Shown piece after piece: positions 1-42,834 of a DNA stretch of 42,834 nt. The stretch comes from Nannocystis exedens. Its GTDB lineage: Bacteria > Myxococcota_A > Polyangia > Polyangiales > Polyangiaceae. Numbering within the stretch: position 1 is the first letter of the stretch; every line of letters starts with the position of its first letter. The stretch lies in the NCBI GenBank assembly GCA_945865595.1, contig CAMBEV010000002.1:1-42834 (forward strand), written 5' to 3'. Position numbers and translations under genes: made by a program. The notes under the pieces are model-generated. The model was not told the origin of the DNA. It searched no databases and saw only the letters and a list, made by a program, of their open reading frames with translations.

Positions 1-183
1 GCTTTACGACCACGCAAGACTCGCTTCCGGTTGGTGACCAACCTTCTCCGGGCGGGCTTCGACCCGCAGGGTTTCATCGTGAGGTTTCTTCGATTCATCT
101 ACATCGGGTCCTCCTCACCCAGGCTTTGCCTGACGCACGGGCCGGCGCACCATCTGACACGTAAGTTTGTTCTTACTTTGTAA
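1..183 (+). CDS. Partial open frame of unknown nature, 3' end only
   Basis: An open frame enters from the left edge and stops at TAA 181-183, giving about 60 residues rich in Arg, Leu and Phe. I do not recognise a family. It could be the tail of a gene beginning outside the window or simply an open stretch of flanking repeat DNA next to the insertion sequence. No start, domain or conserved motif is visible, so it is listed only to account for these bases. Bases 161-176 contain a small inverted repeat (GTAAG...CTTAC) near its end. Confidence 0.2.
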   Translation, partial: ALRPRKTRFRLVTNLLRAGFDPQGFIVRFLRFIYIGSSSPRLCLTHGPAHHLTRKFVLTL

Positions 184-249
184 GATCAATCGCAACGAGC
201 TTCAATTTGATGGGTTTCCATCGATTTGCACCTGTGCTGAGAACAGGAC
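184..249. other. Gap upstream of the ISAs1 transposase
   Basis: This relatively AT-rich stretch should hold the left end of the insertion sequence and its promoter. I looked for an imperfect inverted repeat shared with the bases after the transposase stop and found none convincing, so the left IS boundary stays undefined. Confidence 0.3.
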
Positions 250-1383
250 GTGCGTTCGATGGACACGTTCTTCGACTCGATTCCGGACCCGCGGGTGGAG
301 CGGACGCGGCGCCACAAGCTGACAGACATTGTGCTGATCGTGTTGATCGGCACGATCTGCGACATCAAGGGATGGGACGCGTTGCACGAGTTTACGCAAG
401 ATTCGGACGACTACTTGGAGTCGATTCTGGAGTTGCCTCACGGCGTGCCGAGCGCGGACACGATTCGGCGTGTGATGTCGGCGCTGAACCCGGCGGCGTT
501 TCGGGATGCATTCATCGCATGGGCACAGCAGCTTTGCGCTTCGACAGCGGGCAAGCTGGTTGCGATCGATGGCAAGACCGTACGCGGGGCTTTCTCCGGC
601 GTTGATGGTCAAGGGGCTTTACATCTCGTCAACGCATGGGTTTGCGAAAACGAGATGGTTCTTGGCCAGTACGCAACTGACGTTAAGTCGAATGAGATAA
701 CGGCCATTCCGGAGTTGATCGCGCTTCTCGATCTGCGGGGCGCGATTGTGAGTATCGATGCGATGGGTTGCCAGCGGAACATCGCGCGCTGCATCGTCGA
801 CAAGGGAGCGGAGTACATTTTCGGCCTCAAGGGCAACCAGCCAACGTTGCATCAGGAGGTACTCACCGCGTTCGACACTGCGACATGCGCGCGACTGGAG
901 CTCGATAGAAATGCCTTCGCCCTATCCGCAGACAAGGGCCACGGTCGCCTCGAAACGCGTCGCGTTTGGGTCATGCGCGAAGTCGAATGGCTCACGCGAT
1001 CAGAGCATTGGCCGTCGTTGCGGTCGCTGGTGATGATCGAATCAGAGCGAACGATTCGCGGACGCACATCGCACGAGCGACGCGCGTACATCTCCAGTGT
1101 CGACGCATCTGCGGCTCGATTCGCCGACATCGTTCGAAGCCACTGGCACGTCGAGAACAAACTGCACTGGGTTCTCGACGTCACTTTCGGCGAAGACCAT
1201 GCCCGGATCGCGCGAAAGAACGGTGCCGAAAATATGGCGCTCGTTCGCAAGATAGCGATCAACCTGCTCAAGAACGCACCGGTCAAGAGGCCTGGCGAAA
1301 GTCTCGCTGCGAAACGCAGACGAGCCAATCGGCGCATCGGCGAATTGCTCGGCGTGCTGCGTGCCGGCGTCTCCGCGACGTAA
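250..1383 (+). CDS. ISAs1-family DDE transposase, full length
   Basis: The 377-residue product matches the ISAs1 (H-repeat-associated) transposase layout. An N-terminal region begins near DSIPDPRVERTRRHKL. It is followed by the catalytic core: the first Asp in AIDGKT (about D107), the second in SIDAMGCQ (about D170) and the Glu in SHWHVENKLHWVLDVTF (about E302). It would catalyse transposition of its own element. The frame opens at GTG 250; an ATG at 259 is an equally possible start and would remove three residues. No frameshift or stop interrupts it, so the enzyme looks functional. Terminal inverted repeats and target duplications could not be identified, so the extent of the IS is unknown. 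The neighbouring four-helix cassette begins three bases after its stop codon. Confidence 0.93.
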   Translation: MRSMDTFFDSIPDPRVERTRRHKLTDIVLIVLIGTICDIKGWDALHEFTQDSDDYLESILELPHGVPSADTIRRVMSALNPAAFRDAFIAWAQQLCASTAGKLVAIDGKTVRGAFSGVDGQGALHLVNAWVCENEMVLGQYATDVKSNEITAIPELIALLDLRGAIVSIDAMGCQRNIARCIVDKGAEYIFGLKGNQPTLHQEVLTAFDTATCARLELDRNAFALSADKGHGRLETRRVWVMREVEWLTRSEHWPSLRSLVMIESERTIRGRTSHERRAYISSVDASAARFADIVRSHWHVENKLHWVLDVTFGEDHARIARKNGAENMALVRKIAINLLKNAPVKRPGESLAAKRRRANRRIGELLGVLRAGVSAT

Positions 1384-1386
1384 CTT

Positions 1387-1418
1387 GTGCAACGCCGCAG
1401 GCCGCTCTCGCTCAGGCC
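1387..1418 (+). repeat. Left outer inverted-repeat arm of the four-helix cassette
   Basis: The core 1398-1418 is perfectly complementary to 2179-2199, and the outer part 1387-1397 pairs imperfectly with 2200-2210. It starts three bases after the transposase stop codon. Confidence 0.75.
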
Positions 1419-1498
1419 ACTTCACGGAGGCCACTTGCCCCAGCCGCGCACGCTGACGACAGCCTCGGTCGATCTCCCTCTTCACGACGCGCATCGCG

Positions 1499-1543
1499 AC
1501 ACGCTTCGTGATCCTCGACAGGGATACCCGAAGGGGTGCTCGC
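1499..1543 (+). repeat. Palindromic repeat copy 1, interrupted
   Basis: Copy 1 of the unit seen intact at 1806-1834 and, inverted, at 2139-2169. The first half resembles CGCTTCGTGA and the second half is ATACCCGAAGGGGTGC. They are separated by about a dozen extra bases that the other copies lack. The second half can fold as ACCC-GAAG-GGGT. Confidence 0.6.
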
Positions 1544-1566
1544 CTCCTCGCCCGGAAATTCGGGCT
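1543..1566 (+). repeat. Inner inverted repeat, left arm
   Basis: This arm is complementary to 1657-1680 over 24 positions with one mismatch and contains CCCGGAAATTCGGGCT. With a 90-base spacer the pair could form a long hairpin in the transcript leading into the four-helix gene. Confidence 0.75.
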
Positions 1567-1656
1567 GTGGCCGCCGCGCACGCCTCGCGCCAACGAGTTG
1601 CGATAGTCACGTCACCAACCTCCTCGTTGTCACGACGCCTGCGCTCTTCGCGCCGT

Positions 1657-1680
1657 AGCCCGAATTTCCGGGCAAGGAGG
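1657..1680 (+). repeat. Inner inverted repeat, right arm
   Basis: Partner of 1543-1566. Its last seven bases are the AAGGAGG ribosome binding site of the four-helix gene, so pairing of the arms would mask translation initiation. Confidence 0.75.
1674..1680 (+). promoter_or_regulatory. Shine-Dalgarno site inside an inverted-repeat arm
   Basis: AAGGAGG lies five bases before the ATG at 1686, a near-ideal ribosome binding site that fixes the start of the four-helix gene. It is the strongest such site noted in this part of the window. It is part of the 24-base arm that can pair with 1543-1566. Confidence 0.7.
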
Positions 1681-1685
1681 CTCGA

Positions 1686-2066
1686 ATGAACACAAACAGA
1701 TTCGCTCATCATCGACTCGACGCATTCTTCGTAGCGAAGGCCGCGCTCGTTGCAGGCGACGCAATCGTCAAGAAACTTCCCCGTGGCTACGGGCCACTCG
1801 CCGAACGCGCTTCGCGATACCCGAAGGGGTACCAGCTCCGGCGAGCGCTTCTCGGTGCGTACTTACAGCTTGTCGAAGCGGCTTCGCGAGAGGGCAACGA
1901 TCGCAAATATCGCTTCCGAATCGCGCGTGGCGAGTGCAACGAAGCGGCCGCTGCTGTCGAAGCGGTCGCAGCACTCGGGCTCGCACCCGACGCCGAGGCA
2001 CAGCCGTTGCTCGCACTCCTCGACCGGCTCGCCGCGATGCTCGCGCGTCTTGGTTCCGCCGGTTGA
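1686..2066 (+). CDS. Four-helix-bundle protein (S23/IVS-like) with an in-frame repeat insertion
   Basis: The 126-residue product has the alternating Ala/Leu-rich helices and the LVEAASREGNDRKYRFRIA segment typical of the four-helix-bundle family related to 23S rRNA intervening-sequence proteins and to Avd of diversity-generating retroelements. The cellular role of free-standing members is not established. Residues about 40-49 (ERASRYPKGY) interrupt what would otherwise read LAQLRRALLGAYLQ. The bases encoding them, 1803-1832, largely coincide with a palindromic repeat that also occurs outside the gene. The insertion lies ahead of the second helix, where a loop could tolerate it. A strong AAGGAGG five bases upstream fixes the start. 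No reverse transcriptase or variable repeat is nearby, so a retroelement role is not supported. Confidence 0.8.
   Translation: MNTNRFAHHRLDAFFVAKAALVAGDAIVKKLPRGYGPLAERASRYPKGYQLRRALLGAYLQLVEAASREGNDRKYRFRIARGECNEAAAAVEAVAALGLAPDAEAQPLLALLDRLAAMLARLGSAG
1806..1834 (+). repeat. Palindromic repeat copy 2, inside the four-helix gene
   Basis: It consists of CGCG-CTT-CGCG followed by TACCC-GAAG-GGGTA, two adjacent mini-hairpins. It matches the inverse of 2139-2169 at all but about two positions of the 27-base core. It is translated in frame as part of the four-helix protein. Confidence 0.75.
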
Positions 2067-2138
2067 CCGTCTCTTCCAGCCGCGCGTCGTCCGGCGCGCG
2101 CCTGAGGACCTCGTCAGCGTGGGCGGCAGGGGCCCGAG

Positions 2139-2169
2139 GCAAGCACCCCTTCGGGTGTCGCGAAGCGCG
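2139..2169 (-). repeat. Palindromic repeat copy 3, inverted, downstream of the four-helix gene
   Basis: The minus strand reads CGCGCTTCGCGACACCCGAA and continues GGGGTGC, nearly identical to the copy inside the gene. Relative to the left flank of the cassette it looks like an insertion into otherwise alignable sequence. Confidence 0.75.
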
Positions 2170-2178
2170 TCGCAGAGG

Positions 2179-2210
2179 GGCCTGAGCGAGAGCGGCCTGA
2201 GGCTTTTCAC
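2179..2210 (-). repeat. Right outer inverted-repeat arm of the four-helix cassette
   Basis: The core 2179-2199 is the exact reverse complement of 1398-1418, with a weaker continuation to 2210. It closes the cassette. Nothing recognisable lies between 2211 and the next gene at 2299. Confidence 0.75.
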
Positions 2211-2298
2211 GACAAAGCTAGCCAATTAAGATGCGCCGGCCCTGGTTGCCTGGGCCAGTACTTGAGCCTCCGAAGAAGCCACAGTAGTTGGGGCTCGC

Positions 2299-3720
2299 AT
2301 GCGATCACGATGGGTTTCAGCCGCCGTTCTGGCTCTCGGGCTCACCGTCGCCAAGCGCGCACCTTCTGAACCTGCGCAACCGCCCGACGACAACGACGCC
2401 ACGCGAGCAGTCGCCGCCATCGTGGCGGACAAGACGCTCTCGCGCGGCAAAGTAGGGATCAGCATCGTCGATCTCGAAACAGGCAAGGTCCTCGCGGCGC
2501 ACAACGAGCACGAAGCGATGAACCCCGCCTCGAACGCAAAACTCTATACGGCGGCGGCGGCTCTCTCGCTCATCGGGCCCGCCCACCGGTACGAAACGGC
2601 GCTCATCGGTTCAATCAGTGGCGAAGCGATCACGACTGGTCTTACGATTCGCGGCTATGGCGATCCGTCGCTGCGCACCGCCGACCTCGCGGGCCTCGCG
2701 CAAGAACTCGTCGGCCTGGGAATTCGTAGCGTCGCTGGTGACATTTTAGTCGACCAAGCGTTCTTTGACGACGTGTACACGCCGCCCGCGTTCGATCAGC
2801 AGCCGAGCGAATGGGCGTACTTTCGCGCGCCCGTGAGCGCGATCGCGCTTAACCGCAACACCATCACCGCGACGATGCGACCTTCGGGCAAATCGTCAAG
2901 TTTTGTGACGTTCGATCCACCAGGGTTCGTCGACGTCGAAGGGAACGTGAAATACGAGGACGGCGGTTCCGAGAGCGTGAAGATCGCGCTCTCTCCACAA
3001 GGCCAACGCCTCAAAGCGAAACTTGGAGGCTCATTTTCGACGCCGCTCTATCGCATCACCAAACGTGTCGAAGACCCGACACTGCTCGCCGGCTACGCCC
3101 TCAAGGCACTCCTCGAGAGCGCCGGCATCAAGGTGACCGGAGAGGTCAAGACCGGCAAAGGCAAAGGGCACGTGATCGTGCGCCACCAATCGGCAACACT
3201 GAGCGAGCTGCTCTTTCCGGTCGGCAAGAACAGCGACAACTTTTACGCCGAGATGATCTTCAAGACCCTCGGCGGTGAAGCCAAGGGCAGACCCGCGTCG
3301 AGCGCAAATGCGGCAGACGTGGTTACCCATTGGCTCGAGAGCGAGCAGCTCCTGACGGCCGGCACGGTGATCAAGAATGGCTCCGGGCTCTTCGACGCGA
3401 ACCGCGTCACCGCAGCGGGCGTAACCTCGTTGCTCAAGCGCATGGCGGGCGATCCGAAGGTCGCAACCGAGTACATGGCGCAGCTCGCAGTCTCAGGTGT
3501 CGACGGCACGTTGCAGCGAAGGCTTCGCGGCCCCAGCACGCGCGGCTTCATTCGGGCGAAGACCGGCACGCTGAACGACACGATTGCGCTTTCGGGCTAC
3601 GTCCTTCGCAAGACGAAGCGACCGATCGCGTTTTCGATTCTGTTCAACAGTATCGGCGGGAAGCAAGACAGCGCGCGGGCAGCGGCAGACAAACTCGTCT
3701 CGATGCTCGCGCGCGAATAG
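2299..3720 (+). CDS. dacB: D-alanyl-D-alanine carboxypeptidase/endopeptidase, PBP4 type (peptidase S13)
   Basis: This 473-residue periplasmic enzyme would trim stem peptides and cut cross-links in peptidoglycan. The three active-site motifs of the family are present and in order: SxxK as SNAK (residues 78-81), SxN as SDN (312-314) and KTG (421-423). An N-terminal hydrophobic stretch, RWVSAAVLALGLTVA, reads as a signal peptide. Between motifs one and two lies the long insertion characteristic of class C PBP4 proteins. The gene stands alone, preceded by the repeat cassette and convergent with a lipoprotein gene. The length agrees with the family and no key residue is missing. I am confident of the family; whether carboxypeptidase or endopeptidase activity dominates cannot be read from sequence. 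Confidence 0.92.
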   Translation: MRSRWVSAAVLALGLTVAKRAPSEPAQPPDDNDATRAVAAIVADKTLSRGKVGISIVDLETGKVLAAHNEHEAMNPASNAKLYTAAAALSLIGPAHRYETALIGSISGEAITTGLTIRGYGDPSLRTADLAGLAQELVGLGIRSVAGDILVDQAFFDDVYTPPAFDQQPSEWAYFRAPVSAIALNRNTITATMRPSGKSSSFVTFDPPGFVDVEGNVKYEDGGSESVKIALSPQGQRLKAKLGGSFSTPLYRITKRVEDPTLLAGYALKALLESAGIKVTGEVKTGKGKGHVIVRHQSATLSELLFPVGKNSDNFYAEMIFKTLGGEAKGRPASSANAADVVTHWLESEQLLTAGTVIKNGSGLFDANRVTAAGVTSLLKRMAGDPKVATEYMAQLAVSGVDGTLQRRLRGPSTRGFIRAKTGTLNDTIALSGYVLRKTKRPIAFSILFNSIGGKQDSARAAADKLVSMLARE

Positions 3721-3736
3721 TTCAGGAGCCGGTCAA

Positions 3737-4288
3737 TCAGTCCTTCGAGGCGTCGATCGCGCCCGCGTCAGGCAACCCGGGGACGCCTGTCAGCGGGCAC
3801 TGGGCCGCGCAGTCTTTGCTGATGCACTGAAGCAACCCGACGCCGATGTTCTGCGTCGCAGGGGAAGCCGACTGCAGGCCACCCGCGCACGCGAGGCCAC
3901 CGCCACTGCCCAGGCAGTCGAGCGCGTCAGTCACGACTTCGCGGCACTCGCAAAGGGCCTGGCACGCGTCGATGGTCGACTTGCACTTGTCGCGCAAGCA
4001 CGCCACGCAAGTCGCCATGTTGAGGCTCGAGTCGGGCACGTTCGCGTCCGGCGCGTTGTACGTATTGAGGTTCGCGTCGCTCGTGCACGGCTTGCCCGCA
4101 TCCGAAGCCGCTTCCTTCGCTGCGTCGACCGGTGCTGCGTCAGCCTGCACCGTCACGTCTGCTGCAGCGTCTACCGGCGTAGTCGACGCGTCGGCGTCGC
4201 CCGTCGAACCGCCACAACCCGCGCCCATCGCGCCCACCGCGCCAACGAGGGCGCACGCACAAACACCGAACAACAAAGTATCACGCAT
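3737..4288 (-). CDS. Cysteine-rich lipoprotein, unknown function
   Basis: The product is 183 residues when started at ATG 4288, which has GGGAGGA just upstream; a longer in-frame extension to 4360 lacks such a site. The N-terminus MRDTLLFGVCACALVGAVGA leads to a lipobox (GAMGAGC), so it should be lipidated and exported. An Asp/Ala/Pro-rich linker of about 50 residues follows. A compact C-terminal half then carries about ten cysteines spaced as CVACLRDKC, CQALCEC, CLGSGGGLAC and CISKDCAAQC, probably disulfide-linked. This architecture is common among myxobacterial surface lipoproteins of unknown role. It is divergent from metG and convergent with the PBP4 gene. Confidence 0.75.
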   Translation of the reverse strand: MRDTLLFGVCACALVGAVGAMGAGCGGSTGDADASTTPVDAAADVTVQADAAPVDAAKEAASDAGKPCTSDANLNTYNAPDANVPDSSLNMATCVACLRDKCKSTIDACQALCECREVVTDALDCLGSGGGLACAGGLQSASPATQNIGVGLLQCISKDCAAQCPLTGVPGLPDAGAIDASKD

Positions 4289-4386
4289 CGCCTGGTCCTC
4301 CCGAGAGTGCAGAATCCGTTCTGCGCCGCGCAGATTGGCCCAGCCGGCGCCTCTAATCAACGCAAATTATGTGTTATGAGCGCGAC

Positions 4387-6432
4387 ATGCCTGGCATTCG
4401 CAACGCGAAGCGCTTCTACATCACGACGCCCATCTATTACGTGAACGACGTTCCGCACCTCGGCACGGCGTACACGACGGTCGTGGCCGATGCGTTGCGG
4501 CGCTACCACCAGCTGCGCGGTCACGAAACGCGCATGCTCACTGGCACCGACGAACACGGGCTCAAACTCGAACGCGAGGCCAAAGACCGCGGCCTGTCGC
4601 CTAAGGCGTTCGTCGATCAGATGAGCGAACGTTTTCGCGAGGCGTGGCCCAAATTGCTCGTCGAAACCGACGATTTCATCCGCACGACGGAGCCGCGACA
4701 TGAGTCGCTGGTGCAAGAAATCTGGAAGCGTGTGCAAGCGAACGGCGACCTCACAAAGGGCCACTACGAGGATTGGTACTGCGTCGGTTGCGAATCGTTC
4801 AAGACCGAAAAAGAGCTGCTCGAGGGCAACGTGTGCCCGCTGCACAAGAAGCCCGTCGAACGCCTCAAAGAGGAAACGTACTTCTTTGCGCTCGACAAAT
4901 ATCAAGACAAGTTACTTGACCTTTATGCAAAGGCGCCAGGATTCGTCCAGCCAGAGTCTCGTCGGAACGAGGTCCTGAGCTTCGTCGAATCGGGTCTCAA
5001 GCCCCTCAGTGTGTCGCGCACGAGCTTCTCGTGGGGCATCCCGGTGCCGGGCGACCCGAGGCACGTGATGTACGTGTGGTTCGACGCGCTCAGCAATTAC
5101 TGGTCGGCGCTCGGCGGATGGGACAGTGAACTGGCCGCGCGATTTTGGCCCACGGATGCGGACGCTTTGCCGACGGACAGTGCCGACCTCACGGTGGTGC
5201 ACCTCGTTGGTAAAGATATTTTACGATTTCACGGCGTGTTCTGGCCTGCGTTTTTGATGAGCGCGAAGATGGCGCTGCCGTCGAAGGTGTACGCCCATGG
5301 ATTCTTGACCATCGATGGGCAGAAGATGAGCAAATCGCTGCGCAATGCCGTCGACCCTGTGCGCCTTGCGGCCGAGCTTCCGGGCGGAGCTTCGACGCTT
5401 CGCTATCACCTGCTTCGCGCGATCGCATTGGGTCAAGACGGTGATTTTGATCATGCCGCGTTACTTGAACGCTACAACGCCGACCTCGGAAAAAACCTCG
5501 GCAACTTGCTGAGCCGCGTCCTCGGCCTGTGCGTGAAGAACACCGGCAACACGGCGCCCGCGCTCGAAAATGCGCGTTGCACCGATCTCGAGCGTCACTT
5601 CCTCACTGACGTGCAGCGATCGCTCACCTCCGCACAACAGCATTGGGATGCCGTCGAGCCCCATCGCGCACTCGAAGCCACATGGGCCGCATCTTCACGC
5701 GCCAACCTCTACGTCGACCAGGCCGCGCCTTGGGCCGAGGTGAAGAAGGGTGACCAAGCGCGCGTCGAGACGATTCTGGCGACGCTCGTCAAGGTACTTG
5801 AACATTTGAGCGTTTACATCGCGCCTGCGCTGCCGGACAAAGCCAACGAAATGCGAGCGCAGCTTGGCCTCGGGCCCATCGCACCCGCGCTCAATTCCGA
5901 TCTGCTGGCGCTCGATTTCAGCGACGCCCCCACGCGCGCACTCGGCACCGCGTCTCCGCTCTTCCCAACGCTCGACGCTGCTGGTCAAGCCGCATTGCTC
6001 GAACGCCTCGTCCCAACAAAGGAACCTGTCATGAACGAACCTGCAACGCCCTTCGAAACTGCGGTCACTGTTGTCGGCGGTGCGGTCGTCGAATCGATCG
6101 TCGCGCCGATCACCTATGACCAATTCGCGGCAACCGACTTGCGCATCGGGGTTGTCCTCGAAGCGGAAAAGGTTCCAAAAAAGGACAAGCTGCTGAAGCT
6201 GAAGGTCGATGTCGGCGAGGCGGAGCCGCGTCAAATTGTGGCGGGTCTCGCGCTGTCGTTCGCGCCTGAAGCGCTGGTGGGCAAGCGCGTCGTCGTCGTT
6301 ACGAACCTCGCACCGCGCGACTTCGGCAAGGGCCTCGTGTCGCATGGAATGCTGCTCGCTGCTGGCGAGAGCAACAACTTGAGCCTTGCCACGGTGACCG
6401 CTGAGGTCGCGCCGGGCACAAAGGTCAAGTAA
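4387..6432 (+). CDS. metG: Methionine--tRNA ligase with C-terminal tRNA-binding domain
   Basis: It charges tRNA-Met with methionine. Class I signatures are clear: HLGT in place of HIGH (residues 24-27) and KMSKS (313-317). A zinc knuckle is formed by C132, C135 (YCVGC) and C150 (VCPLHKK). After the anticodon-binding helical domain comes a proline/valine linker and then an EMAP/Trbp111-type OB-fold, residues about 575-681 (DLRIGVVLEAEKVPKKDKLL). The chosen ATG 4387 gives 681 residues and an N-terminus close to the start of the Rossmann fold. An upstream in-frame ATG at 4369 would add six residues, and neither start has a strong ribosome binding site. It is convergent with deoA, 11 bases apart, and divergent from the lipoprotein gene. 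Confidence 0.95.
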   Translation: MPGIRNAKRFYITTPIYYVNDVPHLGTAYTTVVADALRRYHQLRGHETRMLTGTDEHGLKLEREAKDRGLSPKAFVDQMSERFREAWPKLLVETDDFIRTTEPRHESLVQEIWKRVQANGDLTKGHYEDWYCVGCESFKTEKELLEGNVCPLHKKPVERLKEETYFFALDKYQDKLLDLYAKAPGFVQPESRRNEVLSFVESGLKPLSVSRTSFSWGIPVPGDPRHVMYVWFDALSNYWSALGGWDSELAARFWPTDADALPTDSADLTVVHLVGKDILRFHGVFWPAFLMSAKMALPSKVYAHGFLTIDGQKMSKSLRNAVDPVRLAAELPGGASTLRYHLLRAIALGQDGDFDHAALLERYNADLGKNLGNLLSRVLGLCVKNTGNTAPALENARCTDLERHFLTDVQRSLTSAQQHWDAVEPHRALEATWAASSRANLYVDQAAPWAEVKKGDQARVETILATLVKVLEHLSVYIAPALPDKANEMRAQLGLGPIAPALNSDLLALDFSDAPTRALGTASPLFPTLDAAGQAALLERLVPTKEPVMNEPATPFETAVTVVGGAVVESIVAPITYDQFAATDLRIGVVLEAEKVPKKDKLLKLKVDVGEAEPRQIVAGLALSFAPEALVGKRVVVVTNLAPRDFGKGLVSHGMLLAAGESNNLSLATVTAEVAPGTKVK

Positions 6433-6443
6433 CGGAACAGTTC

Positions 6444-7754
6444 TTACCGAATCGTTCCAATCACCAGGGGAAGAGGCGCAGGAGCCCCATCGCCAATCGA
6501 AAAGGCTTCCGCCACACGCGCAGCAGCCTCAGCCGAAGTGGCGGCATCTCTTACGTGAAGGCGCGCGAGCATGTCGCCCACCTGCACGACCGCACCTGGC
6601 TTCTTGAGCACTGAGATCCCAACCTGATGGTCAACGGGTTGATCGGCGCGCGTTCGGCCCGCACCCATGGCAACGCTCGCGAGACCGATCTCGAGAGCGT
6701 CAACCTCTTGAACGATCCCGGCTTGTTTTGCCACAACATCAACGGTCACAGGCGCAACCGCTAACCGGTCAGGTTCATTGACGACACGACTGTCGCCCCC
6801 CTGCGCAGCAACGAGCGCAGCCATCACTGCTCGTGCGCGTCCATTGGCAACCACCTTGACCAACATGTCGCGCGCCTCGTCGATCGTGCGGGCCACCCCA
6901 GCAATCGCGAGCATCTCGGATCCAAGGACAAGCGTGCACTCGACCACGTCAGCGGGACCGCGACCATGCAGCACCTCGAGCGCTTCACGCGTTTCGTTCG
7001 CGTTGCCGACCGCCACACCGAGCGGCGCGCTCATGTCGGTAAGAACGGCGACCACTTTTTTCCCTGCTCGCGTTCCGACCCTCACGAGTGCCTCCGCGAG
7101 CTCACGCGCGCTTTTCTCGTCTTTCATGAAGGCGCCACGACCCACCTTCACGTCGAGCACGAGTCCGTCGATGCCCTCTGCCAGCTTCTTTGAGAGAATT
7201 GACGCGACGATGAGCGGAATTGACTCGACGGTCGCAGTCACGTCACGCAACGCGTAGATGCGCTTATCTGCGGGCGCGATCTCAGCAGTTTGCCCAATGA
7301 GGCACGCGCCCACTTCGTCCACAATTTTGACGAATTGCGCCGCTGAAAGAATCGTTGAGAAGCCTTCGATCGCTTCGAGCTTGTCGAGCGTGCCACCGGT
7401 ATGTCCCAAACCACGGCCGCTCACCATCGGTACGCGAACGCCGCACGCTGCCACCATGGGTGCGAGGCAAATGGACACTTTGTCGCCAACCCCTCCGGTC
7501 GAGTGCTTATCAACCTTGAAGCCCGCTACGCTCGACAGATCGAGGACCCGGCCTGAGTGGAGCATCGCCTCGGTCAGAGCAACGGTCTCGGCATCCGTCA
7601 TTCCGCGAAAGAAAACCGCCATCAAGAACGCGGCCATTTGATAGTCGGCCATCTCGCCCGAAGAAAATGCGCGAATCAGGTGCTGCACTTCCTCTGCAGA
7701 AAGGGCCTGCCCATCACGCTTGGCGGCGATTACCTCAACGAGTGTACGTTGCAT
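6444..7754 (-). CDS. deoA: Thymidine/pyrimidine-nucleoside phosphorylase
   Basis: This 436-residue enzyme splits thymidine or uridine with phosphate to free base and (deoxy)ribose 1-phosphate in nucleoside salvage. The phosphate-binding signature KHSTGGVGDK (83-92) and the adjacent SGRGLGHTGGTLDKLE (112-127) are intact. The N-terminal helical domain, the central glycosyltransferase-fold domain and a C-terminal PYNP-type domain are all present at normal lengths. Whether it prefers thymidine alone or pyrimidine nucleosides generally cannot be decided here. No other deo gene is next to it. It starts 32 bases from the divergent channel gene, so the two probably share a short promoter region. Confidence 0.93.
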   Translation of the reverse strand: MQRTLVEVIAAKRDGQALSAEEVQHLIRAFSSGEMADYQMAAFLMAVFFRGMTDAETVALTEAMLHSGRVLDLSSVAGFKVDKHSTGGVGDKVSICLAPMVAACGVRVPMVSGRGLGHTGGTLDKLEAIEGFSTILSAAQFVKIVDEVGACLIGQTAEIAPADKRIYALRDVTATVESIPLIVASILSKKLAEGIDGLVLDVKVGRGAFMKDEKSARELAEALVRVGTRAGKKVVAVLTDMSAPLGVAVGNANETREALEVLHGRGPADVVECTLVLGSEMLAIAGVARTIDEARDMLVKVVANGRARAVMAALVAAQGGDSRVVNEPDRLAVAPVTVDVVAKQAGIVQEVDALEIGLASVAMGAGRTRADQPVDHQVGISVLKKPGAVVQVGDMLARLHVRDAATSAEAAARVAEAFSIGDGAPAPLPLVIGTIR

Positions 7755-7786
7755 GGCGCGTCGAAGAACGGTACCACGCGAGCACA

Positions 7787-9715
7787 GTGCGCCCCTACAA
7801 AGCAGGTCTCACCGCCAAGTTGCGTTATCACTTCGACAACTACATGGCGTGGAGCGCCGCGGGTCGATTCCTGCTGGTCTTCGCGCTGGGCGTGGGCGCC
7901 TTAATCATGGGCGCCGTGCTCCTCAAGTTGTTGGCTCCGTCGTCTGACCCGGCTGCCAGTGCCTCGGAAGCGCTTTGGTGGTCTTGGGGCCGCGTCGCCG
8001 ATCCGGGTTCGGGCGCAGGCGATCAAGGCACCGGCGTCCGCATCGCTGAGATCATCACCACACTGTCAGGCGTCTTATTGTTCGCGTTGTTGATCGGTTT
8101 CGTCTCCGAGACCGTGCAGGAAAAGATCGGCAACCTTCGCAAGGGGAAAAGCCTCGTCGTCGAGCGCGATCACACGCTGATTCTAGGCTTCAACGATCGC
8201 GCGTTGCGCATCATCAGCGAGTTGGCTGAAGCGAACGAAAGCCGCGGGGACAGCTGCATCGTCATTCTGTCAGAGCAAGACAAGGAGACCGTCATCGACG
8301 CGTTGATCGGCGCGTTCGGGAAACCCAAGGTTCGAACGACGCGCATCGTCGTGCGTTATGGCTCGGCCTTCGTACCGAACGACCTGCGCAATGTTAGCGC
8401 CCACCAAGCACGCAGCATTGTGCTCTTGGCTGATGACGGCGAAAGTCAGGGCGACGTCCGTGTCGTCAAGTCTGTACTCGCGCTCACGCGCGGCCTGGGC
8501 ACACCCTTGCAGGGGCACGTGGTCGCCGAACTTTCCGACATCGACCACCGCGACGTACTCACGTCGCTCGAGTCCGAGCACCTTGAGATCGTCGTTGCGC
8601 GTGAATTTCTTGCGCGCCTTCTCGTGCAAACCGCGCGGCAAACCGGCCTCGCACAGGTCTACGCCATGCTGCTCTCGTTTGAGGGCGATGAGTTCTACTT
8701 GGTTGATGTTCCAGCCGTCTTCGTCGGTAAGACATTTGACGAAGCATGCCTGCAGGTCCCACAAGGGATCGTTGTCGGTTACGTTTCAAAAGAGCGTAAG
8801 GGGCAAGCGCACCATGTTTGGTTGAACCCACCGGGGGACACGGTTCTCTCAGTGGGCGACCGACTTGCGCTCTTGCTCGAAGACGATTCGGTAGCCATCG
8901 CACCGAGGCCGCTGACGGTGCAGGGCTCGTTACCCCAGTTTTCACTGCACCCCATTGTGCCGAAGCAAGAGCATATTTTGGTCCTCGGCTTTCACGACGA
9001 GCTTGGCAACATGCTGCTCGAACTGGACCATTACGTAGCCGTCGGCTCAAAGGTGACGATCGTTTCCTCGCTCGATCCGGCGATCATCGCGCGACGCCTT
9101 TCGCGATTCGTCAACCACCTGAATCATTTGAAGATCGAGAGCGTAGAAGGCGACCCCACGACCAAACGCGACATCGAGCCGCTTTGCGCGGGCGGCTTCG
9201 ACTCTGCGATCGTGCTCGCCGATGCCTCGGAGTCGCGCTCAACCGATGACACCGACGCTCGAACCCTCATGAGTGTCCTTCTCCTGCGAAGCCTTGCGAA
9301 GGGCGACCCGCGGATCATTTCGGAGATTCGCAACCCGCGGACTAAGGAATTGGCGACCGTCGCTGACGTGACCGATTTCGTCGTGTCCGACGAGCTCGTG
9401 AGTGGCCTCCTGGCGCAGGTGTCAGAGAACCGAGAGCTTTGCGCCCTTTGGGAAGACTTGTGCAGCGCCGACGGCAGCGAGATCTATTTGAAGCCTGCAT
9501 CGAAGTACATGGCACCGAGCGAGACCGTAACGTTCGCCGATCTGATGGCCCGAGCACGCGCGCGCAAAGAGATCGCTATTGGTTACACACTAGCCAAGCT
9601 CGAGCGGCATGCCGATAAGGCCTACGGCATCACGCTCAACCCACACGACAAAGAGTCGCCCCTGCCCATTTCGGTCGCAGATCGCGTCATTGTGATCGCC
9701 GAGGACGAACGATGA
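7787..9715 (+). CDS. CASTOR/POLLUX-like putative ion channel
   Basis: Two transmembrane segments (about 26-50 and 86-108) flank a pore loop reading EALWWSWGRVADPGSGAGD. This resembles the ADxGNHA-type filter region of the plant nuclear channels CASTOR and POLLUX/DMI1. Two cytoplasmic NAD-binding-like (RCK/TrkA-N) units follow, beginning near LILGFNDRAL and HILVLGFHDELGNML. The protein is probably a ligand-gated cation channel of the inner membrane; the ion is not known. I chose GTG 7787 (642 residues) because any earlier start would overlap the divergent deoA start. A conserved-looking KLRYHFDNYMAW segment begins ten residues in. The frame is open upstream to 7667. The stop overlaps the next gene by four bases (ATGA), implying translational coupling. 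Confidence 0.82.
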   Translation: MRPYKAGLTAKLRYHFDNYMAWSAAGRFLLVFALGVGALIMGAVLLKLLAPSSDPAASASEALWWSWGRVADPGSGAGDQGTGVRIAEIITTLSGVLLFALLIGFVSETVQEKIGNLRKGKSLVVERDHTLILGFNDRALRIISELAEANESRGDSCIVILSEQDKETVIDALIGAFGKPKVRTTRIVVRYGSAFVPNDLRNVSAHQARSIVLLADDGESQGDVRVVKSVLALTRGLGTPLQGHVVAELSDIDHRDVLTSLESEHLEIVVAREFLARLLVQTARQTGLAQVYAMLLSFEGDEFYLVDVPAVFVGKTFDEACLQVPQGIVVGYVSKERKGQAHHVWLNPPGDTVLSVGDRLALLLEDDSVAIAPRPLTVQGSLPQFSLHPIVPKQEHILVLGFHDELGNMLLELDHYVAVGSKVTIVSSLDPAIIARRLSRFVNHLNHLKIESVEGDPTTKRDIEPLCAGGFDSAIVLADASESRSTDDTDARTLMSVLLLRSLAKGDPRIISEIRNPRTKELATVADVTDFVVSDELVSGLLAQVSENRELCALWEDLCSADGSEIYLKPASKYMAPSETVTFADLMARARARKEIAIGYTLAKLERHADKAYGITLNPHDKESPLPISVADRVIVIAEDER

Positions 9716-10077
9716 GTCTCCTGGGCGATCCAGTGGCGCGAGGGTTGATCCATCTGGGCATCTCGACAGTGTCCATCCTTGTCATGGGCATGTTCACCCC
9801 GGGGATCAAGGTGCGGGGGCTGAGCGACGCCTTCATTTTTGCGCTGACGGTCGCCTTCATCAACGCGCTCTTTTGGCACTTCCTAAGGGGCGAACCGTTC
9901 ACGACCGTGCTTCTGGCTGGGCCAGGCTCCGTGTTGGGCAACGCGGTCTTGTTTTGGCTCACCGCGAAAGTTGTCGACGGCGTTAAAGTGTCAGGTTGCT
10001 TTACGGCTCTTCTGGCGGCGATCGGCGTGACCGTCATCAACGCGATCATTCGCTTCGGCCTCCATTTGTCATCCTGA
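9712..10077 (+). CDS. Small four-helix membrane protein, phage_holin_4_2 (PF04020) type
   Basis: The 121-residue protein is almost entirely hydrophobic with about four transmembrane segments. It contains the MFTPGIKVRG segment and the GNAVLFWLTAKVVDGVKVSG region typical of the PF04020 family of putative inner-membrane proteins. The holin name of this family does not establish a lytic role. Its start overlaps the stop of the channel gene as ATGA, so the two are co-translated and may work together, for instance as an accessory subunit (inference). Its stop codon lies inside a dispersed TCATCCTGAG repeat. Confidence 0.75.
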   Translation: MSLLGDPVARGLIHLGISTVSILVMGMFTPGIKVRGLSDAFIFALTVAFINALFWHFLRGEPFTTVLLAGPGSVLGNAVLFWLTAKVVDGVKVSGCFTALLAAIGVTVINAIIRFGLHLSS

Positions 10078-10118
10078 GCGCCCCCACGTTGTCATCCTGA
10101 GGCGAAGCCGAAGGACCC
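10067..10118. repeat. Two partial copies of a dispersed TCATCCTGAG-type repeat
   Basis: TTGTCATCCTGAGCG at 10067-10080 recurs at 10089-10100 as TTGTCATCCTGAG and then continues GCGAAGCCGAAGGACC. This resembles widespread intergenic repeats reading GTCATCCTGAGCGAAG. The first copy supplies the holin-like gene's stop. The second supplies the stop and the last codons of the cysteine cluster gene on the other strand. Confidence 0.6.
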
Positions 10119-10745
10119 CGGTGGTAGGCCGTCGTAGAGGTCCATCTCTTCTTCCCGCGCGTACATGCAAGATTCGCTACCGACTGGAAATGCGCGGCAC
10201 GCGTTCGGCCGCAGCTCGTAGATGTTGCAGCGGTTGTCCTCGGCCAAGTGTTTGCAGTCTCTGTTGCGAAGCAGGACAAGAACGACTTTGCCGTCAGCGC
10301 GGCGCTTGGCGTACGGGCGTCGCGAGAGCTCAGGTCGCGTTCGCTCGAAGCGCTCGTGGTCCTCGGGCTCGAGCACCACTTCATTGGCGCGACAGCACGA
10401 GCCGCACGCCATGCAATCAAAGTTCACCTGCCTCGTGGGCCCACCTAAGATCGAATCGCGTTCGGCGCGGCGTTTGACAACCCAGTGTTGCGCCTTCGGA
10501 ACGATGATCGATGCGAGTCCATCAAACGCACCACCTGCGATGATTTGGTAATGATTCTTTCCTAAATCGAGAATCGCCCAAAAGTGAAGATCGGTCTGGT
10601 CGTTCTTGGGCTCGGGCACGAGCAAGCGCGCGACCGTCTTACTCTCCCAGTACACGGAGTGTCCGCCCATGTTCGCCCATGCGGCGGCCTCACGCGGGAA
10701 TCGCGCTGCAAACGATCGCACCACCGGCCTGACCACCCTTGGCAT
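10092..10745 (-). CDS. YkgJ-family cysteine cluster protein
   Basis: The 217-residue protein carries the family's metal-binding cysteines: FDCMACGSCCRANEVVLEPEDHERF, then CKHL and NRCNIYELRPNACRAFP. The family is annotated as zinc- or iron-cluster-binding, and the substrate is unknown. About 110 residues precede the cluster, including a stretch reading HFWAILDLGKNHYQIIAGGAFDG that I do not recognise. The frame is open far upstream, but that part lies over the divergent oxidoreductase gene and is probably not coding, so I started at ATG 10745; a later Met is possible. The last residues (GSFGFASG) are translated from a dispersed repeat, so the native C-terminus may have been altered by it. Confidence 0.7.
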   Translation of the reverse strand: MPRVVRPVVRSFAARFPREAAAWANMGGHSVYWESKTVARLLVPEPKNDQTDLHFWAILDLGKNHYQIIAGGAFDGLASIIVPKAQHWVVKRRAERDSILGGPTRQVNFDCMACGSCCRANEVVLEPEDHERFERTRPELSRRPYAKRRADGKVVLVLLRNRDCKHLAEDNRCNIYELRPNACRAFPVGSESCMYAREEEMDLYDGLPPGSFGFASG

Positions 10746-10802
10746 GACGGAAGCACATCGAACGATCGCCCGCGCATTGCAAGTAGAAGTACCCTTCGCT
10801 GC

Positions 10803-11787
10803 ATGCGCGCCATCGTCATTGCCAGTCCAACGGGATTCGAAGGCCTCGAAGTCCGCAACGTTGCTCTCCCGGTTCCAGGCAAGGGCGAGGTTCGCGTTGA
10901 GGTGCGTGCGACCGCGGTCAACCGCGCTGATCTCATTCAAACGCTCGGCCTCTATCCCGCGCCACCCGACTCCCCTGCCGACATCCCGGGTCTTGAGTAT
11001 GCGGGTGTCATCGGCGCCCTCGGCGAAGGCGTCACCGATTTTGCGCTCGGCGATCGCGTCTTCGGTCTTGCTGGCGGCGGCACGTACGCTGAGGCCGTCG
11101 TGGTCCACGCGCGCACGGTCACCCCCATGCCCAAGCGACTCACGTTCGTCGAGGCGGCATCGATGCCTGAAGCGTTCATCACGGCCTACGACGCGATGGT
11201 CACGCAGGGGGGGGCTGTCTGCCGGTGAGACTGTCCTCGTGCATGCCGTAGGCTCGGGGGTCGGCACGGCCGCTGCGCAGATTGCGAAAGCGATCGGCGC
11301 GAGATGCATCGGGACGGCACGATCTCAAGAGAAGCTTGCGCGTGCCGGAGTGCAGGGCGCCCTTGTGACAAACGGTCAATTTGCCGAACAAGTCATGACG
11401 TTAACGGACGGCAAGGGCGTAGACGTCGTGCTCGAACTTGTCGGAGGCAACTACGTGAGCGAAGACCTCAAGGTGCTGTCTTCCAAAGGTCGCCTCGTTC
11501 TTGTGGGCCTCTTGGCGGGCTCCAAGGCGGAGATCGATCTCGGCCTCATCCTTCGCAAACGCATCCACATCATGGGTACCGCTCTTCGAAGTCGGCCGCT
11601 CGAAGAGAAGATCGCCGTCGCGCGTACATTCGAACGGCACGTGGTCCCACTCATCGAAAGCGGCGTACTAAAGCCCATGATTGACCGCGTCATGCCGCTC
11701 GAGAACGCGCGCGAGGCACACGCCTACGTCGCCTCGAATCAGGGGTTCGGCAAGGTGGTGCTTGAAGTCAGACCGCATGAAGTCTGA
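10803..11787 (+). pseudogene. NAD(P)H:quinone oxidoreductase (zinc-type MDR), frameshifted
   Basis: The N-terminal half (MRAIVIASPTGFEGLEVRNV to AYDAMVTQGG) is in one frame. The C-terminal half (LSAGETVLVHAVGSGVGTAA to VRPHEV) is in another. They meet at a run of eight G at 11207-11214. With seven G the reading would be TQGGLSAGETVLVHA and one continuous protein of about 328 residues. The result is a quinone reductase/PIG3-like MDR enzyme with a GROES-like domain, then a Rossmann domain with VGSGVGTAA as nucleotide loop. As sequenced, translation ends at 11228. It may be a sequencing or assembly error, a true mutation, or slippage-controlled switching. It is divergent from the cysteine cluster gene, 57 bases apart. 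Confidence 0.85.
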
Positions 11788-11802
11788 ATGGTTTCGCAGA
11801 CT

Positions 11803-12597
11803 TCAATGGTTGCGTGCGTGCTCGAGACAGAGCGTGCGGCGAGGAGCGCACTTCTCACAGGCGCACACGCGAATGTCGGCGCCGTCGGTTTCGCTCGAGC
11901 CACAGATGGCGCACGTGCGCGATCCCATGCCTGAAGGTCGGACTTTGTCAGCCTCGGCGCGCATCGATTCTCGTCGCATCGACTGGGTGGCCATCCGCGA
12001 GCGCCCTCTAAAGAACGAAACCCAGTGCGCCGCAAAAAAGACAAGGTAATTGACTATACCTGCGAGCACCATCGCGCGATCGCCCCAGTCCCCACGAATG
12101 CACTGATAGATCGCGAGTCCAAGCCCGAGAAACCCGACCACCTTCATGGGCACAGGAATCAGGAAATAAAGGCGAATCTGCTCGTTCGGAAAGAGCGTGG
12201 CGAACGCGAAAAGAAACGACTCGAGCAACCAGAAGTTGGTCGCGGGCTGGCCCGTGACGATCGACGCGATCGACAAGAACGCCATTCCGCTGAAAAGAAA
12301 GAGGTTGAACCGAAATGCGCCCCACAGGTTGTTGAGCGTCGACAGCAGCCACCACTCAAACATCAACGCGAAGATGAACCACATGCCAAAGCTTGTCGGC
12401 ACGAAGACGTAACTAAACAAGCGCCACACCTGGCCCGCGCGAATCGCCCGCCAGTCGAAGAAGATGTACGCGAGCAGCTCCGGCCGCAAGGTTGACAGGA
12501 TGTAGGTGAGCAGCATGCCGCCCACCACAACTGCCGGCAGATTGGGAATCGCCAGGCCACCAAAGCGACGCTCAAGTCGAGCCAACAAACGATCCAT
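11803..12597 (-). CDS. Rhomboid-like membrane protein with C-terminal zinc ribbon
   Basis: The 264-residue product has about six transmembrane segments. The early WRLFSYVFVPTSFGMWFIFAL and following FEWWLLSTLNNLWGAFRFNLFLF resemble the WR-loop and TM2-TM3 region of rhomboid/Derlin-fold proteins. The GxSG catalytic serine motif expected in TM4 is absent (the region reads NFWLLESFLFAFATLFP), so it is probably an inactive rhomboid. The cytosolic tail carries Cys/His pairs: CAICG, CACEKC and CLEHARNH, a likely zinc ribbon. This combination suggests a membrane-anchored binding or chaperone role rather than proteolysis (inference). Function is unknown. It lies between the broken oxidoreductase (convergent) and the epimerase (same strand, 51 bases upstream). 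Confidence 0.6.
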   Translation of the reverse strand: MDRLLARLERRFGGLAIPNLPAVVVGGMLLTYILSTLRPELLAYIFFDWRAIRAGQVWRLFSYVFVPTSFGMWFIFALMFEWWLLSTLNNLWGAFRFNLFLFSGMAFLSIASIVTGQPATNFWLLESFLFAFATLFPNEQIRLYFLIPVPMKVVGFLGLGLAIYQCIRGDWGDRAMVLAGIVNYLVFFAAHWVSFFRGRSRMATQSMRRESMRAEADKVRPSGMGSRTCAICGSSETDGADIRVCACEKCAPRRTLCLEHARNH

Positions 12598-12648
12598 CTC
12601 CTACAGCGATTAACACGCGCCGGGCCGGCTGTCACCCGCGCGACGCAG

Positions 12649-13569
12649 TCAGCGGAGCGAGTTGACCAGCGCGCGCAAGCCTTCTTCGAGCCCCAGTTTC
12701 GCTTCGTAGCCAAGCTCGGTGCGGGCACGCGAAATGTCTGCAAGCGAGTGACGAATGTCGCCTACGCGACCGTCAGCGTACGAAGGCGTCAAGTCGCGGC
12801 CGACGATGCGCGAGAGTGCGACGAGCAATTCATTGAGCGTCGTGCGCGCACCGCAGCCCACATTAAACGCGCGCCCGCTCACGCCTGGCGTCGTGGCGGC
12901 ACGGATGTTGGCGTCAACGACATTGGCAATGAACACAAAGTCGCGCGACTGCTCTCCGTCGCCGAATACCGTGATCGGCTTTCCAGAGAGGGCGCGGTCG
13001 ACGAAAATGCTGATCACCCCCGAGTAGGGCGACTTGGGATCTTGCCGCGGACCAAACACGTTGAAGTACCGAAGCGAAACGGTCTCAACGCCGTAGAGTT
13101 GCGACCACGCGTGCAAGTAGTACTCGCCCGTGATCTTCTCCACGCCGTAAGGCGAAACGGGAAGCGGCGCCATCGTCTCCCTCTTCGGAAGCTCCGGATC
13201 CTCACCGTAGACGGCCGCCGAGCACGCGAAGACCACGCGACGCGTTTTTTCGGCGCGCGCCGCGTGCAGCACGTTGAGCGTGCCTTGAATGTTTACGTCG
13301 TGCGTCTCTTGGGGGTGCTCGACCGAGAACGGCACACTCACGACCGCGGCTTCATGAAAAATGACGTCGCAGCCCTTGGCAACCTCGCGCACGAGACTCG
13401 CATCGCGCACGTCGCCCACGATCAGCTCGGCGCCAGGGCACGGCACAAGGTTCTCGCGCTTGCCAGTTGACAAATTGTCAAGCACCTTGACTTCGTGCCC
13501 CTCGCGCAGAAGGCGCTCCGCGATGTGCGACCCAATGAACCCTGCCCCGCCTGTGATCAGTGCACGCAT
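12649..13569 (-). CDS. NAD-dependent sugar-nucleotide epimerase/dehydratase (extended SDR)
   Basis: The 306-residue protein has the extended-SDR layout: GGAGFIG nucleotide loop at residues 7-13, a catalytic YxxxK as YGVEK preceded by CSAAVYGE, and the SLRYFNVFGPRQ segment of UDP-hexose 4-epimerases and related enzymes. It probably converts a UDP-sugar (UDP-glucose/galactose or the N-acetyl forms) for surface polysaccharide. The substrate cannot be fixed from motifs alone. The AgmX-like gene lies just upstream on the same strand, 27 bases away, so the two may be cotranscribed without any evident functional link. Confidence 0.88.
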   Translation of the reverse strand: MRALITGGAGFIGSHIAERLLREGHEVKVLDNLSTGKRENLVPCPGAELIVGDVRDASLVREVAKGCDVIFHEAAVVSVPFSVEHPQETHDVNIQGTLNVLHAARAEKTRRVVFACSAAVYGEDPELPKRETMAPLPVSPYGVEKITGEYYLHAWSQLYGVETVSLRYFNVFGPRQDPKSPYSGVISIFVDRALSGKPITVFGDGEQSRDFVFIANVVDANIRAATTPGVSGRAFNVGCGARTTLNELLVALSRIVGRDLTPSYADGRVGDIRHSLADISRARTELGYEAKLGLEEGLRALVNSLR

Positions 13570-13596
13570 GGTTGAGCAGGGTATCGCGTAAACCAG

Positions 13597-14973
13597 CTAC
13601 GATTCGGCGGAAAACACGAGCGGATAGGTCACGGTCACGGTGCCTCCTTCGGGTGCAGCGAAGCTCAAGCTTCCGAAGCTGCGCACGACGCAAGAGATCA
13701 CGGAGGCGTCTCCGATGTCTGAACCGCCGTCTGCCGTCAGGCCCACGGCGCCTGTTCTGTCGATGATGAACCGTGTGGTCACCCGACCGCGCAGCAACGG
13801 GTTTGTGCGAAGGCCTGATTCGTAACAGGCGCGAAACCTTCCAAAGTTCTGACGCACAGTGCGCTGAATCACCTCCGCAGGCAGGTGACCGCCGTTGGCG
13901 CGAACGTCAGCTTCGCGAGGCCATTTCGCCTTCGGCACGTGGCCGCCCGCAATGTAGCCTCGACCTCCGATGTCGCCGCCCGGCCCGCCTGGACCGTTGC
14001 CGTCTTTGCCACGGTTATTGCCGAGCCCGCCGAAATCGCGAAGGCCAATTCCCTCCCCTTTGCCACCGCCACCCTCGGCGTTTCCGTCGAGCCCGAGACC
14101 ACCGTTGCCATTCGCGTCGTCAATTGTCTTACCGAACATGTTGCCGAGCGCGTTGCGTTCGTCACGCCCCTCAGCATCGGGCTTCGCCCACTCGGCTGCG
14201 GGCCCTCCGGTGGGTGCGTAGGCCGCGAGCATACCGATGAGACCAAAGTTGGCTGCCTCGCGGAGCTCTTGCGCGCGCAGTTGTGGATTGGGATTGTCGT
14301 GGCGTCCTTGCACCGCGTAACGGGTGTCGCGCGACGGTGCCGAGACCGTCCCCAGCTTTCCTGATGGACCTTTGGCTGCGAGGCCGTCCGTTCCGCTCGC
14401 AGTCTCACCTCCACTTTGCTCGATGGCGGTGTCCCTTTCGCGCTCGAGCTCTGCGTTCGCCGTGAGCATGCGTTGCATGCGGAGCACCTGGTCGCGGTCG
14501 ATCGCTTCGCTGTCTGCATCACCCATACTCCCAGAAAACGCTGACGCGCTGACGACGCCAAGGTGAAGCGCAAGCGACCCAAGCACGGTCACGCCAAAGA
14601 CGCCAAGGGCAGCAGTCGCAATCGGAGCGAGCAATCCGTCGTCGTTGCTTGTTCCCTCGATGAGTACTTCGAATCCCGATGCGAGCGGGAGCGTGCGCGT
14701 CTGCCCGATCGCGAGCGGGAGCATCTCTCCTGACTCGGAGAGCGCGTGCATCGCACCACCCACAACGCGAACCAGCTGAACGTCTGGCCCCACTTCGTCA
14801 ACTAAGTTACCTGCCATATTGTGGAGCGAAAAGTTCTCGCTCACGTCCCGCAGCGCGAGCGTCGCCGAACCCCATACGAGGCGAAGGAGGGCATTCGCAG
14901 CAGGCGAAGAGCACACAGAGGACGAGCGGGTAGACGACGGCGCGGCGAACACCGCTGCATGGGCAAGCGACAT
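13597..14973 (-). CDS. AgmX/PglI C-terminal domain protein, membrane-anchored
   Basis: A 458-residue protein characteristic of myxobacteria. An N-terminal ligand-like beta region (LVDEVGPDVQLVRVVGG to FEVLIEG) is followed by one transmembrane helix (APIATAALGVFGVTVLGSLA). Then come an Asp/Glu-rich segment and a long Gly/Asn-rich low-complexity stretch. The C-terminal domain reads VIQRTVRQNFGRFRACYESG, then LRGRVTTRFIIDRTGAV and FGSLSFAAPEGGTVTVTYPL, the TonB-like AgmX/PglI module named from gliding-motility proteins. It should span the inner membrane with the C-terminal domain in the periplasm. The start at 14973 is supported by GAGGAGAT upstream; the frame remains open to 15096. A perfect six-base hairpin (14985-14990 with 14997-15002) abuts that ribosome binding site. 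Confidence 0.82.
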   Translation of the reverse strand: MSLAHAAVFAAPSSTRSSSVCSSPAANALLRLVWGSATLALRDVSENFSLHNMAGNLVDEVGPDVQLVRVVGGAMHALSESGEMLPLAIGQTRTLPLASGFEVLIEGTSNDDGLLAPIATAALGVFGVTVLGSLALHLGVVSASAFSGSMGDADSEAIDRDQVLRMQRMLTANAELERERDTAIEQSGGETASGTDGLAAKGPSGKLGTVSAPSRDTRYAVQGRHDNPNPQLRAQELREAANFGLIGMLAAYAPTGGPAAEWAKPDAEGRDERNALGNMFGKTIDDANGNGGLGLDGNAEGGGGKGEGIGLRDFGGLGNNRGKDGNGPGGPGGDIGGRGYIAGGHVPKAKWPREADVRANGGHLPAEVIQRTVRQNFGRFRACYESGLRTNPLLRGRVTTRFIIDRTGAVGLTADGGSDIGDASVISCVVRSFGSLSFAAPEGGTVTVTYPLVFSAES

Positions 14974-15068
14974 GGCTATCTCCTCGAAGGCGTTCACCTT
15001 CGCGCATGGGGTTGTGCAAGAAGAGACAGCCCGTGCTCGCCGAAGTTTCCGAGACCGCGAGGATTTCT

Positions 15069-16820
15069 TCAGACGCCGAAGGCGCTGCCTAGCCAAGACG
15101 TAATCACCTCAAGCAACTCGTCCTGCGTTCCGCGCGGCGTAAACGTGTGATCCGCGCGGTCGACCGTCGTTAGGCCGACGACTCCGTCGGCGACTAGCAA
15201 CTGAGTGCGACCGCTCAGCACTTCGTCCAAATAGCTCAATCCTGGATCTGTTTTGCTAAAAATGAAACGGACGTTGGTGCGGTTCGCGGCGAGCTTACGG
15301 AGATTGCGCTCGATCTCACTCGCGGGAATGGCGCCGAGCTGGGTGAGCCATTGCTGAGCTCGCGTTCGCGCTCTGAGCCAACGCTGATGTGCGACAATAC
15401 GAAGTGAGTGCGCGACATTCACTTGCCCGTGCACAAGACGCTTCCACGAACTCAAGTTGTACATGCTGTGACGAACGTTGGCGGCTTCCTTGTACACGGA
15501 GCGGTGGCTCGCCACATCGAGCGAGTCTCCTTCCGTAAACGCAAATGTCTGCGGATTGATCAGAATGAGACCGTCCACCTGGCTCTGCAATGCGGCGTGA
15601 TAGGCCGCGTAGGCACCCGCGCATAAGCCGATCACAACGATCGCGCGCTCGCGCCGCAATTCAGCCAACGTCGTTACAAGCGATTGCAGCGAGCGAGTCG
15701 AATAGAGGAGAGGCGCGACAAGCCCTTGTCCCACGGCGCTATCGCCAAGGCCCTCGAGATCGACGCGCAGTGAGCTTGTTCCGAGCAGCGCGAGGCGCCG
15801 CGCGAGAATCACGTGCGAGCGGTTAACGCCGATGTGATGCACAGCACCCGCGTTCAACATCACAACCAGGGGAGTGCCCGACCTTGCGCCCTGGCTCGGA
15901 TTCGTACGCACCGCGACCAGATCGGGACCCACACGCGTGACGATCTCCTCAACCCTTGTTCCATCAACGTTGAGCATCGCCGAAGCGGCCTTCGCCAGGG
16001 GCAGCGCAACGTCACGCGATAAGGGCGGCGCATCGCTCGCATCCGCCCCACAAAACTCGATGATCGTGCTGCGGAGCCCAGCCGACAATTCGCTCTTGTG
16101 CGGATCCACCATCAGACATTGGTAACCAGTAACGTTACGAACATCAGGCGCCAACCCGTAGCGTGCGAGCTGCGCGGTCGTGCGTGGATCTTCACTGGCG
16201 AGGTCATCGCGAGGGATGACCAGCGTGCGAACACCAGGGTTCGTCCACGAGCGCTGACCGAGCTGTCGCAAACCGTCGAGAGCATCTCGGGATATCCAGT
16301 AGCCAGCAACCTGCGCGCCCTCTTCGGTCCACTCAAGTTCGGCCGGATCACTGCTGAGCCTTGCAAACGCTTGAAGCTCTCGCACGAACGTGGGTCCTGA
16401 AATCGGGGCAAGCATCACGAGGGCGGTGACGTTCGGCATGTCAGGCAGCGCCTCGAGCGCAAGCGCACAACCGACGCGCAATGCGACGATGACGACGCGC
16501 GAAGCGCCCGTTTTCTCACGAAGTACGCGCTCGGCTTCGCGAAGTGAGGCGAGCCAGGCGGACACGCGGTCGGCGTCACGTTCACCACCCGCGGAGTCGC
16601 CGACGCCATCGTAGTCAAAGCGCATCGCCGGGACTCCCGCGACCGCAAGACCCTCGGCGAGAACGCGCATCGACCGATGGGTGCACACCATTTCATAACC
16701 AATCGGCGCACAAATGAGCGCCGCTGTGTCACTCCCTGCCTTGGCGTGATGAAGCCACCCGAAGCAGACCCGCTCCGGTGCCGTTCCCGGTGCAAAGTAC
16801 AGGGGCTCAACAGCGATCAC
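15069..16820 (-). CDS. Tandem alpha/beta hydrolase
   Basis: A 583-residue fusion of two alpha/beta hydrolase domains. The first (residues about 1-270) has RFDYDGVGDSAGG and, at the nucleophile elbow, ALRVGCAL, so the serine of GxSxG is replaced. It resembles the exosortase-associated hydrolase type. The second domain (about 290-583) has LRVDLEGLGDSAVG and an elbow reading GLCAGAYAA, giving a cysteine nucleophile candidate. It ends with a segment carrying DRADHTFTP, a plausible catalytic His. Only the second half therefore looks catalytically competent, perhaps as a thioesterase or acyltransferase releasing a carrier-bound product (inference). No signal peptide is seen. Translation starts at GTG 16820, overlapping the GH2 stop by one base. 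Confidence 0.78.
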   Translation of the reverse strand: MIAVEPLYFAPGTAPERVCFGWLHHAKAGSDTAALICAPIGYEMVCTHRSMRVLAEGLAVAGVPAMRFDYDGVGDSAGGERDADRVSAWLASLREAERVLREKTGASRVVIVALRVGCALALEALPDMPNVTALVMLAPISGPTFVRELQAFARLSSDPAELEWTEEGAQVAGYWISRDALDGLRQLGQRSWTNPGVRTLVIPRDDLASEDPRTTAQLARYGLAPDVRNVTGYQCLMVDPHKSELSAGLRSTIIEFCGADASDAPPLSRDVALPLAKAASAMLNVDGTRVEEIVTRVGPDLVAVRTNPSQGARSGTPLVVMLNAGAVHHIGVNRSHVILARRLALLGTSSLRVDLEGLGDSAVGQGLVAPLLYSTRSLQSLVTTLAELRRERAIVVIGLCAGAYAAYHAALQSQVDGLILINPQTFAFTEGDSLDVASHRSVYKEAANVRHSMYNLSSWKRLVHGQVNVAHSLRIVAHQRWLRARTRAQQWLTQLGAIPASEIERNLRKLAANRTNVRFIFSKTDPGLSYLDEVLSGRTQLLVADGVVGLTTVDRADHTFTPRGTQDELLEVITSWLGSAFGV

Positions 16821-19333
16821 TACGCGTTCTCTCGAATGCTAACCGTCGCATCCATGTTAAGCGCCTTGACTAAACTGAGCGGTGAGAACCTCGCGCCGCT
16901 CTTCTCGGGACGCAGTTTTACTCGCACCACAGCGCCGGGCGCGATGTCGATGAAATCATCGTCCGGCAAAAAACCCCGCGCCGAAAAGCTCACGCATTGC
17001 GCGAAAACGCGCGACTCAAGACGCACATCATAGCTGCCATCCGGACAACTCGCGGCGTGAGCTACAAGGCCCAGGTCACGCTCGCTCGGTCGTCGCATCC
17101 CCAGTGGGAGGTGGCAGGCCGTGATGCCGAGCCGCGCAAGCGTCCCAACACAGAGATCGTGCCCAGGCGCGCCAAAGCGGAAGCTGTAGCTTGAGTCGAC
17201 AAACCGGCCAAGCGCGTCTTCGATGCCTATCACCATCGCTGACCGCGGCTCCACCGCGACGGGCACTACGGCATCGGCCACCCGATCGCGGCCGTCGCGA
17301 TAGAGGACGATCGACAGGTCATCGGAAAACGGCGCATCGGTGTCGTTCCATACGACCACCCTCACGCCGCTATGGCGGTCGTCGATAAAATCAATCGCAA
17401 TCGGTTGCCAAGCCCGTTTGAGCCCGTAAAACGCTGACTTCGGTCGGCCTTGGGCATCAATGATGCCCCAACCCGCGCCGTCGACCAGGTCGCGCAACGT
17501 CCACACAAGCGAGCCCCTGCACGTCGCGCGTGGATCGCGAAATGCCGCCGCTGTGCGCGCCATCACGTGGGCGATCGCGCCCCTCGAGAGCTCGAGGTAG
17601 CGATCCATGCTCGAGAACCGAACCTCACGCGCGCGGTCGCCGAAGAGCGCTTCGATGTAGTGCTCGCGAATATCTTCAAAGTCCCAACCGACGCCGAGGT
17701 CGCGCGGCACCGTGCTCTTCCACTTGGGATGCACCGCGGGCATCTCACCGCTTCCGAGCACGCGCTCAATGGTTACATCATGAGGCACATTTGAGAAGGC
17801 GAGGCACTCTGCCGCGAAGCGCACACCTGCGTGCCGAACGTCATCGAGCGGCCCGCGATACGCGCCCACGCCCCAATAGTGCGTCACACCAGAATCGACC
17901 GAGAACGGCGTACTGCCCCCCGTCGGCGTCGACGTCACATAGGGCACGTCGGGCAACACCTCGCGCGCCACCCTCGGGAGCAGCTCTCCGATAAGCGGCT
18001 GTACCCACTCGGAAGCAGGCAAGCCCATCATCGACGCCTGTTGCTCAATCTCGCTGCCACCGCACAGAACGGCGAGGCTCGGTCTTCCGACGAGGCGCAG
18101 TGCCCGTTGCTCCGCTTCTCGCGTCACGCTCGCGGCGAACTTCGCATCACTCGTCGGGTAGTCCATGTTGGCGAACGCAAAGTCGTGCCACAGCATGATG
18201 CCGCGCGCGTCGAGTGCATCGAAGAACGCGTCCGTTTCGTAAGGCATGGTCCCTGTCGTTCGGAGCATGTTCGCGCCGAGGCTCACAACTTGGTCGATCG
18301 CACGGGCGAGCGCTTCGGGTGAGGCCTGTAACGACAAGGCATCAAGCGGTGTCCAAACGGCGCCCCTACAGAAGATGGGAGTGCCGTTAATGCTCAGCGC
18401 AAACGCCCCGCCGGCGCGATCGAGCGAGACCGTGCGAAAGCCGATCGCGCCGTGCTCGAGGCGCACTCGGCCTCCGTCAACCCACTTGACTTCAATCGCA
18501 ACGGGGTAGAGCGCGGGCTTTCCGTGGGTGTGAGGCCACCACACGTCAATGTTGCCGACGTCGACTTCGTCATCCACCGTAAGTGTGTTGTTCTCGCTTC
18601 GAAATCGGAGACTGCACTCACGTTCGCCGAGCAGAAGCGAAACGCTGGCCGCGTCAACTTGCGAGTGGAGCAACGCGCCGAGCGCAACGCGCACGCTCCC
18701 TCGCTGCCCCGCAAGCGATGGGTGAACCGTCAAGTGACTTACCTGAAGCGCTCCGGTCTCACTCGCGACTACTGGCCTGTACGGACCAAGCGCCGGCGCG
18801 GGCGGCGTCCACCCTGGCATACGCCCGAGAAGGCTTGCGCGAAAGAAGCGCAGATTTTGATGCCCCACGAGGCGCGCCTTGTACCGAGGCCGTGGACGTC
18901 GCTCGTTCAAGAGCGGCGTGAGACCTCGAAAGCGAACCGCGACCTCGTTTGCGCCGGCCGACACAAACGGAACAACATTTGTTACAAACTGATTCTCCGA
19001 AAACAGCCGAGGTTCGCCGTTGATAAACACATTGGCCACTGGCGCGAGGCCTTCGAATCGCAACTGACACAGCGTTCCCACGGGCGACTCAACCCGCGCG
19101 CGATACCAAGCCTCGCCCGCGTCAAGGTCGCCCATGTCGTCAAGCTTCTTTCCTTCGCCAAGAAGCGCGCTCGCGAGCGTTCCCGGTACAGGCGCGCGTC
19201 CCCAACCCTCGTCGGGCAACGCCGAAGGCCGGTCATGCTCACCCGCGCGCGTGAGCAAATAGGACCAATCGGAGAATGCGAGGACACGTTCTTCGCTGTT
19301 GGAAAGCAAGCGAAAGGCGCCGCCGTCGGTCAC
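16820..19333 (-). CDS. Glycoside hydrolase family 2 protein, beta-mannosidase-like, cytoplasmic
   Basis: An 837-residue protein with the GH2 domain series: N-terminal jelly-roll (sugar-binding) region, immunoglobulin-like domain, TIM barrel, and C-terminal beta domains. Barrel signatures are FCRGAVWTPLDALSL, LGANMLRTTGTMPYE and MLWHDFAFANMDYP. The acid/base motif normally written GNNE reads GGSE (in LAVLCGGSEIEQQ). The nucleophile is the Glu in RFAAECLAFSN. Both glutamates are present but their surroundings differ from standard beta-mannosidases, suggesting another substrate. There is no signal peptide, which is unusual for a polysaccharide-degrading GH2 and fits an intracellular step on a small glycoconjugate (inference). 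It overlaps the DUF1839 stop by four bases and the hydrolase start by one. Confidence 0.82.
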   Translation of the reverse strand: MTDGGAFRLLSNSEERVLAFSDWSYLLTRAGEHDRPSALPDEGWGRAPVPGTLASALLGEGKKLDDMGDLDAGEAWYRARVESPVGTLCQLRFEGLAPVANVFINGEPRLFSENQFVTNVVPFVSAGANEVAVRFRGLTPLLNERRPRPRYKARLVGHQNLRFFRASLLGRMPGWTPPAPALGPYRPVVASETGALQVSHLTVHPSLAGQRGSVRVALGALLHSQVDAASVSLLLGERECSLRFRSENNTLTVDDEVDVGNIDVWWPHTHGKPALYPVAIEVKWVDGGRVRLEHGAIGFRTVSLDRAGGAFALSINGTPIFCRGAVWTPLDALSLQASPEALARAIDQVVSLGANMLRTTGTMPYETDAFFDALDARGIMLWHDFAFANMDYPTSDAKFAASVTREAEQRALRLVGRPSLAVLCGGSEIEQQASMMGLPASEWVQPLIGELLPRVAREVLPDVPYVTSTPTGGSTPFSVDSGVTHYWGVGAYRGPLDDVRHAGVRFAAECLAFSNVPHDVTIERVLGSGEMPAVHPKWKSTVPRDLGVGWDFEDIREHYIEALFGDRAREVRFSSMDRYLELSRGAIAHVMARTAAAFRDPRATCRGSLVWTLRDLVDGAGWGIIDAQGRPKSAFYGLKRAWQPIAIDFIDDRHSGVRVVVWNDTDAPFSDDLSIVLYRDGRDRVADAVVPVAVEPRSAMVIGIEDALGRFVDSSYSFRFGAPGHDLCVGTLARLGITACHLPLGMRRPSERDLGLVAHAASCPDGSYDVRLESRVFAQCVSFSARGFLPDDDFIDIAPGAVVRVKLRPEKSGARFSPLSLVKALNMDATVSIRENA

Positions 19334-20337
19334 CGGGCCACTCCCTTCGCGAGTCCCTTCGCGAGTCCGTCATCCATGGCCGAAAAAGCGCGCGTGAGGT
19401 GCTCAGCGATCTCGACGGTGGCACCATCGGCATCGAACAGCTTTGTCGAAGCGGCGGCGCGCGCGAGCTTGAACTGCAACGTTTTTGCCAGATTGGCCAC
19501 CGATACAAATAGTTCTGTTGCGGCTACAAATTGAGGCTCGGCCACCCCATCGAGCCAGCGGAGGTGCGCCCCAAGCAGCTCGCACGCGGCTCCGAGTTGA
19601 CGAACGGCGGCGAACGCATAGGCGTGAAACGAGTCGCCCCCTTGCGCCCGCATCCACGCGACGTGTTCAGGTAGTGCCTTGGCGAACCGCGCCATCGCGC
19701 TGCCATGCTTTTCGTCCCGCATGCGCCTTCGATCGTTGTGGTGCACGAGAAGCTCAAGCGCCATTTTGCGGAGGGTCCGATCGTCTCTTCGGATGAGACC
19801 CTCGAGCTTGGCGATCTCAACGTAAGGAGCAAGCCCCATCGAACCGGCCTGCCTCGAAAAGATGCCCTCGTAATCTTCACCCTCGAGCGAAAAATAACCG
19901 GCATTGTGAAAATATTCGATGCGTTTGGTCGCGCGATCCATCGCGCGCACGCCCACCGATGTCTTCGTGTGCTGAGCACGGTAACTCGTGCCTCGCGTAT
20001 CGGGCAGGAAGAACGCGTCGGCATCCACGATCGGGAGCTGCCCACGCGCGACTTGAACCGCAACTTGCTCTTCGAGCGACCACCACACGTTGAGCTCGCC
20101 GATCGAGATCCCGTAGAGCCGATCGAGATCACCCGCTGGCATCTTGAAGAACGAAAACTGATCACCCTCCCAGTCGATCGCCACGGTAAAGCCGAGCGCC
20201 GCAAGCGAATTGAGGCGAAGCGCGTGAAGCACCTCGATCCACAGGTCGACGTAACAATTGGTCTCAGGCCAAGCCGCACCTGCGCCGTGCAACGCGTGAG
20301 GTTCGTACGGCCGCGGAATCTCAGGCCACGTGAACAT
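19330..20337 (-). CDS. DUF1839 family protein, putative aminoacyl transferase partner
   Basis: The 335-residue protein matches the DUF1839 pattern: ETNCYVDLWIEVLHAL (C28, D31), DWEGDQFSFFK, LYGISIGELNVWW, DADAFFLPDTRGTSYRAQHTKTSVG (H123) and EYFHNAGYFSLEG (H144). As I recall, genes of this family sit beside amino acid:[carrier protein] ligases in other bacteria. The invariant Cys, His and Asp residues would suit a cysteine-dependent transferase taking the aminoacyl group from the carrier (inference). The last half is helical and Ala-rich. The C-terminus contains LAKGLAKG, encoded by a 12-base tandem duplication. It lies 13 bases after the ligase gene and overlaps GH2 as ATGA. Confidence 0.85.
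   Translation of the reverse strand: MFTWPEIPRPYEPHALHGAGAAWPETNCYVDLWIEVLHALRLNSLAALGFTVAIDWEGDQFSFFKMPAGDLDRLYGISIGELNVWWSLEEQVAVQVARGQLPIVDADAFFLPDTRGTSYRAQHTKTSVGVRAMDRATKRIEYFHNAGYFSLEGEDYEGIFSRQAGSMGLAPYVEIAKLEGLIRRDDRTLRKMALELLVHHNDRRRMRDEKHGSAMARFAKALPEHVAWMRAQGGDSFHAYAFAAVRQLGAACELLGAHLRWLDGVAEPQFVAATELFVSVANLAKTLQFKLARAAASTKLFDADGATVEIAEHLTRAFSAMDDGLAKGLAKGVAR
19343..19366. repeat. 12-base tandem duplication in the DUF1839 gene
   Basis: TCCCTTCGCGAG occurs twice in direct succession (19343-19354 and 19355-19366). It adds one extra LAKG unit to the protein's C-terminus without shifting the frame. Confidence 0.85.
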
Positions 20338-20350
20338 GCATCAACCCCTG

Positions 20351-21247
20351 CTAAACAAAAATCCGTTCTCGAACGCCAGCTGGCCACTTGTCGGGATCTA
20401 AGCCGTGGAACTTGAAGAGCGCGAGCGTGACGCGCTCCATGCCGAACCCCACGCAAGCCGTGTGCGCAACTTCGCCATCACTCTGGTTGATTCCGAACGT
20501 CTTGCCGAAGTGCTCTTGGTGATAATTGAAGCTCATGATCGCGGTCGGCTCCTCCACCGTCGCGATGGGAACCACGAGCTCGAACTTCAAGTGCTGCGCG
20601 CGTTGATTCAGCGCGAGCATCTTGCCTCCACGACCAAAGAACGGATCGTTCGCGATCGCGGATTCTGCAGGGAGGCCGAGGTCTTGAAGCCAGTGACCCG
20701 CGCGCTCAATCCATTGATCGCGCCACTCTTCGCACTCTGCGGGTGAGCCGATGCGGATGAACTCGCGCATGCGGAACATCTGCATGCGCGCGGGATCGAT
20801 CGAAGGCTCGTGGCGGAAGCAATAAGAGAACACGTCGATCAGGCGTCCGCCCTTGGCAAGAGGCTCTCGTGCGACGGTGGGATATACCGGGTAGCAAGCC
20901 GCCGGCGTCAGCACCGTATCGGTCATCGCCAGCATGTCCGCCCAAGGCTCTCCGTTTTGAACGCGCTCGAGGAGCGCTGCGTGTTCGGCTGGCGGACGGT
21001 TGAAGCTGAAAACAGGACCGGCAAGGTGCGGAAACGATTTGAGGTAGCCGCTCTTTTCGAAGTTCTCGCGCGTGACGAGCGGAGGAAAGCGCATCACTTG
21101 CGCCTTGTCGTTTTCGGCGAGCCTCGAAATGTAACTATCAAAGCCCAATAAAGCGTCTTCAAAAACACCGCTACGGCCGTACACGCCGTCAACGCCGGTC
21201 GGAATCAGCAGCCCCTTCGCGACCAACTCTTGCAAGAATGTGCTCAT
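20351..21247 (-). CDS. Amino acid:[acyl-carrier-protein] ligase (atypical SerRS homolog)
   Basis: A 298-residue class II aminoacyl-tRNA-synthetase catalytic core without any tRNA-binding domain. Motif 2 reads FRHEPSIDPARMQMFRMREF and motif 3 is GFGMER (267-272). The likely zinc ligands are C118 (PAACYPVYP), E162 (MREFIRIG) and C265 (HTACVGFG), the Cys/Glu/Cys set described for the Bradyrhizobium enzymes. Those homologs adenylate glycine or alanine and transfer it to the phosphopantetheine of a small carrier protein instead of tRNA. The amino acid used here cannot be read from the sequence. GGGAGATCGGGAGCG before ATG 21247 supports the start. It lies between the flavoprotein gene and the DUF1839 gene, with its carrier two genes upstream. 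Confidence 0.92.
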   Translation of the reverse strand: MSTFLQELVAKGLLIPTGVDGVYGRSGVFEDALLGFDSYISRLAENDKAQVMRFPPLVTRENFEKSGYLKSFPHLAGPVFSFNRPPAEHAALLERVQNGEPWADMLAMTDTVLTPAACYPVYPTVAREPLAKGGRLIDVFSYCFRHEPSIDPARMQMFRMREFIRIGSPAECEEWRDQWIERAGHWLQDLGLPAESAIANDPFFGRGGKMLALNQRAQHLKFELVVPIATVEEPTAIMSFNYHQEHFGKTFGINQSDGEVAHTACVGFGMERVTLALFKFHGLDPDKWPAGVRERIFV

Positions 21248-21261
21248 CGCTCCCGATCTCC

Positions 21262-22434
21262 CTAAGAATCGTCTTTGTAGACCTGCAGCAGCTGCGCATT
21301 GGTCATGTGCAGACGATCGTTGTTGATCATCAGCTGCGCGGAGAATGAGTCACGCAGCAGCCGGCCGAGCGAGAACGGCGACGTGTTCTTGTAACCCATG
21401 ATGCCGCAGATCGGCATCGCGGCAGTTACAATTTCGGCGACCGACGTCGAGGCGACGAGCTTCAAGTTATTGAGGCGAAGCGCGTAGCCGATTGACAATA
21501 AATGATCTTTATCAATTTTATTGACCATCGCGCCGTTGTACTCTTCGGCCATCGCATAAACGAGCGTGCGAAATGACTGCAGCCGTGCCTGCAACTCTGA
21601 CAAGCGCAAACCGCTTGCCGGTGGTCCGTTCGGGTTCTTTCGCGCCTCGGCTCTCACGAACGCGCGCGCCCGCGATACAGCCTCGGTTGCGATACCCAGC
21701 CACACGCCACCCCAGAGCAAGTGAGAGAGCGGCACCATGGACAGCGGCGCGATATCGCCGAAGCCTTCGCGCAAAACTTGGTCAGCCCTGCCTTTGCCCC
21801 TCACAAGGAAAGGCGGACTGCACGTTCCGCGCATACCCAAGGTGTCCCATTCAGACTTTTGTTCCAGCGTGTAGTCACCGGGCTTCAGCCAAACGAGCGA
21901 CTGGTCCGCCGGTGCTGAATCGGGATGACGGCGAGCCGTAAGCAGCAAGCCGTCGGCCTGTGCTCCGTAGGAGATGGTCGTCGCATCCTTGACGATTGAA
22001 AACGTGTCGCCGGTCGTCTCGACGGCACACACGCTTCGACGAAGGTCTCCACCCACGCCAACCTCGGAGGTCACCGAAGCGACGAGCCACTTCTTGTCGC
22101 AAATCTCGCGGACGTAGCCCTGCGTCGCGTCGCTGCCCGCGGCATGCGCCGCCATCGAGAGAAGCTTGATGTGGTGCATCGCGAACACCATGCCAGTCGC
22201 CGAGCAGCCCTGCGCGAGCCCTTGGCACATGGACACCACGTCGGGAACCGTCGCCCCAAGACCACCGAGCTCGCGCGGTACAGATGCAGCCAAAAGCCCC
22301 TCTGCACGAACCGCCTCTATGGCTTCTTTTGGGAAACGCGCTTGACGATCGACATCGTCAGCGTGCAAACGCGCGATCTCGCGCCCGATCGCCCGTGCCT
22401 TTTCAACAGGTGTGCCTTCGACGGATGCGCTCAT
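21262..22434 (-). CDS. Acyl-CoA-dehydrogenase-fold flavoprotein acting on the carrier (putative)
   Basis: The 390-residue protein has the acyl-CoA dehydrogenase fold: helical N-terminus with VPRELGGLGATVPDVV, a beta domain with SVTSEVGVGGDLRRSVCAV and WDTLGMRGTCSPPFLV, then the C-terminal four-helix domain with CGIMGYKNTSPFSLGRLLRDS. It should bind FAD. Where ordinary dehydrogenases have the YEGTS glutamate base, this protein reads QLMINNDR, so that residue appears to be missing. It may use another base or act as an oxygenase-like or amine-oxidising flavoprotein. In the operon it would oxidise the carrier-bound amino acid (inference). Its ATG overlaps the carrier's TGA by one base, tying their translation together. 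Confidence 0.85.
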   Translation of the reverse strand: MSASVEGTPVEKARAIGREIARLHADDVDRQARFPKEAIEAVRAEGLLAASVPRELGGLGATVPDVVSMCQGLAQGCSATGMVFAMHHIKLLSMAAHAAGSDATQGYVREICDKKWLVASVTSEVGVGGDLRRSVCAVETTGDTFSIVKDATTISYGAQADGLLLTARRHPDSAPADQSLVWLKPGDYTLEQKSEWDTLGMRGTCSPPFLVRGKGRADQVLREGFGDIAPLSMVPLSHLLWGGVWLGIATEAVSRARAFVRAEARKNPNGPPASGLRLSELQARLQSFRTLVYAMAEEYNGAMVNKIDKDHLLSIGYALRLNNLKLVASTSVAEIVTAAMPICGIMGYKNTSPFSLGRLLRDSFSAQLMINNDRLHMTNAQLLQVYKDDS

Positions 22435-22676
22435 CAGCGGCCCCCTGTCAGTTCTGAGAGAGCCGCGTGGATGTTGCGAATGCTCTCGAAGACGCTGCGC
22501 TTAAGCATGCGATCGGGGAACTCGACATCGAATGCACCCTCGAGTGCAAGCATCACGTTGACACTCGCGTGCGAGGTCATGCCGGCCTGATAGAGATCGG
22601 CATCTTCGGCGAGCGAAGTCGCGTCAGTGCCCAGCTTTCCGTGCTGTTGTAAAATGGTGCGTATTTGGTTCTGCAT
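22434..22676 (-). CDS. Small acyl/aminoacyl carrier protein
   Basis: An 80-residue acidic helical protein when started at ATG 22676. The phosphopantetheine attachment site is S35 in DLYQAGMTSHASVNVMLALE, where the usual Asp-Ser-Leu is replaced by Thr-Ser-His. The following EGAFDVEFPDRMLKRSVFES is the recognisable helix II-III region. It resembles the dedicated carriers that accept amino acids from SerRS-like ligases rather than fatty acid ACP. It would hold the aminoacyl thioester during later steps. The frame is open upstream to 22817, but that part covers the intercistronic hairpin and is unlikely to be coding. Its stop overlaps the flavoprotein start. Confidence 0.9.
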   Translation of the reverse strand: MQNQIRTILQQHGKLGTDATSLAEDADLYQAGMTSHASVNVMLALEGAFDVEFPDRMLKRSVFESIRNIHAALSELTGGR

Positions 22677-22716
22677 GGTCACCCGCAGGGATTTTTGATC
22701 TCGCCGAGGATACGAC

Positions 22717-22745
22717 ACCTTTCCGCCTTGGCTGAGAGGAAAGGT
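22717..22745 (-). promoter_or_regulatory. Stem-loop between acpS and the carrier gene
   Basis: On the transcribed strand ACCTTTCC is followed after 13 bases by GGAAAGGT, a perfect eight-base stem that begins at the last base of the acpS stop codon. No uridine run follows, so it looks less like an intrinsic terminator than like an mRNA processing or stabilising element. It would separate the two upstream enzymes from the carrier. Confidence 0.55.
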
Positions 22746-23149
22746 TACGCTTGCGTAACGGTCGCCAAGACAACCGCCCCAGCGGTGTGGCGCACGTGCG
22801 TCAGGCTTATTGAACACACACTAAAGTGGGTGGCCTCTGCTCGCACGCGCACTTCTCCGTGCAATCGAACGGTGCAACTTCCCGAAGCGCCGCGCACGAT
22901 TTCGATGTCGCGAAAGCTACGCGGGCTCTCCGCGGGCCACTGCAGCGCCTTGAACACGGCCTCCTTGGCGGCAAACCGCGCCGCGAGTCGTTCAACGCGC
23001 TGCGACGGTGAGGCTTCCGCGTACGCGATCTCGGCGGGCAAATAGATCCGGTCGAGGTACGATTGACCGAAGGCATCGAGCGCCTCGCGCACTTCGTCGC
23101 ACTCGACGAGGTCGAACCCCACCACGGGCACCTGGGTCAAGGCATTCAT
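22745..23149 (-). CDS. acpS: Holo-[acyl-carrier-protein] synthase (AcpS-type phosphopantetheinyl transferase)
   Basis: A 134-residue AcpS-type enzyme that transfers 4'-phosphopantetheine from CoA to a carrier serine. Family motifs are GFDLVE (11-16, magnesium-binding D13), ERLAARFAAKEAVFKAL (53-69, E63) and SLTH (115-118). The start at ATG 23149 is set by the ATGA overlap with the kamA stop; an open extension to 23218 lies inside kamA and is not needed. Its place directly before the small carrier gene suggests a dedicated activator, though it may equally be the cell's general AcpS. A stem-loop follows immediately after its stop. Confidence 0.88.
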   Translation of the reverse strand: MNALTQVPVVGFDLVECDEVREALDAFGQSYLDRIYLPAEIAYAEASPSQRVERLAARFAAKEAVFKALQWPAESPRSFRDIEIVRGASGSCTVRLHGEVRVRAEATHFSVCSISLTHVRHTAGAVVLATVTQA

Positions 23150-24522
23150 CGTAGCCGCTGACGCGCCTTGAGGAGGGCATCGCTCACCATGAAGTCGACC
23201 TGCACCGGATCGGCCCATCGTCGCTGTTGGTGAACACTCAGTTGGTGAAGTGGGTCGAAGTAGAGAAAGAAGCGTCCCGGCTTGACCGAAGGGGCTTGGT
23301 AGACACTCACACCGGTGTCGCGATCGTAGTATTCGTAACTGTGCGCGTCGCGTTTTCCGCCGCCGCCTGGCGCGTCGACGACGAACACCGGCGTATTGAA
23401 GCCTGCGGTCGTGCCCCGCACATGCTTCTCGATGAAGAGCGCTGTTTCAACCGAGGTGCGCAGGTCCTCGACGCCCTTCACAAGGTCGTGAACGTAAACG
23501 TAATAAGGGTGCACATTCACATGGCCAAGCCGCTTGACCAACAGCGTCATGAGGTCGGGGGTGTCGTTCACACCACGCTGCAGCACCGTCTGGTTGCGAA
23601 CAACGATTCCTCGTTCGGTGAGGCGGTCCATTGCGAGCTTGGTGATCCCGGTGATCTCGACGGCGTGATTGAAGTGCGTGTGGAGCACGACCTCTTTGTG
23701 GAGCTTGCGCCCCTTGTCAACGACGCGTGTGAGCGCATCGGTCCAGGCCGTGTCAGTCAGGATTTTTTGCGGCATGACGGCCGGCCCCTTGGTCGCGAAC
23801 CGCATGCGTCTCACGTTGGGTATTGCGAGCAGCCGCTCCCCAATTTCTTCAAGTTGCGACGCGCGCAGCTGATAGGCGTCTCCCCCACTGATCACAATGT
23901 CCTCAAGTTCGGGACGCGACGCGATGTAATCGAATGCGCGTTCCCACCGCTCTTCGCTCGCGCGCAGGTGCACCTTTTCGACCTCTTCGGTGTCGAGGCC
24001 AATCGCATAACTGCGCGTGCAAAATCGGCAATAAACCGGACATTGATCGAGTGGAAGGAACAGCGCCTTGTCGGGGTACCGATGGGTGAGCCCTGGCGTT
24101 GGGGCGTCCTCCATCTCGTGGAGTGAATCGAGATCGAGTTTCGGATGATCAGGCAGCAGGAGCGAGCCTACAGGCAGAAATTGTAACCGAAGAGGATCCG
24201 AATAGGGGTCGTCCCAATCGATGAGGCCCAAGATGTAGGGACTCACACGCAAGCTCATCGGCGCGTGCTTGATGCCAAGTTCGACGTCTTCGAAAAAGGC
24301 CGGGCTCACGCGATCGCCGAGCACCTCGCGAAGCTTAGCCACCTTCGTGACCGAGTGTTTCGCTTGCCATAGGTGATCGAGAAATGTCTCTCGGGACACT
24401 TCGGCAAAGGCGGGAACGCTTCGCCAAAACTCGTCGTCACGAAGCTCACGGAATGCAAAAGCACTCGCGTCAACAGGCGGCCTGTGCACCTTCACTTCGG
24501 GGACCACCGGCAGCGTCTTCAT
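23146..24522 (-). CDS. kamA: Lysine 2,3-aminomutase family radical SAM enzyme
   Basis: A 458-residue PLP- and SAM-dependent radical enzyme expected to convert L-lysine to beta-lysine. The iron-sulfur cluster motif is CPVYCRFC (C161, C165, C168) and the PLP-binding lysine is K390 in DAPGGGGK. The two aspartates that hold the lysine side-chain amine in the clostridial enzyme correspond to D320 (LQRGVND) and D346 (YVYVHD), both kept here. This supports lysine as substrate and argues against a glutamate or arginine variant. The protein is longer than EpmB, making an EF-P role less likely. It is the first gene of the operon and overlaps acpS by four bases. It starts 56 bases from the divergent cytochrome gene. 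Confidence 0.88.
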   Translation of the reverse strand: MKTLPVVPEVKVHRPPVDASAFAFRELRDDEFWRSVPAFAEVSRETFLDHLWQAKHSVTKVAKLREVLGDRVSPAFFEDVELGIKHAPMSLRVSPYILGLIDWDDPYSDPLRLQFLPVGSLLLPDHPKLDLDSLHEMEDAPTPGLTHRYPDKALFLPLDQCPVYCRFCTRSYAIGLDTEEVEKVHLRASEERWERAFDYIASRPELEDIVISGGDAYQLRASQLEEIGERLLAIPNVRRMRFATKGPAVMPQKILTDTAWTDALTRVVDKGRKLHKEVVLHTHFNHAVEITGITKLAMDRLTERGIVVRNQTVLQRGVNDTPDLMTLLVKRLGHVNVHPYYVYVHDLVKGVEDLRTSVETALFIEKHVRGTTAGFNTPVFVVDAPGGGGKRDAHSYEYYDRDTGVSVYQAPSVKPGRFFLYFDPLHQLSVHQQRRWADPVQVDFMVSDALLKARQRLR

Positions 24523-24578
24523 CTGCGCACCTCTTCCGCTATTGTGCGGCCGAGGGGTGGAGAGTTACGTTAAAAAAG

Positions 24579-25133
24579 ATGCTGCGTTCACATTTTGCTT
24601 TACTCGGATCGCTCACCATCGCCGCATTCGTCGCATGTGAAGACAAGAAACCTGACATTGCGCCGGTGCCGCCTCCAACGCCCCCGGCGGTAACCGCAAC
24701 CGCCGCAACCACCGCATCGGTCGCCGTCGTCGCAAGCATCGTGCCGCCCTCGAGCGCGAGTGCTGCGACAAGCGCCGTACCGCTTGCCTCCGCCAGCATC
24801 AAACCACCGGCGATTGCGGCTGCTTCGGCATCGAGTTCACCGACGGCACCGACCTGCGGCGACAAGCCGCTCCCTCCCTGCCCGCTGTACTCCTGGATGA
24901 AAGCCAACACTTCACCGGCCATGGCGTCACAAGACTTCGCCGCGCTCGCCACAGCACTCGACAGAATCGTGGCATTCGCCCCCCCCGGCTATGGCAACTG
25001 GGGATCGATTGCGCTCGATGGCGCGAAGGCCGCGCGCGACAACAAGCTCGACGGCGTCAAAGGCGCATGCCGCGGCTGCCACGATCAGTACAAGGCGCGT
25101 TATAAGAAAGAGCTGCGCGGCCGAAAAATCTGA
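24579..25133 (+). CDS. Class II cytochrome c-like lipoprotein
   Basis: The 184-residue product has a short signal (MLRSHFALLGSLTIAAFVAC) with a lipobox-like end at C20. A long Ala/Pro/Ser-rich linker follows. A compact C-terminal domain ends in GACRGCHDQYKARYKKELR, a single CxxCH heme site very near the C-terminus as in cytochrome c'. It should be a lipid-anchored periplasmic heme protein for electron transfer or gas binding (inference). The start follows no strong ribosome binding site, and the linker makes the true mature length uncertain. A run of eight C at 24979-24986 is in frame. Its TGA overlaps the next gene's ATG, so it is coupled to the WYL regulator. Confidence 0.7.
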   Translation: MLRSHFALLGSLTIAAFVACEDKKPDIAPVPPPTPPAVTATAATTASVAVVASIVPPSSASAATSAVPLASASIKPPAIAAASASSSPTAPTCGDKPLPPCPLYSWMKANTSPAMASQDFAALATALDRIVAFAPPGYGNWGSIALDGAKAARDNKLDGVKGACRGCHDQYKARYKKELRGRKI

Positions 25134-26197
25134 TGGCCGTACGTCCGATTCCACGCCCGCGCGTTCCACGCGTCGGAAGGCCGCACGGACGCTTCACGCA
25201 ACACAGGCGACTCGACAGACTCAAAGAGACGCTTGAAGGCAATCCTGCGGGCCTTTCGCTCGACGACCTATCGCTCTTGCTTCGTGTCACGCATCGATCG
25301 GTGCGACGCTATTTGAACGAGCTCTCGCTTATCGTCGAGCTCGAATCGATCGCCACCGCTCCGGGGGGCGCAAACCTGTGGCGCATCAAGCCCAGCGAAC
25401 GCGGGCGCGCCGTTCTCTTGCGACGCACGCAAGCCTACGGCCTCTTGCTCGGGCGACGCATGCTCGAGGGTCTTAAGGGGTCGGCTTTCGTTGAGGAGCT
25501 CGACCTTGCGCAGACTCAAATCTTGCTCGTCGCACAACGCCCCGTGCGTGCGCCTTCGCGCAATGAATCGACGACCGATGCGCGCCTCGAAGAGCGCTTC
25601 TTTTATGCACCTGCCGAGCTGCGAAACTACACGACGCGCGTAGAAGATTTCGACGCGCTCCTGCATGCGACTTCGGAGTTAAGACCGATTCGATACGTGC
25701 TCGCGGAGCGGCGCGCCACCCACACCCGGGCCCAGCCGTTCTTGCCGTTCGCGGTCATCGTGCATCGTGGCACGGTGTACGTCATCGGCGAAAACCCCGC
25801 GTCCACCGAGCGCTCGGTGCTGATGCTCGATCGCATGGGTCACGTCGAAATCGAGACAACCGAGCGGTTCGAAGTGCCGCCTGACTTCGATGCTTCGATG
25901 TACCTGCACGGCGAGTTCGGCGTGATTGCGCCCACAGAAAAACCCATCGACGTGCTGATCGAATTCGATGCAAGCGCGGCTACATTTTTGCGAAACCGAC
26001 GCGTTCATCCGACCCAGAAGGTCGCGATCGCGAGCGACGGACGGATGCGGCTGTCGCTTCGTCTGCCAAACCTCGATTGTATCCGGCCGTGGTTACTTTC
26101 ATTTGGGCCGCGCGCAAAGGTGGTCGGACCTGTTGAGCTCGCAGTTCAAATGGCCGAACAACTGAAGCAAGCGATCGCCCTGTACACGGATGAGTGA
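25133..26197 (+). CDS. WYL-domain transcriptional regulator with HTH
   Basis: A 354-residue protein. Residues about 25-75 (LDRLKETLEGNPAGLSLDDL, then LLRVTHRSVRRYLNEL) form a winged-helix DNA-binding domain of the DeoR-like kind. The C-terminal part has the WYL-type region (ELRPIRYVLAERR, then FLPFAVIVHRGTVYVIGEN) and the terminal WCX-like segment (LLSFGPRAKVVGPVELAVQM). The family often senses nucleic acid or nucleotide ligands and acts as repressor or activator. The target is unknown. Its ATG overlaps the stop of the cytochrome gene (TGATG), an odd pairing of regulator and heme lipoprotein. It is convergent with the Fur-family gene. Confidence 0.82.
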   Translation: MAVRPIPRPRVPRVGRPHGRFTQHRRLDRLKETLEGNPAGLSLDDLSLLLRVTHRSVRRYLNELSLIVELESIATAPGGANLWRIKPSERGRAVLLRRTQAYGLLLGRRMLEGLKGSAFVEELDLAQTQILLVAQRPVRAPSRNESTTDARLEERFFYAPAELRNYTTRVEDFDALLHATSELRPIRYVLAERRATHTRAQPFLPFAVIVHRGTVYVIGENPASTERSVLMLDRMGHVEIETTERFEVPPDFDASMYLHGEFGVIAPTEKPIDVLIEFDASAATFLRNRRVHPTQKVAIASDGRMRLSLRLPNLDCIRPWLLSFGPRAKVVGPVELAVQMAEQLKQAIALYTDE

Positions 26198-26231
26198 CTC
26201 ATTCAGTGCGAGTCGAACCCCCTCGAGTCGA

Positions 26232-26251
26232 TGCAGGTCACTGCAGGTCAC
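26232..26251. repeat. 10-base tandem duplication at the end of the Fur-family gene
   Basis: TGCAGGTCAC occurs twice in succession (26232-26241, 26242-26251). The second copy contains the Fur-family gene's stop codon (TCA on the plus strand at 26248-26250), so the duplication sits at the convergent junction with the WYL gene. Confidence 0.8.
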
Positions 26252-26748
26252 TCGTCGACGCAAGCATCGCAACGGCCCTTCACCTGAACCTCGAGCACCA
26301 CCGATCCACGGGCGGTGCCGCTCAGCGATACGGCGTCGTCAGGTAAGCAACTTACCTTCTTACATGCGACGCAAACAAAGTGAGCGTGCGCAGCGCTGTC
26401 GTGGCCCGCGCTCCCGTCTGCACGTTCAAAGCGCCAGGTGTGATCGCCAATGTCCGTTCGCGCGAGGAGGCCCGCGTCGGTGAGCGCGACAAGATTGCGC
26501 CAAACGGTCACGCGATCGAGACCTCGGTCGTCCAAACGGGTCGCCACTTCGGCGTGACTCATCGGACCGGCTGCTTGAAAGAGCTCAGCCAGGACCATCA
26601 TGCGCGGTTGCGTGACCCGCAGACCACCCTCGCGCAGCGCGTTTCTTAGACCGAGCAACTCAGCCGCAGAGAGCCGCGCAACTTCACTCAAACCCGCAAC
26701 GGGCTTGGCAGCCGACTCGCTCACGTGCTTTTTCGACGCCATCCCCAT
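26248..26748 (-). CDS. Fur-family metalloregulator
   Basis: A 166-residue transcription regulator. The N-terminal winged helix reads LREGGLRVTQPRMMVLAELF, then MSHAEVATRLDDRGLDRVTVWRNLVAL. The C-terminal dimerisation domain has HAHFVCVACKK and ends in GRCDAC, the two CxxC pairs of a structural zinc site. Regulatory metal ligands include the HAHF histidines. Whether it is an iron, zinc, manganese or peroxide sensor cannot be decided from these motifs. I began at ATG 26748; ATG 26742 is two codons later, and the open frame continuing upstream runs into mutL on the other strand. It is divergent from mutL, 90 bases apart. Confidence 0.82.
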   Translation of the reverse strand: MGMASKKHVSESAAKPVAGLSEVARLSAAELLGLRNALREGGLRVTQPRMMVLAELFQAAGPMSHAEVATRLDDRGLDRVTVWRNLVALTDAGLLARTDIGDHTWRFERADGSAGHDSAAHAHFVCVACKKVSCLPDDAVSLSGTARGSVVLEVQVKGRCDACVDE

Positions 26749-26838
26749 ACGTGTACTACGCGCGAGTGCTCGACGCACAGGCAGGCGTGCCAAAAACACC
26801 CAAATTGTACGCGGCCCGTGGTAAGGCCCTGCTGCTCG

Positions 26839-28632
26839 ATGGCGCGTATTGAACGACTCTCGCCAACCCTTGCCAATCAGATCGCCGCCGGCGAAGTCGT
26901 CGAACGGCCTGCGAGTGTGGTCAAAGAACTTGTCGAAAACGCTCTGGACGCCGGAGCGACGAAGGTTCGGGTCGAGGTCTCCCACGGCGGCCTTTCTCGC
27001 ATCGCGGTAGTCGACGACGGCATCGGTATGGACGAGGCCGACGCCCGTCTGTGCTTTGAGCGTCACGCCACGAGCAAACTCTCGCAGTTCGAAGATCTAC
27101 AGAGCCTCTCCACCTATGGGTTTCGCGGCGAAGCGTTGCCCAGCATCGCATCGGTTGCAAAGGTCAAGCTGCTTACCCGTCTGCGCGGAGCGAGCGAGGG
27201 CGTCGAGGTGACGATCCACGGCGGCGCGGATCCGATCGTCGTGCCTGCAGGTGCCGCCGAGGGCACGGCGGTAACTATAGACGATCTATTTTTCAACGTT
27301 CCGGCTCGACGCAAATTTGCCAAGTCGCAAGGCGCAGAATCTGCCCAAGTCGGCGAGGTCGTTCTCCTTGCGGCACTCAGCCGGCCCGATGTTTCGTTCA
27401 CACTTGTGCGTGATCAACGCCTTGCACGCGAATATTTGAGAAGCGCAGATCGCAAAGAACGCGTAGCCCACGTCTTCGACGAGCCGCTCGAGCTAAACGT
27501 GGGCGCGCGTGGCAGCCTTCGCTTCGAAGCGTATCTGTCCGCACCCGAACGCGCCCGCAGCGGGGCGAACGCCCTCTACTTTTTCGTAAACGGAAGGCCA
27601 GTGCGCGACCGCACGCTCGCCCGCGCAGTTGCACAAGCGTACGGATCGGTGCTGGAGCCAGGGCGCTATCCGCTCGGCGTGGTGTATCTCGAGTTACCAC
27701 CCGAACTTGTGGACGTGAACGTTCACCCCCAGAAGGCTGAGGTGCGCTTTGCCGAGGGGCGTGCCGTCGCCGACGGACTCTGTCGAGAGCTAAATCGATC
27801 GCTGGGGCAAGTATTTTCGCTTCCAGCCTTTAATGTAACGTCTACAGATCGATTTCAACCGTCGTTTCAACCGACGACGTCGTACGCGACACAGGGTGAT
27901 GTGCCCGCAGTGAGCGCGCAAGTGGTGTCACTTGCTGAACCCGCGCAACTTCACTTCGCGAACGAACGAAGGGGGCCGGAGCTGGAATCCCTCACACCAG
28001 CCCTCCCCCACCGGACGGGAGAAGGACCCGCACCCATCGTGAAGGAGCGCGTTGGCTTCTATGCCAACTTGCGTTTCGTCGGCCAAGTGCGCGCGATGTT
28101 TCTGATCTGTGAAGGGGAAGATGGCCTCTACATTCTGGACCAGCACGCCGCCGCTGAGCGCGTCACGTTTCATCGACTCAAGACGGCGTATCGCGCGCGG
28201 GCCGTCGCAACGCAACAGCTGCTGATCCCCACGATCGTTCAGGTCACCGCACACGAAGCCGCGCTCATCGATGATCAGCGCGAAGCGATCTTGCAAATGG
28301 GTCTCGACGTCACGCGCATGGGCGAAACAGGAGTCGCCGTGCGGGCGGTACCCAAGGTACTTGAGCGCGTGCCACCTGAGCGGCTCGTACGCGATCTGCT
28401 CGCGGAAGTGGGCTTCGATGCGAAGCGCCCGTTTTCCGACGCCGTCGACCTAGTGCTCGCGACGATGGCCTGTCACGGATCGATCCGCGCCGGGGATGTC
28501 GTCCATCCTGACGAGGTCAGCGCCCTTCTTTCGTCACTCGATCAGGTCGATTTTGCAGGCCATTGCCCGCACGGCAGACCCGTCGTCACCCGAATGACCT
28601 TCGATGAGCTTGAACGCAAAGTGGCTCGATAG
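26839..28632 (+). CDS. mutL: DNA mismatch repair protein MutL
   Basis: A 597-residue GHKL ATPase that links MutS mismatch recognition to strand removal. ATPase motifs are ENALDAGA, DDGIGM, RHATSKL and YGFRGEAL in the first 110 residues. The C-terminal domain has the nuclease-type signature DQHAAAERVTFH (from residue 434), ACHGSIRAGD and CPHGRPV. This points to a nicking MutL as in bacteria without MutH, but the last glutamate of DQHAx2Ex4E is a histidine here. The linker carries an in-frame copy of an intergenic repeat (SLTPALPHRTGEGPAP). ATG 26839 begins the conserved MARIERLSPTLANQIAAGEV, and the open frame before it is non-homologous. miaA follows directly. Confidence 0.95.
   Translation: MARIERLSPTLANQIAAGEVVERPASVVKELVENALDAGATKVRVEVSHGGLSRIAVVDDGIGMDEADARLCFERHATSKLSQFEDLQSLSTYGFRGEALPSIASVAKVKLLTRLRGASEGVEVTIHGGADPIVVPAGAAEGTAVTIDDLFFNVPARRKFAKSQGAESAQVGEVVLLAALSRPDVSFTLVRDQRLAREYLRSADRKERVAHVFDEPLELNVGARGSLRFEAYLSAPERARSGANALYFFVNGRPVRDRTLARAVAQAYGSVLEPGRYPLGVVYLELPPELVDVNVHPQKAEVRFAEGRAVADGLCRELNRSLGQVFSLPAFNVTSTDRFQPSFQPTTSYATQGDVPAVSAQVVSLAEPAQLHFANERRGPELESLTPALPHRTGEGPAPIVKERVGFYANLRFVGQVRAMFLICEGEDGLYILDQHAAAERVTFHRLKTAYRARAVATQQLLIPTIVQVTAHEAALIDDQREAILQMGLDVTRMGETGVAVRAVPKVLERVPPERLVRDLLAEVGFDAKRPFSDAVDLVLATMACHGSIRAGDVVHPDEVSALLSSLDQVDFAGHCPHGRPVVTRMTFDELERKVAR
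27987..28026 (+). repeat. Intergenic-type palindromic repeat translated inside mutL
   Basis: The bases encode SLTPALPHRTGEG, very like the SLTPALSRRERE peptides known as translations of a common CTCACCCC...CTCTCCC-type repeat of proteobacterial genomes. CTCCC at 28003-28007 can pair with GGGAG at 28017-28021. It sits in the flexible linker between the ATPase and C-terminal domains and keeps the frame. Confidence 0.6.
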
Positions 28633-28654
28633 CGCCTCGTGCGACGCTGCGCGA

Positions 28655-29551
28655 ATGGGGCGCGAGAACCCTGACGTCCTGATCAGCGTCGTGGGCCCGA
28701 CTGCGAGCGGCAAGACTGATCTGGCGCTCGCGATCGCTGAGCAGATGTCGGGCGAGATCATCAGCGTCGATAGCGTTCAAGTCTATCGCGAGTTCGATCG
28801 AGGCACGGGGAAGCCGAACCCTGAAGAGAGGGCGCTCGTGCCACATCACATCATCGACGTCTGCGATCCGCACGATGCGATCGATGCAGCCCAATTTGTA
28901 ACGCTCGCAGATCGCGCCATTGCAGACGTTCGTGCGCGTGGACGAGTACCGATCGTCTGCGGCGGAACGTTCTTGTGGATGCGCGCATTGCTCTTGGGGC
29001 TCGCGCCGATCCCGCCCGGCGATGAGTCGATTCGCCGCGAGCTGCGCACGCTCGCAGATAGTCAAGGCGCTGAATCGTTGCACGCCATGCTGAGGCAGGT
29101 GGATGAGGCAAGCGCAGAGCGACTTCACCCAAACGATTTTGTGCGCGTGAGCCGAGCGCTCGAGGTATTTCGCATCAGCGGAAAGCCGCTTTCGGTATGG
29201 CATAGCGAGCACGCGTTCAGAGGTGTGCGACACCCGCATCGGATGATCGGAATCGACCAGCCGCGCGACGTGCTCGATGCGCGAATCCGGTCGCGGATCG
29301 ACGGGTGGATGGCAGCAGGCTGGGTCGCCGATGTTCAAAACTTGATCGATCGCGGTTACTTATATGCGCGCGCGATGGGCTCAGTCGGTTTTGCCGAAAT
29401 CGCCCGTGCCCTCGAAGAAGCAAAACAGGGATCCATCGCCCTCGACACGCAAGCGCTCACTCAACAGATCGTCAGCAAAACTCGGGTATTCGTGCGACGA
29501 CAGCGCACGTGGCTGCGTGACGAAACGATCACTTGGTACCCTACGGTTTGA
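28655..29551 (+). CDS. miaA: tRNA dimethylallyltransferase
   Basis: It adds a dimethylallyl group to A37 of tRNAs reading codons starting with U. The 298-residue protein has the P-loop GPTASGKT, the DSVQVYREFDRGTGKPNPEE substrate segment, VCGGTFLWMRALL, and the late GSVGFAEIARALE and QQIVSKTRVFVRRQRTWLR regions, all in order. ATG 28655 places only a few residues before the P-loop as usual. An in-frame ATG at 28604 would overlap the end of mutL and add 17 residues of no clear homology. The mutL-miaA order is common. Its 3' end overlaps the convergent unknown gene by 11 bases. Confidence 0.93.
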   Translation: MGRENPDVLISVVGPTASGKTDLALAIAEQMSGEIISVDSVQVYREFDRGTGKPNPEERALVPHHIIDVCDPHDAIDAAQFVTLADRAIADVRARGRVPIVCGGTFLWMRALLLGLAPIPPGDESIRRELRTLADSQGAESLHAMLRQVDEASAERLHPNDFVRVSRALEVFRISGKPLSVWHSEHAFRGVRHPHRMIGIDQPRDVLDARIRSRIDGWMAAGWVADVQNLIDRGYLYARAMGSVGFAEIARALEEAKQGSIALDTQALTQQIVSKTRVFVRRQRTWLRDETITWYPTV

Positions 29552-29945
29552 GCCCAAGCGCCGCATCGAGCACCTCGATGAAGCGCGTCCTTCGCAGTGA
29601 ACCATGCACCTCAACCCTTGCCACAAACGCGCTGAGATTCGCTTCGATGTGGTGCACCTCGGCGCCTTCGAGCGCCGCGAGGTCACTCGCCGCGGGCGTC
29701 AGCAGGCGGCCCGATTCAGGGGGCGGGGTATGCCGCTCGGGCGTCATGGCATCGTAGAGGTCGGCAAGAGGCAAGGCGGACGAAGGGAAGTCGTCAACCA
29801 AGTTGATATCAAGCCCGTCAGCCTCATCGTCGACGAGAGCCAAATGGGCTACGGGCGCAACAGCAGGCTGGGCGCGCCGCTCGTCCGCACGCCGGAGCAC
29901 GCGCTCGAGCAAGCCTTCGAGGATGAGCACTCGCGCGGCGCTCAC
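29541..29945 (-). CDS. Unknown protein, coupled to the upstream unknown gene
   Basis: No family recognised. Starting at GTG 29945 gives 134 residues and an exact GTGA overlap with the stop of the preceding gene; the frame is open 48 bases further. The N-terminus VSAARVLILEGLLERVLRRA looks helical, followed by a Pro/Asp-rich middle. The end, VHHIEANLSAFVARVEVHGS then RTRFIEVLDAALGLKP, is a beta-alpha arrangement. There is no signal peptide or membrane segment. The tight coupling implies that the two proteins act together. Confidence 0.5.
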   Translation of the reverse strand: MSAARVLILEGLLERVLRRADERRAQPAVAPVAHLALVDDEADGLDINLVDDFPSSALPLADLYDAMTPERHTPPPESGRLLTPAASDLAALEGAEVHHIEANLSAFVARVEVHGSLRRTRFIEVLDAALGLKP

Positions 29946-30481
29946 GAAGCCCCCCGTCCTGATCCCGACAAGGCAACAATGGCTTTCCGCCAAGACTCGC
30001 CGGCGGCAAGTCGCTCAGTTAGGCGCAGCGCAACATCGGGTGCACACACAAGAAACCGGAGAACACCGTCGCTCGCGCCAAGAGCAGCACACCTCACGTC
30101 CCGCTGCGAAGCCGCCTTGAGCACTCCGGAAAAGAACGCGGCGAGAAACGAGCTTGGAAGCGTCGAGCCATCAGTGCGAACCACGAGCGCGTCGCCCCAA
30201 CGCTCGAGGCTGACCTTGCCGTAACCGCGAAGCGCACACTCGCCCGCCAAGTGCTCGACGAAAAGGTCCGTTTCGAGCGCGATGCACGTTGTCAGGCGCT
30301 TGCCCAACGCGGCCCCTATCAGGCCTCCGAGCACCGCCGCTGACGCTTCGTCTGCCAATGCAAATTTGGCGAGCACCTCGACAGGCACAAGCCAGCCTGG
30401 CACTCCGCCTGGATCGCTTAGCGCCCCCTTGCCGAGGTCGATAGCGAGAGTGCCCTCTAGCCCGAATCGCGCTTCTTGCAT
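29942..30481 (-). CDS. Unknown cytoplasmic protein, possibly V4R/heme-NO-fold-like
   Basis: I do not recognise this 179-residue protein firmly. It begins MQEARFGLEGTLAIDLGKGA, continues with Ala/Leu-rich helices, and ends with SSFLAAFFSGVLKAASQRDV followed by RFLVCAPDVALRLTERLAAG. The last part is loosely like the small-molecule-binding V4R domain found in many myxobacterial proteins, but this is a weak impression only. ATG 30481 was preferred because an upstream ATG at 30523 would leave only six bases to the divergent gene. Its stop is overlapped by the next gene's GTG. Confidence 0.5.
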   Translation of the reverse strand: MQEARFGLEGTLAIDLGKGALSDPGGVPGWLVPVEVLAKFALADEASAAVLGGLIGAALGKRLTTCIALETDLFVEHLAGECALRGYGKVSLERWGDALVVRTDGSTLPSSFLAAFFSGVLKAASQRDVRCAALGASDGVLRFLVCAPDVALRLTERLAAGESWRKAIVALSGSGRGAS

Positions 30482-30529
30482 TGCGATCGAAGATACAAGG
30501 ACTGGGCAGAAGGGGCTAAACATTGAGCA

Positions 30530-31675
30530 ATGGGTCGCTCGCTGCTGATGCTACTGGCCGCCGTTCACGCAACCGACGCCGCGTTCGCCGGCGCGTCTAC
30601 GAGGCGGATTTGTTCAAGCGAAACACCCATTTGTATCGAAGGCGCTCATGTCGCACCTTCGCTTCTTATTGATGCGGAAAGCGTCTATCGGGCGCTCTTT
30701 CTGGCGATGGATCTGCCGCCCCCACCTCCAGACCTGGACGGCCGCGTCACAATACACGTGGGCGCGAAGACAGGCGCGGTTGTCGCGTTTCGTGATCCGC
30801 TAACGCCGATCGATCGGGCAATCGCACGCATCACGATAGCAGTCCCCTCAACCAATTCGTGCGACTCATGGTTACATATTGCTCATGCGCTCGCGCAAGC
30901 TTCACTTCTTGGAGCGGCACCTGCGACAGATGCCACGATGGCGACGGCACAGGCAGAGTGGCTTGCGCGAACGGCCGTCCCGTGCGCGACCGTCGATCGT
31001 CCGGTGACGTTTGCACCAGAAGCGCCCTTGGCCGGCACAGGGCCGACCCCTGAAGCGCCTCTGAATACAGTTCACTTCATTGACTTTCTCGATCGACGGC
31101 ACGCGCGCGACGTCGCCACATGGCTCATAGGCGCGTGGGCCAACACTGTTGTTCGCAGCGAGCCAGGGACTGAATTGGTCAACGAGCCAGACTTTTTTGA
31201 TGTGCTCGGAGCGAGTTACAAAACAACGTCGCGCGCAGGTTGGCACGATGTCTTGGGCGCATTTCTGAATGAGCAGACGGCACGCCCAATTGCGCATCAG
31301 TGGGAAATTCCTTGGCCGAAAGGGGCACGCCGGTTGCTCTCCACACGCCCGGTGTTTCCGACGGGCATGAGTTTCGTACGCATCGGCGCCGAAGGTGCAG
31401 CGCCTGGTCACCTTCGACTCTCAGCGGAGTGGGAGCCGCAGACCATCATGCGTTGGGTCGCGGTTGTGATCGGCGCAGATGGCCGCGCGCTTCGGTTCCT
31501 TCCGTTCACCGGCTTTGACAAAGGAGGGCGCGCGGAACGTTCAATCGAGAACCTCTCGGGTGCGCATCATGTCGAGGTGATCGGTGCCGCCGTGGAAGAT
31601 CGCGACTTCAAGTTCGATCCCGACATCGGCCTCGGTGAACCGCACGCGTGGATGCTCACGGTCGCGGGGGAGTGA
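30530..31675 (+). CDS. Secreted protein of unknown function
   Basis: A 381-residue protein with a signal-peptide-like start (MGRSLLMLLAAVHATDAAFA). Features visible in the mature part are a PPPPPDL segment, a middle with HFIDFLDRRHARDVATWLIG and a C-terminal beta-rich region (WVAVVIGADGRALRFLPFTG, then HHVEVIGAAVEDRDFKFDP). No protease, lipase or binding motif stands out. The HH and HFID residues do not make an HExxH site. It is divergent from the coupled unknown pair and convergent with the subtilase, overlapping its 3' end by 20 bases. Myxobacteria encode many such lineage-specific exported proteins. Confidence 0.6.
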   Translation: MGRSLLMLLAAVHATDAAFAGASTRRICSSETPICIEGAHVAPSLLIDAESVYRALFLAMDLPPPPPDLDGRVTIHVGAKTGAVVAFRDPLTPIDRAIARITIAVPSTNSCDSWLHIAHALAQASLLGAAPATDATMATAQAEWLARTAVPCATVDRPVTFAPEAPLAGTGPTPEAPLNTVHFIDFLDRRHARDVATWLIGAWANTVVRSEPGTELVNEPDFFDVLGASYKTTSRAGWHDVLGAFLNEQTARPIAHQWEIPWPKGARRLLSTRPVFPTGMSFVRIGAEGAAPGHLRLSAEWEPQTIMRWVAVVIGADGRALRFLPFTGFDKGGRAERSIENLSGAHHVEVIGAAVEDRDFKFDPDIGLGEPHAWMLTVAGE

Positions 31676-34046
31676 GGCTCCGCCGTCGCCGAAGAAGCAG
31701 CCCAAGTACCAGCAGAACCCACGGCGGCCCCTCCGGACCAGACCCCGGCGCGGTCGAACAGCCGCCGCGAGCGCCCGCCGTTTGCGTCGCCGCCCAATAG
31801 TCCACCGCAACGGGCAACACCTTAGGCTCGATGATATCCGCCCCGTCAAATGTCACATTTATGGTTGCATTTTTGCCACCGTGCCCCGCGTCGATCGATG
31901 TCTCGAAGCGATAGAGCCCGGGCCCCATGCGCACCAAGTTTGGGTGCGTCACTTGTCCGTCGATGGTCAAGGACGCGACGAGCCTGCTCAGATCGAAACC
32001 ATCCGCTCGGCGATCGCTTTCGTTGCGAAGCAACAGCCATGCAATGAGCGGGGTCTCGCCGTCGGCGGCTACGTAGGATGCATTGGCGACCAACCAGCTC
32101 ATGTGGCGAACGGGCAGCGAAGGCTCGGTGCGCTCCATCGCATCGAAGGCGGCGTCGACATCGAGCTCGCCAGGACCGGTTTGCTCGTCAGCTACGTTCC
32201 CCACCGTAATGCGCTGAGCACCAGCCTGGAGCAGCCGCACGACCTCGGGCTGGGTTAGCGTAGGCTTCTTCTGCAACAGCAACGCAACCGCGCCCGCGAC
32301 CACCGGCGATGACATCGACGTACCCATCGATACCGCGTGTGTCGAATCGATCTGCAAGCACTGTGGCGAGGGACACCCCCCGTTAGTAAATATACTTGCC
32401 GCTGAACCAGGTTTTGCGTCGGCGCTCATTGCTGCAACCACTGCCGCCCCCGGCGCAGAAATTTCGGGCTTCGGAACGCCCGCGGCATTCGGCCCTGACG
32501 ACGAGAACCAACACGACTCTCGCTCTTGCAGAGCTGAGTCAAGTTGCTTTCCTAGTTGATCGTAAACCGTCTGCGACGGCGCGACGTTCGTTCCATCGAA
32601 CGAACTCCACGAGGGGCGCGACACCGTACAGCCGACCGCCAGAATCGACGGGTGCGACGCCGGCAGCCCAATCGTTCGTTGACGGACGCCCGCCGTGAAA
32701 CCGGGGACGTTCCTCGCGCGATGAGCATCGCCAGTACCGACGACATAAAGGTCAGCTTCGCCCTCGCCCTCAAACACGATGCGGTACACACCCGTGGGTG
32801 TCGCTCCCTGCCAAACGACAACGGCGCCGGACGAGCCTTGCGGAATGGGACTGTCTTGCGCGCCGCTTCCGTAGAAAATCGCAGCGACACCACCTGTCAA
32901 CTGTCTTGACCGATATTCACCCTCGCTCGCGGGCGCAATCCACGTCGTACCGTCGGGCCCTTCGAGGCCAATCCGCAAGGCCGCTCCCGTGCGCGTCGTG
33001 ATCCACACTTGCACGCTCCCGGTGTGCGAGCCGAGCGTACCCACCTCGACTTTGGACGGGCCGCCAAACACGCGCAGCTGCTGATGCATCGGCGTTTCGA
33101 CGACGCTTCCGCTATTGCCTGCCGCAGCGACGATCACACGTCCGGGGTGCGATGCACCCACGTAACTCGCGATGGCGGCCTCCCAAAGTGTGGAACCGTC
33201 GTGGGGCCCGAAATCAGTGCCGAGAGAGAGGTTCACGACGATCGGCCTGTTCATCGCGGTTGCGCGATCGAACATGAACTGAACGCCACGCACGAGATCG
33301 TCGGTTGTGATTCCCTGGGACGCGTCCGAAACGCGCACGACGATGAGGCCCGCGCCGGGCGCCATGCCAGGGTATTTCGTACCCACACCCGTTGCAATTG
33401 ACGCGACGTGTGTGCCATGGCCCGCTTCGTCGCGCGGGAGCTCGCCTGTCCGCCCCGCCGAGGCGCGCGTGTCGATGTCGCTTGCCGCAAGCACACGCCC
33501 CCGAGCCACGGTGCCTTGTGCGTCGACGATGCCGAACTTCTTCTCGAGGTCCGGGTAGAGGCCCAGTGGCGTTAGCGACAGATCGAGCACCCACGCGACG
33601 CGCGTTTTGCCCAGCGCGTCTTTGAAGTCCGCGTGCGTGAGGTCGATGCCCGTGTCAGCGACGCCCACAAGAACGCCTGAACCATCAACGGTGTAATGGC
33701 TGCGCGCGGCGAAACCGCGCGTTTGTAACCCGATGCGATCGTTATAGAGGCGGACCGCGGTCGCAGGCTCAGCGCGCACCGACGGATGCTGCGCAAGCCA
33801 TAGCGACAACTTTTCCGGACTCGCAGTGATACGGCCGAGCCCCGGCGCAACTGGCGTGACCCCAGCCGGGACACTTCCCTGGTAGGCGACCACCGCTGAG
33901 ACGGTGCCCACCTCGGGGTGCCCCGACAGAAAGACCGACCTTGGGCCGAGCGTTGAAAAGTACGCCAGTCGACCAAAGGGCGCGGCCTCTGCCGATAGCG
34001 CGACCGATAATGAAACCGCACACGCTACAATTGAAACAAGCCGCAT
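31656..34046 (-). CDS. Subtilisin-like serine protease (S8) with MYXO-CTERM-like tail
   Basis: A 796-residue exported protease. A signal peptide (MRLVSIVACAVSLSVALSAEA) is followed by the S8 domain: D131 in ADTGIDLTHADF, H210 in GHGTHVASIATG, the oxyanion Asn in AAAGNSGS and S577 in GTSMSSPVVAGA. A long insertion (about residues 330-460) between oxyanion and serine segments holds a beta domain. After a beta-rich stalk the protein ends in GGCSTAPGSGPEG, a hydrophobic helix PWVLLVLGLLL and an Arg cluster. This is the Cys-TM-Arg layout of MYXO-CTERM sorting signals, thought to anchor proteins at the cell surface. All catalytic residues are present. It is transcribed alone, 30 bases beyond the carboxyltransferase stop. 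Confidence 0.92.
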   Translation of the reverse strand: MRLVSIVACAVSLSVALSAEAAPFGRLAYFSTLGPRSVFLSGHPEVGTVSAVVAYQGSVPAGVTPVAPGLGRITASPEKLSLWLAQHPSVRAEPATAVRLYNDRIGLQTRGFAARSHYTVDGSGVLVGVADTGIDLTHADFKDALGKTRVAWVLDLSLTPLGLYPDLEKKFGIVDAQGTVARGRVLAASDIDTRASAGRTGELPRDEAGHGTHVASIATGVGTKYPGMAPGAGLIVVRVSDASQGITTDDLVRGVQFMFDRATAMNRPIVVNLSLGTDFGPHDGSTLWEAAIASYVGASHPGRVIVAAAGNSGSVVETPMHQQLRVFGGPSKVEVGTLGSHTGSVQVWITTRTGAALRIGLEGPDGTTWIAPASEGEYRSRQLTGGVAAIFYGSGAQDSPIPQGSSGAVVVWQGATPTGVYRIVFEGEGEADLYVVGTGDAHRARNVPGFTAGVRQRTIGLPASHPSILAVGCTVSRPSWSSFDGTNVAPSQTVYDQLGKQLDSALQERESCWFSSSGPNAAGVPKPEISAPGAAVVAAMSADAKPGSAASIFTNGGCPSPQCLQIDSTHAVSMGTSMSSPVVAGAVALLLQKKPTLTQPEVVRLLQAGAQRITVGNVADEQTGPGELDVDAAFDAMERTEPSLPVRHMSWLVANASYVAADGETPLIAWLLLRNESDRRADGFDLSRLVASLTIDGQVTHPNLVRMGPGLYRFETSIDAGHGGKNATINVTFDGADIIEPKVLPVAVDYWAATQTAGARGGCSTAPGSGPEGPPWVLLVLGLLLRRRRSLTPPRP

Positions 34047-34076
34047 TAGGGCTAGTGTAGCCTGGCTTGGCCTGCC

Positions 34077-35609
34077 TCAGACGGGCGGAACGATGTGCTT
34101 CTTCGGTGCCCGGGGCTCTTGCTTTGAGGCAAAACGCGCAAAACGCGCCGACAGCTCGGCCCGAAGGCGCGTGCCGGGAATCACGGCGTCGACGATCATC
34201 TCGTTGGCAAGCTTCATCAGGTCGATGTCAGCGCGGTACTCATCGCGAAGCTTGGCGACATACGCCTCACGCTCCGGGCCGGCAGGCACTTCTTGTATTT
34301 TATTGTAGTAAACCGCGTTGACGGCCGCCTGCGGTCCCATGACCGCGATCGACGCGCTGGGAAGTGCGATCGATGCATCGGGCGAAAACGCAGGGCCACA
34401 CATCGCGTAGAGCCCTGCCCCATAAGCCTTGCGCACGACGACCGAAATCTTTGGCACCGTCGCTTCGCTGACCGCGGCGATCATCTTTGCGCCCGCGCGA
34501 ATGATGCCCTGTCGCTCGACCTTCGTGCCGATCATGAAACCTGGCACGTCGGCAAGATAAAGAAGCGGAACATTGAACGCGTCGCACAGCCAAATGAACC
34601 GCGCAGCCTTGTCAGCCGAGTCGACGAAGAGCACACCGCCGAGCCACTTGGGCTGATTGGCGACGATGCCCACCACCCGTCCATCGATGCGCGCAAAGCC
34701 GGTGAGGATCTCTTTTGCGAAGTTCTTCTTGATCTCGAGCCATGAGCCCTCGTCGATCAGCTCACTGATGACCGCCATCATGTCGAATGACTTGTTCTCG
34801 TCGACAGGGATGATCTGCTCGATCGTCTTGCCACTCGTCTTTGGCGGTCTCGCCGCGTTGCTCGGTGGCTTCTGCAGGTAGTTGGTAGGCAAGTAGCTGA
34901 GGTAGCTCCTGCAGAAATCGATCGCCTCCTGCTCCGTTTTGCAGAGCACGTCACCGCAACCCGACACCGAGCAGTGCATCTTCGCGCCACCCATTTCTTC
35001 GAGGGTGACCTTCTCGCCAATGACCATCTCGGCCATGCGAGGTGACCCGAGGTACATGCTCGCATTGCCGTCGACCATCACGACAACGTCGCAGAACGCC
35101 GGGATATACGCGCCGCCAGCTGCGCTCGGACCAAATAGTAAACAAACTTGCGGAACACGTCCGCTCATCTGCACCTGGTTATAGAAAATGCGGCCCGCGC
35201 CACGGCGGCCCGGAAACATCTGCAACTGATCGGTGATGCGAGCCCCTGCCGAATCGACGAGGTAAAGCATCGGAACTTCGAGCGACACGGCTGTCTCTTG
35301 AACGCGCAAGATCTTCTCGACCGTGCGCCAGCCCCATGAGCCGGCCTTGATCGTCGAGTCGTTGGCCATGATGGCCACCGGGCGGCCACCAATCGTCGCA
35401 GTCCCAGTCACGACGCCATCGGCCGGGAGATCGGACTCGGTCACGTTTGCAAGCGCCGCATCTTCGACGAACGACCCAGCGTCGACCAAGAGCGCAATGC
35501 GTTCACGCGCGAAGAGCTTGCCCGTATCAGCGTTCTTCTGGTGGTACTTCGGAGCCCCGCCTTTTGCGACGCGCGAAAGCGTATCGTTCAGCTTCTCTTC
35601 AAGCGACAT
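34077..35609 (-). CDS. Acyl-CoA carboxylase, carboxyltransferase (beta) subunit
   Basis: A 510-residue carboxyltransferase that moves a carboxyl group from biotin to an acyl-CoA (propionyl-, acetyl- or methylcrotonyl-type). The N half has RERIALLVDAGSF, SAGARITDQLQMFPGRRGAG and GPSAAGGAYIPAFCDV. The C half has LADVPGFMIGTKVERQGIIR and GAGLYAMCGPAFSPD, the two oxyanion regions of the crotonase-like fold. The substrate cannot be fixed by motifs here. The biotin carboxylase partner is not in the window. It lies 32 bases after an enoyl-CoA hydratase gene, which fits leucine or branched-chain catabolism (inference). Confidence 0.88.
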   Translation of the reverse strand: MSLEEKLNDTLSRVAKGGAPKYHQKNADTGKLFARERIALLVDAGSFVEDAALANVTESDLPADGVVTGTATIGGRPVAIMANDSTIKAGSWGWRTVEKILRVQETAVSLEVPMLYLVDSAGARITDQLQMFPGRRGAGRIFYNQVQMSGRVPQVCLLFGPSAAGGAYIPAFCDVVVMVDGNASMYLGSPRMAEMVIGEKVTLEEMGGAKMHCSVSGCGDVLCKTEQEAIDFCRSYLSYLPTNYLQKPPSNAARPPKTSGKTIEQIIPVDENKSFDMMAVISELIDEGSWLEIKKNFAKEILTGFARIDGRVVGIVANQPKWLGGVLFVDSADKAARFIWLCDAFNVPLLYLADVPGFMIGTKVERQGIIRAGAKMIAAVSEATVPKISVVVRKAYGAGLYAMCGPAFSPDASIALPSASIAVMGPQAAVNAVYYNKIQEVPAGPEREAYVAKLRDEYRADIDLMKLANEMIVDAVIPGTRLRAELSARFARFASKQEPRAPKKHIVPPV

Positions 35610-35641
35610 GTGCCCCTCTTACAGCGGTTGACGCCGCCCGC

Positions 35642-36424
35642 CTATCGGCCGTGAAATACAGGCTTTCGCTTCTCGGCGAACGCTCGTAGGGCCTCTTGAC
35701 GATCTTCGCTCACGAGCGTGCGATCGTAGCTGACCTTTTCGAGTTCAAGGCCGAGGTCGAGGCCCACTTCAAACGAGCGCCCAATGGCTTGGAGGGCTGC
35801 GGCTTGCGCGATCGGGGCTCCTTCGGTGATCGGCGCAATCCACTCGAGCGTGTCGTCGACCACGTTCTTGCCGATGGGGCTCACCCGGTTGACCAAGCCC
35901 CATGCCAGAGCCTGCTCGGCGGTCAATCGTAATCCCAATAGTATCATTTCATTGGCACGTGCCTCGCCCACGATGCGCGGCAAACGCTGCGTGCCTCCGG
36001 CGCCGGGGATGATGCCTAGGCTGGTCTCAGGCAGCGCCACTTGCGCGTGAGGTGCGGCAACACGCAGGTCGCACACAAGCGCCAGCTCGAGACCACCCCC
36101 AAACGCCACACCATTGATGGCCGCGATCACCGGCTTCTCCGACCGGTCCAGCAAACCCAGTTCGCTTCGATACAATTGCACCTGCGCGCGAATATCGTTT
36201 TCGGTCATCCCCTGGCGCTCCTTGAGATCGGCGCCTGCACAGAACGCTTTGTCGCCCTGACCCGTGATGATCACGGCGCGAAGTTCGCCGTCCGCAGCGA
36301 TTGCGCGTGCGTGCTTGCCGAACGCAAGAAGCGTGTCGCGTGACAAGCTGTTCATCCGATCGGGCCGCGCGATGGTCAGCAATGCGACGCGCCCGCGCCG
36401 TTCGTAAATCACTGGGTCGGTCAT
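35642..36424 (-). CDS. Enoyl-CoA hydratase/isomerase family protein
   Basis: A 260-residue crotonase-fold enzyme. The CoA-binding oxyanion segment is AFCAGADLKER, and both catalytic glutamates of hydratases are present: E113 in FGGGLELALVCD and E133 in LPETSLGIIPGAGGTQRL. It should hydrate a 2-enoyl-CoA. With the adjacent carboxyltransferase a methylglutaconyl-CoA hydratase role in leucine breakdown is plausible but unproved. Its ATG overlaps the aminopeptidase stop as ATGA, and the carboxyltransferase follows after 32 bases, so all three are likely one transcript. Confidence 0.88.
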   Translation of the reverse strand: MTDPVIYERRGRVALLTIARPDRMNSLSRDTLLAFGKHARAIAADGELRAVIITGQGDKAFCAGADLKERQGMTENDIRAQVQLYRSELGLLDRSEKPVIAAINGVAFGGGLELALVCDLRVAAPHAQVALPETSLGIIPGAGGTQRLPRIVGEARANEMILLGLRLTAEQALAWGLVNRVSPIGKNVVDDTLEWIAPITEGAPIAQAAALQAIGRSFEVGLDLGLELEKVSYDRTLVSEDRQEALRAFAEKRKPVFHGR

Positions 36425-39003
36425 CGCTTCTTGCCTTTCGTCGTGAGCTTTTTTGCAGGCGTTGGCTTGCGATCGATCTTTAAGAACTTCGCCTCGAGCT
36501 TGGCGAGACGCGCTTTCAGATCGGATTGTTCGTCAATCACCTTGTCTATTTCGACCTTCCATTCACCATGCGCTTTCTTGGTGTCCGCCAAATCGGCAAG
36601 CGCCTCACGTGCCCGCCTGCGCACGCGCGGCTCGAGATCGCGCTCGACCACGTCCCGAAGGGCTCCTCGCGCTTTTACGTCACCGAGCTCACCAAGTGCG
36701 CGAACAGCGTCGAAGCGTACGTTCGGATAGGTATCGAGCAGAAGCTCTTCAAGCGCCTCACGCGCCTTGGCGTCAGGTGAGAGCTTCACGAGAGCAACTG
36801 CCGACGCACGGCGCACTCGCTCCGAATTTCCGTATTGCATGTGCGCCTGTACGTGGGGCACGCCGCGCGTGTCGCGCAACGCTGCGAGACCATCGATTGC
36901 TGCAGCGCGCACCACATCGGCCCACGAGTCGAGTGAAAGCGCGGACACCAGCGTGTCGAATGCAGCCTCCTGCTTGCTAATCCCGAGCGCGCGCGCGGCA
37001 GCTGCCTGAACGAGGTAGCTCTCGTCGAAAAGTGCGAGGGGACGAAGAAGGTCGACCAGCTCGGCTTTTCTGAACTTGCCGAGCGCCGCAACAATGGCGC
37101 GCCTGACCTTCGGGTGCTTCTCGCGCTCCCCTTCTTTCACCAGCACGCTCAACACTTTGTAACACTCCGGCGCACGAATGACACCGAGAGCCGTGGCGGC
37201 CTCTGCTCGTTCTCCCCAGAAACGCGCCTCATCGCGAAGCACCTGCGCGAGCGCATCGATGCTCAGTGGATCATCGTCGTGACCCAATGCTTCGGCCGCG
37301 AGCCAGCGGCCTCGCGCGGTCTTTGCGCCCGATAGCTGCGCGCGCAGCATGTCTGCGGGGGCCTTGAGCCGAACCTCACCGACCACTTGCATCTCAGGGT
37401 CGATCACAACAAACCGCGGCCGGACCGTCGCAGGAACGGCAAGCACCTGAGCGCGTTGCGTCACAACCAACCGTTCGCGTCGCACGCCCAATTCGTCCGT
37501 CACTTCAATGATGAGCGGCACTTCAAACGCACTCGGCACTCCATCGGTCGCCAGCTGCGCTTGCTTCACGGAAAGCGAGAGAACACCCCGCTCCCAGTGA
37601 ACGGACACGTCAAGAATTGGATGGCCGGGCTTGTAGAGACATTGGTCAATAAACTTTCCCAACGAACGGCCCGACACGGCTTCGAGTTCGCGCCACAGAT
37701 CGCGCGTCTCGACCACGCCCTTTTGAAACTTACGCAGGTACGATTGCACGCCGCTCCAAAAAAGCGCAGGCCCAAGCTCAGTCTTCAGCGCGTGAATAAT
37801 GAGGCTGCCCTTTTCGTAAAGGTGCCTGTCAAACAGGTCCATCGGCGCGTCGTAATCGAGACACACGACTGGCCTACGGTAGCGACCGCTCGCTTCGCCC
37901 GTGTACGCCTCGAGATCCGCCTTAAGACCGTAAAAATACTCGTCGACACCGAGTGCATGCTCGCGCCAAACGTGCTCAAGGTGGGTCGCAAACCCTTCGT
38001 TGAGCCATCCCTCCGACCAGTCGCGACACGTGACCAGGTCGCCGAACCATTGATGCGCAAGCTCGTGTGCGATCAACTCGTCCGAGGTGATGTCGATCTC
38101 GGCGCGCGCATCGAGCAGCGTGTGCTCGTAGAGCGTCGTCGCGGTCGTGTTCTCCATGCCGCCACCCGGAAAATCGTGCACGACAACCTGCGCGTACTTG
38201 TTCCACGGATAGGCAACGCCCGTCACCTCGTTAAACAACGAAAGCATCGCCGCCGTACGCCCGAACGTTCGTTGGACGTCGGCAAGGCGCCCTCGGGGTA
38301 CCCAATACGAAAGGGGGACACCGCACGCTTCTTCCTCGACCACGTCGAACTCACCGGCGACAAGAGTCAAAAGGTAACTTGGGTGGAGCTCTTTCATCAC
38401 CCAGTGAAAGCGCCAGTTTCCCTGCGTGGGCGTTTCACTACTCGCGAGTTCGCCATTCGACAGAACGCGCCAGCCGTTGGGCACCGTCGCAGCGAGCTCC
38501 GTCGTCATCTTGACGTGCGGCTTGTCGTGACACGGAAACCAGTAACGGGCGTCCTCGTCCTGGCATTGTGTCCACACCTGCCGCGGCCTCGTGGGCACGC
38601 GCTCGTCGGGCTCGAGAAAGAACATGCCGCGGCGAGGAGCCGCTCGGTACGCGAGCTCGATATCGAACGAGTTGACCCCCACGCTCAGTGGAACGAGCAG
38701 CTTTGCCCCATCGTAAATAACGTTGACCACGTCACCGTTGACGGCCACGCGCTTGAGCTCAAACGCGATCGCATCGAGCTCAAGTTCAGTGGCGCTCGGG
38801 TCAACGCGCGTCACCTTGAACTTTGCGATGCCATCGAGGCCTCGACGGGGAACGTCAAGCGCGATGTCGAGCGCAAGGTGGTCGACGCGAAAAGGTCGCG
38901 GCCGCTCGTAATGGCGAACGGAGCTTGTGGTCGCGAACGTGCGGGCGGCGCCTGCGTTCTGTCCGGACCATTCGTAACAGCGGCAGCGCAGATGTGTGCT
39001 CAT
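36421..39003 (-). CDS. M1-family zinc aminopeptidase with C-terminal HEAT repeats
   Basis: An 860-residue metallopeptidase removing N-terminal residues from peptides. Catalytic features are the exopeptidase motif GGGMEN and the zinc site HELAH (313-317) with E336 in NEGF, 18 residues further. After the catalytic half comes a helical array of HEAT-like repeats (for example VLVKEGEREKHPKVRRAIVA and ELLLDTYPNVRFDAVRAL), then a Lys-rich tail with a coiled-coil stretch (KVIDEQSDLKARLAKLEAKF). No signal peptide is seen. I started at ATG 39003 because of GAGGGAGC upstream; ATG 39036 is also open. The coupling of a peptidase to the CoA genes may reflect amino acid catabolism. Confidence 0.88.
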   Translation of the reverse strand: MSTHLRCRCYEWSGQNAGAARTFATTSSVRHYERPRPFRVDHLALDIALDVPRRGLDGIAKFKVTRVDPSATELELDAIAFELKRVAVNGDVVNVIYDGAKLLVPLSVGVNSFDIELAYRAAPRRGMFFLEPDERVPTRPRQVWTQCQDEDARYWFPCHDKPHVKMTTELAATVPNGWRVLSNGELASSETPTQGNWRFHWVMKELHPSYLLTLVAGEFDVVEEEACGVPLSYWVPRGRLADVQRTFGRTAAMLSLFNEVTGVAYPWNKYAQVVVHDFPGGGMENTTATTLYEHTLLDARAEIDITSDELIAHELAHQWFGDLVTCRDWSEGWLNEGFATHLEHVWREHALGVDEYFYGLKADLEAYTGEASGRYRRPVVCLDYDAPMDLFDRHLYEKGSLIIHALKTELGPALFWSGVQSYLRKFQKGVVETRDLWRELEAVSGRSLGKFIDQCLYKPGHPILDVSVHWERGVLSLSVKQAQLATDGVPSAFEVPLIIEVTDELGVRRERLVVTQRAQVLAVPATVRPRFVVIDPEMQVVGEVRLKAPADMLRAQLSGAKTARGRWLAAEALGHDDDPLSIDALAQVLRDEARFWGERAEAATALGVIRAPECYKVLSVLVKEGEREKHPKVRRAIVAALGKFRKAELVDLLRPLALFDESYLVQAAAARALGISKQEAAFDTLVSALSLDSWADVVRAAAIDGLAALRDTRGVPHVQAHMQYGNSERVRRASAVALVKLSPDAKAREALEELLLDTYPNVRFDAVRALGELGDVKARGALRDVVERDLEPRVRRRAREALADLADTKKAHGEWKVEIDKVIDEQSDLKARLAKLEAKFLKIDRKPTPAKKLTTKGKKR

Positions 39004-39124
39004 CGACTTACAGTGCTCCCTCTCGCAAAGCGGCACACGATGTTATCAACTTGGCGCAAATACGGTGGATTCGCTTGTGCCCGACGACCTCGCCATGGCG
39101 CGCCGGGTGAGTTAGCGTCGCGCC

Positions 39125-40402
39125 GTGCCCCGACGGAGCTTCACGCGCGCCCAATGGATCACGCTCTTCGCGATCTGGGCGACCTACGCGAGCTTCTATT
39201 TTTGTCGCGTTAACATTGGCCCCGCGCGCTCGTCTATCGAGCGCTCGCTCAGCCTAGACCCCATCGAAGTAGGCCTCGTCCTGGGCTCGCTCAAGATCGG
39301 ATACGCGATTGGCCAGCTGCTCGGTGGTCAAGCAGCTGAACGATTCGGGTCGAAGCGCATCTTGATGATCGCGATGTTTGGGTCCGTCGCGATGACCGTG
39401 TCCTTTGCGTTGGCTCCGCTTCTGCTCAACGCCTATGGGGTGACGCACACTTACCTGGTTCGCACGCTCATCGCGCTCTGGTTTTGCAATGGTGTCTTTC
39501 AGGCCGGCGGGTGGCCCTCGTCGGTGAAGATCATGAGTCGCTGGTTTTCGGCCGCCGAACGCGGACGCATGATGGGCGTGATCGGCACCGGTTACCAATT
39601 GAGCACGGCACTCACGCTCGTCGGCTCGGGCTACCTCGTCAGCACGACCGGCGACTGGCGCGCGTCCTTCTGGGTACCCGCATGCATGATGCTCGCGATG
39701 ACCGTATTCGCGACATGGCTTGTGCGTGAGTCACCTGCTGCCGAAGACCTGCCTCGAGGTCGCCTGTCGATTCCACCACCGAAGCTCGCACCCCTTGAAA
39801 CGTTGCGCATCACCCTTGCGAACCCAGCAATCTGGGTGCTCGCAATCGGCCTTTTTGGCCTCAATATCACGCGCTACGGCTTTCTCGATTGGGCACCAGG
39901 TCACCTCGAAAAGACGCAAGCAGGGGGCATTGCGGGGTCGACGTTAAAGATCGCGGTGTTTCCCGTCGCCGGAGCGATTGGCGCCCTATCGTCAGGTTGG
40001 TTGAGCGATCGCCTCTTTCAGGCAAAGCGCGCACCGGTGATCGTGATCATGCTCATCGTCGTCGGCATCGCAAGCGCCGGGTATGGGCGTGCCCTCACGC
40101 TCGGTCCATTCGCGATCGTTTCGTGCCTTGCGATAGTCGGGTTTGCCTTGTACGGCGCGCAGGTCTTGCTCGTCGGCACCGCAGCACAAGATTTTGCAAA
40201 GAAGGAAGCGTCCGCCGCCGCCGCGGGATTCATTGATTTTTTTGGCTATCTCGGCGCGTTTAGCGGCGACGCGATCACCGGGTTCCTTTTGAAACATCAC
40301 GGTTACGAACAAGCGCTTCAACTTTGGACGGCGGCACCTTTGGTCGCGGCCGTAGTGGTCGCACTCCTGTGGAACCGACGCGCCGAAGCCGCATCCGCTT
40401 GA
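39125..40402 (+). CDS. MFS transporter, organophosphate:phosphate antiporter type
   Basis: A 425-residue protein with about 12 membrane helices of the GlpT/UhpT-like branch. The first helix reads FAIWATYASFYFCRVNIG, followed by a loop with QAAERFGSKRILMI. The fourth helix region has NGVFQAGGWPSSVKIMSRWF, characteristic of this branch. It probably exchanges a phosphorylated sugar or glycerol phosphate for phosphate; the substrate is not determinable. Translation starts at GTG 39125. It is divergent from the aminopeptidase gene and followed after 33 bases by the phosphatase-fold gene on the same strand. Confidence 0.85.
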   Translation: MPRRSFTRAQWITLFAIWATYASFYFCRVNIGPARSSIERSLSLDPIEVGLVLGSLKIGYAIGQLLGGQAAERFGSKRILMIAMFGSVAMTVSFALAPLLLNAYGVTHTYLVRTLIALWFCNGVFQAGGWPSSVKIMSRWFSAAERGRMMGVIGTGYQLSTALTLVGSGYLVSTTGDWRASFWVPACMMLAMTVFATWLVRESPAAEDLPRGRLSIPPPKLAPLETLRITLANPAIWVLAIGLFGLNITRYGFLDWAPGHLEKTQAGGIAGSTLKIAVFPVAGAIGALSSGWLSDRLFQAKRAPVIVIMLIVVGIASAGYGRALTLGPFAIVSCLAIVGFALYGAQVLLVGTAAQDFAKKEASAAAAGFIDFFGYLGAFSGDAITGFLLKHHGYEQALQLWTAAPLVAAVVVALLWNRRAEAASA

Positions 40403-40435
40403 CAGTGTGACCCGCGCGTCGTGCGATAGGGCTGC

Positions 40436-41362
40436 GTGACGTTAAGGCTCCTTTCGTACAACGTTCGTTACTTCGCACACGCGACGCGCGGACTCTTCAG
40501 CACGAAGAGCGCGATGCGTCGGATCACCGATGCGATCGCCAACCTCGACCCACCCGTCCACATCGCGTGCCTTCAAGAGGTGGAAACAAATTCTCTGCGC
40601 AGCGCAATCGCGCATCCGAGGCGCCACAAAGACGAAACACAACTCGAGCACTTTATGCACCTGCTCAGCGCCGCGTACGCGCGCAAGCGAGTCGAGAACC
40701 CCTACGAGGCCTACTACTTCCCGGCGCACAACTATCGCCTGACCCCAAGGCTCAACTTCTATACGACCGGCCTGGCCATTTTGGCACACAAGTCGTTACG
40801 AATTTCACACGTGAATGCGCCCGCGTTGATTACGCATCACCGCGTCCACTTCATGCGCGCGTTCAAGCAGACACGCATCTGCGCACACGTTCGTTTCGCG
40901 CACCAAAGCGGCGCAACCGTCGACATCTTCAACACGCACTTGAGCCTACCCTCCGCGTTTGCGCGCGACTTCTGGACGAAGGATGCGCGGCTCGGCTTTG
41001 GTGCCAATCAACTTCACGAAGCCAAGAAAATGATCGACTTCGTCAAACAAGAAAAGCACGGCGATGCATTCGTAGTGACAGGCGATCTTAATTCAGTCCC
41101 AGGGTCGCCTGTCTATCGCTTCCTCACGGAAGAATCCGGGCTCACCGATCCGTTTCGGTCAGTCGCAGATCTTTCCGTCGACGAGCTACACAAGAGGGCG
41201 ACCGCGGGCTTCTTGGCAATGCGTATGCGGCTCGATCACATGCTGGGTGGGCCCGCGATCAACTGGGTGGACGTCGACGACTCGCATCACTTCGACGACC
41301 GGACGAGTCCATTTTTCGGACTCTCGGATCACATGCCGGTATTCGGCCGCTGCAAATTGTGA
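40436..41362 (+). CDS. Endonuclease/exonuclease/phosphatase family protein
   Basis: A 308-residue metal-dependent phosphodiesterase-fold protein. Conserved elements are LLSYNVRYF (Asn), CLQEVET (Glu), FNTHLSLP (His), VVTGDLNSVPGSPVY (Asp, Asn) and the terminal SDHMPVF (Asp, His), a complete active site. No signal peptide is seen, so it probably acts in the cytoplasm. The substrate may be DNA, a phospholipid or an inositol phosphate. The start is GTG 40436 with little evident ribosome binding site. It follows the transporter by 33 bases and may share its transcript. It is convergent with pilQ. Confidence 0.85.
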   Translation: MTLRLLSYNVRYFAHATRGLFSTKSAMRRITDAIANLDPPVHIACLQEVETNSLRSAIAHPRRHKDETQLEHFMHLLSAAYARKRVENPYEAYYFPAHNYRLTPRLNFYTTGLAILAHKSLRISHVNAPALITHHRVHFMRAFKQTRICAHVRFAHQSGATVDIFNTHLSLPSAFARDFWTKDARLGFGANQLHEAKKMIDFVKQEKHGDAFVVTGDLNSVPGSPVYRFLTEESGLTDPFRSVADLSVDELHKRATAGFLAMRMRLDHMLGGPAINWVDVDDSHHFDDRTSPFFGLSDHMPVFGRCKL

Positions 41363-41373
41363 GCCTTCCACGT

Positions 41374-41389
41374 TCGGGCTACCGCCCGA
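41374..41389. terminator. Small stem-loop at a convergent junction, tentative
   Basis: TCGGGC-TACC-GCCCGA forms a perfect six-base stem overlapping the pilQ stop, 11 bases after the stop of the phosphatase-fold gene. It has no uridine run on either side, so a two-way terminator is only a suggestion. Confidence 0.25.
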
Positions 41390-42834
41390 GCGCCTCTGCA
41401 CGATTGACGATTCGAGGCGTGATGAAGATCACCAGCTCTTGCCGCGCGTCGCTCGCACGGCGCTTTTGGAAGAGCATGCCGAGAACCGGAATGTCGCCGA
41501 AGAACGGCACCTGATCGACGCCACGACCCGTGTTTCGTGTGTAAATGCCACCGATCACAGCCGTGTGGCCATCCATCACGAGGAGATCGGTGGCCGCCGA
41601 GCGCCTCAAAATCGTTGGATCGCCGCGCGCAGACGTCTGGTTGAAGTCGGGCTCGTCACGGGTAACCGCCACGTGCATCGCGACCGAACCATCTGCGGTA
41701 ACGTGGGGCCGAACGGAGAGCTGCAGATTCGCTTGGATGAAGCTCGTCTGCACACCGAGGGCACTCACCTGCGAGTACGGGAAGGACGTGCCCTGGCTGA
41801 TACTGGCCTCCTTGTTGTCGAGCGTGAGGATGCGCGGACTCGAGACCACGCGGATGAGACCGCTCGATTCGGCGGCTGAAAGGCGCACGTTGAGATTGAT
41901 CAGGTTGTCGACCGACCCGAACGCCAGACCGAGCGCACCACCGGCGCCGGTACCCGCCGCTGCCGGAAGGTTTACCGCAAAGTTTGGATTCGCGACGATC
42001 CGCGAGAAGGGCGACAGACCGGCTGTCGGGGTTGCCACGTCGGAGGCGCCGCCTGACGTCATGATCTTTGACGGAAACGCGAGGCCCGTCGGATTTCCAG
42101 TGGTCTCGCTGAAGGTGAGATCGCCGCCCCACTGAATACCAACGTCGCGCACATAGCGACTGGTTGCCTCGACGATACGCGCTTCAACGAGCACTTGCGG
42201 CGTCTGTGTGTCAAGAGACCGGACGAGCTCTTCGATGTGATTCAAGTTCACTTCGATGTCGCGCGCGATGAGCACATTGGTTCTGTCGTCGACAGCGATG
42301 GATCCGCGTGGGGAGATCAACTCTTTCGCGCGCAATTGAAGCTCTCCGGCCATCGCGTAGCTCACAGGAATCAGCCTGGTCGCGAGTGGCGCCGATTCGA
42401 ACTCGGCCTTCGCCTGCGCGACCGAGAGCTCGCGTTCCTTCTGCAACGTCGCGAGTGGCGCGACCCGAATCAAGTTACCTGAGCGCACCATCCCGAGGCT
42501 CTTGGCCTTCAGCACAACTTCAAGTGCCTTGTCCCACGGAACATCGCGCATGCGAATCGTGATCGTTCCGGAAACGTCATCGGCCGTCACGATGTTCACC
42601 TTGCCAACGTCGGAGAGCAGGCGAAGGATGTTGTGAATATCGGCGTCCTTGAGGTCGAGATCCACGCGACGACCCACGTAGCGTCGCCCCCCCCCGCCAT
42701 CACGATCGCTCGGCTGCCCCGCCTGCCCCGCCTGCGTCGAGGTGAAGCCTGACTGCTCGCTTCCTGCCGTTCCGATGTTGGTTCCGTAAATTGACTGTTC
42801 AATTTTCGGCAACGCCGGCGCAGTCGCTTCGCGT
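41379..42834 (-). CDS. pilQ: Type IV pilus secretin PilQ, 5' end beyond the window
   Basis: This gene encodes the outer-membrane ring through which type IV pili extend. About 484 residues are present and the frame continues off the right edge, so the signal peptide and AMIN domains are missing. Visible parts are a Gly-rich linker encoded across a run of nine G, an N0/STN domain (RVDLDLKDADIHNILRLLSD), an N1 domain (LIPVSYAMAGELQLRAKELI) and the secretin domain. The secretin ends with RILTLDNKEASISQGTSFPY, GGIYTRNTGRGVDQVPFFGD and LVIFITPRIV. The homolog in Myxococcus is needed for social motility. Nothing is out of frame in the part seen. Confidence 0.93.
   Translation of the reverse strand, partial: REATAPALPKIEQSIYGTNIGTAGSEQSGFTSTQAGQAGQPSDRDGGGGRRYVGRRVDLDLKDADIHNILRLLSDVGKVNIVTADDVSGTITIRMRDVPWDKALEVVLKAKSLGMVRSGNLIRVAPLATLQKERELSVAQAKAEFESAPLATRLIPVSYAMAGELQLRAKELISPRGSIAVDDRTNVLIARDIEVNLNHIEELVRSLDTQTPQVLVEARIVEATSRYVRDVGIQWGGDLTFSETTGNPTGLAFPSKIMTSGGASDVATPTAGLSPFSRIVANPNFAVNLPAAAGTGAGGALGLAFGSVDNLINLNVRLSAAESSGLIRVVSSPRILTLDNKEASISQGTSFPYSQVSALGVQTSFIQANLQLSVRPHVTADGSVAMHVAVTRDEPDFNQTSARGDPTILRRSAATDLLVMDGHTAVIGGIYTRNTGRGVDQVPFFGDIPVLGMLFQKRRASDARQELVIFITPRIVNRAEALGR

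Follow-up and report, generated by a model that had tools for sequence, protein, structure and literature searches.

What does a family 2 glycoside hydrolase (GH2) without an export signal do among genes for the handling of carrier-bound amino acids? The question is raised by a locus of Nannocystis exedens, of which we analysed a contiguous stretch of 42,834 nucleotides (the window). An earlier note, made from the letters of the window, had read the enzyme as a glycosidase with an altered motif that, within an aminoacyl-carrier operon, may trim or transfer a sugar on an intermediate or have been recruited as an aminoacyl-sugar enzyme. Here we describe the protein, its clade, the conservation of its gene module and the predicted fold of its neighbour DUF1839, and we propose a pathway and weigh it against the alternatives.

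Results

A cytoplasmic GH2 protein is supported by frame and hydropathy

The GH2 protein (16820..19333, minus strand; 837 aa, GTG start) carries CGGSE at residues 424–428 and AECLAFS at residues 508–514, and phmmer alignments to 5n6u and 2vjx match E428 with the acid/base residue and E509 with the nucleophile of GH2 beta-mannosidases; the frame, the two motifs and the retention of both glutamates are as the earlier note had described them. The plus strand of the same interval is interrupted by stops. GH2 domains PF22666 and PF00703 score above their Pfam cut-offs, the top phmmer matches in the PDB are beta-mannosidases (5n6u, E 2e-43), and the AlphaFold2 model (pLDDT 89.1) matches 5n6u over its full length (Z 38.4, rmsd 3.0, 775 aligned residues) and the glucosaminidase CsxA with Z 32.8.

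The gene overlaps that of DUF1839 by four bases (19330–19333), and the protein lacks an export signal, two further points on which the initial description held. By a simple hydropathy heuristic (Kyte–Doolittle, not SignalP), no signal peptide is seen, the 11-residue hydrophobicity peaking at 1.17 within the first 45 residues. A signal sequence from a different start had been named as an observation that would overturn the idea; the frame is closed by a stop 13 codons before the GTG, within DUF1839, so no alternative start can supply one, and a missed signal peptide is ruled out. The same heuristic found signal peptides in 0/32 GH2 rows, with the start codon chosen by us in 8 of the 32. A cytoplasmic location of the GH2 is thus supported.

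The GH2 gene belongs to an aminoacyl-carrier operon

As had been claimed, the gene sits inside an aminoacyl-carrier operon, a tightly packed run on the minus strand that encodes, from downstream to upstream, a tandem alpha/beta hydrolase (15069..16820), the GH2, a papain-like DUF1839 protein (19330..20337), a class II SerRS-like amino acid--[carrier protein] ligase (20351..21247), an acyl-CoA-dehydrogenase-like flavoprotein (21262..22434), a carrier protein (22434..22676), an AcpS-type phosphopantetheinyl transferase (22745..23149) and a KamA-like radical SAM protein (23146..24522), the last probably on the same transcript. The start of the carrier protein, inferred from homologues, is M48 of a longer frame (22434–22817) and gives 80 aa; that of the AcpS-type protein is likewise inferred, its longer frame reaching 23218.

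The ligase scores 450.7 bits against the PRK07080 equivalog (cut-off 357) in an NCBIfam-type profile scan and has a solved homologue, Bll0957. The carrier protein scores above the cut-off of PRK07081, and its phosphopantetheine site (S82 of the longer frame) is Ser in 71/71 rows. This pair of ligase and carrier protein is common to the module and to the Bll0957-type amino acid:[carrier protein] ligases. We know of no settled product of the SerRS-like ligases.

The flavoprotein differs from canonical acyl-CoA dehydrogenases at the active site: their catalytic Glu (IYEGT) aligns with Ile370 in a phmmer alignment to 8i4p, and position 370 is Ile in 45, Val in 27 and Ala in 2 of 74 rows, the only Glu residues conserved in at least 93% of the rows being E37 and E124. 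The missing Glu makes a Glu-dependent desaturation doubtful; some true acyl-CoA dehydrogenases carry the catalytic base elsewhere. In the alpha/beta hydrolase, the nucleophile of the N lobe is replaced by Arg (window) or Gly (others); the C lobe has a GxCxG motif with Cys400, Asp525 and His558, and this Cys is found in 54/55 rows with a residue there. The protein probably resembles acyltransferases or thioesterases more closely than esterases. Its nearest models are those of exosortase-A-system hydrolases 1 and 2, both below the NCBIfam cut-offs (117.7 bits against a cut-off of 168.45, and 69.8 against 202.75).

The SE motif marks a clade that fits GH2_14

Is GGSE a peculiarity of this one enzyme? 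Across 94 aligned GH2 rows, the majority of which come from a two-pattern scan with one pattern containing CG[GN]SE, E428 and E509 are invariant (94/94 each) and S427 is found in 93/94. These rows are the window protein and 93 matches above 300 bits; 11 weaker matches, including beta-mannosidase-like and glucosaminidase-like ones, were left out. Among homologues gathered without a pattern, Ser precedes the acid/base residue in 9/9 rows, window included, of an alignment that omits the GH2 fragments of two genomes. Conservation of the catalytic Glu and the Ser across the rows means that the motif is not due to chance; judged from the alignments, members of this clade as a rule have GGSE, GNSE or GSSE, and the form in the window is not a local oddity. 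Residue 360 is Gly in 65, Ser in 12, Val in 7, Pro in 5, Thr in 4 and Ile in 1 of the 94 rows, with Thr360 in the window. The canonical, beta-mannosidase-like GH2s L012–L014 have GNNE and Trp at this position, which, for the beta-mannosidase-like GH2s encountered here, answers in the negative the question, posed with the original claim, of whether GGSE is common in standard secreted mannosidases.

SE for NE and Gly for His/Trp near C2/C3 have been published as the marks of subfamily GH2_14, the subfamily with the fewest signal peptides, whose closest kin are beta-mannosidases (PMC12243196, Lebreton 2025). The idea of an individual alteration is therefore not supported: SE is a subfamily mark in that paper, and S427 is near-universal in our rows. 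Placed by the published description, the window GH2 fits GH2_14: it has SE (S427-E428), no signal peptide, a small residue for the mannosidase Trp and kinship with beta-mannosidases, and it differs in having Thr360 where the description has Gly.

Two other placements were rejected. Standard beta-mannosidases (GH2_13) have the fold and the two carboxylates in common with the window protein but differ from it in their NE and Trp, against SE, Thr360 and the gene context here. GH2_16 exo-glucosaminidases are alike in fold, in the two carboxylates and in the Ser before the acid/base residue but have SD in place of SE; the Ig_GlcNase domain (PF18368) typical of them has no match in the window GH2 or in its own genome.

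In a quick tree, for which the tool warned of long branches, a single branch separates 32 module GH2s from six other GH2s (SH-aLRT 99). Pseudomonadota and Myxococcota are intermingled on the module side, a pattern expected from horizontal transfer.

Published assays bear on what such an enzyme might do. According to PMC12243196, two GH2_14 members cleave pNP-beta-Gal, with rates of 1.2 and 2.8 per min; weak action on lacto-N-tetraose and beta-1,6-galactobiose is described for one of the enzymes, and mannobiose, mannotriose and the tested galactose polysaccharides gave no activity; the panel included pNP-GlcNAc and pNP-GalNAc, for neither of which the Results text names an activity, and contained no free-amine or aminoacyl sugars. 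The same paper gives the natural substrate of GH2_14 as unknown and describes GH2_16, which also has Ser before the acid/base residue, as acting on C2-amino sugars. It is very unlikely, in our judgement, that the window protein is an ordinary catabolic beta-mannosidase or beta-galactosidase that stands in the operon by chance: the close fit to the beta-mannosidase fold of 5n6u and the cleavage of pNP-beta-Gal and, weakly, of two galactosides by GH2_14 proteins would suit such an enzyme, but the inactivity on mannobiose, mannotriose and the tested galactose polysaccharides (PMC12243196), the change from NE to SE with loss of the mannosidase Trp, and the co-occurrence with DUF1839 and the ligase described below all speak against it. 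Still less credible is a non-catalytic scaffold; the slowness of the two assayed enzymes (PMC12243196) would agree with it, but both catalytic Glu are retained in every one of the 94 rows.

The module is conserved in several phyla

The order carrier protein, flavoprotein, ligase, DUF1839, GH2 was found on 6/6 plasmid regions examined first, all from Alpha- and Betaproteobacteria (Azospirillum, two regions; Rhizobium, Mycetohabitans, Caballeronia and Shinella, one each), with the alpha/beta hydrolase directly after the GH2 in three of the six. At least 570 genome stretches encode a relative of the GH2 (tblastn, E up to 1e-3), and the best 80 of these at least 570 loci, which we examined, span Pseudomonadota, Myxococcota, Planctomycetota, Acidobacteriota, Chloroflexota and Abditibacteriota. 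At these best 80 loci, counting matches above 45 bits within at most 10 kb and including short contigs, DUF1839 accompanies the GH2 at 75, the flavoprotein at 71, the carrier protein at 70, the ligase at 69 and the alpha/beta hydrolase at 55. The core order flavoprotein, ligase, DUF1839, GH2 is repeated in relatives, and the positions of the carrier protein, AcpS and hydrolase vary; at 8/80 loci the gene order is rearranged with the carrier protein still directly before the GH2. Eleven of the 80 loci have no ligase nearby. Whole genomes were checked for ten of them: the ligase lies elsewhere in six, and four GH2-bearing genomes, whose assemblies may be incomplete, show no ligase match.

KamA-type genes stand beside 16/80 module loci, and at so few loci KamA (lysine 2,3-aminomutase) is not supported as a core part of the module. 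At Rhizobium loci, KamA-type genes occur alongside EpmA-like and EF-P-like genes, as identified by eye from sequence.

Among 59 related genomes, a GH2_14-type protein (E below 1e-90) is present in 11, DUF1839 in exactly the same 11, and the ligase, above cut-off, in these 11 and one more (G045); in one of the 11 (G002) the ligase is on a different contig from the GH2 (C370). If two sets of 11 were drawn at random from the 59, the probability of their full agreement would be 4e-12, a figure that kinship among the genomes makes too small. PF17786, used to look for canonical mannosidases, was found in 3/59 of the genomes only. More distant GH2s of other kinds occur in three genomes outside the 11 (G005, G025 and G030) and also in one of the 11 (G023). 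No further GH2_14 carrier, and two weak GH2 matches, came from 80 genomes of the order of G063.

Plasmids give a similar picture, with losses. All 50 plasmid records that match the GH2 at E below 1e-90 have both DUF1839 and the ligase, and the GH2 is found on plasmids of plant-associated Rhizobium and Azospirillum too. Conversely, 9/59 DUF1839 plasmid records, all of them Rhizobium, are without a GH2 below 1e-90, three of these nine also being without a ligase below 1e-60; the GH2 can therefore be lost there, and the two GH2-less records inspected retain GH2 remnants of 166 and 31 residues. DUF1839 is missing from 3/59 ligase plasmid records. In several phyla the module regularly includes the GH2. 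This displaces the notion that it was recruited at the present locus, and a one-off recruitment is ruled out by the wide conservation.

Neighbouring genes point to polysaccharides at a minority of loci

A Pfam/NCBIfam scan of 112 of 146 neighbour proteins (the 34 left out, by our choice, were long ones and some others) revealed no second fixed partner. Of the 112, two match models of prolyl-carrier-protein dehydrogenase and two that of a flavin reductase. The commonest Pfam families were glycosyltransferases (5/112), and the commonest other neighbour cluster, GT4-like by eye, occurs at 24/80 loci; the module has neither a glycosyltransferase nor a nucleotide-sugar gene as a constant member.

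These neighbours bear on the main rival explanation, decoration of a surface polysaccharide, in which the module would aminoacylate a sugar, either within a lipid-linked repeat unit or as an exopolysaccharide nucleotide sugar, and the GH2 would edit or recycle misbuilt units in the cytoplasm. We consider it possible but rather unlikely. The GT4-like neighbours agree with it, and a bacterial sugar transferase (PF02397) is encoded no more than 25 kb from the GH2 in 5/25 genomes (expected 0.67, P about 4e-4 under a random-placement model) and within 60 kb in 8/25 (expected 1.5); the 25 were picked from the 80 for taxonomic spread, mostly with long contigs, and after the neighbours of some loci were known, so that a bias of choice may enter these figures. 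A Tsukamurella plasmid carries the ligase, carrier protein and phosphopantetheinyl transferase inside an exopolysaccharide cluster, the alpha/beta hydrolase finds its closest models, if below their cut-offs, among exosortase-A-system hydrolases, and a glycan role of DUF1839 has been guessed from gene context (PMC10318531). On the other side, 20/25 genomes have no PF02397 within 25 kb, a single epimerase is the only nucleotide-sugar-type gene that Pfam detects in 29 scanned frames of the window, and the module contains no membrane transferase. The excess of PF02397 in a minority of genomes makes a polysaccharide link likely for that minority.

A second rival, self-protection or activation, supposes that a bioactive aminoacyl compound is stored as a glycoside from which GH2_14 strips the sugar in the cytoplasm. 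In a Priestia record the carrier protein, flavoprotein and ligase lie beside an ATP-grasp protein, an Ala permease, Alr and a D-Ala-D-Ala ligase, an arrangement that resembles an alanine-antimetabolite cluster; but this record falls outside both the DUF1839 plasmid records and the GH2 records at 1e-90, and no glycosyltransferase is constant in the module. We regard this explanation as improbable.

DUF1839 is predicted to fold like carrier-protein-dependent amide synthases

Foldseek ranks CtaG, AziU2-U3 and CcbD first for the DUF1839 model (pLDDT 92.2), with best E of 6e-6, 1e-4 and 9e-4, respectively. In VIA-align, the model matches CcbD (9dks_B) over almost its full length (Z 19.4, rmsd 3.9, 296 aligned), an AziU2-U3 chain with Z 18.7 and CtaG with Z 17.9, the next among the matches listed having Z 8.8. 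The model thus has the fold of the CcbD/LmbD condensing enzymes, in which C-terminal helices are added to a papain-like domain. No sequence homology to CcbD was detected: CcbD is absent from the PDB chains that a DUF1839 profile matched at E up to 10. CtaG makes amides, and AziU3 acts in aziridine formation; to our knowledge AziU3, of the same fold, is not an amide synthase.

C28, H123 and H144 of DUF1839 are found in 76/76 rows with a residue there, and position 127 is Thr or Ser in 76/76 (Thr in 73; S127 in the window). The triad is C28, T/S127 and H144, in agreement with the published description of DUF1839 as papain-like with a C(T/S)H triad (PMC10318531), the main text of which does not mention CcbD, LmbD, CtaG or AziU. 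It is not the Cys-His-Glu of CcbD/LmbD, for which a ping-pong mechanism has been described and which form the amide between carrier-bound proline or alkylproline and the amino group of a thiooctose (PMC12945683); a paper of 2015 described LmbD/CcbD as unlike any other sequence then known (PMC4351081). With the predicted fold of DUF1839 being that of CcbD, an enzyme that joins a carrier-bound amino acid to an amino sugar, an aminoacyl-sugar role becomes the favoured guess. To this extent the earlier note's suggestion stands, for the GH2_14 module as a whole and not for an individually altered enzyme.

Discussion

We propose, with a little short of an even chance of being right, that the module transfers an aminoacyl group from the carrier protein to an amine, which probably sits on a sugar, and that GH2_14 processes a glycoside in the cytoplasm. 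Around the observed clade, motif, module, co-occurrence and model folds we infer five reactions. First, the SerRS-like ligase would activate a small amino acid and load it onto the carrier protein, the function being known for the family and the choice of amino acid being our extrapolation. Second, the flavoprotein may alter the aminoacyl group on the carrier protein; given the missing Glu, this reaction is probably not the usual Glu-dependent alpha,beta-desaturation. Third, the Cys of DUF1839 would accept the aminoacyl group and hand it to an amine, most likely of a sugar, in the manner of CcbD in celesticetin synthesis; this step is suggested by the fold, the Cys and the gene neighbourhood. 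Fourth, GH2_14, as a retaining beta-glycosidase, would cleave or transfer at the beta-glycosidic bond, either in the aminoacylated glycoside or in its precursor, with a −1 pocket presumably opened near C2/C3 by the N-to-S and W-to-small changes. Fifth, the Cys-type alpha/beta hydrolase may carry out a further acyl transfer or a release.

The closest parallel is lincosamide synthetase (CcbC/CcbZ-CP/CcbD; LmbC/LmbN-CP/LmbD), in which activation, carrier loading and joining to an amine by a papain-like protein of the same fold are alike, on the module's side by prediction. The two differ in that lincosamide synthetase uses an NRPS A domain where the module has the SerRS-like ligase, in the triad order and the lack of detectable sequence similarity between CcbD/LmbD and DUF1839, and in the GH2_14, flavoprotein and alpha/beta hydrolase that the module has in addition. 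The dlt and alm systems, too, load a carrier protein with an amino acid that is then passed to a glycan or lipid, a plan like that of the module; their transfer step uses DltB/DltD or an AlmG-type membrane transferase, neither of which was seen here.

Several observations count against the proposed pathway. The assayed GH2_14 enzymes behave like slow beta-galactosidases with no named activity on N-acetyl sugars (PMC12243196), which may mean that a galacto sugar occupies −1 and that the aminoacyl group sits elsewhere. The dissimilarity of DUF1839 and CcbD in sequence and triad, the different role of AziU3 despite its like fold, the Rhizobium DUF1839 records that lack the GH2, the four GH2 genomes that show no ligase and the want of a constant glycosyltransferase or nucleotide-sugar gene weigh in the same direction. 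In its favour stand the recurrent core order, the co-occurrence of GH2, DUF1839 and ligase, the separation of the module GH2s in the tree, the CcbD-like model of DUF1839 and the carrier protein that keeps its place before the GH2 at the rearranged loci; moreover GH2_16, an amino-sugar enzyme, likewise has Ser before the acid/base residue (PMC12243196).

The SE motif itself has already been published. The module setting of GH2_14 is new within the literature searched: we found neither GH2_14 nor DUF1839 tied to a carrier-protein module in the open-access literature, subscription journals lying mostly outside the search, and the main text of PMC12243196 contains neither "acyl carrier" nor "genomic context".

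In a wider sense it is possible, if doubtful, that many bacteria of several phyla make unrecognised N-aminoacyl amino-sugar glycosides by means of a stand-alone ligase, a carrier protein and a DUF1839 amide synthase, planned like lincosamides, mycothiol or bacillithiol, with GH2_14 as a dedicated glycosidase or transglycosidase that may act on the carrier-bound substrate. The module is widespread in bacteria, and the GH2 is common. The module, together with the modelled fold of DUF1839, that of carrier-protein-dependent amide synthases, offers a first lead to the function of several orphan enzyme families, and the proposed pathway would join three orphans, GH2_14, DUF1839 and the SerRS-like ligase, in one.

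Further genes in the window

At the upstream end of the module, a gene for a KamA-like radical SAM protein (window 23146–24522, − strand) lies upstream of the carrier protein gene and overlaps the inferred start of the phosphopantetheinyl transferase gene (AcpS) by 4 bases; a KamA-like gene in such placement is also present in the window's genus. The Rhizobium loci have a different KamA-type gene upstream of the carrier protein gene, together with EpmA- and EF-P-like neighbours identified by eye. The tandem α/β hydrolase (window 15069–16820, − strand) comprises two lobes, of which the second has a cysteine nucleophile and the first has no nucleophile. Close to the window's edge lies a DDE transposase gene (window 250–1383, + strand).

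Observations on loci in other genomes

Two Rhizobium plasmids keep the genes for the carrier protein, flavoprotein, ligase and DUF1839 protein, and retain just a remnant of GH2 (L128, 8953–9450; L129, 8953–9045); in L128, the remnant is followed by an IS5-family element. In the GH2 tree, the GH2 of a MAG titled Klebsiella pneumoniae (L107) clusters with those of Acidobacteriota and Abditibacteriota; this record is probably a mislabelled bin.

A Priestia plasmid (L130, 869–14692) carries AcpS, carrier protein, flavoprotein and ligase genes accompanied by ATP-grasp, alanine permease, alanine racemase and D-Ala-D-Ala ligase genes, a set that looks like an alanine antimetabolite cluster. On a Tsukamurella plasmid (L131, 4731–14900), a record absent from both the DUF1839 and the GH2 record sets, an exopolysaccharide cluster encloses ligase, carrier protein and phosphopantetheinyl transferase genes.

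Two further loci (L116, 19223–22362; L053, 10213–11745) lack the SerRS-like ligase and have an AMP-forming ligase-like gene close by, as identified by eye; L116 additionally contains a second acyl-CoA-dehydrogenase-like gene. The loading step may have been replaced there.
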